A DNA stretch of 50,135 nucleotides from Intrasporangium chromatireducens Q5-1 (lineage in GTDB: Bacteria; Actinomycetota; Actinomycetes; Actinomycetales; Dermatophilaceae): positions 1 through 50,135 of the forward strand of contig NZ_AWQS01000008.1 in NCBI RefSeq assembly GCF_000576575.1, read 5' to 3'. Numbering within the stretch: position 1 is the stretch's first letter; every line of letters starts with the position of its first letter. Shown piece after piece: positions 1 to 50,135 of the stretch. The translations under genes and the position numbers were made by a program. The notes below the pieces were generated by a model. That model was not told the origin of the DNA. It saw only the letters and a list, made by a program, of their open reading frames with translations, and did not search any database.

Positions 1-1392
1 GGGCGTCGAGCCGGCGGCCGTGACCGCCACCGGGCCGTGGCACCGGACGCACCGCACTGGGGTCCGGCACTCCGCGCAGCTGAGCGATGGCAGGTAGCCG
101 CGTCGCGGCACCTGCACCAGGACCGGACCGTCGTGCAGGGCGTCCTTGGCCACCCGCCAAGCCCGAGAGGGCAGGTGGGCCCGCGCGGCTGGCCCGTCGC
201 GCTCCTCGTCGGCCCCCTCACCCGCGATCGTGACCCGGGGTGCGGCCGCGCGCAGCAGGGCAGGCTCGGCCTCGACGGCCACCAGCCCGCCGCGTTCGAT
301 CGCCTGCTGCACGGCGAGGCTCCTGGCGTAGCCGCCGGCGAGGACCGCAGCCCCGGTCTGGGCCGCACGCAGCTGCAGCACGGTACCGGTGTGCGGATAG
401 GGGGCCCGCGGCTCGAGCAGCAGGTCGTCGCCGTCGTCCCACCATGCCACCAGACCGAGGTCGCGGACCGGCGCGAAGGCCGCGGCGCGGGTGCCGATCG
501 CGACCCTCACGTGGCCTCGCAGCACCTTGAGCCAGGCGGTGTAGCGCGCCTGCGGGCCCTGGTCCGCGGTGAGCCGCACGTGTTGCCCCCGGCCGAGGAG
601 CTCCGTCAGCGCAGTGTCGAGCCGGTCGACGTCGCGGTGGTCCGGCACGACGAGCACCGCTCCGCGTCCCCCATCGAGGGCCGCTGCGGCCGCGCGGGCG
701 AAGGCGTGGGGCCAGTCGTCGCCCGGCAGCCGGCTCGGCAGCGCGAGCCAGGCCGCCGCAGGTCCCTCCCCCGCCGTCACGCGGCGCAGCCACGCCGGAC
801 CCGCGGGGTAGTCGGCCCAGGGCCCGAGGTCCCGGTCCTCGACCCGGGGGCGTACCGCAGAATCCGCAGAATACGCAGACGCAGGCGACTCCACGGACCC
901 GGACGACTCCGCGGGCGCACCCGTCTCCGCGGTCGCGGGCGCACCCGTCTCCGCGGTCGCGGGCGCACCCGTCTCCGCGGTCGCGGGCGAGTCCGGGTCG
1001 AGGGGCAGGTTGCGCTCGGCCGTCGCGTGCCGCTTGGGAATGGCCAGCCGCAGCACGTCGCTCAGCGTGCCGGCGTAACGGTCGGCGACGGCCCGGCACA
1101 GGGCAAGCAGCTGGGGTGTGAGGACCGGCTCGGGACTCACGACCCGCCGCAGGGCGGACAGACGGCCGCCGTGCTCCGGCTCAGCCCGCCGCTCGATGAC
1201 GAAGCCGTCGAGCTCCCGCCCTGAGAAGCGCACCCGCACCCGCGCCCCCGGCACCGCGGCGTCGCGCAGCTCCTCAGGAACGGTGTACTCGAAGACCCGG
1301 TCGAGGTGGGCGAGCGGGGTGTCGACGACGACAGCCGCGACGGGCAGCGACGGGCCCGTCCCGCTGTCCGTCGGCTCCGTCTGCTCGCTCAC
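1..1392 (-). CDS. priA: PriA-like primosomal protein N' (partial, C-terminus off the window)
   Basis: The first 464 residues are present, starting at GTG 1392; the rest lies left of base 1. PriA restarts stalled replication forks by recognising branched DNA and loading the replicative helicase. The N-terminal 3'-end-binding region is visible (VDTPLAHLDRVFEYTVPEEL, residues about 24-42), and a zinc-binding block closes the visible part, with Cys439, Cys442, Cys448 and Cys451 in CxxC-x5-CxxC spacing. The Walker A (GxTGSGKT) and DEEHD motifs of E. coli PriA are absent: the corresponding stretch reads WWDDGDD near residue 316. This is usual for actinobacterial PriA, which is thought to have lost helicase activity. 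Residues about 137-161 are a low-complexity threefold repeat of ATAETGAP. The gene follows metK by 88 bp, an arrangement common in actinobacteria. Confidence 0.9.
   Translation of the reverse strand, partial: MSEQTEPTDSGTGPSLPVAAVVVDTPLAHLDRVFEYTVPEELRDAAVPGARVRVRFSGRELDGFVIERRAEPEHGGRLSALRRVVSPEPVLTPQLLALCRAVADRYAGTLSDVLRLAIPKRHATAERNLPLDPDSPATAETGAPATAETGAPATAETGAPAESSGSVESPASAYSADSAVRPRVEDRDLGPWADYPAGPAWLRRVTAGEGPAAAWLALPSRLPGDDWPHAFARAAAAALDGGRGAVLVVPDHRDVDRLDTALTELLGRGQHVRLTADQGPQARYTAWLKVLRGHVRVAIGTRAAAFAPVRDLGLVAWWDDGDDLLLEPRAPYPHTGTVLQLRAAQTGAAVLAGGYARSLAVQQAIERGGLVAVEAEPALLRAAAPRVTIAGEGADEERDGPAARAHLPSRAWRVAKDALHDGPVLVQVPRRGYLPSLSCAECRTPVRCVRCHGPVAVTAAGSTP
911..982. repeat. 24-bp direct repeat, three tandem copies inside priA
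   Basis: Three identical 24-bp units lie at 911-934, 935-958 and 959-982, with a 7-bp start of a fourth at 983-989. Because 24 is a multiple of three the array stays in frame and encodes ATAETGAP three times in a linker of PriA between the DNA-binding domain and the degenerate ATPase region. Such arrays change copy number by replication slippage. Confidence 0.95.
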
Positions 1393-1480
1393 GCGAGGCA
1401 ATCTAGCGTCGCCCGCAGACAGCCCTGCTCCGCCGTGACGGCGCAGCAGCCCCGGCCGAGCACCGTGGGCCGGCCCGCGT

Positions 1481-2704
<1,224 letters not shown>

Positions 2705-2750
2705 AGGGTCTCCTCGGTTCCGGCGGTGGCTACCGCGCGAGTTTATGGGA

Positions 2751-4034
2751 TCAGCCGAGCAGGTCCTCGACCACGTCCAGCACCGCCCCCGCGATGACGT
2801 CCTTGCCGGCCGGGCCCACCGTGACGACCTCGGGCACGTCCCGGCGCAGCAGGTGCACGGTGTTGTCGTCGCGGCCGAACGCCAGGTCGCGCCCGACCTC
2901 GTTGACGACCTGCAGGTCGCTGCCCTTCTTGGCGAACTTGGCGCGGGCGTGGTCCATCACCGACCCGCTCGCGTCGCCGGTCTCGGCCGCGAAGCTGACG
3001 ATGACGGGGCGCCGGGAGCCGTCGCGCGAGGCGACGAGTCCCTTGACGATGTCGGGGTTCTCGACGAGCTCCAGCCGCAGCCCCGCCTCCGGGCCGGTGC
3101 CCTTCTTGATCTTGCTCGCGCTGACGCTCGCGGGCCGGAAGTCGGCGGGGGCGGCCGCCATGATGACGGCGTCCGCCTCACGGGCGGCCGTCTCGACGGC
3201 GTCCTTCAGCTCGAGGGTCGTCTCCACGGGGACGACGGTGACGCCGGGCGGCGTGGGCAGATCGACGTTCGCGGCGACAAGCACAACCCGTGCACCGCGG
3301 CGGGCGGCCGCGTGCGCGATGGCCAGGCCCTGCTTGCCCGACGAGCGGTTGCCGAGGAACCGGATCGGGTCGAGCGGCTCGCGGGTGCCGCCGGCCGAGA
3401 CGACGACCGTGCGCCCGCGCAGCCCCATCGGGCCGTATGCCGCTGAGCCGGCTTCGCGGTCGCCCTCCGCGCGTGCGGGGTCGGGTGAGCCGGCGCCGGC
3501 GGCACCGCGCGTGTCGACGGCGGCAAGCGCAGCGGCATACACGTCCTCGGGCTCGGGGAAACGTCCCTTGCCCGAGTCGGCCCCGGTGAGTCGGCCCTCG
3601 GCCGGCTCGATGACGTGGGCGCCGCGTCGGCGCAGCGTCTCGACGTTCCCCTGCGTGGCCGGGTGCTCCCACATCTCGGTGTGCATGGCCGGGGCGAACA
3701 CGACGGGGCAGCGCGCCGTGAGCAGGGTGTTGGTGAGCAGGTCGTCGGCGATGCCGGCGGCGGCCTTGGCCATGATGTCGGCCGTGGCGGGGGCCACGAC
3801 GACGAGGTCGGCGCTCTGGCCGATCCGCACGTGCGGGACCTCGTGGACGTCGGTCCAGACCTCGGTGCTGACGGGCTTGCCGGAGAGAGCGGCCCACGTG
3901 GGCGCGCCGACGAAGCGGAGGGCCGCTGCCGTGGGCACGACCGTGACGTCGTGCCCACCCTCGGTGAACCGGCGCACGAGCGAGCAGGCCTTGTAGGCGG
4001 CGATGCCGCCGCTCACGCCGACGACGACGTGCAT
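2751..4034 (-). CDS. coaBC: bifunctional phosphopantothenoylcysteine decarboxylase / phosphopantothenate-cysteine ligase
   Basis: A 427-residue two-domain enzyme of coenzyme A synthesis: the CoaB half joins cysteine to 4'-phosphopantothenate and the N-terminal flavoprotein CoaC half decarboxylates the product. CoaC features: [12 protein letters not shown] (5-16), His68 in [26 protein letters not shown] (81-95) and AMHTEMW (the PxMNxxMW motif with His for Asn). The usual CoaC cysteine near residue 158 of E. coli is replaced in [10 protein letters not shown]. CoaB features: [21 protein letters not shown] near 220-240 and AAPADFRP near 300. The interdomain linker, residues about 165-200, is poorly conserved and is bounded by inverted GTATGCCGCT copies. 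The gene starts 8 bp after rpoZ. Confidence 0.97.
3435..3540. repeat. inverted pair of the GTATGCCGCT motif inside coaBC
   Basis: GTATGCCGCTGAGCC reads on the plus strand from 3435 and GTATGCCGCTGCGC reads on the minus strand from 3540, so the pair faces inward across 106 bp. The bounded segment encodes the Ala/Gly/Asp-rich linker between the CoaC and CoaB domains. Confidence 0.8.
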
Positions 4035-4042
4035 CGCGTCGG

Positions 4043-4306
4043 TCAGGCCTCGGTCGGCGTCGAGGTGAGCAGGCCCTCGTTGATCTCGCGGAGCGCGATC
4101 GAGAGCGGCTTCTCGTGGACCTCGGCCTCGACGAGCGGCCCGACGTAGTCGAGCAGGCCCTCCTGCAGCTGCGAGTAGTAGGCGTTGATCTGGCGCGCGC
4201 GCTTGGCGGCGTAGATGACGAGGGCGTACTTCGAGTCGGCGGCCGTCAGCAGGTCGTCGATCGGCGGGTTGGTGATGCCGATGGGGTCAGCCTTGGTTCC
4301 GGACAC
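4043..4306 (-). CDS. rpoZ: DNA-directed RNA polymerase omega subunit
   Basis: An 87-residue protein that stabilises the beta-prime subunit during RNA polymerase assembly. The conserved core is [20 protein letters not shown] (residues 13-32) followed by [12 protein letters not shown], as in other actinobacterial omegas. Start GTG 4306; the upstream Shine-Dalgarno is weak. It is 78 bp downstream of gmk and 8 bp upstream of coaBC, the standard gmk-rpoZ-coaBC order. Confidence 0.96.
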
Positions 4307-4384
4307 GGGGCGTCTCGTTTCGTTCGGGGGCGGATGTGTCGGGCGGGCCGGACCGGCAGGATCGCAGGCACGCCGAAGCGGGAC

Positions 4385-5050
4385 TCACCGGTTGGTGCGT
4401 CCCGATCTCATCAATGATACGAGTTCTTCGCTCGCACGCCGAACGTCGTCGTTGACGATGACCGCGTCGAACTCCGGTTTGGCCGCGAGCTCGCGCCGTG
4501 CCGTGTCGAGGCGGCGCTCCCGCTCGGCCTCGTCCTCGGTGCCCCGACCGACGAGCCGGCGCACGAGCTCGTCCCAGCTCGGCGGCTCGAGGAAGACGAA
4601 GAAGGCGTCCGGCATGGTGGCCCGGACCTGCCGCGCCCCCTGCAGGTCGATCTCGAGGAGTGCGTCCCGGCCCTCGGCGAGGGCCCGCTCGACCGGGCCG
4701 CGCGGCGTGCCGTACTTCGCCAGCCCGTGAACGAGCGCGTACTCGAGGAACTCCCCCGCCGTGACGAGCCGGTCGAACTCGCCCTCGTCGACGAAGTGGT
4801 ACTGGACGCCGTCGACCTCGTCGGGCCGCGGCTTGCGGGTCGTCATCGAGACGGAGAAGAAGACGTCGGGGAAGTGGGTGCGCACGTAGGCGGCGATCGT
4901 CCCCTTGCCGACCGCCGTGGGGCCGGCGAGGACGACGAGGCGCCCACGCCCACGTCGGTCGGCGCTCATGCCTTCTGTCGCGCCTCTGCCCTCCGCTGCG
5001 GGCCTCCCTCGCTGGCGCTCGGTCGGGTCCTCGCGTCGGTCGGCGCTCAT
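4385..5050 (-). CDS. gmk: guanylate kinase with a repeat-derived N-terminal extension
   Basis: Phosphorylates GMP to GDP using ATP. From the internal start at 4969 the protein would be 194 residues, the usual size, with P-loop GPTAVGKGT, the GMP-binding SVSMTTRKPRPDEVDGVQYHF region and the lid ending in a conserved RR. The upstream in-frame ATG at 5050 overlaps the mihF stop by 4 bp (ATGA) and gives 221 residues. The extra 27 residues come from an 81-bp insertion carrying a dispersed repeat (EDPTERQRGRP) that duplicated 18 bp including the start codon, so both starts begin MSADRR. The 5050 start keeps the translational coupling with mihF; the 4969 start is preceded by AGAAGG but only one base away. 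Both forms keep the whole catalytic core; which start is used cannot be settled from sequence. Confidence 0.95.
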   Translation of the reverse strand: MSADRREDPTERQRGRPAAEGRGATEGMSADRRGRGRLVVLAGPTAVGKGTIAAYVRTHFPDVFFSVSMTTRKPRPDEVDGVQYHFVDEGEFDRLVTAGEFLEYALVHGLAKYGTPRGPVERALAEGRDALLEIDLQGARQVRATMPDAFFVFLEPPSWDELVRRLVGRGTEDEAERERRLDTARRELAAKPEFDAVIVNDDVRRASEELVSLMRSGRTNR

Positions 5051-5051
5051 G
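4953..5051 (+). repeat. dispersed 34-bp repeat inserted in gmk, flanked by 18-bp direct repeats
   Basis: The 18-mer CGTCGGTCGGCGCTCATG occurs at 4953-4970 and again at 5034-5051 (offset 81 bp). Between them lies a 34-bp core, 4999-5032, identical to copies at 23338-23371 and 23422-23455 in the same orientation. The insertion length is a multiple of three and keeps gmk open. Confidence 0.93.
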
Positions 5052-5364
5052 ACCGCTCGAACCGGCGCAGCAGGGCGGCCACCTGGTTGGCGCCGAGGCC
5101 GCGCACCCGCCGGGACTCGGCGATGCCGACCTCCTCCATGATCGCCTTGGCCCGCACCCGGCCCACCCCGGGCATCGACTCGAGCAGCTCGGTGACCTTC
5201 ATCTTGCCGATGATCGGGTCGGTGCGGCCGTCCTCGAGCACCTCGGCGAGCGACCCGCTCGAGTACTTGAGCTTGTTCTTGACCGCCGCGCGCTCCCGAC
5301 GGGCGGCAGCGGCCTTCTCGAGGGCGGCTGCCCGTTGCTCGGGCGTGAGCGGGGGAAGGGCCAC
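5047..5364 (-). CDS. mihF: actinobacterial integration host factor (mIHF)
   Basis: A 105-residue nucleoid-associated DNA-binding protein, needed as host factor for phage L5 integration in mycobacteria and not homologous to proteobacterial IHF. The N-terminal helix is Ala/Arg/Glu rich (PEQRAAALEKAAAARRERAA), followed by KLKYSSGSLAEVLEDGRTDP and a helix-two-turns-helix region LLESMPGVGRVRAKAIMEEVGI (written from about residue 60). The family normally sits just before gmk, as here. Start GTG 5364 has GAGGAG upstream. A promoter-like pair lies at 5404-5433, suggesting that transcription of mihF-gmk-rpoZ-coaBC-metK-priA begins here and not only in the pyr operon. Confidence 0.95.
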   Translation of the reverse strand: MALPPLTPEQRAAALEKAAAARRERAAVKNKLKYSSGSLAEVLEDGRTDPIIGKMKVTELLESMPGVGRVRAKAIMEEVGIAESRRVRGLGANQVAALLRRFERS

Positions 5365-5403
5365 AGCGGTTCTCTCCTCGTGGGTGGACGGACGTTGTTG
5401 CCG

Positions 5404-5433
5404 AACCTAGCGATTCGGTCGAGCGGGTGGCAA
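5404..5433 (-). promoter_or_regulatory. putative sigma-70-type promoter for mihF-gmk-rpoZ-coaBC-metK
   Basis: On the minus strand TTGCCA (5433-5428) and TAGGTT (5409-5404) are separated by 18 bp, 40 bp before the mihF start. The boxes match the housekeeping consensus reasonably; no experimental support. Confidence 0.5.
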
Positions 5434-5468
5434 CGCGGCCCCCGCTGGGGACGCGCCGAGAACGAGGA

Positions 5469-5484
5469 GTATGCCGCTCAGCGG
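5469..5484 (-). repeat. GTATGCCGCTCAGC motif copy at the pyrF 3' end
   Basis: The motif begins at 5469, five bases beyond the pyrF stop on the transcribed strand. Its inner part CCGCT-C-AGCGG (5474-5484) is self-complementary and could form a small hairpin at the end of the pyr operon. There is no U-tract, so a terminator role is only suggested by position. Confidence 0.5.
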
Positions 5485-5488
5485 GCGC

Positions 5489-6331
5489 TCAGGGTCGCAG
5501 TTCCTCCGCGACACGGCGGGCGGCGTCGCCGAGCCGCGTGGCGTCCGGGCCCGTCTGGAGCACCTCCCGGCTCGACGAGGCGAGCACCTGGGGACGCGCC
5601 GCCCCGAAGACCTCCTCGAGCGCTGCGGCCGTGCCGCCCTGCGCGCCGAGGCCGGGTGCCAGCACCGGGGTGGCCGCGGTGACGAGGTCGAGTCCGAGGC
5701 GCGCCACCGCGTCGCCGACGGTCGCCCCGATGACGAGCCCGATGCTGCCGAGCTCACCGCGCTCGCGGGCGAGGCTGTTGTCGACCGTGGCGCCCTCGAC
5801 CACGGAGGCGGCGACGCTGCGCCCCCCGGCGACGGCGTGCTGGACGGAGGCTCCCTCCGGGTTGGAGGTCAGCGCGAGCACGAACAGGCCCCGGCCGTTC
5901 TGGGCAGCGACGTCGACGGCGGGGCGCAGCGACCCGTAGCCGAGGAACGGACTGACGGTGAGCGCGTCCGCCGGCGAGACGGCCTCCGACCCGAGATAGG
6001 CCGCCGCATAGCCGGCCATCGTCGAGCCGATGTCGCCCCGCTTGGCGTCGAGGATCGTCAGCGTCCCCGCCTCGTGCAGCTCGGCGAGCACCCGTTCGAG
6101 GACGGCGACCCCGCGGCTGCCGAACACCTCGAAGAACGCCGACTGCGGCTTCGCCGCGGCGACCCTCCCCGCGAACGCCTCGACGCAGGTCAGGGCGAAC
6201 CGCTCGAGGCCGGAGACGTCATACGGCAGCCCCCACGCCTCGACGAGGGCCCGGTGCGGGTCGATGCCGACGCAGAGCGGCCCGTGCTGGTCCATGGCCC
6301 GGCGCAGCCGGGTGCCGAACGGAGTGGTCAC
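5489..6331 (-). CDS. pyrF: orotidine 5'-phosphate decarboxylase
   Basis: Decarboxylates OMP to UMP, the last step of UMP synthesis. The 280-residue protein belongs to the longer actinobacterial/myxococcal type-2 family: CVGIDPH near the N-terminus, KPQSAFFEVFGSRG, and the catalytic DAKRGDIGSTM around residue 95. Upstream ATG codons keep the frame open to 6412, but GTG 6331 is chosen because AAGGAG lies six bases before it and conserved sequence begins there (TTPFGTRLRRAM). It follows carB by 37 bp and is the last gene of the pyr operon. Confidence 0.95.
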   Translation of the reverse strand: MTTPFGTRLRRAMDQHGPLCVGIDPHRALVEAWGLPYDVSGLERFALTCVEAFAGRVAAAKPQSAFFEVFGSRGVAVLERVLAELHEAGTLTILDAKRGDIGSTMAGYAAAYLGSEAVSPADALTVSPFLGYGSLRPAVDVAAQNGRGLFVLALTSNPEGASVQHAVAGGRSVAASVVEGATVDNSLARERGELGSIGLVIGATVGDAVARLGLDLVTAATPVLAPGLGAQGGTAAALEEVFGAARPQVLASSSREVLQTGPDATRLGDAARRVAEELRP

Positions 6332-6368
6332 GGGCGCTCCTTCGCGTCGGGTCGCTCCACCTTCGCCC

Positions 6369-9682
<3,314 letters not shown>

Positions 9683-9683
<1 letters not shown>

Positions 9684-10864
9684 CAGGCGCCCGCCTCCTG
9701 CTTCTTCTTGTCGTTCTGTTCCTGCATCAGGTGTGTGAACCTGTCGAAGAGGTATGCCGCGTCGTGCGGACCCGCTGCCGCCTCGGGGTGGTACTGGACG
9801 GAGTAGGCGGGCGCGTCGAGGCACTCGAGGCCCTCGACGACGTCGTCGTTGAGGCAGACGTGCGAGACGCGGACCCGTCCGTAGGGCGTCTCTGACTCGG
9901 TGTCGAGCGGCGCGGCGACCGCGAAGCCGTGGTTGTGCGCCGTGACCTCGACCTTGCCGGTGGCCCGGTCCAGCACGGGCTGGTTGATCCCCCGGTGGCC
10001 GTACTTGAGCTTGTAGGTGCCGAAGCCGAGGGCCCGCCCGAGCAGCTGGTTGCCGAAGCAGATGCCGAAGAAGGGGATCCGACGGTCGAGCACCTCCCGG
10101 AGCAGCTCCACCTCGCGGTCGGCGGTCGCGGGGTCGCCGGGACCGTTGGAGAAGAAGACGCCGTCGGGGCCACGGTCGCCGCCTACGGCGAGCACCTCGT
10201 CGATCGTCGTCGTGCTCGGCAGCACGTGCACCTCGATGCCGCGCTGGGCCATCAGCTGCGGGGTCATCGCCTTGATCCCGAGGTCGACCGCCGCGACGGT
10301 GAACCGGCGCTCCCCCTGGGCCGGCACGACATACGGCTCCGCTGTCGTGACCTCGGCAGCGAGCGCTGCACCCGCCATCTTTGGCGCATCGCGCACGACC
10401 TGGGCGAGGTCGTCCACGGGCCGCTGGGCCGCCGGCCCGGTGAAGATCCCGACCCGCATCGCACCACGCTCGCGCAGGTGCCGCGTCAGGGCACGGGTGT
10501 CGATCTCACAGATACCGACGACGCCCTGGTCGCGCAGCTCGTCCTCGAGGTCGCGGGTGGCCCGCCAGTTCGAGGAGCGGATCGCCGGCTCGCGGACGAC
10601 GAAACCGGCGACCCAGATGCGGCTCGACTCCATGTCGTCCCTGTTGACGCCGGTGTTGCCGACGTGGGGCGCCGTCATGACGACGACCTGCCGGTGGTAG
10701 CTCGGGTCGGTCAGGGTCTCCTGGTAGCCGGTCATGCCGGTCGAGAACACCGCCTCGCCGACCGTCTCTCCGACGGCGCCGTAGGACGACCCGCGGAAGG
10801 CTCGTCCGTCCTCGAGCACGAGGACGGCGGGCTGGCGCTGGTGGCTGGGGAGGGTGAGGGTCAC
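9683..10864 (-). CDS. carA: carbamoyl-phosphate synthase small (glutaminase) subunit
   Basis: A 393-residue class I glutamine amidotransferase that hydrolyses glutamine and channels ammonia to CarB. The N-terminal CarA domain contains [14 protein letters not shown]; the C-terminal amidotransferase domain has the nucleophile Cys269 in [10 protein letters not shown] and the catalytic His/Glu in QYHPEA. GICFGNQ, where many bacteria have GICLGHQ, is an actinobacterial variant. Start GTG 10864 overlaps the pyrC stop by 4 bp. A GGCATAC motif copy falls inside the gene at 9752-9758, using the rare codon GCA. Confidence 0.98.
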
Positions 10865-12227
10865 TGTGCGTACTCCGCCTCTGCGGTCCGGGTGGTCGCG
10901 TCGACGGTGTGGCTGACGCGGCCGCGGTGGATGGTCGTGTGGACGGCACCGGTGAAGGTCCGCCCGTGCCAGGGGTTGTTGCGTGAGCGGCTCCGGCTCG
11001 CTGCCGCGTCCACGGTGAGGGCGCGGTCGGGGTCGACGAGGGTGAGGTTGGCCGGCTCCCCCACGGCGAGCGGCCGGCCGTGGTCGGTGAGACCCCCGAT
11101 CCGTGCCGGGCCCACCGACATGATCCGCGCGACGTCGGCCCAGTCGAGCCGGCCGCTGCGCACGAGCAGCTCGCTGACGACGGGCAGCGCCGTCTCGAGC
11201 CCGACCATGCCGAACGCGGCGTCGACGAAGGCGTGCTCCTTGTCGTGCCGGGCGTGAGGCGCGTGGTCCGTCGCGACGACGTCGATCGTGCCGTCCACGA
11301 GCGCCTCCCGGAGCGCCTCCACGTCGTCGCTGGGGCGCAGCGGCGGGTTGACCTTGTAGACCGGGTCATAGCCGACGAGCAGGTCGGTCGTGAGGGCCAG
11401 GTGGTGCGGGGTCACCTCCGCGGTCACCGCGATGCCCTGGGCCTTGGCCCACCTGATGACCTCGACCGTGCCGGCCGTCGACACGTGGGCCACGTGGACC
11501 CGTGAGCCGGTGTGCCGCGCGAGCATGACGTCGCGGGCGACGATCGCCTCCTCCGCGACGCCGGGCCAGCCGGGCAGGCCCAGGCGACCGGAGACCTCGC
11601 CCTCGTGGCAGCACGCTGACGAGTCGGCGAGCCGGGGGTCCTGGGCGTGCTGGGAGATGACGCCCCCGAAGGGCTTGATGTACTCCAGCGCCCGACGCAT
11701 GATCCGGCCGTCGGCGACACAGCGGCCGTCGTCCGAGAAGACCCGCACCCCGGCGCGGGAGCGGGCCATGAGGCCGAGCTCGGCGAGCCGCTCGCCGCCG
11801 AGGCCGGCCGTGACCGCGCCGACCGGCACGACGTCGACGAGGCCGCAGGCCCGGCCGAGGTCGAGCACGCGCTCGGCTGCCTCGGCCGTGTCGGTGACGG
11901 GGCTCGTGTTGGCCATCGCGAAGACCGCGGTGAACCCGCCGGCCGCGGCGGCCTCCGAACCACTCGCGATGGTCTCGGCGTCCTCCCGGCCCGGCTCGCG
12001 CAGGTGGGTGTGGAGGTCGACCAGGCCGGGCAGGGCGACGAGGCCGTCCGCATCGATGACCCTCGCACCCTGCGGTGCCTCCAGCGAGCCGACCTCGACG
12101 ATCCGGCCGTCCGCGACGAGGATGTCGGCCGCGTCCCGACCGAGCAGCCGCGCGCCGGTGATCAGCAGTGCATTCATGCCGTTCGTGGTCCCTTGTCCCT
12201 CTGTCAGGTGGTCTCCCCTGGCCGCCG

Positions 12228-12231
<4 letters not shown>
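10861..12231 (-). CDS. pyrC: dihydroorotase
   Basis: Cyclises carbamoyl aspartate to dihydroorotate. The metal-binding [10 protein letters not shown] is at residues 72-81, the substrate loop NPPLR and the catalytic ATDHAPH follow, which is the pattern of class I (type III amidohydrolase) enzymes. Two starts are possible: ATG 12231 overlaps the pyrB stop by 4 bp and has GAGGGAG eight bases upstream (456 residues); ATG 12177 begins exactly at the conserved region ([13 protein letters not shown], 438 residues) but has a poorly spaced AAGGGA. The operon-wide habit of 4-bp overlaps favours 12231, homology favours 12177. Confidence 0.96.
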
Positions 12232-13835
<1,604 letters not shown>

Positions 13836-13850
13836 TGTCGATCGCGAGCG

Positions 13851-13856
13851 AGCATA
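13851..13856 (-). promoter_or_regulatory. possible -10 box of the pyr operon
   Basis: TATGCT on the minus strand lies about 15 bp before the PyrR-binding hairpin, the right place for a short leader. No convincing -35 box is seen, so this is weak. Confidence 0.3.
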
Positions 13857-13952
13857 CCGGCCGGACAGGAGTGCTCCCGACCGCGTCCACATCGCGAAGC
13901 CCCATCGACCGCACCCTCGTGGTCCGTCATCCGGGACGCGGGTCGCCCCGTT

Positions 13953-13982
13953 TTGACAGCCATTCATAATTTCGTGTTATCT
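13953..13982 (+). promoter_or_regulatory. promoter for metNIQ
   Basis: A perfect -35 TTGACA (13953-13958) is followed after 18 bp by TTATCT (13977-13982). The spacer is unusually AT-rich for this genome and holds an ATAA-N7-TTAT inverted arrangement (13966-13980) overlapping the -10 box, a plausible repressor site. It points toward metN, 224 bp downstream. Confidence 0.6.
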
Positions 13983-14205
13983 GACCCTGTGATTCCCGCC
14001 GTGCTGATGCCCCGCACCGACACTGGCCGCACCGGCCGAATGTGTCGCCGTGCGTGCGGCTCGGCGTTCGCCTGCTGACTCCTCCTCGGCACCGATCACC
14101 ACCCCGGGGCAGCCCGCCGCCCCGCAGCGCTGCACGCCGCGCTCCCGAGCGCCTCGCGCTCCCTTCGTCCTGCCCATCGACCACCTGTGCCCACCAGGAG
14201 CCACC
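13983..14205 (+). other. long metN leader without recognised content
   Basis: About 220 bp separate the predicted promoter from the metN start. I looked for the core of a SAM riboswitch (GAGGGA, GAAACC, GGCAACC blocks) and for a short Met-rich leader peptide and saw neither. With the pyrR leader this makes a 416-bp gene-free stretch, 13790-14205. Confidence 0.5.
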
Positions 14206-15198
14206 GTGCCCGCCCGTCCCCCACTCATCCGCCTCTCCGGCGTCAGCAAGCAGTTCGGCAGCGTCCGCGCCCTCGAGGACATCTCCCTCGAGATCCCGGC
14301 CGGTGAGATCCACGGCATCGTCGGGCCGTCGGGTGCCGGCAAGTCGACCCTCATCCGGTGCCTGACCGGTCTCGAGCCGCCGACGAGCGGCGAGGTGCAG
14401 ATCGCCGGCACGCGCATCGACGGGCTGCGTGGCGCGGCGCTGCGCCGGGCCCGACGCTCGATCGGCATGGTCTTCCAGGACGTCCACCTGCTCTCCTCCC
14501 GCACCGCCGCGGGCAACGTCTCGCACCCGCTCGAGGTGGCCGGTGCCGGCCGGGCGGAGCGCGAGGGCCGCGTCGCCGAGCTGCTCGAGCTCGTCGGACT
14601 CGCGGACCGGGCCGACAGCTACCCGGCCCAGCTCTCCGGCGGGCAGCAGCAGCGGGTCGGCATCGCCCGCGCCCTCGCGACGCGTCCGCCCGTGCTGCTC
14701 TGCGACGAGCCCACCTCGGCCCTCGACGCCGAGACGACCCGACAGATCCTCGACCTGCTCCGTCGCCTGCGCGACCGGCTCGGCATCACGGTCGTCGTCA
14801 TCACCCACGAGCCCTCCGTCGTGCGCGAGGCGTGCGACTCGGTCACCCTGCTCGACCGGGGCCGTGTCGCCCAGTCCGGCGGCCTCCTCGACGTCGTGAC
14901 CTCGGGCGACACCCCGCTGGCGCGGGCCCTCGTGCCACTGCCACCCAGCGACCCCGACCGCGCCGGGCGGCTGGTCGCCGTCTCCCTGGGCGGCTCGGCG
15001 CAGGTCCGCAGCGCGCGCGACGTCCTCGCGGTCCTCGACGCTGCCGGCATCCCCGCCGAGATCGCCGCGGCGACCCTCGAGACGATCGACGGCCACCGCG
15101 TCGGGCGCCTCCAGCTCGAGGTCGCCGACAGCGACGCGGCAGAGCGCGTCACGGACCTGCTCAGCGGGCAGGGCCTCGCCGCGGAGGTGGCGGCATGA
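14206..15198 (+). CDS. metN: methionine ABC importer ATP-binding protein
   Basis: A 330-residue ATPase of the MetNIQ importer. Walker A GPSGAGKST (40-48), signature LSGGQ (143-147), Walker B LLCDEPTS (164-171) and switch His in ITHEPS are intact; the last 80 residues look like the NIL domain that senses cytoplasmic methionine and shuts transport (transinhibition). The frame is open upstream, but GTG 14206 is chosen because CAGGAG lies five bases before it and family sequence starts there. Its stop overlaps the metI start (ATGA). The presence of a NIL domain separates it from amino-acid importers of other specificity. Confidence 0.93.
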   Translation: MPARPPLIRLSGVSKQFGSVRALEDISLEIPAGEIHGIVGPSGAGKSTLIRCLTGLEPPTSGEVQIAGTRIDGLRGAALRRARRSIGMVFQDVHLLSSRTAAGNVSHPLEVAGAGRAEREGRVAELLELVGLADRADSYPAQLSGGQQQRVGIARALATRPPVLLCDEPTSALDAETTRQILDLLRRLRDRLGITVVVITHEPSVVREACDSVTLLDRGRVAQSGGLLDVVTSGDTPLARALVPLPPSDPDRAGRLVAVSLGGSAQVRSARDVLAVLDAAGIPAEIAAATLETIDGHRVGRLQLEVADSDAAERVTDLLSGQGLAAEVAA

Positions 15199-15878
15199 CG
15201 CACCTGGCCGACGGCACCTGGCTCGACAACCCGGTCATCACCGAGGGCATGTGGCCGGCGACCCAGGAGACGCTGCTGATGACCCTCCTGGCCTCCGTCT
15301 TCACCCTCCTCGGCGGCCTCCCCCTCGGCGTTCTCCTGCACGTGACCGGCCCCAACGGCCTGCGGCCGGCACCCGCCCTCAACCGCGCGCTCGGAGCGGT
15401 CGTCAACGTCGGTCGGTCGCTGCCGTTCCTCATCCTGATGATCGCCATCATCCCGTTCACGCGCTTCGTCGTGGGCACGAGCGCGGGCTGGCAGGCCGCC
15501 GTCGTGCCACTCACGGTCGGGGCGATCCCCTTCTACGCCCGCCTCGTCGAGACGTCGCTGCGCGAGGTGCCGGGCGGCAAGGTCGAGGCCGCACAGATGA
15601 TGGGGGCGAGCGACGGCCAGATCGTCCGGCAGGTCCTGCTCGCCGAGGCCGCGCCCGGACTGGTGGCCGGCCTGACCACCACGGTCATCGCCCTCGTGTC
15701 GTACACCGCGATGGCCGGCGCCGTCGGCGGCGGCGGGCTCGGCGCGACGGCGATGTCCTACGGCTACAACCGGTTCCAGAGCGACGTGATGATCGCCGCC
15801 GTCGTCCTGCTCGTCGTCATCGTCCAGCTCGTGCAGGTGGTCGGCGACCTCGTCGTCCGCCGCATCGACCACCGCTGA
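15195..15878 (+). CDS. metI: methionine ABC importer permease
   Basis: A 227-residue inner-membrane permease with about five hydrophobic segments. The EAA loop is visible as EVPGGKVEAAQMMGASDGQIV around residues 128-148 (it contacts MetN), and the family motif VGRSLPFLILMIAIIPFTR precedes it. It overlaps metN by 4 bp and is followed after 94 bp by metQ; the gap carries one GTATGCCGCT motif copy at 15933-15939. Confidence 0.95.
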   Translation: MTHLADGTWLDNPVITEGMWPATQETLLMTLLASVFTLLGGLPLGVLLHVTGPNGLRPAPALNRALGAVVNVGRSLPFLILMIAIIPFTRFVVGTSAGWQAAVVPLTVGAIPFYARLVETSLREVPGGKVEAAQMMGASDGQIVRQVLLAEAAPGLVAGLTTTVIALVSYTAMAGAVGGGGLGATAMSYGYNRFQSDVMIAAVVLLVVIVQLVQVVGDLVVRRIDHR

Positions 15879-15972
15879 AGCGCATCCCCCGGAGGCGCGC
15901 CCACCGCACCTACGCACGCAACCCAGCTCAGCGGCATACCGCCCGATCTGTTTGACCCGAAAGGAAACTCCC

Positions 15973-16815
15973 ATGTCCCGTGCCCTGCCCATCGCCGCAA
16001 CCATCGCTGTCGGCGCGCTCGCACTCAGCGCCTGCGGCGCGACCTCGAACGCCGCCCCGACCGGCCCGAAGACCGAGGGGGGCGTCACGACGATCACCAT
16101 CGGCGCGAGCCCGACCCCGCACGCGAAGATCCTCCAGTTCGTCCAGGACAACCTGGCCGCGAAGGCAGGCCTCAAGCTCGACATCAAGCTCTATGACGAC
16201 TACGTCCAGCCCAACGTCCAGCTCGCCGAGGGCACGCTCGACGCGAACTACTTCCAGCACGTGCCGTACTTCGACGCCCAGGTGCAGGAGAAGGGCTACG
16301 AGTTCGCCCACTTCGCAGGCGTGCACATCGAGCCCTTCGGCCTCTACTCCAAGAAGGTCACGGCGCCGAACGAGCTCAAGGACGGCGCGCAGGTCGGGAT
16401 CAACAACGACCCCTCCAACCAGGGCCGGGCGCTCGAGCTGCTCGTCAAGGCCGGGCTCATCACGCTCAAGGACGGCAAGAACGCGACGAACGCGACGCTG
16501 TTCGACATCGCGAGCAATCCGAAGCACCTCACGTTCAAGGAGACCGACCCGGCTCAGCTCGTCCGGTCGCTCGACGACTTCGACGCTGCGGTCATCAACG
16601 GCAACTATGCGATCGAGGCGGGCCTCAGCCCGGCGAAGGACGCGATCCTCGTCGAGTCCGGCCAGGACAACCCCTACGCCAACATCGTCGCGATCCGCAA
16701 GGACGAGGAGAACAACGCCGCCCTGAAGAAGCTCGACGGCCTGCTGCACTCCCCCGAGGTCAAGCAGTACATCGAGAAGACGTGGAACGACGGCGCGGTG
16801 CTGCCCGCGTTCTGA
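15973..16815 (+). CDS. metQ: methionine-binding lipoprotein
   Basis: The 280-residue substrate-binding component of the importer, NlpA family. The N-terminus is a lipoprotein signal with lipobox LSAC, so Cys21 is lipidated and the protein sits on the outer face of the membrane. The family blocks TITIGASPTPHAKIL, YDDYVQPNVQLAEGTLDANYF (in two parts near residues 73-93) and the C-terminal YIEKTWNDGAVLPAF are present. ATG 15973 follows AAGGAAA; an in-frame TTG 21 bp upstream is not needed. Next comes a strong terminator. Confidence 0.95.
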   Translation: MSRALPIAATIAVGALALSACGATSNAAPTGPKTEGGVTTITIGASPTPHAKILQFVQDNLAAKAGLKLDIKLYDDYVQPNVQLAEGTLDANYFQHVPYFDAQVQEKGYEFAHFAGVHIEPFGLYSKKVTAPNELKDGAQVGINNDPSNQGRALELLVKAGLITLKDGKNATNATLFDIASNPKHLTFKETDPAQLVRSLDDFDAAVINGNYAIEAGLSPAKDAILVESGQDNPYANIVAIRKDEENNAALKKLDGLLHSPEVKQYIEKTWNDGAVLPAF

Positions 16816-16826
16816 CGCACCGTGAC

Positions 16827-16854
16827 AGGGCCCCGGTCGGCTGGCCGGGGCCCT
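16827..16854. terminator. bidirectional terminator between metQ and the flavodoxin-like gene
   Basis: AGGGCCCCGG (16827-16836) and CCGGGGCCCT (16845-16854) form a perfect 10-bp stem with an 8-nt loop, 11 bp past the metQ stop and touching the stop of the converging gene. No U-tract, as is common in actinobacteria. Confidence 0.85.
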
Positions 16855-17312
16855 CAGTCCCCCATCAGGGTTGCCGCGAGGGTGCCGCCGAGCTCGAACG
16901 CCGCCTCGCGAACCGCTTTGTCGACCGCGCCGGTCACGAGCAGCGGCTCGGCCGCGATGACCCAGCCGAGGGCGCCGGCGATGGACTCGATCGCCCGTCG
17001 CGCCCCTTCCGTGTCGTTGTTGCCGTGCACCCAGTAGCCGTACGGCAGGCCCGGCTTGGCCTCGAGGGTCGGGTAGTAGACCGTGTCGAAGAAGTGCTTG
17101 AGCGCACCGCTCATGTAGCCGATGTTCGCCGGCGTGCCGAGCAGCAGGCCGTCGGCCGCGAGCAGGTCGCTCACGCTCGCCGACAGCGCGGGCCGTGCCT
17201 CGACCTCGACCCCGTCGATGCCGTCGGCATGTGTGCCGGCGAGCACGGACTCGAGGATCTCCTGGACGGCCGGCGAGGGCGTGTGGTGGACGACGAGGAG
17301 GCGGGCGCTCAC
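16854..17312 (-). CDS. flavodoxin-like NAD(P)H-dependent oxidoreductase family protein
   Basis: A 152-residue cytoplasmic protein with a flavodoxin fold. The FMN phosphate-binding start VVHHTPSPAVQEI is residues 7-19; LLLGTPANIGYMSGALKHFFD (residues about 56-75) matches the second flavin loop of the family; YGYWVHGNNDT binds the isoalloxazine region in relatives. Physiological partner unknown. It lies between metQ (convergent) and mgtA (24 bp upstream, same strand), and may be co-transcribed with mgtA. Confidence 0.8.
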   Translation of the reverse strand: MSARLLVVHHTPSPAVQEILESVLAGTHADGIDGVEVEARPALSASVSDLLAADGLLLGTPANIGYMSGALKHFFDTVYYPTLEAKPGLPYGYWVHGNNDTEGARRAIESIAGALGWVIAAEPLLVTGAVDKAVREAAFELGGTLAATLMGD

Positions 17313-17336
17313 GCCCCCAACCTAGCCGTATGCCGC

Positions 17337-19946
17337 TCACCCACCTCGCGCGTCGAGGTGCGGTGAGCTGAACCGCGCGGCCCTGCGGCGCACCCGACGC
17401 TCGTGCGGGGGACGGCGTCGCGGCCGGCTGTCCGGCAGCCCGGACCGGGCCAGCCGGAAGAAGCGGCGCTTGGCCACCTCGACGAGGACCAGGTAGGCCG
17501 CGACCATGGCGACGATGACGGCCAGCAGCGAGCCCGGGAGCGGGACGAAGCCGAGCGGCGGCCCCAGGGGCGTGAAGGGCAGCGCGACCCCGCCCAGCAC
17601 AGCGGCCAGCACGGCCACGACGAGCCCCACGCTCGGGCGACTTCGGTAGAACGGCGAGCGCCGGGTGCGGATCACGAAGATCACGAGCGCCTGGGTCGCG
17701 AGCGACTCGACGAACCAGCCGGCGTGGAACAGCGCGGCGTCGGCATGGAAGACCCACAGCAGCACCGCGAACGTGCCGAGGTCGAAGGCGGAGCTCACCG
17801 GACCGAACAGCACCATCCAGCGGCGGACGAGGCGCAGGTCCCAGTGCGATGGGCGGCGCAGCTGTTCGGCGTCGACGGTGTCGCCCGGGATCGCGAGCTG
17901 GCTCGTGTCGTAGAGCAGGTTGCCGAGCAGGATCTGCGGCGGCAGCATCGGCAGGAAGGGCAGGATCGCCGAGGCGATCGCGGCCGAGAACATGTTGCCG
18001 AAGTTGCTCGACGTCCCCATCAGGACGTACTTGATCGTGTTGGCGAAGATGCGCCTGCCCTCGACGACCCCGTCGGCGAGGACCCCGAGGTCCTTCTCGA
18101 GCAGGACGATGTCGGCGGCGTCCTTGGCGACGTCGGTCGCCGTGTCGACCGAGATGCCGATGTCTGCGGCGTGGATCGCGCTCGCGTCGTTGACGCCGTC
18201 ACCGAGGAACGCGACGTCGAAGCCGCTCGCCCGCTGCGCCCGCACGATGCGCTGCTTGTCCTCGGGGGTGACGCGGGCGAAGATCGTCGTGCCGGCGACG
18301 AGGTCGCGCAGGGCGGAGTCGTCGAGCCCGCGCAGCTCGGCGCCGGTCGCCACGGCCCGGACCTCGAGGCCGAGCTCCGCGCAGACCCGCTGCGCGACGA
18401 GCGGGTTGTCGCCGGTGATGAGCTTGACGTCGATCCCGAGGGAGCGGAGCCGGACGAGGGCCACGCGCGCGGATGCCTTGGGCGGGTCGCTGAAGACGAG
18501 GAACCCGACGAGGTCGAGGTCGCGCTCCTGCCTCACGTCGAGCTCGTCGCCCACGCCGGCCCCGAGCACTCGCCGTGCTGCTGCGACGACGCGGCCACCG
18601 GCCGAGAACTCGGCGTCGAGCAGGTCGCGCGTGCCGGGCGGGACGAAGCCGCAGGCTGCGAGGACCTGCTCGGGAGCGCCCTTGACCCACAGCTCGCGGC
18701 GGCCGTCGGGGTGCTCGACGACCACCGAGGCACGCTGCCGGTCGTGGTCGAAGGGCAGCACGGCGACGCGCCGCAGCGGGGCCACGAGCGACCTCGGCCG
18801 TCGGGCGAGCGGTGAGGCCCAGAGGGCTGCGTCGAGCACGTCGAGGTCCGCCGGTGTCACCTCCCCGACGGGAAGCACCGAGGCAGGTGCACTCGTGCAG
18901 GGCAACGCAATGGTGACCGGCTCGTCGGACGGGGCGCCGTCCGGCCCGAGCGACCGCATCAGCTCCATCCGTCCCTCGGTGAGGGTGCCCGTCTTGTCCG
19001 TCATGAGGATCTCGGTGTCGCCGAGGTCCTCGATGCAGACGAGCCGCTTGACGAGGACCCGCTGGCGGGCCAGGGTGCGGGAGCCGACGGCCAGGCTGAT
19101 CGAGACGATGGCCGGCAGCAGCTGCGGGGTGATCCCGACGGCGATCGCGAGCGAGAACAGCAGCGCGTCGATGAGGGGCCGGTGCAAAACCATGTTGGCG
19201 ACGAAGACGCAGGTCGTCAGGGCACCGGCGACGATGACGAGCAGCCCCGAGAACCGGCGCAGGCCGGCCTGGAACTCCGTCTCGCCGTGGCGGCTCCCGA
19301 GGGCGAGGGCCAGCCGCCCGAACTCGGTCCGGCCCCCGGTCGCGGTGACGACGCCGAGGCCCGAGCCGCCGACGACGACGGTGCCCATCCACGCCCGGGT
19401 GGGGTCGTCCAGCTCGGCCACCTGAGCGGCCCCGTCCGATGCCGCCTGCTTCTCCACGTGCGCCGTCTCCCCGGTGAGGATCCCCTCGTCGCACAGCAGT
19501 GTCGCGGTCGACAGGAGCAGCAGGTCGGCCGGGACGACCTGTCCCCGCTGCAGCTGCACGAGGTCACCGGGCACGAGGCCGACGACGTCGACCCGGACCG
19601 GGACGCCGTCGCGCACCACCATCGCCTCGTGCCGGATCCGGGAGTGCAGCGCCTCGGCCGCCCGGGCGGCCCGGTACTCGTTGGTGAACCCGAGGCCGAC
19701 CGAGACGACGAGGATGACGCCGATGATGACGGCGTCGGTCTGCTCGCCGAGGAAGAACGACACGGCGGCGGCCCCGGCGAGCAGGACGAGGAGCGGCGAG
19801 CGCAGCTGTGCGACCAGCACCGGGAGCCACTGCGCCCGGTGCGTGCGCACCGCGTTGGGGCCGACCACCGCGAGACGCCGGGCGGCCTCCTCGGACGTCA
19901 GGCCGCGCGCACGACCGATCGCCTGGGTGGACTGAGTGGGGGCCAC
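17337..19946 (-). CDS. mgtA: MgtA-type magnesium-importing P-type ATPase
   Basis: An 869-residue membrane ATPase of the P3B class, bringing Mg2+ into the cell. The phosphorylated Asp is in DKTGTLT near residue 317, the actuator loop LTGETAHVEK near 159, the hinge GDGVNDASAIHAADIGISVD near 585. Class-specific membrane motifs are VGITPQLLPAIVS (MgtA has VGxTPxxLPxIV) and GNLLYDTSQLAIPGDTVD; about ten transmembrane segments in the usual 2-2-6 arrangement. Start GTG 19946. The basic C-terminal tail (about 35 residues, Arg-rich) is longer than in E. coli MgtA. I see no M-box riboswitch in the 116-bp gap to nusB. Confidence 0.92.
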   Translation of the reverse strand: MAPTQSTQAIGRARGLTSEEAARRLAVVGPNAVRTHRAQWLPVLVAQLRSPLLVLLAGAAAVSFFLGEQTDAVIIGVILVVSVGLGFTNEYRAARAAEALHSRIRHEAMVVRDGVPVRVDVVGLVPGDLVQLQRGQVVPADLLLLSTATLLCDEGILTGETAHVEKQAASDGAAQVAELDDPTRAWMGTVVVGGSGLGVVTATGGRTEFGRLALALGSRHGETEFQAGLRRFSGLLVIVAGALTTCVFVANMVLHRPLIDALLFSLAIAVGITPQLLPAIVSISLAVGSRTLARQRVLVKRLVCIEDLGDTEILMTDKTGTLTEGRMELMRSLGPDGAPSDEPVTIALPCTSAPASVLPVGEVTPADLDVLDAALWASPLARRPRSLVAPLRRVAVLPFDHDRQRASVVVEHPDGRRELWVKGAPEQVLAACGFVPPGTRDLLDAEFSAGGRVVAAARRVLGAGVGDELDVRQERDLDLVGFLVFSDPPKASARVALVRLRSLGIDVKLITGDNPLVAQRVCAELGLEVRAVATGAELRGLDDSALRDLVAGTTIFARVTPEDKQRIVRAQRASGFDVAFLGDGVNDASAIHAADIGISVDTATDVAKDAADIVLLEKDLGVLADGVVEGRRIFANTIKYVLMGTSSNFGNMFSAAIASAILPFLPMLPPQILLGNLLYDTSQLAIPGDTVDAEQLRRPSHWDLRLVRRWMVLFGPVSSAFDLGTFAVLLWVFHADAALFHAGWFVESLATQALVIFVIRTRRSPFYRSRPSVGLVVAVLAAVLGGVALPFTPLGPPLGFVPLPGSLLAVIVAMVAAYLVLVEVAKRRFFRLARSGLPDSRPRRRPPHERRVRRRAARFSSPHLDARGG

Positions 19947-20062
19947 GAGCCCATCGTCGCGCGCCGACCGGTGGCACGGCGTGGGACCTTCGGCCCATCC
20001 TCACCCGGCCGGGAGCCCGCGCCGACGCTGGAGCCAGCTGTGCGGCATACGGCCGGATGGCG

Positions 20063-20476
20063 CTAGCGGATGGTCTCCTTGACCTCGGCGAGGCGCGCCA
20101 GCAACCCGTTGACGAAGGCCGGCGACTCGTCGGTCGACAGCTCGGTGGCGAGGGCGACCGCCTCTGAGATCGCCACCGCGTCGGGGGTCTCGTCGTTGAA
20201 CAGGACCTCCCATGCGCCGAGCCGGAGGATGGCCCGGTCGACCGCCGGCATCCGTTCGAGGGTCCAGCCCTGGCTGTAGTCGGTCAGCGCGGCGTTGATG
20301 TCGGTCCACTTCTCCACGACGCCGCGCACCAGCTGTGCCGTGTAGGGGTTGTTGCCGACCCGCGACTCGGGGTCGCGGAGGCGCTCCTCGAGCAGTCCGA
20401 GCGCGTTGACGTCGCGCTGGTCCGCCTCGAAGAGGATGTCGAGGGCCCGGGCCCGGGCCTTGGTACGAGCGCCCAA
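20063..20476 (-). CDS. nusB: transcription antitermination factor NusB
   Basis: A 137-residue all-helical protein that with NusE binds boxA in rRNA transcripts. Family sequence runs from ARTKARARALDILFEADQR through NPYTAQLVRGV and AVDRAILRLGAWEVLF to the end. The start is TTG 20476, one base after the efp stop, because conserved sequence begins immediately behind it. It forms an efp-nusB pair. Confidence 0.97.
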   Translation of the reverse strand: MGARTKARARALDILFEADQRDVNALGLLEERLRDPESRVGNNPYTAQLVRGVVEKWTDINAALTDYSQGWTLERMPAVDRAILRLGAWEVLFNDETPDAVAISEAVALATELSTDESPAFVNGLLARLAEVKETIR

Positions 20477-20477
20477 G

Positions 20478-21038
20478 TCAGTTGACGCGGCCCAGGTAGG
20501 ACCCGTCGCGGGTGTCGACCTTGACCTTCGTGCCCGTCTCGAGGAAGAGCGGCACCTGGATCTGCGCGCCGGTCTCGAGGGTGGCCGGCTTGGTGCCGCC
20601 GGTGGAGCGGTCGCCCTGCAGGCCCGGCTCGGTGTGGGTGATCTCGAGGACGACGGAGGCCGGCAGCTCGACGTAGAGCGGCGTGCCCTCGTGCGTGGCG
20701 ACGATCGCGTTCTGGTTCTCGAGCATGTAGTTCGCCGCGTCGCCGACCGTCGCCTCCGACACGTTGAGCTGGTCGTAGGTGTCGGTGTCCATGAAGACGA
20801 AGTCGGCGCCGTCCTTGTAGAGGTACTGCATCGTGCGCTTGTCGACGTTGCTCGTCTCGACCTTGACGCCCGCGTTGAACGTCTTGTCGAGCGTCTTGCC
20901 GGAGACGACGTTCTTGAGCTTGGTCCGCACGAACGCGGGGCCCTTGCCCGGCTTGACGTGCTGGAACTCGACGACGGACCACAGCTGCCCGTCGATGTTG
21001 AGCACCATGCCGTTCTTCAGGTCGTTGGTCGTTGCCAC
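20478..21038 (-). CDS. efp: translation elongation factor P
   Basis: A 186-residue, three-domain factor that rescues ribosomes stalled at polyproline. The domain I tip is [10 protein letters not shown] with Lys32 at the position modified in E. coli; actinobacterial EF-P is generally unmodified there and no epmA/epmB genes are present in the window. The C-terminal [17 protein letters not shown] is diagnostic. Start GTG 21038. A -10-like TAGACT lies at 21123-21118 on this strand. Confidence 0.98.
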
Positions 21039-21222
21039 GAAGGAATCTCTCTCGTATGCCGCTCAGCTCGCTCATGCAGGCATGGCGAAGTCACGGACGA
21101 AGGAAGTTTGCCGCGTAAGTCTAGCCGTGGGCGCCACCGAACGCGGAATCGTCGGTGTCGGTGCTGCTCGCGTGGGTGTAGCGTCGTCCGTCCGCTCCTT
21201 CCCCCCGTTCACGAGAGGTGCC
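21039..21222. promoter_or_regulatory. divergent efp / helR intergenic region
   Basis: These 184 bp must hold both promoters. Candidate -10 boxes are TAGACT (21123-21118, minus) for efp and TAGCGT (21179-21184, plus) for helR; neither has a clear -35. A GTATGCCGCTCAGCTCGCT copy begins at 21054 in the efp 5' leader. I do not recognise a rifamycin-associated element here. Confidence 0.4.
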
Positions 21223-23322
21223 GTGGCCGTGCGCGCGTCCGATGCCCCGACCGGCCCCACGGCCGCGTCGCATCCCGGCCCCGCGGGTGACGACCCGACG
21301 CTCGAGCTCGCCCGTGAGCAGGCCTTCCTCGACCGTGCCCGGGCGCAGCTCGGCCGGATGCGTGCCGCGGCTGAGGCGCTGGACGCGTCACGGGCGAGCG
21401 ACGCGATCAGCGGCGAGGTGCTCTCCCGGGTCCTCGCCCGGCGCATCGCGTCGCTGCAGGACGACCCGCGCACCACGTTGTTCTTCGGCCGCATCGACGT
21501 CGCACCGCAGGACGGGCCGCCGGAGTGCTTCCACATCGGTCGTCGCCACGTCAGTGACGAGGCAGGAGACCCGGTCGTCGTCGACTGGCGCGCTCCCCTC
21601 TCGACCGCCTTCTACCGGGCGTCGCGCCAGGACCCCATGGACGTTGTGCTCCGGCGGCGCTTCGGCGTCGAGCACGGGCGGCTCACCGCGCTCGAGGACG
21701 AGTACCTTCGGGCGGCCGGTGGGACCGGGCGAGACGGGTCGGCGGGCGCGCTGCTGGCGGCCGAGATCGAGCGCCCCCGGACGGGCCCGATGCGCGACAT
21801 CGTCTCGACGATCCAGCCCGAGCAGGACGAGATCGTCCGGGGCGACCTCGCCCAGTCGATCTGCGTGCAGGGCGCTCCCGGGACCGGCAAGACCGCGGTG
21901 GGACTGCATCGGGCCGCGTGGCTGCTCTACTCGTTCCGGGACCGGCTGGAGAGGTCCGGCGTGCTCGTGGTCGGGCCCAACCGTGCCTTCCTCGACCACA
22001 TCGGGGCCGTGCTGCCCTCGCTCGGCGAGCTCCGGGTCTCGCACGCCACGATCGACTCCCTGCTCGACCACGGCCGGGTCCGGGCTGACGAGCCGGCGGC
22101 CGTCGCTGCGCTCAAGGGCGAGGCGCGGATGGCCGCCGTGCTGCGGCGCGCCGTGTGGTCACACGTGCGGCGTCCGACAGAGGCCCTCGTCGTGCCCCGG
22201 GGCGTGCGTCGCTGGCGAGTGCCGGCCTACGTGGCGCAGGAGGTGCTCGACGAGCTCGCCTCGCGCGGCGTGCGCTACTCCTCGGCCCGCAGCCTGCTCC
22301 CGATGCGGCTCGCCCATCAGGTGCTCCTCGAGATGGAGCGTGCGGGTGACGCCCCCGACGACCGCGTGCAGGACGCCGTGGCGCGGTCCGGGCCGGTCCG
22401 CGCCTACGTTGCCGACCTCTGGCCGGCGCTCGACCCGGCGGCCGTCCTGTACCGGCTGTTCTCCGACGCCCAGGTGCTCGCCACTGCCGCCGCCGACGAC
22501 CTCTCCCCCGACGAGCAACGAATGCTCCTCTGGGACAAGCCGGCCAGCACCAAGGGAGCCGCTCGCTGGAGCCGGGCCGACATGGCGCTGCTCGACGAGT
22601 TGGCCGACCTGCTCGAGCGGGAGCCGAGCCTCGGCCACGTCGTCCTCGACGAGGCACAGGACCTCTCCCCCATGCAGCTGCGAGCCGTCGGCCGGCGCTG
22701 CTCGACCGGGTCGGTGACCGTCCTCGGTGACATCGCCCAGGGCACGACGCCCTGGGCGACGAGCTCGTGGCAGGACGCGATGCACCACCTCGGCAAGCCC
22801 TCACACGACCTCGTCGTGCTCGACCGCGGTTTCCGTGTGCCCGCCGCGGTCATCGAGTATGCCGCCCGGCTGCTGCCGCTCGTGGCGCCCGGGCTCGGCG
22901 CACCCACGTCCGTCCGCTCCAACCAGGGCCGGTTGCGGATCACCGCGGCGGTGCCGGCAGACCTCTTCACCGTGGTGGGCCGAGCAGTGCGCGAGGCGAC
23001 AGGCGCGGCCGGCTCGGTCGGCGTCATCGCACCGGACGCCATGGTGCCCGCCCTCGGGAGGGAGCTGGAGCACGCCGGGCTCGGCTTCGGCCGGCTCGAC
23101 CTGGACCACGGCGACGACGAGGACCACCAGGTCGAGGTCGTGCCGGCCAGCGTCGCCAAGGGACTCGAGTTCGACCGGGTCGTCGTCGTCGAGCCCGCGG
23201 CGATCGCGGCGGCCGAGCCGGACGAGCGGACCGGCCTGCGACGCCTCTACGTCGTGCTCACGCGAGCCGTCTCAGAGCTGACCGTCGTGCACGCCCAGCC
23301 GCTCCCCGGGCCACTGGCCTGA
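21223..23322 (+). CDS. helR: HelR/HelD-family RNA polymerase recycling motor
   Basis: A 699-residue superfamily 1 ATPase. HelD/HelR proteins push into the RNA polymerase channels and release stalled or inhibited enzyme; HelR members can remove rifamycin. Diagnostic HelD sequence is FFGRIDV, FHIGRRHVSDEAGDPVVVDW and RAPLSTAFYRA in residues about 88-130; then Walker A GAPGTGKT (217-224), Walker B VVLDEAQDLSP (about 473-483), GDIAQGTTPW and a C-terminal VVPASVAKGLEFD and YVVLTRAVSELTVVH. GTG 21223 is chosen because GAGAGG precedes it; the open frame further upstream covers efp antisense sequence. Whether this is HelR (resistance-linked) or housekeeping HelD cannot be decided by eye. Confidence 0.85.
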   Translation: MAVRASDAPTGPTAASHPGPAGDDPTLELAREQAFLDRARAQLGRMRAAAEALDASRASDAISGEVLSRVLARRIASLQDDPRTTLFFGRIDVAPQDGPPECFHIGRRHVSDEAGDPVVVDWRAPLSTAFYRASRQDPMDVVLRRRFGVEHGRLTALEDEYLRAAGGTGRDGSAGALLAAEIERPRTGPMRDIVSTIQPEQDEIVRGDLAQSICVQGAPGTGKTAVGLHRAAWLLYSFRDRLERSGVLVVGPNRAFLDHIGAVLPSLGELRVSHATIDSLLDHGRVRADEPAAVAALKGEARMAAVLRRAVWSHVRRPTEALVVPRGVRRWRVPAYVAQEVLDELASRGVRYSSARSLLPMRLAHQVLLEMERAGDAPDDRVQDAVARSGPVRAYVADLWPALDPAAVLYRLFSDAQVLATAAADDLSPDEQRMLLWDKPASTKGAARWSRADMALLDELADLLEREPSLGHVVLDEAQDLSPMQLRAVGRRCSTGSVTVLGDIAQGTTPWATSSWQDAMHHLGKPSHDLVVLDRGFRVPAAVIEYAARLLPLVAPGLGAPTSVRSNQGRLRITAAVPADLFTVVGRAVREATGAAGSVGVIAPDAMVPALGRELEHAGLGFGRLDLDHGDDEDHQVEVVPASVAKGLEFDRVVVVEPAAIAAAEPDERTGLRRLYVVLTRAVSELTVVHAQPLPGPLA

Positions 23323-23472
23323 GCCGAACCGCGGCTCCGGGCCTCCCTCGCTGGCGCTCGGTCGGGTCCTCACCGCTTGGCTCAGACGCGTTCATCGCTC
23401 GCCTGAGCCGAACCGCGGCTCCGGGCCTCCCTCGCTGGCGCTCGGTCGGGTCCTCACCGCTTGGCTCAGACG
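23317..23472. repeat. two copies of a 72-bp hairpin repeat between helR and aroQ
   Basis: Identical 72-bp copies lie at 23317-23388 and 23401-23472 (period 84, 12-bp spacer). Each begins CTGAGCCGAACCGCGG and ends CCGCTTGGCTCAG, so its ends are near-inverted repeats, and holds the 34-bp core (23338-23371; 23422-23455) also inserted in gmk. The left copy contains the helR stop codon and the right copy the aroQ stop codon. Position between convergent genes suggests a terminator role. Confidence 0.93.
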
Positions 23473-23903
23473 AGTGCACGGAGGGCGAGCAGGTAGCTCT
23501 GCAGCCCGAAGCCGGCGACATACCCGGTCGCGACCGGCGCGACGACGGAGGTATGCCGGAACTCCTCGCGGGCTGCGGGGTTGGACAGGTGCACCTCGAC
23601 GAGGGACCGGCCGCTCGTCGTCACGATCGCGCATGCGTCGCGGACGGCATACGAGTAGTGCGTGAAGGCCCCGGGGTTGAGCACGACATCCGCGCCGGCG
23701 TCGACCGCCTCGTGCAGCCAGTCGATGAGCTCACCCTCGTGGTTGGTCTGCCGGCAGTCGGCGACGAGGCCCAGGTGCTCCGCCTCGCGGCGGACGGCGT
23801 CGTGCACGTCGGCGAGGGTGTCCGAGCCGTAGACCTCCGGCTCGCGCGTGCCGAGCCGGCCCAGGTTGGGACCGGACAGGACGAAGACCGTGGGAGCCGT
23901 CAT
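23466..23903 (-). CDS. aroQ: 3-dehydroquinate dehydratase, type II
   Basis: Third step of the shikimate pathway: dehydration of 3-dehydroquinate. The 145-residue type II enzyme shows [16 protein letters not shown] near the N-terminus with the active-site Arg and Tyr, [32 protein letters not shown] with the catalytic His region, and [15 protein letters not shown] differs from the common GPNLNLLG. Start ATG 23903 by homology; the frame extends to 23948 without conserved sequence. Two GTATGCCG motif copies lie inside (23551 plus, 23646 minus). It ends the aroC-aroK-aroB-aroQ run; its stop codon lies in a repeat. Confidence 0.96.
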
Positions 23904-23957
23904 GACCGCGAGTGTAGAAGAGGCCGTATGCCGTTGTGCCTGCTCCACGCGGACGGC

Positions 23958-25034
23958 TCAGCCACCCGCGACGAGCGTGTAAGCCCCGCGGAGCAGGTCG
24001 TCGCTCGGCCCGACGAGGCGGTTCGGACGAGCCAGGCCGTCCAGCACGACGAAGCGCAGGGTCGACCCGCGTGACTTCTTGTCGCGGCGCATCGCGGTCA
24101 GCAGGTCCTCCCATCGGTCGCCCCGGTAGGTGGTGGGCAGACCGACCGAGGTCAGCACGTCCCGGTGCCGAGCCACCAGCCCGTCGTCGGCGTGCCCGGA
24201 CAGTCGAGCCAGCTCGGCGACGTAGACCATGCCGACACTGACCGCCTCGCCGTGCCGCCACGAGAAGTGCTCGACCTGCTCGATGGCGTGGCCGAAGGTG
24301 TGCCCGTAGTTGAGGATCTCGCGCAGCGAGGCCTCCTTGAGGTCGGCCGAGACCACGTCCGCCTTGACCCGCACGGCCCGCTCGACCAGCTCCCGCAGGT
24401 GCCGGTTGTCGGCGCGGCGTGCGCCGACCGGGTCGGCCTCGACGAGCTCGAGGATCTCGGGGTCGGCGATGAACCCTGCCTTGATCACCTCGGCGAGACC
24501 GGCGACGAGGTCGGCATGGGGCAGGGTCGCGAGGACGTCGAGGTCACAGAGCACGCCCGCCGGGGCGTGGAAGGCCCCGACGAGGTTCTTGCCCTCCGAC
24601 GTGTTGATGCCGGTCTTGCCACCGACCGCCGCATCCACCATGCCGAGCAGCGTCGTGGGCACGTGCACCACCCTGACGCCGCGCAGCCAGGTGGCTGCGA
24701 CGAAGCCGGCGAGGTCGGTGACGGCGCCGCCACCGACCCCGACGATCGCGTCCGAACGGGTGAAGCCGGCCTGGCCCAGCTGGGCCCAGAGGCGGCTGGC
24801 GACGCCCGCCGTCTTCGCGGCCTCCGCGTCGGGCACCGCTGCCAGCGAAGCGGCATACCCCTGTCGCAGCAGGGAGTCCGCGACGGACTCGGCGAACCCG
24901 CTCAGCGCGGCCGAGTGGACGACGAGCACGCGCTCGACCCCGTCACCGAGCAACCCGCCGACCTCGGAGAGCAGGTCGCGACCGATCACGACGTCGTAGT
25001 CGTCGCCGACCCGGATCGTCGTCGCGTCGCTCAC
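23958..25034 (-). CDS. aroB: 3-dehydroquinate synthase
   Basis: A 358-residue NAD+- and metal-dependent enzyme converting DAHP to 3-dehydroquinate. The nucleotide-binding GVGGGAVTDLAGFVAATWLRG (in part, near residue 99), PTTLLGMVDAAVGGKTGIN, KNLVGAFHAP and the metal ligands in EVIKAGFI and NYGHTFGHAIE are all intact. Start ATG 25034 overlaps the aroK stop by 4 bp. A 54-bp gap with one GTATGCCG copy (23926) separates it from aroQ. Confidence 0.98.
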   Translation of the reverse strand: MSDATTIRVGDDYDVVIGRDLLSEVGGLLGDGVERVLVVHSAALSGFAESVADSLLRQGYAASLAAVPDAEAAKTAGVASRLWAQLGQAGFTRSDAIVGVGGGAVTDLAGFVAATWLRGVRVVHVPTTLLGMVDAAVGGKTGINTSEGKNLVGAFHAPAGVLCDLDVLATLPHADLVAGLAEVIKAGFIADPEILELVEADPVGARRADNRHLRELVERAVRVKADVVSADLKEASLREILNYGHTFGHAIEQVEHFSWRHGEAVSVGMVYVAELARLSGHADDGLVARHRDVLTSVGLPTTYRGDRWEDLLTAMRRDKKSRGSTLRFVVLDGLARPNRLVGPSDDLLRGAYTLVAGG

Positions 25035-25558
25035 CTGCGCTCCCCCAACAGGCCGGCGATCTCGGCGGCGATGTCCTCGGGCGCGCGCCCCGCCGTGTCG
25101 ACCGTGTGGCTGGCGACCGCCTCGTAGACCGGGCGTCGCTGCTTCATGAGCGCGACCCAGCCGGCCCGAGGGTTCACCGCGAGCAGCGGCCTCGACTGGT
25201 CGAAGCCGATTCGCTTGCTGGCGTCCGCGATCGCCACGTCGAGGAACACGACGGTGTGGCCCTCGAGGGCCGCGCGGGTCTCTGCGTCCATGACCGCGCC
25301 ACCACCGAGGGCCAGGACACCGGTTGTCTCCGCGAGGGCACGGGCGACCTCCGCCCGCTCGAGGTCGCGGAAGACCGGCTCCCCCTCCTCGATGAAGATG
25401 TCCGCGATGGTGCGACCCGTGGACGCCTCGATGGCGAGGTCGGTGTCGTGCAGGTCGACCCCGAGCCGAGCAGCGAGGGCACGCCCGACCGTCGTCTTGC
25501 CGGAGCCCGGCGGCCCGACGAGGACGGCAAGGGGTCGGGTGGCGGGGTCGCTCACCAT
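25031..25558 (-). CDS. aroK: shikimate kinase
   Basis: Phosphorylates shikimate at the 3-hydroxyl. The 175-residue NMP-kinase fold has Walker A GPPGSGKT (15-22), [18 protein letters not shown] with the shikimate-binding Asp, FRDLE, and the LALGGGAV Walker B region. ATG 25558 overlaps the aroC end by 7 bp; GTG 25555 (GTGA overlap) is equally possible and changes one residue. Confidence 0.97.
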
Positions 25559-26772
25559 GTGCGCATCCCCTCGGGGATCGCCGCCAGGTAGGCCTTCATG
25601 TTGCGCCGCGTCTCCGCCACCGAGTCACCGCCGAACTTCTCGAGGCAGGCCTCGGCAAGGACGAGGGCGACCATGGCCTCAGCCACGACACCTGCGGCGG
25701 GGACCGCGCAGACGTCCGAGCGCTGGTGGATGGCGGTGGCTGCCTCGCCCGTCGCGACGTCGACGGTGGCGAGCGCTCGCGGGACGGTGCTGATCGGTTT
25801 CATCGCCGCCCGCACCCGCAGCACCTGACCGGTCGACATGCCGCCCTCGGTGCCGCCGGCCCGGCCGGTGCGGCGGCGGATCGTGCCGTCGACGAGGTCC
25901 ATCTCGTCGTGCGCCTCCGACCCGCGCCGGCGTGCGGTCTCGAAGCCGTCGCCGAGCTCGACGCCCTTGATCGCCTGGATGCTCATGAGCGCGGCGGCCA
26001 GGCGGGCGTCGAGCTTGCGGTCCCAGTGCACGTGTGAGCCGAGTCCCGGCGGCAGGTCGTAGGCGAGGACCTCGACGACACCGCCGAGGGTGTCGCCGTC
26101 CTTCCGGGCCGCGTCGACCTCGGCGACCATCGCCGCCGAGCCGGTCGGGTCGAGGGCGCGGACGGGGTCGGCGTCGAGGGCCGCGACGTCGTCGGGTCCC
26201 GGCAGGGTCGTGCCGTGGGCCACCGCCGCCCGGCCGATCGCGACGGTGTGCGAGACGAGCCGGATGCCGTAGGCCTGCTCGAGGAACCGGCCAGCGACCT
26301 CGCCCAGCGCGACCCGGGCAGCGGTCTCGCGGGCCGAGGCGCGCTCGAGGACCGGACGCGCGTCGGCGTGGCCGTACTTCTGCATGCCGACGAGGTCCGC
26401 GTGACCCGGCCGTGGGCGGGTGAGGGGCTTGTTGCGGGCGACCTCCTTGTCCGCGCCGACGTCACTGGCCGCCGCGTAGGCCGCGTCCGTGACCGGCTCG
26501 GGGCTCATCACCGTCTCCCACTTCGGCCACTCGGTGTTGCCGATCCGGACGGCGACCGGGCTGCCGAGGGTGACGCCGTGGCGCACGCCGCCGAGGAACT
26601 CGACCTCGTCCTGCTCGAACTTCATCCGCGCGCCACGGCCGTAGCCGAGCCGGCGCCGCGCGAGGGCCCGGCGCAGGTCGTCTGCGGACACCTCGACGCC
26701 GGTCGGCAGGCCCTCCAGGACCGCAACGAGCGCCGGGCCATGGGACTCACCGGCGGTCAACCAACGCAACAT
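25552..26772 (-). CDS. aroC: chorismate synthase
   Basis: The 406-residue FMN-dependent enzyme makes chorismate from EPSP. Motifs: [20 protein letters not shown] at the N-terminus, [40 protein letters not shown] (near 110-130), and GGMSTGQ. Start ATG 26772 by homology to [12 protein letters not shown]; the open frame runs 21 bp further. It needs reduced FMN, and an FMN-reductase-type gene lies 79 bp upstream on the same strand, though a functional link is unproven. Confidence 0.98.
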
Positions 26773-26851
26773 GGTCGTGATCCTGCCACGCACGTGCCGG
26801 TCGGCCGGATGCCGCCCGGCACGCGGACGCGGGCCGGCGTGAGTCAGCGGG

Positions 26852-27427
26852 TCAGAGCTCGTCCTTGGGCAGGACGGTCAGGACGCGCGCGATGAACTCG
26901 TGGAAGGCCAGCATGTAGTCCCGCAGGAAAGCCTCGGTGGCCGGGTCGTTCACCTCGCCGTCCGCGCCGAAGACCTCCGGCCGGAACTGGATGTAGGCCT
27001 CCACGGCGTTCATCAGGGGGCTGTTGCAGAACGCGAGCACCTGCTTGAGGCTCTGTTGCCCGACGGCCGTGCCGATCGGGCCGGGTGAGGCACCGATGAC
27101 CGCCGACGGCTTGCGGGCGAAGGAGTTCTCACCCCAGGGCCGGCTCGCCCAGTCGATCGCGTTCTTGAGGGCTCCGGGGATCGACCGGTTGTACTCGGGG
27201 GTGACGAACAGGACCGCGTCGACCTTCGCGATCGCGTCCTTCAGGGCCCGGCCCTCCGGTGGGTAGTCCGCGTCGTAGTCGTAGCTGTAGAGCGGGAGGT
27301 TGCCGATCGGGATCTCGGTGAACTCCATGTGCTCCGGAGCGAGGCGGATCAGCGACCTCGACAGGATGCGGTTGATCGAGCCCTTGGCGAGGCTTCCGAC
27401 GAAGTAGCCGACGTGCTGGGTGGCCAT
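26852..27427 (-). CDS. NADPH-dependent FMN reductase family protein
   Basis: A 191-residue flavodoxin-fold protein. The FMN phosphate loop [12 protein letters not shown] (residues 11-22) and the family signature [20 protein letters not shown] (about 75-94) place it with the NADPH:FMN/quinone reductases (ChrR, YieF, SsuE-like). ATG 27427 has AAAGGG seven bases upstream. It interrupts the usual prepilin-peptidase-aroC adjacency, with its own 148-bp upstream gap, so may be separately transcribed. Substrate unknown; quinone or FMN reduction is likely. Confidence 0.85.
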
Positions 27428-27576
27428 GATGGGACCCTTTCTGCGGGGCGGAGGGGACCCCCTTCACTGTCCTCGCTCCCGCAGCGGGTCACAACCGCGC
27501 TCAGCTGTGCTCGACGGGCGCATCGGCTCGGGCTACCGCGCCACGCCGGTGCGGCGGGTGCGACGGGCCGGTGAGC

Positions 27577-28278
27577 TCACAGCAGGGGCGGCACGTCGAC
27601 GAACAGGGTGAGCACGCTCCCCGCGACGAGGAACGGCCCGAACGGGACGGCCTCGCGCCCCGACCGGCGCAGCACCACAACGTGGACGAGCGCGTAGGCG
27701 CCACCGAGCAGGAAGGCACTGTAGAGCGCGACGAGCGGGTGCCACCAGCCGACGGCTCCGGTGACGAGACCGACGAGGCCGCACAGCACGACGTCGCCGA
27801 GCCCGAAGCCGCTCCTCAGCGCCGCGGCGAGGAGGGCGAGCGCCAGGGCGATCGCGCCGAGAGCGACGGCTCCGACGACCGAGCGCAGCAGCAGGCCCCA
27901 GTCGGCGCCGGCCCATGCGGCGAGCCCGAGTTGCACGAAGAGGATCGGAAAGGCCGGCAGGGTGAGGCCTTCGGGCAGCCGGTGGACGTCGAGATCGACC
28001 CAGACGAGGGCCACCGCGACGGCCGTGAAGCAGAGCAGGGCCGGCAGCAGCGCCCAGTGCGCGGCCGGCCCGAAGCGCCAGGCGAGGGCGGCCCACACCG
28101 GGCCCAGCACGAGCGCGACCGCCCAGCCCGGGATCCGCCGTGGCCGCTGTGCCTCGGCGTCGAGGCGGTAGCCGCGGGTCTGCAGGCGCGCCCCGAGCAG
28201 ATGGCCCACGAGCGTCCCCGCCACGGCGGCAGCGAGCACCACCCACAGGGGCGTGCCGGCAGCCGGCGCCCAGCTCAC
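27577..28278 (-). CDS. A24-family prepilin-peptidase-like membrane protein
   Basis: A 233-residue polytopic membrane protein with six or seven hydrophobic segments. The two aspartates of A24 peptidases are present: Asp95 in WVDLDVHRLP and Asp162 in GFGLGDVVL (GxGD motif). It lacks the N-terminal Zn-binding cytoplasmic domain of PilD. The GTG 28278 start overlaps the aroE stop by 4 bp; the longer open frame upstream is aroE in another frame. A homologue occupies this place in mycobacteria and streptomycetes. No pilin or secretion genes are in the window. Confidence 0.88.
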   Translation of the reverse strand: MSWAPAAGTPLWVVLAAAVAGTLVGHLLGARLQTRGYRLDAEAQRPRRIPGWAVALVLGPVWAALAWRFGPAAHWALLPALLCFTAVAVALVWVDLDVHRLPEGLTLPAFPILFVQLGLAAWAGADWGLLLRSVVGAVALGAIALALALLAAALRSGFGLGDVVLCGLVGLVTGAVGWWHPLVALYSAFLLGGAYALVHVVVLRRSGREAVPFGPFLVAGSVLTLFVDVPPLL

Positions 28279-29069
28279 CGGCGGGCAAGCGCGCCGGCGA
28301 GGGCGTGGCGCATCTCGGGGACCGGCGCCGGCAGCCCGGTCATCAGCCGGACCTGCTCGGCCGCTTGGTGCAGCAGCATCTCCGTCCCCTCGACGACGGT
28401 CCAGCCTTGGGCTCGGGCCGCTCGCTGGAGGGGCGTCTCCCCCTCCCCGTAGACGACGTCGAGCACCACGCCGCGTTCCTCGGGCAGGTCGGTGAGCCCG
28501 TCGAGCGAGGCGGGCGGCACCGTGCTGATGACCGCTGTGGTGCTGGGCCACCGTCCCATCGGCGTTGCCGTCACGTCGAGCCCGGCCGCGGTCGCCTGAT
28601 GCAGGGTCTGGGGCCGCGGCTGCCCACGGACCATGAAGGCGACGCGTCGTACCCCCAGGAGCGCCGCCGCCGCGACGGCGGAGCGCGCCGTGGCCCCGGA
28701 GCCGACGATGACGAGGCTCTCGGCCCGCTCGAGGCCCGACTCGCGCAGCGCGGTGGCCAGGCCGTGCACGTCGGTGTTGTCGGCGCCCCATCCCGCGTCG
28801 GACCGGACGAGGGTGTTGGCCGCGCCCGTCTGGCGGGCTTGCACACTTGCGTCGTGGGCGGCGGCCAGGGCGGCCTCCTTGAGCGGCATCGTCAGGGAGA
28901 GCCCGCGCCATCCTTCGCCGAGCTCGCGCAGGGCCGCCTCGAAGCGCTCGACCGTGACATTCCGACGGTCGTACGTCCAGTCCGACAGACCGAGTGCCGC
29001 ATACGCGGCCCGGTGCAGGACGGGCGAGAGCGAGTGCTCGATCGGCGAGCCCCAGACGGCGCACTTCAT
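28275..29069 (-). CDS. aroE: shikimate dehydrogenase
   Basis: NADPH-dependent reduction of 3-dehydroshikimate to shikimate; 264 residues. Shikimate-binding SPIEHSLSPVLHRAAY (9-24), catalytic Lys in SLTMPLKEAAL, GADNTDVHG and the NADP-binding VIVGSGATARSAVAA follow in order. SLTMPLKE, where many have NVTxPxKE, is found in actinobacterial members. Start ATG 29069 is the first Met of the conserved region. It is 13 bp behind mltG and overlaps the prepilin peptidase by 4 bp. Confidence 0.95.
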   Translation of the reverse strand: MKCAVWGSPIEHSLSPVLHRAAYAALGLSDWTYDRRNVTVERFEAALRELGEGWRGLSLTMPLKEAALAAAHDASVQARQTGAANTLVRSDAGWGADNTDVHGLATALRESGLERAESLVIVGSGATARSAVAAAALLGVRRVAFMVRGQPRPQTLHQATAAGLDVTATPMGRWPSTTAVISTVPPASLDGLTDLPEERGVVLDVVYGEGETPLQRAARAQGWTVVEGTEMLLHQAAEQVRLMTGLPAPVPEMRHALAGALARR

Positions 29070-29082
29070 CGTCGACGCCGGG

Positions 29083-30297
29083 TCAGCAGGTGCCCTTGTG
29101 GGCCTGGCACCAGCCCTGGAACTGCGCGACGTACTTCTGGTGCTCCGCGTAGGTCGCCGCGAACTTCGTCTCCCCGGTCTCGGGGTTGACGGTGACGAAG
29201 AAGAGCCACGGGCCCTGCGCCGGCTCGGCGGCCGCCTTGATGGCGCTCTCGCCCGGGTTGCCGATCGGTCCCGGTGGCAGCCCCGGGTGCCCGTAGGTGT
29301 TGTACGGGTTCTTGCTCTGCCGGTCGGCGTCCGTCGTGGTGATGCCGTGCTTCCCCACGGCGTAGTTGACGGTCGAGTCGAACTGCAGCGGCATGTTCTT
29401 GGCGAGCCGGTTCTCGATGACCCGAGCCACCTTGGGCCGGTCCTCCGGGTGTCGGGCCTCCGCCTCGACGAGGCTGGCGACGGTGACGACGTGCTCCATC
29501 TTGTCCTCGGGGACGCCGAGCGCGTTGAGGCGCTTGACGGACTGGCCGACCAGCTGCGCGAGCTGGTCCTTGGCGCTCGTGCCGGGGTCGAAGGAGTAGC
29601 TCGCCGGGAAGAGGTAGCCCTCGACATTTCCCTTGGCCGCAGCCGGCAGGCCGAGCGCCGCACCGTCCTTGGCGGCCGCCGTGTACTCGGCGACCGGCGT
29701 ACCGGTCTGCTTCGACAGCTCCGCGTAGATCTCCTTGGCCCACAGGCCCTCACGGATCGTCACCGAGCTGGTGATCCGGTTCTTGGGGTCGACGAGGATG
29801 GCGACCGCCTCGGCTGCCGACATCTGCTTCTTGAGCCGGTAGGCGCCGGGCTGGATGGCCGCACTCTTGGGGTTGGCCTTGGCTGCCTCGATGTAGGCCT
29901 TGCTCGACTTGACGACGTCCGCCTCGACGAGCGTCTTGGCGATCGCGGCCCCCGTGTCGCCCTGCTCGACCTTGACCTCGACCTGCCCCGAGCCGGGCCC
30001 CGGGTAGTCGTTGGACTCGAGGAACCCCGAGACGACCGGGCGCAGATAGGTGTAGGCGACCGCCACTCCGCCGCCGACGACGACGAGGGCCAGCAGGATG
30101 ACGGCGAAGCGCCGCCAGGCCGGCGGCTTGTGCGACCGGCGGCCGGGCACGCGGCGGGAGCGCTGCTCGGCCTCCCGCAGCTCGCGACGGGTCAGCGGGG
30201 CCGACGCACGGCCGGAGTCGGGGTCGTCAGAGGGCACGGGCGCATCGACGTGCTCGTCGTGGTCGCCGAAGATCGACGACTCGAGATGCTCATTCAT
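29083..30297 (-). CDS. mltG: endolytic murein transglycosylase
   Basis: A 404-residue single-pass membrane protein that cuts nascent glycan strands and limits their length. A 60-residue acidic then basic cytoplasmic head precedes one membrane helix (about 64-84); the extracytoplasmic part has the YceG fold with a LysM-like subdomain, the catalytic Glu278 in ASLVEAEA, QFDSTVNYAVG and the C-terminal GLPPGPIGNPGESAIKAA motif. Start ATG 30297 overlaps the ruvX stop by 4 bp. Confidence 0.96.
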   Translation of the reverse strand: MNEHLESSIFGDHDEHVDAPVPSDDPDSGRASAPLTRRELREAEQRSRRVPGRRSHKPPAWRRFAVILLALVVVGGGVAVAYTYLRPVVSGFLESNDYPGPGSGQVEVKVEQGDTGAAIAKTLVEADVVKSSKAYIEAAKANPKSAAIQPGAYRLKKQMSAAEAVAILVDPKNRITSSVTIREGLWAKEIYAELSKQTGTPVAEYTAAAKDGAALGLPAAAKGNVEGYLFPASYSFDPGTSAKDQLAQLVGQSVKRLNALGVPEDKMEHVVTVASLVEAEARHPEDRPKVARVIENRLAKNMPLQFDSTVNYAVGKHGITTTDADRQSKNPYNTYGHPGLPPGPIGNPGESAIKAAAEPAQGPWLFFVTVNPETGETKFAATYAEHQKYVAQFQGWCQAHKGTC

Positions 30298-30797
30298 CGA
30301 CGTGGGGCCTTCTTCCGTGGCTTGCGCGCCGACGAGACGGTCTCGCCGGCCGGCACACCGGACTGCGTCTCGGCGTCGAGGGCCACCTGCAGGATAAGCA
30401 CAGCTGCAGCCTGGTCGACGACGGCCCGCTGCCCCCGGCCCGGCACACCGCTGTCGCGTAGTCTGCGGTGCGCGTCGACCGTCGTCAAGCGTTCGTCGAG
30501 GAGGCGCACGGGGACCGGGCGGACCCGCTTCGCCAGCTCGGCGGCATACGACCGGGCGATCTGGGCCGCCGCGCCCTCCGCGCCGGAGAGCAGGAGCGGC
30601 AGGCCGACGACGACGCCGACCGCCTGCCGGTCGGACACGAGCGCCGTCACCTCGTCGAGGTCGCTGCCGCCCTCCGCGTCGCGCGGCAGGGTGGCGACCG
30701 GCAGCGCAAAGCTGCCGGTGGGGTCCGACGCTGCGATCCCGACGCGGGCGTTGCCGACGTCGACGCCGATCCGGACCCCGGGAAGCATCCCCGTCAC
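30294..30797 (-). CDS. ruvX: RuvX/YqgF RNase H-like pre-16S rRNA nuclease
   Basis: A 167-residue RNase H-fold protein, involved in 16S rRNA 5' maturation in E. coli and formerly called a Holliday-junction resolvase. Acidic residues are in [16 protein letters not shown] (11-26), [11 protein letters not shown] and [14 protein letters not shown] 30797 overlaps the alaS stop by 4 bp. Conserved alaS-ruvX-mltG-aroE order. A GGCATAC motif copy lies at 30543-30549. The C-terminal 25 residues are Lys/Arg rich. Confidence 0.95.
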
Positions 30798-33499
30798 GTA
30801 CCCAGCGCGCGCAGCTGGTCCTCGACCGCACCGAGCGCGGCAGAGACCTTGCTCGCGTCGGAGCCGCCGCCCTGGGCGATGTCGTCCTTGCCGCCACCGC
30901 CGCCGCCGAGCTGCTGCGCCGCGGTGCGCACGAAGGCACCAGCCCGAAGGCCGGCCTGCCGGGCGCGCTCGTTCGTCGCGACGATGGTGATCGGCCGGCC
31001 CTGGTTGACGGCGGCCATCGAGACGAGCGCCGGCCGGTCGTTGCCCAGCCGGTGGCGCACGTCGAGCACGAGGGCGCGCAGGTCGTCGGCGGTGACGTCG
31101 GTGCCCGCGTCGTGGCTGACGAAGCTCACACCGCCGATGTCGCGGGCGGTGGTGACCAGGCCCGCTGCGGCACCGAGGACCTGCGCCTGGCGCACCGCGG
31201 CGATCTCCTTCTCCGCGTCCTTGAGCTTGCCGAGGATGCCGGAGATCCGTTCGGGCAGCTCCTCGGGCCGGGCCTTGACGATCTCGGCGAGCTGGCCGAC
31301 GATCGCCGCCTCGCGGGCGAGGAAGGAGTAGGCGTCGGCGCCGACGAGCGCCTCGACGCGGCGCACGCCGGAGCCGATGGACGACTCACCGAGGAGCTTG
31401 ACGACACCGAGCTGCCCGGAGCGCTGGGCGTGCGTGCCACCGCACAGCTCACGCGCCCAGTCGCCGACCGAGACGACCCGCACCTCGTTGCCGTACTTCT
31501 CCCCGAACAGGGCCATCGCACCGATGTCGTGCGCCTCCTGCTGCGTCATGATCTCGGCGTGGACCGGCAGGTCCTCGAGCAGCAGCGCGTTGACCTTGGC
31601 CTCGACGTCGGACAGGACGGAGCCGGGCACCGCGTGCTGTGCCTTGAAGTCGAAGCGGAACCGGCCGGGCGCGTTCTCGGACCCGGCCTGCGTGGCGGTG
31701 TCGCCGACGGCCTCGCGAATCGCTTTGTGCACCATGTGAGTTGCGGTGTGGGCGCGCGAGATCGACCGGCGGCGGTCGATGTCGACCTTGGCGAACCCGA
31801 GCTCGCCCGGGTTGACCTCCCCCTGGACGACCGAGGCGCGGTGCACGATGAGCCCGTTGATCGGCTTCTGGACGTCGCGCACGTCGATGATGGCGCCGTT
31901 CTCGAGCTCGATGAGGCCGCCGTCGGCGAGCTGGCCGCCGCCCTCGGCATAGAACGGAGTCCGGTCGAGGACGATCTCGATCTCGTCGCCGACGCTCGCC
32001 GCATCGACGTTCTCGCCGCCGCGGATGATGCCCGCGACACGGCCCTCCGAGACGACCTCGTCGTAGCCGGTGAACTCGACGTCGCGGCCGAGCCCGTCGG
32101 CGATCTGCCGGTAGACGTGCATGTCGCCGTGGGCGGTCTTCTTGGCGCGGGCGTCCGCCTTCGCGCGGTCGCGCTGCTCGGCCATCAGCCGGCGGAAGCC
32201 CGCCTCGTCGACCTCGACGCCCTGCTCGGCCGCCATCTCGAGGGTCAGGTCGATCGGGAACCCGTAGGTGTCGTGGAGGGTGAAGGCCTGCTCGCCGCTC
32301 AGCTGCTGCGGCGCCTGGGGCCACGCCTTGATCCGGCCCACCGCCGTGTCGAGGATCGTCGTGCCGGACGAGAGGGTGCGGCGGAACGCGTCCTCCTCGG
32401 CATAGGCCACCTGGCTGATCCGGTCGAAGTCGCTGCGCAGCTGCGGGTAGGACTTGCTCATCTGCTCCATGCTGACGGGCAGCAGATGCGGCATCGCCGG
32501 CTCGTCGACCCCGAGGAGCACCATCGAACGGACCGCCCGACGGAGCATGCGGCGCAGGACGTAGCCACGTCCCTCGTTGCTCGGGGTGACGCCGTCGCCG
32601 ATGAGCATCAAGCAGGTGCGGACGTGGTCCGCCACGACGCGCAGGCGCACGTCGTCGGGGTGGCTCTCGGAGGCGATGTGGCTCGGGGCCGCGCCATAGG
32701 CCTTGCCCGCCATCTCGGCCGCCTTGTCGAGGACCGGGAACACCTCGTCGATCTCGTAGAGGTTGTCGACGCCCTGCAGGATGCTCGCCATCCGCTCGAG
32801 CCCCATCCCGGTGTCGACGTTGCGCGCGGGCAGCGGCCCCGCGACGTCGAAGTCGACCTTGCTGCGCACCGCGGACAGGTCGTACTGCATGAAGACGAGG
32901 TTCCAGATCTCCATGTAGCGGTCCTCGTCGACGGCCGGGCCGCCCTCGCGGCCGTACTCGGCGCCGCGGTCGACGAAGATCTCGCTGCACGGGCCGCCGG
33001 GGCCCGGCACCCCCATGTGCCAGTAGTTGTCGGCCTTGCCGCGCTTGACGATGCGCGCCGGCGGGATGTCGGTCAGCTCGAGCCACAGCTCGGCGGCCTC
33101 GTCGTCGTCCTCGTAGACCGTCGCCCAGAGCCGCTCGGGGTCGAGGCCGTAGCCGCCCTCCTGCTGCGGCTTGGTCAGCAGCTCCCACGCGAACGCGATG
33201 GCGCCTTCCTTGAAGTAGTCGCCGAAGGAGAAGTTGCCGTTCATCTGGAAGAAGGTGCCGTGCCGGCTCGTCCTGCCGACCTCCTCCAGGTCGGGGGTGC
33301 GGACACACTTCTGCACCGAGGTGGCCCGGGGGTAGTCGGGCGTCTCCTGGCCCAGGAAGTACGGCTTGAAGGGCACCATGCCGGCATTGACGAAGAGCAG
33401 GTTCGGGTCGTCGAAGGGCAGCGGTGCACTCGGGACGACGGTGTGACCGCGGCTCTCGAAGAACGAGAGCCAGCGACGCCTGATCTCGGCGGTTTCCAT
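30794..33499 (-). CDS. alaS: alanyl-tRNA synthetase
   Basis: A 901-residue class II synthetase. The catalytic core opens with [20 protein letters not shown] (residues about 7-26) and carries [15 protein letters not shown]; the editing domain has the zinc ligands HTATHMVH (HxxxH) and CGGTH (CxxxH); the C-Ala domain ends with the Gly-rich [18 protein letters not shown], typical for the family. ATG 33499 by homology; the frame runs open 60 bp more. The 171-bp upstream region holds a strong hairpin (33597-33646) but no T-box pattern I recognise. Confidence 0.98.
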
Positions 33500-33596
33500 G
33501 CGGTGGCGGTCCTTGTGTGTGGGCGGCAGGGATGACCCGTGCGGTTGGCGCGCGGGCAATGCTCAACCCTATCCGACACGCGTTGCCGGCCCCACG

Positions 33597-33646
33597 ACAG
33601 CGGTATGCCGCTCAGCTCGCTGAGCTGAGCGGCATACGACTGCTGT
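33597..33646. terminator. hairpin from an inverted pair of the GTATGCCGCTCAGC motif
   Basis: Left arm 33603-33617 (GTATGCCGCTCAGCT) and right arm 33623-33637 pair perfectly over 15 bp with a 5-nt loop; ACAGC (33597-33601) and GCTGT (33642-33646) extend the stem after a small internal loop. It is 25 bp past the oppF stop, in the terminator position of the opp operon, and upstream of alaS. Confidence 0.8.
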
Positions 33647-33670
33647 GAGCGGGCTTCTGGCCTCAGCCCC

Positions 33671-34717
33671 TCACGCAGGGACCTCGGCGACCAGGGCCGG
33701 CTTGATCTCCGGGAAGTGGCACGCCTGCAGGTGCAGCCCGTTCTCCCGGCCCTGGATCGGCAGGTGCGCGTTCGTCGACTCGACGAGCGGCGGCTCCTCG
33801 GTGGCACACAGCTCCTGCGCCTTCCAGCACCGCGTCCGGAACCGACACCCGCTCGGCGGGTCGATCGGGCTCGGCACGTCACCCACCAGGCGGATCCGCT
33901 CACGCGGGGGCACGCCGCGGGCGACGTTGATGTCCGGTGCCGCCGACAGGAGCGCCTGCGTGTAGGGGTGCTCGGGCCGCTCGTAGATGTTGCGCTTGTC
34001 GCCGTACTCGACGATCTTGCCGAGGTACATGACCGCGACCTGGTCACAGAAGTGCCGGACCACGCCGAGGTCGTGCGCCACGAAGATGAACGCGAGACCG
34101 AGCTCGTCACGCAGCTTCGCGAGCAGGTTCATCACCTGCGCCTGGATCGACACGTCGAGGGCCGAGACCGGCTCGTCGGCGATGATCAGCTTCGGCTCCA
34201 CGGCGAGGGCGCGGGCGATCCCGATGCGCTGGCGCTGTCCGCCGGAGAACTCCGACGGGTAGCGGTTGATGTGCTCCGGGTTGAGGCCGACGAGCTCGAG
34301 CAGCTCCTTGACCCGCTGCTTCTCCCGGCCCTTGTGCAGGCCGTGCACCTTCAGCGGCGTCGTGAGGATCGAGCCGATGGTGTGGCGTGGGTTCAGCGAC
34401 GAGTAGGGGTCCTGGAAGATCATCTGGATGTCGCGGCGGATGTCCCGCAGCTGCGACTCCTTGAGAGTCGTGATGTCGCGGCCCTCGAAGACGATCTTGC
34501 CCGACGTCGGCGTGTCGAGCCGGGTCACCAGCCGTGACGTCGTCGACTTGCCACAGCCGGACTCGCCCACCAGACCGAGCGTCTGGCCCTCCTGGACGGA
34601 GAAGCTGATCCCGTCGACGGCCCGGACGCTGGCCTTGACCATGCGCAGGCCCTGGATCTCACGGAACGGGAAGTAGCGCACCAGGTCGGTGACCTCGAGC
34701 AGGGTCTTGTCGCTCAT
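33671..34717 (-). CDS. oppF: oligopeptide ABC importer ATP-binding protein (OppF type)
   Basis: A 348-residue ATPase of a peptide importer. Walker A GESGCGKST, signature FSGGQRQR, Walker B LIIADEPVSALD and switch HD are intact; the C-terminal oligopeptide region carries GCRFRTRCWKAQELC, a Cys-rich motif that binds an iron-sulfur cluster in several peptide importers. Start ATG 34717 overlaps the oppD stop by 4 bp. Last gene of the operon; a motif-derived hairpin follows. Confidence 0.93.
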   Translation of the reverse strand: MSDKTLLEVTDLVRYFPFREIQGLRMVKASVRAVDGISFSVQEGQTLGLVGESGCGKSTTSRLVTRLDTPTSGKIVFEGRDITTLKESQLRDIRRDIQMIFQDPYSSLNPRHTIGSILTTPLKVHGLHKGREKQRVKELLELVGLNPEHINRYPSEFSGGQRQRIGIARALAVEPKLIIADEPVSALDVSIQAQVMNLLAKLRDELGLAFIFVAHDLGVVRHFCDQVAVMYLGKIVEYGDKRNIYERPEHPYTQALLSAAPDINVARGVPPRERIRLVGDVPSPIDPPSGCRFRTRCWKAQELCATEEPPLVESTNAHLPIQGRENGLHLQACHFPEIKPALVAEVPA

Positions 34718-35787
34718 CGGCTGGCCTCCTCGTCCGCGGCGATGGTGCCCACCGGGTCCTCCAGATGGCACCGGATGAGGCGGTTGTTGATGCCGGGGGC
34801 CGGGCGCCACTCCGGCAGCTCGGTCCAGCAGCGCTCGCCCACGAGGTCCTTGAACGCGCATCGCGGGTGGAACGAGCAGCCGGGCGGCAGGTTGAGCAGG
34901 CTGGGCGGAGCGCCCTTGATCGCCTTGAGCTCCTCCAGCTCCTCGGAGTGCGAGGGCAGCGACTGGAGCAGACCGTAGGTGTAGGGGTGCGCCGGCCGGG
35001 CCAGCACCTCCTTGGCATCACCCTTCTCGACACCGCGTCCGGCATACATCACGACGATGTCGTCGGCGGTCTCCGCGACGACAGCGAGGTCGTGGGTGAT
35101 GAGGACGACGGCGGAGCCGAACTCCTTGCGCAGGTCGTTGATGAGGTCGAGGATCTGCGCCTGGACGGTCACGTCGAGCGCGGTCGTCGGCTCGTCGGCG
35201 ATGAGCAGCTTCGGGTTGTTGACGAGGCCGAGGGCGATCATGGCGCGCTGGCGCATGCCGCCGGAGAACTCGTGGGGGTACTGCTTGGCGCGCCGCTGCG
35301 GGTTCGGGATGCCGACGAGGTCGAGCATCTCGACGGCACGCTTGCTCGCCACCGCCCGGGACACCTTGTGGTGCGTGCGGTAGGCCTCCGCGATCTGGTC
35401 CCCGATCTTGTAGAACGGGTGCAGCGAGCTCTGCGGGTCCTGGAACACCATCGCGACCTTGTCGCTGCGGATCCGCTGGAACGTGGAGCGCGAGGCGCCG
35501 ACGAGCTGCTCGCCGTCGAGCATGATGCTGCCGGTGATGCGCGTGCGCTTCATGTTGTGCAGCCCGAGGACGGCCATGCTCGAGACGGACTTGCCGGAGC
35601 CGGACTCACCGACGATGGCCAGCGTCCGGCCGAGCCGCGCCTGGTAGGTGAGGTTGGAGACCGCCCGGACCAGGCCCTCCTCGGTCGGGAAGGAGACGGT
35701 GAGGTCCTTGACGTCGAGGACGACGTCACCGTTGTTGTGGGCCTCGCCCGCGGTGTTGGGGATCTGGTCGGCGATGGCGGCGCTCAC
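34714..35787 (-). CDS. oppD: oligopeptide ABC importer ATP-binding protein (OppD type)
   Basis: The partner ATPase, 357 residues: Walker A GESGSGKS, signature FSGGMRQRAMIALGL, Walker B LLIADEPTTALD, and a C-terminal Cys-containing GCSFHPRCAF. FSGGMRQR rather than FSGGQRQR is the usual OppD/OppF difference. GTG 35787 overlaps the oppB stop by 4 bp. It carries a GGCATAC motif copy at 35041-35047. Confidence 0.93.
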   Translation of the reverse strand: MSAAIADQIPNTAGEAHNNGDVVLDVKDLTVSFPTEEGLVRAVSNLTYQARLGRTLAIVGESGSGKSVSSMAVLGLHNMKRTRITGSIMLDGEQLVGASRSTFQRIRSDKVAMVFQDPQSSLHPFYKIGDQIAEAYRTHHKVSRAVASKRAVEMLDLVGIPNPQRRAKQYPHEFSGGMRQRAMIALGLVNNPKLLIADEPTTALDVTVQAQILDLINDLRKEFGSAVVLITHDLAVVAETADDIVVMYAGRGVEKGDAKEVLARPAHPYTYGLLQSLPSHSEELEELKAIKGAPPSLLNLPPGCSFHPRCAFKDLVGERCWTELPEWRPAPGINNRLIRCHLEDPVGTIAADEEASR

Positions 35788-36770
35788 GAGAGCCTCACTC
35801 GGGGGTCGACGAAGGAGTAGGCGATATCGACGATGAGGTTCATCGTCACGACGATCACGGCCGTCACGAGGACCGTGCCGAGGATGATCGGCAGGTCGTC
35901 ACGGCCGAGGGCGTCGAGCGACAGCTTGCCGATGCCGTCGATCTCGAAGATCCGCTCGGTGACGAGCGTGCCGGACAGGAGCGCGGCGATGTCGAGGCCG
36001 AGGATCGTCACCACGGGGCTGAGCGCCGCACGCAGCGCATGCTTGCCGACGACCTTGCGCTCGGTGATGCCCTTCGAGCGCGCTGTGCGGACGTAGTCCA
36101 TGGACAGGCTGTCGAGCATCGAGTTGCGGGTGTAGCGGGTGTAGCCGGTCGCGGACACGAGGCCGAGGATCAGCCAGGGGGCGATCAGTCCGGGCAGGAA
36201 GTTGAGCAGTCCCTCGGACATCGATCCGGCCTGCGGGAAGATGCTGTGGAAGCGCGTCGTGTAGAGCGCGAAGATCAGCGCCATGACGTAGTACGGGATG
36301 GCGCCGAAGACCTGCGAACCACCGATGAGGATCCGGTCGAGGGCGGTGCCGCGCACCGTCGAGGCGAGCACGCCGATGAGGACGCCGACGATGACCATGA
36401 TGACCACGACGCCCGCCGTGAGCAGCACCGTCGCCGGGAACCGCGAGAAGATCTCCTCGGACACCGGGCGCTTGGTCAGGAACGACATGCCGAGGCATGG
36501 TGCGCTGCAGTGGATGGTGTCGCCGGCGTAGGGGATGTCGCGCCCGACGAAGAGGCCCGAGAAGTACTCGGTGAACTGGACGGGCAGCGGTCGGTCGAGT
36601 CCCAGGCTCTCGCGGATCTGCGCGAGGCGGGCCGGGCTGCAGCGCTGCTCGGGGCACATGGCCTGGGCCGGGTCGGCCGGACCGGCGAAGAACAGAAGGA
36701 ACGCGGAGACGAGCGTGGCCATGAGGACGGTGAACGCCAGCCCGAGACGCCGCAGGATGTACGTCAGCAC
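35784..36770 (-). CDS. oppB: oligopeptide ABC importer permease (OppB type)
   Basis: A 328-residue permease with an N-terminal helix (residues 8-30), a large extracytoplasmic loop (about 33-105, containing two Cys pairs) and about five further helices. The EAA motif is near DYVRTARSKGITERKVVGKHA, residues about 225-245. GTG 36770 follows GGAAGG by seven bases. A 98-bp gap with two inverted repeats separates it from oppA upstream. Confidence 0.93.
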   Translation of the reverse strand: MLTYILRRLGLAFTVLMATLVSAFLLFFAGPADPAQAMCPEQRCSPARLAQIRESLGLDRPLPVQFTEYFSGLFVGRDIPYAGDTIHCSAPCLGMSFLTKRPVSEEIFSRFPATVLLTAGVVVIMVIVGVLIGVLASTVRGTALDRILIGGSQVFGAIPYYVMALIFALYTTRFHSIFPQAGSMSEGLLNFLPGLIAPWLILGLVSATGYTRYTRNSMLDSLSMDYVRTARSKGITERKVVGKHALRAALSPVVTILGLDIAALLSGTLVTERIFEIDGIGKLSLDALGRDDLPIILGTVLVTAVIVVTMNLIVDIAYSFVDPRVRLS

Positions 36771-36797
36771 GAAGGTGCCTTCCGGTGGTCGTGTGGA

Positions 36798-36830
36798 GGT
36801 GGGGGCACGAGGGTCGCTCGTGCCCCCACC
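36798..36830 (-). terminator. strong hairpin between oppA and oppB
   Basis: GGTGGGGGCACGAG (36798-36811) and its complement (36817-36830) form a perfect 14-bp GC-rich stem with a 5-nt loop, 39 bp past the oppA stop. In binding-protein operons such hairpins often act as partial terminators or 3' stabilisers, giving more binding protein than permease. No U-tract. Confidence 0.7.
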
Positions 36831-36842
36831 GGGGTGAGTCCG

Positions 36843-36858
36843 GCTGTCCTAGGACAGC
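36843..36858. repeat. perfect 16-bp palindrome between oppA and oppB
   Basis: GCTGTCCTAGGACAGC is fully self-complementary and lies 10 bp past the oppA stop, just before the large hairpin in the direction of transcription. It includes CTAG, generally rare in bacterial DNA. It may be a DNA-binding site or an additional RNA hairpin. Confidence 0.75.
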
Positions 36859-36868
36859 AGCGGGCTCC

Positions 36869-38635
36869 TTACTGCTCGATCCAGATCTGCGTCATGACCG
36901 GCATACCGTGGTTCGGGTCGTTCAGGACGTTCTTGACCTTGGTGCCGAAGACGTAGTTGCCCTTGTCGTACTGGTAGGGGATCGCCGGCAGGTAGTTCTC
37001 GAAGAGCCACTTGTCGAACTTGCCCCACTCCGGGCCCTGCTCCTCGATCTTGAGCTTCTGGATGCGGGCGACCTCAGCGTCGACCTTCGCGTCCTGCAGG
37101 TTGCCCCAGTTGGTGCTGCCCTGGGCCATGGACACCGAGGTGACCATGGGCGGGAAGATCGAGTCGGCGGCCGGCCAGTCGAAGCACCAGCCAGCAGGCG
37201 CCTGGAGGATGTTCTGCGGGCCCTTCGGGTCGGCGTAGAGCTTGCGCCGGTCCTTGCCGGGGACGCCCATGTCCTTGACCTTGAAGCCTGCGGCCTCGAG
37301 CTTCTGCTTGCGGACCTGGTTGACCTTCTGGGCGGTCGGGACGTCGTTCGTGTAGTAGTACACGAGCTCGAACGGCTTGTCGGGCCCGTAGCCGGCCGCG
37401 GCCAGCATCTCCTTGGCCTTGGCCGGGTCGCCGTCGCCGGTGCCGTCGAAGCCGTTGACGCCCTTGTAGTCGACCCAGCCCGGGATCTGCGGCGGGATGA
37501 AGGTCGTGCCGGGCGTGAAGGAGTGCGTCGTCTCGCCACCAGCCTTGCGGAGGGAGTCGAACGGGTACGCCACCGCGACGGCCTTGCGGACCTCCATCGG
37601 GATCTTGCTCGTGACGAGGTTGACCGTGTAGACGCACGAGGACGGACCCTCGACGAACTGGTCCTTCTTCGGGCCCTCGATCTGGTCGATGAGCGACGAG
37701 TCGATCGGGTCCCAGTTCATCGACGTGGCGTCGACACCGTTACTGGCGAGGATGGCCTGCTGGACCTTGGTGCTGTCGACGCCGAACTTGAAGTCGTAGC
37801 CGTCGAGGTAGTTGTTGCGCGCCGGGTCCGTGGCGGGATCCCACTGGTCGTTGCGGACCAGGGTGAGCTCCGAGCCCGGGGTGTACTTGTCGAACTTGTA
37901 CGGGCCGGTGGCGAGCGGGTGCAGGGTGTAGTCCTGCTTCTTGTCCTTGGCCTCGGGGATCGGCGAGAACTGCGGGTAGGACGCGAAGTAGGACAGCGAC
38001 TCGAAGGGCTTCTCGAGGTGGATGACGACCGTCTTGTCGTCGGTGGCCTCGACGCCGTTCCAGTTCTTGTCGCCCTGGTAGGGGCCCTTGTAGTCCTTGC
38101 CACCCTTGAAGAAGTCACGCTGGTAGGTCGGGCCGTTCGCCGCGAGGTCGGGGTCGAAGGACCGCTTGATCGCGAAGACGACATCCTTGGCGGTGACGGG
38201 CGAGCCGTCCTCGTACTTGATGCCGTCCTTGAGGGTGAAGGTCCAGGTCAGGCCGTCGTCGGAGACCTTGCCGAGGTCGGTGGCGAGGTCGGGGACGAGG
38301 ACCGACTTGCCGTCGCGGTAGGAGTACGACGTCAGCGTGCGGTGCGTGATGCCGAGGATCGCGATGGTGTCGGTGTAGTACTGGTCGCTCGGGTCGAAGT
38401 TGGCGGGCGTCGAGGCGTAGGGGACGGTCAGGATGCCGCCCTTCTTGGCCCCGGGAACCTCGGGCGCCGGGCCCTTGGCGTCAGGCATGAGGCCCGAAGA
38501 GGCCTGCTCGAGCTTGCCGCCACCGGTCTGCCCCGGCTTGGCGTTGTTGTCCGCCGACGGGTTGGGCGCGCCGCAGGCCGCGACGAACCCGAGGGAGACG
38601 GCCGCTCCCACGGTCAGGACTTTGGTCCAGCGCAT
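36869..38635 (-). CDS. oppA: oligopeptide-binding lipoprotein (solute-binding family 5)
   Basis: A 588-residue extracytoplasmic binding protein. The signal ends in lipobox VAAC, so Cys21 is lipidated. A disordered Gly/Pro/Lys linker precedes GGILTVPYASTPANFDPSD, the usual start of the SBP_bac_5 domain; WTFTLKDGIKYEDGSPVTAKDV (in two parts, near residues 125-146) is the family signature. ATG 38635 follows AAGGGAG by eight bases. Ligand cannot be read from sequence; family 5 includes peptide, nickel and sugar binders, but the paired OppD/F favour peptides. Confidence 0.9.
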   Translation of the reverse strand: MRWTKVLTVGAAVSLGFVAACGAPNPSADNNAKPGQTGGGKLEQASSGLMPDAKGPAPEVPGAKKGGILTVPYASTPANFDPSDQYYTDTIAILGITHRTLTSYSYRDGKSVLVPDLATDLGKVSDDGLTWTFTLKDGIKYEDGSPVTAKDVVFAIKRSFDPDLAANGPTYQRDFFKGGKDYKGPYQGDKNWNGVEATDDKTVVIHLEKPFESLSYFASYPQFSPIPEAKDKKQDYTLHPLATGPYKFDKYTPGSELTLVRNDQWDPATDPARNNYLDGYDFKFGVDSTKVQQAILASNGVDATSMNWDPIDSSLIDQIEGPKKDQFVEGPSSCVYTVNLVTSKIPMEVRKAVAVAYPFDSLRKAGGETTHSFTPGTTFIPPQIPGWVDYKGVNGFDGTGDGDPAKAKEMLAAAGYGPDKPFELVYYYTNDVPTAQKVNQVRKQKLEAAGFKVKDMGVPGKDRRKLYADPKGPQNILQAPAGWCFDWPAADSIFPPMVTSVSMAQGSTNWGNLQDAKVDAEVARIQKLKIEEQGPEWGKFDKWLFENYLPAIPYQYDKGNYVFGTKVKNVLNDPNHGMPVMTQIWIEQ

Positions 38636-38706
38636 TTGTTGTGCTCCCTTTGTGCGTGTCCCGGGCCTTTGCGCCGGGAACATCTGTGGGCCGAGGACTG
38701 GTCGGG

Positions 38707-39747
38707 TCAACGGCGGGTGGTGGGGTCGAAGGCGTCGCGGATCGAGTCGCCCAACAGGCTGAGGGCGAGCACGAGGGCCGAGATGCCGATGACCGGTGGC
38801 CAGAGCCAGAGGGGGTAGCTCTGGAACGAGTTCTGGGCGTCCGCGATGGTGCGGCCCCAGGACGCGGTGGGCTCGACGAGCCCGGCACCGAGGAACGACA
38901 GGGTCGCCTCGGCGGTGATGTAGGCGGGCACGGCGATCGACGCCGACACGATGATCGGGCCGACGAGGTTGGGCAGGATCTCCTTGAACAGGATGTGCCG
39001 GGTCGGCACCCCGATGGCGCGTGCGGCTTGGACGAACTCGCGCTCTCGGAGGCTCACGACCTCGCCACGCACCAGACGCGCCAGCCCCATCCAGCCGAAG
39101 AGGACGAGCAGGGCGATGATGAGCCAGAACCGGATGTTGGACGTCTGCTCGGCCGTCAGCGTGCCCCGCGCGCCGAAGCGCAGCTCGATGATCGGGGTGG
39201 CTGCGATGACGATCAGCAGGAAGGGCAGGCTGAGGAAGAAGTCGATGACCCACGAGATGATCCGGTCGACGACACCGCCGAGGTAGCCGGCGAGCAGCCC
39301 CATCGTCACGCCGATGATCGTGGAGAGCGCAGCGGCGACGAACCCGATGACGAGGGACGGGCGAGCACCGTAGACCCAGCGCGCGAACAGGTCACGGCCG
39401 ATGCCCTTCTCGACGCCCAGCCAGTGGGCGGAGGTGATGCCCTGCTTCGGGAAGCCGTTGAGGTCGACGAGCTCGGTGTGGATCGTGCCCGGATCGGCCT
39501 TCGCGCCGGTGACGGGGTCGACGGCCTGCAGGCTGGTCAGGAGCGGGGCGAAGATGGCGACGAGGACGAAGAAGAGAACGACCATCGTGCAGACGATCGC
39601 GACCTTGTCCTGCTTGAGCCGGTGCCAGGCGATCTGTCCGGGCGATCGGCCGGTCCGCTTGTCCTCCAGCTGCGGACCGGACTCCGCCTCGGCCACCTCA
39701 CGAGCCAGTTCGTCTGTCTCGGCGGCGGCGCCGGGCATTGTGCTCAA
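38707..39747 (-). CDS. oppC: oligopeptide ABC importer permease (OppC type), first gene of the operon
   Basis: A permease of about 346 residues: an N-terminal cytoplasmic region, a first helix AIVCTMVVLFFVLVAIFAPLL (split around residues 60-80), then five helices with an EAA motif near EFVQAARAIGVPTRHILFKE. TTG 39747 is chosen because GGAG lies eight bases before it; ATG 39738 gives three residues fewer and has no well-placed Shine-Dalgarno. Gene order oppC-oppA-oppB-oppD-oppF is unusual, since oppB and oppC are normally adjacent. Confidence 0.9.
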   Translation of the reverse strand: MSTMPGAAAETDELAREVAEAESGPQLEDKRTGRSPGQIAWHRLKQDKVAIVCTMVVLFFVLVAIFAPLLTSLQAVDPVTGAKADPGTIHTELVDLNGFPKQGITSAHWLGVEKGIGRDLFARWVYGARPSLVIGFVAAALSTIIGVTMGLLAGYLGGVVDRIISWVIDFFLSLPFLLIVIAATPIIELRFGARGTLTAEQTSNIRFWLIIALLVLFGWMGLARLVRGEVVSLREREFVQAARAIGVPTRHILFKEILPNLVGPIIVSASIAVPAYITAEATLSFLGAGLVEPTASWGRTIADAQNSFQSYPLWLWPPVIGISALVLALSLLGDSIRDAFDPTTRR

Positions 39748-39891
39748 AGCGATGTCTCCATCCTTGTGGGATCTCGTCACGGCCCGGTGGTGTGGTGGAC
39801 CGGCCCTGTTGGGGTCACGGCCATCCAGCACCCACCCCTCGGGACGACGTCACCCTGCCACACCGATCGCGCGAGTCCAAGCGTCGAGACG

Positions 39892-39926
39892 GTCATGGAT
39901 GACAAATCGTTACCGAGAGTCGGAAC
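39892..39926. promoter_or_regulatory. paired inverted repeats upstream of the opp operon
   Basis: In the 225-bp gap between oppC and the rarA stop, GTCAT-GG-ATGAC (39892-39903) is a perfect 12-bp inverted repeat, and 39908-39926 reads CGTTACCGA-GAG-TCGGAACG, an inverted repeat with one extra A. The region is AT-richer than its surroundings. Operators for the peptide importer are a reasonable guess; no clear -35/-10 pair is seen. Confidence 0.4.
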
Positions 39927-39972
39927 GGTACGAGAAGATCTCCGGTCGGCACCGAGTTTCGGCGCTGCGCCG

Positions 39973-41367
39973 TCACCGAGAGCCGGACGTGCGCCCGAGG
40001 CGCCCCTCCAACCACTCGAGCCGGGCACGGAGCCGCTCCTCGAAGCCACGATCGGTCGGATGGTAGTAGGTCGCGTCGGCCAGGTCGTCGGGGAGGTACG
40101 CCTGGCGCGCCACGGCATCCGGTTCGTCGTGCGAGTAGACGTAGCCCTCGCCGTGGCCGAGCCGATCGGCACCGGCATACCCGCTCCCCCGCAGGTGCGC
40201 CGGCACCGGGCCGCCTCGGCCGGCCCGGACGTCCGCGATGGCGGCGTTGATCCCGGCGTAGGCGGCGTTGGACTTCGGCGCCAGCGCGATGTGGACGACG
40301 GCCTGCGCGAGGATGATCCGCGCCTCCGGCATGCCGATCTGCGCCACCGCGTGCATGGCGGCGACGGCGGTCTGCAGGGCGCTGGGGTCGGCCATGCCCA
40401 CGTCCTCGCTCGCCGCGATGACGATCCGGCGGGCGATGAACCGCGGGTCCTCACCGGCCTCGAGCATCCGGGCGAGGTAGTGCAGTGCCGCGTTGACGTC
40501 ACTGCCGCGCATCGACTTGATGAGTGCGCTCGCGACGTCGTAGTGCTGGTCACCGGCGCGGTCGTAGCGGACCGCCGCGTGGGCCACGGCCTGCTCCACG
40601 TGCCCGAGCGAGATGCTGACGGGCTCGTCCGTATGCCGCCCGGCGGGCTGCGCGTCGAGGGCCACGCCCGCTGCCGCCTCGAGAGACGTGAGCGCCCTGC
40701 GGGCGTCGCCGCCGGCGATCCGCACCAGGTGCTCGAGGGCGTCCTCGCCGAGCGCGTACTCCCCCGCGAGCCCGCGCTCATCGGCGAGGGCCGACTCGAC
40801 CACCTCGCGAATATCCTTGTCCGACAAGGAAGTCAACGTCACCAAGACGGACCGGGACAGCAGCGGGGAGATGATGCTGAACGACGGGTTCTCGGTCGTC
40901 GCGGCGACGAGGATGACCGTCCGGTTCTCGACGCCGGGCAGCAGCGCGTCCTGCTGCGCCTTCGTGAAGCGGTGGATCTCGTCGAGGAACAGGACCGTCT
41001 CTCGCCCGTACAGGTCGCGCTCGCGCACCGCCGCCTCCATGACGGACCGGACGTCCTTGACGCCCGCCGTGACCGCGGACAGCTCGACGAACCGGCGGTC
41101 GGCCGCCGTGGCCACGAGGTGGGCGAGCGTCGTCTTGCCCGTGCCCGGCGGTCCCCAGATGATGGCCGACAGCGGCCCCGCCGAGCCGCCGGACCCCTCG
41201 ATGAGGCGGCGGAGGGGACTGCCCGTGCGCAGGACGTCCGCCTGCCCCCGGAACTCGTCGAGTGACCGGGGACGCATCCGGGCGGCGAGCGGAGCGGAGC
41301 CCCGCTGAGCGGCATACTCCTCACGCGCTGCCGCTCCCGCGGCGCCGAAGAGGTCGTCTGAGGTCAC
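39973..41367 (-). CDS. rarA: replication-associated recombination protein A (RarA/MgsA)
   Basis: A 464-residue AAA+ ATPase that acts at stalled forks with SSB. N-terminal DLFGAAG and [17 protein letters not shown], Walker [10 protein letters not shown] (72-80), Walker B FLDEIHRF near 126, sensor-1 ATTENPSF, and the C-terminal tetramerisation domain with [12 protein letters not shown] 41367 by the conserved N-terminus. Only 17 bp separate its start from the divergent MMPL gene. Three GTATGCCG motif copies lie inside (40174, 40631, 41311). The motif at 41311 encodes EYAAQ in the variable N-terminal stretch. Confidence 0.96.
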
Positions 41368-41384
41368 TGTGGAAGGCTATCCCC

Positions 41385-43592
41385 GTGCTCCAGCAGTCCT
41401 CCCCGGTGGACCGGGTCCGCACCGGTCCGCTCGCTCGGCTCGGCCGGCTCGTGGCCCACCACCCCGTCCGGTGGCTCGTCGCCTGGGTCCTCATCACGAT
41501 CGCGTGCTTCGCCGTCGCGGTCGGTGGCGTCACCGGCCAGTCGCTCTTCAACCGGCTCCACTCGGGCGACCCCAGTGTCGGTGGGGAGGCCCAGCAGGCC
41601 CGCACCGTCATCGAGCGGATCGAGCCGTCGTTCGACAACCTCATGCTCCAGGTCCGAGGTGCCGACCTCAGGGACGCCGCGGCCGTGCGGCAGGCGGCGG
41701 CTCGGACGGCGCAGATCCGGGACATCGCCGGCGTCCACGAGGTCCGCTCACCGCTGCTGTCCCCCAAGGGCGTTGCCGTCCCCTCGGTGGCTCCCCTCTT
41801 GGCCGGCGGGACGGCCAGCTCCGGCGGCTTCATCACGGTCGTCGACTTCAAGGCCGGCCTGACCAAGGCCGACCAGAAGGCGGCCGAGCAGCAGGTCACG
41901 ACCGCGCTCGGCACGGTCACGAGCGCCTTCCCGGGAGCGACCGGCGAAGTGGGTGGCGTGCAGCCGGTCATCGACGCGATCACGTCCACTGTCGAGCGAG
42001 ATCTGTTGCGTGGTGAGGGAATTGCCCTGCCCTTGACGTTCATCGTGATGTTCTTCGTCTTCGGCGGTTTCGTGGCGGCCGGCATGCCCGTCGTCGGCGC
42101 CGTCGCGGCGATCGGCGGGGCGCTGCTGTCCCTCTTCGGCTTCTCACACGCCGTCGACCTCGACGCGACCGTCGTCAACATCGTGACCCTGCTCGGCTTC
42201 GGCCTGTCGATCGACTACGGCCTGCTCACGGTCAGCCGGTTCCGTGAGGAGCTCGCGGTCGCCCGGGGCGACGCGGCCGAGCTGACCCAGGAGCACATCG
42301 TCCAGGCCACCGGGCACACGGTGGCGACCGCCGGCCGGACCGTGCTCTTCTCGGGGCTGACCGTCGCGATCGCCCTGGCCGGTCTGCTCGTCTTCGAGGC
42401 CGAGATCATGAAGGCCATCGGCTTGGCGGGCGTGTCGGTCGTCCTCGTCGCGCTCGTCGTGGCCGTCACCCTCGTGCCGGCCCTCGCCGTCCTGGGGGCG
42501 CGACGGCTGGCGCGCAAGGCGCGCGTCGCCGCGTCCGACGAAGGCGCCTTCTCCGCCCTCGCACGCACGGTGCAGCGGCGACCGATCCTCGTCATCATCG
42601 GCGTCCTCGTCGTCCTGGTGGCGCTCGCCATCCCGACGTTCTCGGTGAAGCTCACCGCCTCCGGGACCGACCTGCTGCCCAAGTCGGCGCCGCAGCGGGT
42701 CTTCTTCGAGGACCTCGCCCGCGACTACCCGACCCTCAGCTCCCCCGAGGTGACGGTCGTCGCGACCTCGTCCGACACGGCCGCGGTCACGACGTGGGCC
42801 CAGGGACTCAGGTCCGAGCCGGGCGTCACGGCCGTGTCCGTCAGGCCCCTCGGGACCGACCACCAGCTCGTCTCCGTCCGGGTGGCCGGCTCCCCCACCT
42901 CCGACGACGCGCAGGCGGTGGTGAGCCACGTCCGCGAGGGCGGCGCGCCGTTCCCGACGCTGACGACGGGCCAGGCGGCCGGTCAGATGGACTTCCTGTC
43001 GTCCATGGCCCGTGGGGCGCCGTATGCCGTCCTGCTCGTCGTCGTCGGGACGTTCCTGCTGCTCTTCCTCATGACGGGGTCCGTCGTCGTCCCGATCAAG
43101 GCGCTGCTGCTCAACGTCCTGTCGCTGGGCGCCGCCCTCGGGGTCGTCGTGTGGGTCTTCGAGAAGGGACACCTCGAGGGCCTGCTCGCCTTCTCGTCCG
43201 TCGGCGCGGTCGAGTCGATGGTGCCCTTCCTCGTACTCGCCTTCGGCTTCGGGCTCTCGATGGACTACGAGGTCTTCCTGCTGTCGCGGATCACGGAGTT
43301 CCACAACCACGGCCACGACAACGACCGGTCCGTCTCCCTCGGGCTGCAGCGCACGGGCCGGATCATCACGTCCGCCGCCCTGCTCATCATCATCGTCTTC
43401 GCCGGGTTCATCGCCGGAGACATCCTCATCATCAAGGAGATCGGCGTCGCGCTCGTCGCTGCGGTCCTCATCGACGCGACCCTCGTCCGCATGCTCCTCG
43501 TGCCCGCCACGATGACCCTGCTCGGCCAGTGGAACTGGTGGTCCCCCCGGCCGCTCCGGCAGCTGCACGAGCGCTTCGGGATCACGGAGTGA
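41385..43592 (+). CDS. MMPL-family transporter (RND superfamily)
   Basis: A 735-residue polytopic membrane protein with two repeats: helix 1 (VRWLVAWVLITIACFAVAVG, about residues 29-48), a large extracytoplasmic loop, helices 2-6 with GFGLSIDYGLLTVSRFREE, then a second loop and helices with GFGLSMDYEVFLLSRITEF. The paired Asp-Tyr motifs are the proton-relay signature of MmpL proteins. The start at GTG 41385 has GGAAGG eight bases upstream; a later GTG is possible. Substrate unknown: relatives export lipids, siderophores or drugs. A GTATGCCG copy is at 43022. It overlaps the next gene by 4 bp. Confidence 0.9.
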   Translation: MLQQSSPVDRVRTGPLARLGRLVAHHPVRWLVAWVLITIACFAVAVGGVTGQSLFNRLHSGDPSVGGEAQQARTVIERIEPSFDNLMLQVRGADLRDAAAVRQAAARTAQIRDIAGVHEVRSPLLSPKGVAVPSVAPLLAGGTASSGGFITVVDFKAGLTKADQKAAEQQVTTALGTVTSAFPGATGEVGGVQPVIDAITSTVERDLLRGEGIALPLTFIVMFFVFGGFVAAGMPVVGAVAAIGGALLSLFGFSHAVDLDATVVNIVTLLGFGLSIDYGLLTVSRFREELAVARGDAAELTQEHIVQATGHTVATAGRTVLFSGLTVAIALAGLLVFEAEIMKAIGLAGVSVVLVALVVAVTLVPALAVLGARRLARKARVAASDEGAFSALARTVQRRPILVIIGVLVVLVALAIPTFSVKLTASGTDLLPKSAPQRVFFEDLARDYPTLSSPEVTVVATSSDTAAVTTWAQGLRSEPGVTAVSVRPLGTDHQLVSVRVAGSPTSDDAQAVVSHVREGGAPFPTLTTGQAAGQMDFLSSMARGAPYAVLLVVVGTFLLLFLMTGSVVVPIKALLLNVLSLGAALGVVVWVFEKGHLEGLLAFSSVGAVESMVPFLVLAFGFGLSMDYEVFLLSRITEFHNHGHDNDRSVSLGLQRTGRIITSAALLIIIVFAGFIAGDILIIKEIGVALVAAVLIDATLVRMLLVPATMTLLGQWNWWSPRPLRQLHERFGITE

Positions 43593-44356
43593 GTCCGGTC
43601 CGGTCGCTGCGACGGGTCGCGACCCACGAGGAGCTGGACGAGCTCACCGGCGCAGATGCCTTCCTCCGCTACGAGATCCCGGCTCCGCTCGCGGTGGCCG
43701 CCTGGTCGGCCGGCGAGGCGGTGGCCGTGCTGCGCCACTCGAACATCCGTCGACTCGGCGTCGTCGTGCTCGGTCCGCCCGAGGACGTCGGGACGCTCGC
43801 CGCCGGCCTGGCCGAGAGCGGTGACCTGCCGCGGCATGGGGTGCAGGGTGTGACGGTCGTCCGCGAGTCGTTCGCGGCGCTCCGGTCTCAGCTGTCCCTT
43901 GCCGAGGACGGCGGAGAGTGGGAATGGCTCTGCACCACAACGGAGCCCGCGCCGGTCAGCCAGGAGGACCGCCTCGTGCCGCTGTCGGAGGAGGACCTGC
44001 CCGACATCCGTGGCCTCCTCTCGGTCGCGAACGCGCGCACCGACGCCCGACCCTTCGAGCACGCCGGCCAGGTCTGGGTCGGTGTCCGCGACCGCACGGG
44101 TCGGCTCGTCGCGTGCGGCGTCCGCGAGCCGAACCTCGTCGGTGTCCCGGTGCTCGCCGGCATCACGGTCGACGAGGTGGCCCGCGGCACTGGGCTCGGG
44201 CTCGCCGTCACGGCGCGGCTCACGCGCGACGCCGTGCGCGAGTCCGGGGTGTGCACCCTCGGGCTGTACTCCGACAACGACGTGGCCCGGCGGCTCTACC
44301 ACGGCCTCGGCTACGGCGATGACCACCGCTGGTCGAGCCGGCCCCTGCTGAGCTAG
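43589..44356 (+). CDS. GNAT-family N-acetyltransferase
   Basis: A 255-residue protein with a C-terminal GNAT fold: AGITVDEVARGTGLGLAVTA (about residues 190-209) holds the acetyl-CoA pyrophosphate loop (consensus Q/RxxGxG/A), and LGLYSDNDVARRLYHGLGY is the family C-terminus. The N-terminal 130 residues are divergent and may be a second, degenerate GNAT or DUF4081-like domain. GTG 43589 overlaps the MMPL stop by 4 bp, so the two are likely co-translated. Substrate unknown. Confidence 0.85.
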   Translation: MSPVRSLRRVATHEELDELTGADAFLRYEIPAPLAVAAWSAGEAVAVLRHSNIRRLGVVVLGPPEDVGTLAAGLAESGDLPRHGVQGVTVVRESFAALRSQLSLAEDGGEWEWLCTTTEPAPVSQEDRLVPLSEEDLPDIRGLLSVANARTDARPFEHAGQVWVGVRDRTGRLVACGVREPNLVGVPVLAGITVDEVARGTGLGLAVTARLTRDAVRESGVCTLGLYSDNDVARRLYHGLGYGDDHRWSSRPLLS

Positions 44357-44366
44357 GCCGCCCGAG

Positions 44367-44454
44367 CCACGACAACGGGAGTCGACGCCACTTCTCGTGG
44401 CGCTTCGCCCGTGCCGACCACGACAACTGGAGTCGACGCCACTTCTCGTGGCGC
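44367..44454. repeat. 37-bp hairpin repeat, two copies, between convergent genes
   Basis: Copies at 44367-44403 and 44418-44454 (period 51) differ at one base. Each holds CGCCAC-TTCTC-GTGGCG (6-bp stem, 5-nt loop) and alternative outer arms CCACGA/TCGTGG. They fill the gap between the GNAT gene and the converging aspS, a bidirectional terminator position. Confidence 0.88.
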
Positions 44455-44471
44455 CGACCCGGGGCCGACTG

Positions 44472-46271
44472 TCAGACGGTGGCCGGCTCCCCCACGGCGG
44501 GCTTGGCGTCGACGCCGGCCTCCTTGCGCTGGCCCGGCGTGATCGGGGCCGGCGCGCCGGTCAGCGGGTCGTAGCCGCCGCCGGACTTGGGGAAGGCGAT
44601 GACGTCGCGGATCGAGTCGGTCCCGGCAAGGAGCGAGACGATCCGGTCCCAGCCGAACGCGATGCCGCCGTGCGGCGGTGCGCCGTACTGGAAGGCCTCG
44701 AGCAGGAAGCCGAACTTCTCGTCGGCCTCCTCGGGGGTGATGCCCATGACCTTGAAGACCCGCTCCTGCACGTCGCGGCGGTGGATACGGATGGAGCCGC
44801 CACCGATCTCGTTGCCGTTGCACACCATGTCGTAGGCATAGGCGAGGGCCGAGCCCGGGTCGGTGTCGAAGATGTCCTCGAACTCCTTCTTCGGCGAGGT
44901 GAAGGCGTGGTGGACCGCGGTCCACGCGCTGTGGCCGAGGGCGACGTCGCCGGAGGCGGTCGCCTCGGCGGACGGCTCGAACAGTGGCGCGTCGAGCACC
45001 CAGAGGAAGCTCCATGCCGTCTCGTCGATGAGGCCGCACCGGTGGCCGATCTCGAGGCGGGCCGCCCCGAGCAGCGAGCGCGACTCCTTGACCCCGCCGG
45101 CGGCGAAGAAGATGCAGTCGCCGGGCTGGGCGCCGACGTGGTGGGCCAGGCCGTCCCGCTCGGCGTCGGTGAGGTTCTTGGCCACGGGCCCGCCGAGCGT
45201 GCCGTCCTCCTGGACGAGGACGTAGGCCAGCCCCTTGGCCCCGCGCTGCTTGGCCCAGTCCTGCCACGCGTCGAGCTGCTTGCGCGGCTGCGAGGCGCCA
45301 CCGGGCATGACGACGGCGCCGACGTAGGAGGCCTGGAAGACCCGGAAGGTCGTGTCGGCGAAGAACTCGGTGCACTCCGTGATCTCGTTGCCGAACCGCA
45401 GGTCGGGCTTGTCCGTGCCGTAGCGGGCCATCGCGTCCGCGTACGTCATGCGCGGGAACGGGGTCTGCAGGTCCACCCCGATGAGCTTCCAGATCTCGGT
45501 GACGATCGCCTCGCCGAGCTCGATCACGTCGTCCTGCTCGACGAACGACATCTCGATGTCGAGCTGGGTGAACTCCGGCTGACGGTCGGCGCGGAAGTCC
45601 TCGTCGCGGTAGCAGCGGGCGATCTGGTAGTAGCGCTCCATCCCGGCGACCATGAGCAGCTGCTTGAACAGCTGCGGGCTCTGCGGCAGCGCGTACCAGC
45701 TGCCGGGCGCGAGCCGGGCGGGCACGAGGAAGTCGCGCGCGCCCTCGGGGGTCGAGCGGGTCAGGGTCGGGGTCTCGATCTCGACGAAGTCGCGCTCGCC
45801 CAGGACCACACGGGCCGCGGCGTTCACCTTGCTGCGCAAGCGGATCGCCGCGCCGGCGGAGTGGGCACCCGGGCGACGAAGGTCGAGGTAGCGGTGCTTG
45901 AGCCGCGCCTCCTCGCCGACGCTGACCCGCTCGTCGATCTGGAACGGCAGGGGCGCACTCGCGCCGAGCACCTCGAGCTCACTCGCGACGACCTCGACGT
46001 CACCGGTCGGCAGGTCCGGGTTGGCGTTGCCCTCCGGACGGACGCGCACCTCACCGGTGACCCGGATGCAGTACTCGTTGCGCACGTCGTGAGCGCCGCC
46101 CTCGGCCAGCACCTCGTCGCGGGCCACGACCTGGACGATGCCCGACGCGTCACGGAGGTCAAGGAAGGCCACCCCACCGTGATCTCGCCGCCGCGCCACC
46201 CAGCCGGTCAGCGTGACGGTCGTTCCAGCGTGGTCGGCACGCAGGGTGCCGGCCTCGTGAGTGCGGAGCAC
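44472..46271 (-). CDS. aspS: aspartyl-tRNA synthetase, probably non-discriminating (Asp/Asn)
   Basis: A 599-residue bacterial-type class IIb synthetase: OB-fold anticodon domain (1-110), motif 2 [20 protein letters not shown], the GAD insertion domain (about 290-420) and motif 3 GIAFGWDR. Residue 31 in RRRDHGGV is His; in Pseudomonas aeruginosa AspRS that His permits charging of tRNA-Asn, whereas discriminating enzymes have Leu. The mischarged Asp-tRNA-Asn would be amidated by GatCAB. GTG 46271 has AAGGA upstream. Confidence 0.97.
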
Positions 46272-46408
46272 GGGGATCCTTCCGAGGTGGTGACGATGGT
46301 GGCGTATGCCGCTGAGCCCGGCGAGCGGGCACAGCCCCTCATCCTACGGTGTGCTGCTCACCCTCTGGTCCGGCTGCATGCGGCCGGCCCCCGCTGGGTA
46401 GCGTGGAG
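46272..46408. promoter_or_regulatory. divergent aspS / acyltransferase intergenic region
   Basis: This 137-bp gap holds a GTATGCCGCTGAGC copy (from 46304) and a -10-like TAGGAT on the minus strand (46346-46341) for aspS. I see no convincing -35 boxes and no T-box. Confidence 0.35.
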
Positions 46409-47488
46409 ATGGTGCAGCACTCCCGGAACCAAGACCTCGACGGGGTCCGCGGCCTGGCCATCCTGCTCGTCATCGCCGCGCACGTCGGGCTGCCCGTCCG
46501 TTGGGGCGGCCTGTCCGGCGTCACCCTCTTCTTCGTCCTGTCCGGCTATCTCATCACCACGTTGCTGATCCGCGAGTGGGACACCTTCGGGTCGGTCAGC
46601 CTGTGGCGCTTCTGGGGCCGCCGCGCGTTGCGCCTGCTGCCCGCCCTGGTGCTGCTGCTCGCGCTCGTGCCCGTGCTCCTGCTCGTCACGCACGACGACC
46701 GCCTCCGCACCTACCCCACAGCGGCCGTCGCCTCGCTGCTCTACGTCGGCAACTGGGTCCGGGTGCACGGCACCGACCTCGGGGTGCTGAACCACCTGTG
46801 GTCCCTCTCGGTGGAGGAGCAGTTCTACGTCGTGTGGCCGCTCCTCTTCATCGCGTTGCTGCGGTGGTGGCGGCGGCACGTCGTCACGGTCGTCGTGACC
46901 CTCGCCGCGATCGCCACCTGCTACAGCGTGTGGTCGCGGGGGTCCTACATCTCCACCGAGTCCAACGCCTTCGCCCTCCTGCTGGGCGTGAGCCTCGCCC
47001 TCGCGCTCGCCGGGATCCACCGGCGCGGCTGGCGGCTGCCGGCGGCCTCGCCCGCCGTGCCGTTCGCCGTGCTCGTCGCTGTCTCCGCCTTCCCGAGCCA
47101 CGGCCTGGCGACCGATGTCAGCCTCTTCGAGCCGCTCGGTGCCCTCTACGCGTTCATCAGCGTCTGGCTCGTGGCGTCTGCGGCTCTTGGGCACTCACGG
47201 GTCGTCGGGTCCCGGTTCATGGTCTTCTTCGGCACGATCAGCTACGCGCTCTACCTCTGGCACCAGACGCTCATCAACTCGCACCTGCTCGGCCCGCACG
47301 CGATCCCCCGCAACCTCGTGCTCGTCGCGGTGGCGATCGCGCTGGCCTGGATCTCGTGGGTCGCCGTCGAGCGACCGATCGGTCGGCTCCGGGGCAGGCT
47401 GCACCTCGACCGCCGGCGCGAGCCGGCACCGGCTGCTGCCGACGAACGACCCTTGGTCACGCAGGGCGCAGCCGAACCGTCGTCCTGA
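46409..47488 (+). CDS. acyltransferase 3 family membrane protein (OafA/YrhL type)
   Basis: A 359-residue polytopic membrane protein with about ten helices. The family N-terminus DLDGVRGLAILLVIAAHVG carries the conserved Arg and His; FFVLSGYLIT, RRALRLLPALVLLL and SLSVEEQFYVVWPLL are all diagnostic. Such proteins O-acylate cell-surface polysaccharides, peptidoglycan or lipids. There is no C-terminal SGNH domain. Start uncertain: ATG 46409 or GTG 46403; conserved sequence begins 8 residues in. The acceptor is unknown. Confidence 0.88.
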   Translation: MVQHSRNQDLDGVRGLAILLVIAAHVGLPVRWGGLSGVTLFFVLSGYLITTLLIREWDTFGSVSLWRFWGRRALRLLPALVLLLALVPVLLLVTHDDRLRTYPTAAVASLLYVGNWVRVHGTDLGVLNHLWSLSVEEQFYVVWPLLFIALLRWWRRHVVTVVVTLAAIATCYSVWSRGSYISTESNAFALLLGVSLALALAGIHRRGWRLPAASPAVPFAVLVAVSAFPSHGLATDVSLFEPLGALYAFISVWLVASAALGHSRVVGSRFMVFFGTISYALYLWHQTLINSHLLGPHAIPRNLVLVAVAIALAWISWVAVERPIGRLRGRLHLDRRREPAPAAADERPLVTQGAAEPSS

Positions 47489-47541
47489 GCACGGCGCGGG
47501 GAGGCCTCCGGACCAATGATCCTCGGCGGGCGGCCAGCCGC

Positions 47542-47592
47542 CCACGAGAGGTATGCCGCTCGCCCGACCGGGCTGAGCGGCATACCTCGTGG
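47542..47592. terminator. hairpin from a second inverted pair of the GTATGCCGCT motif
   Basis: GTATGCCGCT (47551-47560) pairs with AGCGGCATAC (47576-47585); GCCCG/CGGGC forms an inner stem and CCACGAG (47542-47548) with CTCGTGG (47586-47592) an outer stem. The structure lies midway between the acyltransferase stop and the converging Nudix stop, so it probably terminates both. Confidence 0.8.
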
Positions 47593-47600
47593 TGGGTCCG

Positions 47601-48272
47601 TCAGGCGCGCTGGGAGGGGTGCGCGGGCCAGGGCGCGTCGTGCGGGCGCAGCGTCTCCCACCCGAGCGAGCGGGAGGTCGCCGCCGCGAGCACGCCGATC
47701 ACGGCCGCGGAGTTGTGCACCTCGCCGGCGAGGACGGCGCCGACCGCCTCGTCGAGCGGCACCCAGAGAGGGCGCAGGTCGGCCTCCTCGCCGGTGCGCT
47801 CGTGGCCCGTGCCGTCGGGCACATCGCTGAGGTCGCGGGCGAGGAAGACGCGCACGGCCTCGGGGAAGGCCCCCGGTGAGGCAAAGCTGTCGGCGAGCAC
47901 GTCCCACCGACCGGCGCGCAGGTCGACCTCCTCGGCGAGCTCGCGCGCGGCGGCCTGCCAGGGCGGCTCGTCGTCGACGTCGAGGATGCCGGCGGGCAGC
48001 TCCCACAGGTGCGCCCCGGCGGCGTGCCGGTACTGCCGGATCATCATGACGTGGTCGACGCCGTCGACCGGCCGGAGCGCGACGATGACGACGGCCCCCG
48101 GGTGCTCGATGTAGTCACGCTCGACGACCCCGCCCCCTTCGCCGAGGTCGACGGTGTCACGGCGCACGTCGAAGATCATGCCCTCGAAGAGGACCTTCGA
48201 GTCGAGGACCGGCTTGCGGCCGTAGTCGTCGTGCAGGTCGCTCCCGCGCCCGAGCGGCGCCGAGAGGGTCAC
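47601..48272 (-). CDS. Nudix hydrolase, ADP-ribose pyrophosphatase type
   Basis: A 223-residue Nudix protein. The box runs from Gly95 (GILDVDDE) through RELAEEVDL (110-118), one residue longer between Gly and the first Glu than the textbook Gx5E, as in many actinobacterial ADP-ribose pyrophosphatases. Upstream [15 protein letters not shown] and downstream [17 protein letters not shown] fit that subfamily. GTG 48272 overlaps the pyrG stop by 4 bp; pyrG-Nudix adjacency is common in actinobacteria. Likely clears ADP-ribose or related nucleoside diphosphates. Confidence 0.9.
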
Positions 48273-49990
48273 TCGGCCTCGGCTGCCGCGCCGACGCCGA
48301 CCGGGGCCGCCTCGCCGCGACCGGCCCGCTCGACCTCGACGAGCCGCTGGGCGCGCTGCTGCTCGAGCGCCGCGCCGATGAGCCCGGCGAAGAGCGGGTG
48401 GGCCCGGTTCGGTCGGGACAGGAACTCGGGGTGGGCCTGGGTCGAGACGTAGTAGGGGTGCACCTCGCGGGGCAGCTCGGCGAACTCGACGAGCATCCCG
48501 TCGGGCGAGGTCCCGGAGAAGACGAGCCCGGCCTGCTCGAGCCGGTCCCGGTAGGCGTTGTTGACCTCGTAGCGGTGCCGGTGCCGCTCCTCGACGAGCG
48601 GCGCGCCGTAGGTCTCCTCGATGACGCTGCCCGCCTTGAGCCGGGCCGGGTAGAGCCCGAGACGCATCGTGCCACCGAGGTCGCCGGCTCCCTCGACGTA
48701 CGCCTTCTGCTCCTCCATCGTCGCGATGACGGGGGTGGCGGTGTCCGGGTCGAACTCCGTCGACGACGCGTCCTGCTCGCCGAGGACGCTGCGGGCGTAC
48801 TCGATCACCATGCACTGCAGGCCGAGGCAGATCCCGAGCGTCGGCACCTGGCGCTCCCGCGCCCAGGTAAGGGCGCCGAGCTTGCCCTCGATGCCGCGCA
48901 CGCCGAAGCCCCCGGGCACGAGGACCGCGTCGACGCCGGACAGCGCCCGCTGGGCTCCGGCCGGGGTCTGGCACTCGTCGCTGGCGACCCAGCGGATCTG
49001 CACCCGCGCGTCGTGGTGGAAGCCGCCGGCGCGCAACGCCTCGGTGACCGACAGGTAGGCGTCGGGCAGGTCGACGTACTTGCCGACGAGGGCGACCTCG
49101 ACCTCGTGCTCGGGGTCGTGGACCCGCTGCAGGAGCCGGTCCCACTCGGTCCAGTCGACGTCGCGGAAGGCGAGACCGAGGCGACGGATGACGTGGGCGT
49201 CGATCCCCTCGGAGTGGAGGACGCGCGGGATGTCGTAGATGCTCGGGGCGTCGACGCAGGCGGCGACCGCCTCGACGTCGACGTCGCACATGAGCGAGAT
49301 CTTGCGCTTGATGCCGTCGGGGATGTCGCGGTCGGCGCGCAGCACGAGCCCGTCCGGCTGGATCCCGACCTGGCGCAGCGCGGCCACCGAGTGCTGGGTC
49401 GGCTTGGTCTTCAGCTCGCCGCTCGGGGCGAGGTAGGGCACGAGCGAGACGTGGAGGAAGAACGAGTTGTCGCGGCCGATGAGGTGGCGCACCTGGCGGG
49501 CCGCCTCGAGGAACGGCAGCGACTCGATGTCGCCGACGGTGCCGCCGATCTCGGTGATGATCAGGTCCGGCGCGTCCGGGCCACCGGTCGCGAGCGCGCG
49601 CATCCTGGCGACGATCTCGTTGGTGATGTGCGGGATGACCTGGACGGTGTCGCCGAGGTACTCGCCGCGCCGCTCCCGGGCGATGACGGTGTTGTAGATC
49701 TGGCCGGTCGTCACGTTGGCCGAGCCGACGAGGTTCACGTCGAGGAACCGCTCGTAGTGGCCGATGTCGAGATCGGTCTCGGCCCCGTCGTTGGTGACGA
49801 ACACCTCCCCGTGCTGGAACGGGTTCATCGTGCCCGGGTCGACGTTGATGTAGGGGTCGAGCTTCTGCATCGTGACCTTGAGTCCGCGTGAGCGGAGCAG
49901 CCGTCCGAGGCTGGAAGCCGTGAGTCCCTTGCCGAGCGAGGAGGCAACGCCCCCGGTCACAAAGATGTGCTTTGTCGTCGTTTCCACCAC
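48269..49990 (-). CDS. pyrG: CTP synthase
   Basis: A 573-residue amidotransferase that makes CTP from UTP, ATP and glutamine. Synthetase domain: [17 protein letters not shown] (13-29), [20 protein letters not shown] (near 43-62). Glutaminase domain: PGGFGVRG and the nucleophile Cys388 in GICLGLQCM, with HPEF near the C-terminus. Start GTG 49990. The last 30 residues are an Ala/Glu-rich tail. Confidence 0.98.
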
Positions 49991-50006
49991 GGGCTTCGAG
50001 TCTACG

Positions 50007-50135
50007 TCATGACCCGACGAGGGACTGGTAGCGGGCCACCCACTGGCGCGCCTCGCCCTCCGGGGCCTCCCACGACCGGGCGCGTTCCCGGCCGGCGGCC
50101 GACAGGGCGGCCCGCCGGGCGGGGTCGCGCAGCAG
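50007..50135 (-). CDS. C-terminus of a probable glycosyltransferase (partial)
   Basis: Only the final 42 residues are in the window, ending at TGA 50007. They read [20 protein letters not shown] then [19 protein letters not shown], the pattern that closes GT4-type glycosyltransferases (DPxRRxxLxxAGRERAxxW...Y). The catalytic part lies beyond base 50135, so the assignment rests on the tail alone. Confidence 0.55.

Follow-up and report, generated by a model that had tools for sequence, protein, structure and literature searches.

Reports of self-specific DNA uptake were found only for the Pasteurellaceae and the Neisseriaceae. The USS of Pasteurellaceae combine a short core with a longer, weaker flank and occur in many copies in and between genes (cf. 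PMC1626085). The DUS of Neisseriaceae, as portrayed in the available portions of two papers, are short non-palindromic words that number hundreds to thousands, lie on both strands in and between genes, come in dialects with a fixed core, are missing from some members of the family and form inverted pairs at gene ends (PMC3630211, PMC2397512). In the accessible part of the second of these papers the spacing of DUS was tied to conversion tracts and their origin was argued to lie in recombination (PMC2397512), and for USS the receptor is described as only predicted in the excerpt at hand (PMC12616744). For Actinobacteria no report of uptake sequences was found in the open-licence literature, and in mycobacteria they are stated, in the available text of one source, not to have been reported (PMC10526031).

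The stretch of DNA analysed here, called the window, comprises 50,135 nucleotides of Intrasporangium chromatireducens Q5-1 (contig NZ_AWQS01000008.1, positions 1 to 50,135), and contains 3' of oppF a hairpin whose two arms are both copies of a dispersed motif with the core octamer GTATGCCG. This motif resembles neisserial DUS in its copy number, its occurrence on both strands and in genic as well as intergenic DNA, its dialects, its loss from some genomes and its inverted pairs at gene ends, but differs in sequence, in phylum and in the lack of an outer membrane in its hosts. With the USS of Pasteurellaceae it shares the core-plus-flank form and the high copy number, while sequence and lineage differ. 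HIP1 of cyanobacteria is a palindromic octamer that is extremely over-represented within its clade; GTATGCCG is likewise a clade-wide over-represented octamer, but is non-palindromic and carries genus-specific extensions. REP/BIME elements are GTA-starting units that form inverted pairs at gene ends, and the motif is similar to those associated with RAYT in both respects; in contrast, no Y1_Tnp gene was found in the Q5-1 genome, and most of its copies have no hairpin of their own and many are genic. An identity with neisserial DUS proper was rejected, since GTATGCCG does not contain the CTG core that the available part of one study reports for all dialects (PMC3630211), and there is no homology between the two. 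The likeness to DUS that had been drawn in an earlier, sequence-only reading of this DNA thus holds for the genome-wide behavior of the motif, which resembles that of an uptake sequence, but not for homology.

The hairpin 3' of oppF and other motif copies in the window

In the gap between oppF and alaS, GTATGCCGCTCAGCTC and GAGCTGAGCGGCATAC face each other across the loop GCT (33619-33621), forming a perfect stem of 16 bp with a loop of 3 nt. The perfect inverted pair described in the sequence-only reading was therefore recovered, although it is one base pair longer than the 15 bp with a 5-nt loop given there. When the outer stem ACAGC/GCTGT, which had also been pointed out and is present in the sequence, is included, the arms extend to 26 nt with 85% complementarity (33593-33618/33622-33647) and make up the longest of the window's short-range inverted repeats, the one that heads the list. 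The stop codon of the OppF/DppF-type ATPase gene is located about 24 nt from the hairpin, in agreement with the previously noted 25 bp, and alaS lies beyond it, with all of these features on the minus strand. Folding of the hairpin as minus-strand RNA gave -50.5 kcal/mol compared to a mean of -28.0 for shuffled sequences (z -8.36), and 0 of 200 shuffles were as stable. A scan of 33300-34000 for U-tract terminators found none, as had been remarked before. With respect to the criteria for rho-independent terminators the stem is present and the U-tract is absent, and the oppF hairpin is thus not a canonical intrinsic terminator. The 15-mer form of the motif, with up to 2 mismatches, has 15 matches in the window compared to a mean of 0.06 in shuffles (Table 1). 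In addition, a perfect 14-bp hairpin without the motif, GGTGGGGGCACGAG/CTCGTGCCCCCACC, was observed at 36798-36830, immediately beyond the stop codon of the gene at 36869-38635.

Table 1. Positions of the oppF hairpin, its neighboring genes and the motif copies in the window.
Feature	Position	Strand	Evidence
Single core, intergenic, extended copy GTATGCCGCTCAGC	5469..5476	+	motif match
Single core, intergenic	15932..15939	-	motif match
Single core, intergenic	17328..17335	+	motif match
Single core, intergenic	20043..20050	-	motif match
Single core, intergenic, exact 15-mer	21054..21061	+	motif match
Single core, intergenic	23926..23933	+	motif match
alaS, alanyl-tRNA synthetase, follows hairpin	30794..33499	-	Pfam tRNA-synt_2c, tRNA_SAD, DHHA1
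Whole imperfect hairpin with outer ACAGC/GCTGT stem; opp operon 3'-end hairpin on minus strand	33593..33647	.	inverted repeat, RNA fold; no U-tract
Left hairpin arm, motif copy GTATGCCGCTCAGC	33603..33618, core GTATGCCG 33603-33610	+	motif match
Right hairpin arm, second motif copy, inverted	33622..33637, core 33630-33637	-	motif match
OppF/DppF-type ATPase gene upstream of hairpin	33671..34717 (listed ORF to 34861)	-	Pfam ABC_tran, oligo_HPY
Core inside gene 36869-38635; I. calvum and I. oryzae lack it, without gap	36899..36906	-	alignment
Core with full extension in called gene 39973-41367, near called start (start maybe too long)	41310..41317	-	motif match, gene call
Core inside gene; CCG-TAT-GCC in Q5-1, CCC-TAC-GCC in G001, CCC-TGG-GCC in I. 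calvum, no gap	43022..43029	+	alignment
Single core, intergenic	46304..46311	+	motif match
Second inverted motif pair, between ends of convergent genes 46409-47488 (+) and 47601-48272 (-)	47551..47585	.	motif match, gene calls

The exact 30-bp palindrome of the motif was also found in I. calvum PheN6, I. oryzae NRRL B-24470 and the MAG Intrasporangium sp. 43_S57. Alignment of an orthologous 20-kb region from four Intrasporangium genomes, with matched blocks that were mostly 74-88% identical, revealed in all four an inverted motif pair in the oppF-alaS gap, in two arrangements. The pair faces inward in Q5-1 and G001, where the two arms show a matching change, whereas I. calvum and I. oryzae have an outward pair, the copies being far apart in the latter. 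The word thus seems to have come into a paired arrangement more than once at this gene end.

Abundance, dialects and distribution of the motif

In the 4.8-Mb genome of Q5-1 the word GTATGCCGCTSAGC has 496 exact copies and its reversed control 0, while the core octamer GTATGCCG has 1572 copies compared to 213 for the control, and the 15-mer, when up to 2 mismatches are allowed, 937 compared to 21. From 450 kb of this genome 69 strict copies yielded GTATGCCGCTSAGCYSGCTC; sites close to the ends of sequence pieces were left out of these strict-copy counts as well as of the genic/intergenic and pair-flank counts described below. An unbiased k-mer search of 400 kb of Q5-1 and approximately 75-100 kb of each of eight relatives ranked GTATGCCG among the strongest words in Q5-1 and seven of the relatives, with G104 as the exception, and its observed numbers exceeded expectation by 80 to 4.0 in G044 and by 84 to 3.9 in G008. 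Genus-specific extensions ("dialects") follow the core on its 3' side, namely GTATGCCGCTGRGCTCGCTCCC in G016, GTATGCCGCTSAGC in Q5-1 and GTATGCCGCG in G044 and G043, and there is little extension past the octamer in G008 and G012. The motif accordingly has the strong genome-wide excess of a short word over chance that is characteristic of uptake sequences, and similarly a core that is common to related species in the form of dialects and missing from some relatives. Family-wide the two strands carry almost identical numbers of GTATGCCG (87,472 forward, 87,662 reverse). With regard to recently acquired DNA, the motif is scarcer in low-GC windows, where a control word drops in parallel. Its spacing showed no evenness beyond that of a random distribution, with coefficients of variation inside the random range for all of the 8 genomes analyzed. 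The random spacing of the family motif differs from that of DUS with its tie to conversion tracts.

Several other repeats were encountered in the same samples. The k-mer and coding sample of G036 (L083-L087) includes an unrelated high-copy repeat, with words around CTCCGTCCCGCG and CCGCGGGAGTGCTTCC that occur approximately 57 times in 100 kb, resemble a CRISPR array and dominate the k-mer list. A word of the TCGAAAGAGCA type occurs 10-11 times in the 100-kb sample of G016 (L093-L097), compared to about 0.1 expected. In G049 and G104, which belong to an otherwise motif-poor genus (g49), GTATGCCACTCGGCGGG is recurrent among the near matches and is perhaps another repeat.

The family in question is the Intrasporangiaceae of NCBI, which we take to be the Dermatophilaceae of GTDB. 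At least 80 copies of GTATGCCG per Mb were present in 88 of its 149 genomes, with a maximum of 1356 per Mb. The density is broadly two-peaked: 61 genomes have fewer than 80 per Mb, 80 have at least 160 per Mb, at which level the excess over the reversed control is at least 2.5-fold (median 10-fold), and 8 lie between. When grouped by genus, every genome reaches 80 per Mb in 29 of 53 genera and none does in 21, while 3 genera are mixed. Two of the three mixed genera contain one clear loser each beside motif-rich sisters, with 4 per Mb in G069 compared to 221 and 722 in other genomes of g26, and 10 per Mb in G124 compared to 357-470 in g36. In contrast, 273 genomes that represent 19 further families of the same order included none with clear enrichment of GTATGCCG; their highest count, in a table read by eye, was 177 copies in 2.2 Mb, where the control gave 135, suggesting that the motif is limited to the family as far as sampled.

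Copies inside genes and paired copies at gene ends

The gene-based statistics cover 1.24 of the 4.8 Mb of Q5-1, of which 85% is coding, and 75-100 kb of each of the other genera, and rest on codon-model calls rather than on published annotation, so that some starts are surely off. Exact extended copies in the 1.24 Mb comprised 42 genic and 76 intergenic or gene-edge sites, with 0 for the control, and thus favor intergenic DNA. The motif is nevertheless far more frequent within genes than codon usage would predict, and in both orientations, as is the case for uptake sequences. In the coding sequences of Q5-1 the 10-mer GTATGCCGCT occurs 133 times compared to a mean of 2.1 and a maximum of 5 in 30 synonymous shuffles, a 63-fold excess, and TAT-GCC-GCT codes for 66 of 172 Tyr-Ala-Ala (YAA) peptides, where 0.6 would be expected from codon use. 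Likewise, the octamer was found 15-65 times in the coding sequences of seven other genera compared to 2.5-9.3 times in synonymous-codon shuffles (5- to 16-fold), and 6 times compared to 4.2 in the motif-poor G104. The genic copies are spread along the gene, and 97 of 113 lie 60 nt or more away from both ends. These counts indicate that selection or drive acts within genes on the DNA word itself.

In the alignments of Intrasporangium genomes 56 of 60 site-by-species comparisons at coding sites were gap-free; 26 comparisons were exact matches and the remainder showed 1 to 7 substitutions. Such differences by substitution without gaps argue against the insertion of an element. Motif sites in coding DNA were conserved in 26 of 57 cases across the four species compared to 66 of 390 for similar words, a difference in the expected direction that is based on few sites and non-independent comparisons. 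Some coding sites differ between Q5-1 and a relative at multiple positions; in Neisseria multiple differences at DUS sites have been read, in the part of the study at hand, as arrival by recombination (PMC2397512).

The same 1.24 Mb contain 416 core sites, of which approximately 70 are in pairs and 228 are single copies within genes. Among neighbors within 80 nt, 35 were on opposite strands and 4 on the same strand, and the 35 opposite-strand pairs, 25 of them inward and 10 outward, were intergenic or at a gene edge in all but one case, which lies within a gene. For the analysis of gene context 33 of these 34 pairs were used, one being dropped for having no called neighbor. Convergent gaps, which have a length share of 12%, held 13 of the 33 pairs (p 6e-5), divergent gaps 3 and tandem gaps 17, and 14 of the 17 tandem-gap pairs were closer to the stop than to the next start (p 0.006). 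Single copies, in contrast, were near random relative to gene context. The pairing of the dispersed motif at a position where a terminator would be expected, as proposed in the sequence-only reading, was borne out by the excess of opposite-strand neighbors and their bias to 3' ends, and the comparison of paired copies with gene ends that it had suggested revealed a distribution that is not random. In their position and pairing these copies correspond to the closely spaced inverted pairs of uptake sequences at transcription ends.

In the flanks of the motif the nearest eight positions were complementary at 0.64 in inward pairs of Q5-1 (24 of 25 retained) compared to 0.45 with shuffled partners (maximum 0.53), and similarly at 54% in 25 inward pairs of other genera compared to 40% after shuffling (maximum 52%). 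For outward pairs no flank covariation beyond partner shuffling was detected in Q5-1, and the excess in other genera was borderline. On contig C14 of Q5-1 (L035, 17668-18540) a small tandem array is made up of four inward-pair hairpins, nearly identical and each about 67 bp long, with starts at 17668, 17832, 18302 and 18466 and steps of 164, 470 and 164. Pairs of 64-66 bp with a second GC-rich hairpin between the motif copies were observed at L009 11068, L013 17775, L025 1698 and L012 1414.

Uptake machinery and explanations of the motif

The Q5-1 genome encodes ComEA, ComEC, two TadA-type ATPases, Flp pilin and RcpC/CpaB, and contains two Flp/Tad loci. Micrococcus luteus belongs to a family other than that of Intrasporangium. 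Its transformation is served by two tad clusters together with comEA/EC, the same set as in Q5-1, according to the available part of a paper in which the term "uptake sequence" was found in 0 places (PMC4322843). An uptake machinery is thus encoded, as for uptake sequences, but does not discriminate between genomes. ComEC was found in 145, PF00437 ATPases in 148 and matches to a TadA query in 147 of the 149 family genomes, motif-rich and motif-poor alike, and ComEA-like genes were recognized by pattern at 11 of 12 comEC loci of both kinds, the one miss being G104. Consequently, none of the genes tested in the 149 genomes (ComEC, PF00437, TadA query) separates motif-rich from motif-poor genomes or explains the presence of the motif. 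Nevertheless, its abundance in and between genes, its dialects, its patchy loss and its pairs at 3' ends, all as in DUS, together with the ComEA/ComEC/Tad kit suggest a preferred tag for DNA uptake. We consider it probable from these sequence patterns that the motif is a family-specific word similar to uptake sequences and that its facing pairs at gene ends are kept as 3'-end or terminator hairpins.

A binding site of an abundant chromosomal protein with a function in nucleoid structure, repair, recombination or replication could in principle yield the same motif pattern, if the genome were selected to keep many sites for reasons unrelated to uptake. The motif would suit such a protein in being non-palindromic, dispersed, both genic and intergenic and family-specific, and the absence of an uptake-route gene that tracks its presence is consistent with this explanation. 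However, loss from whole genera and single species, dialects with a fixed core and inverted pairs at 3' ends are features of DUS in the available portions of the neisserial studies (PMC3630211, PMC2397512), and no comparable class of cellular sites was found in the literature search, so that we regard a chromosomal-protein site as unlikely, though worth keeping in view. It is improbable that the motif is only a hairpin unit for transcription termination or mRNA 3' ends, with single copies as decayed halves. While the position of the pairs at 3' ends, the covariation of their outer flanks and a degenerate right arm after some single copies agree with such a unit, only about 70 of the 416 core sites are paired, 228 single copies are genic, and the genic copies, 97 of 113 in gene interiors, exceed synonymous shuffles many-fold.

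A mobile REP or MITE-like element with GTAT ends might account for the recurrent 64-66-bp forms that possess both ends and an inner GC hairpin. However, the flanks of the pairs outside the motif vary from locus to locus, and coding sites arise by substitution (56 of 60 gap-free). Moreover, a search for Y1_Tnp (RAYT) found 0 in the one Q5-1 genome, while the same search was positive in 5 of 14 control genomes. Given the lack of Y1_Tnp and the gap-free gain of sites, an origin from RAYT/REP was rejected and a mobile element of this type appears very improbable. Polar chromosome motifs, for instance Chi and KOPS, are likewise short, non-palindromic and over-represented words, but inverted pairs of the present motif are abundant, both strands are equal family-wide, and the 18-mer, when its forward copies were counted by eye along the complete G016 chromosome (4.02 Mb), gave 22 (0-1 Mb), 23 (1-2 Mb), 19 (2-2.89 Mb) and 23 (rest). 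The equal strands and this even forward density make a polar motif of this type very improbable.

For the motif as an uptake-sequence-like word, the following course of events can be envisaged. The competence machinery would include a receptor at the cell surface with a preference for DNA bearing the motif, with the core GTATGCCG and here in the form GTATGCCGCTSAGC, and recurrent rounds of transformation by like DNA would spread and maintain it by substitution and recombination, both in and between genes. Any two copies that ended up facing one another at the end of a gene would form a strong stem that could be retained there as a 3'-end or terminator hairpin. We infer from the genomic patterns that the motif is recognized in DNA uptake, that the Flp/Tad route is used and that pairs end transcription. 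In its widest form, which in our judgment stands at an even chance, this proposal would make the system of the Intrasporangium family the first known uptake-sequence system in Actinomycetota or in any Gram-positives, with an ancestral core GTATGCCG that diverged into genus dialects and was lost in single species, with a receptor of the Flp/Tad type or another competence receptor, not ComP, and with inverted pairs reused as 3'-end hairpins free of a U-tract.

If true, the family would provide a second, independent set of dialects, in Gram-positive bacteria without an outer membrane, and the general traits of such systems, i.e. a core with dialects, molecular drive and reuse as hairpins, could be separated from the particulars of type IVa pili and ComP. 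The losses in G069 (g26) and G124 (g36) represent natural within-genus pairs that could serve as material for finding the receptor. Moreover, the proposal would predict which of the actinobacteria in soil and sludge are naturally transformable, and how DNA may be tagged for them.
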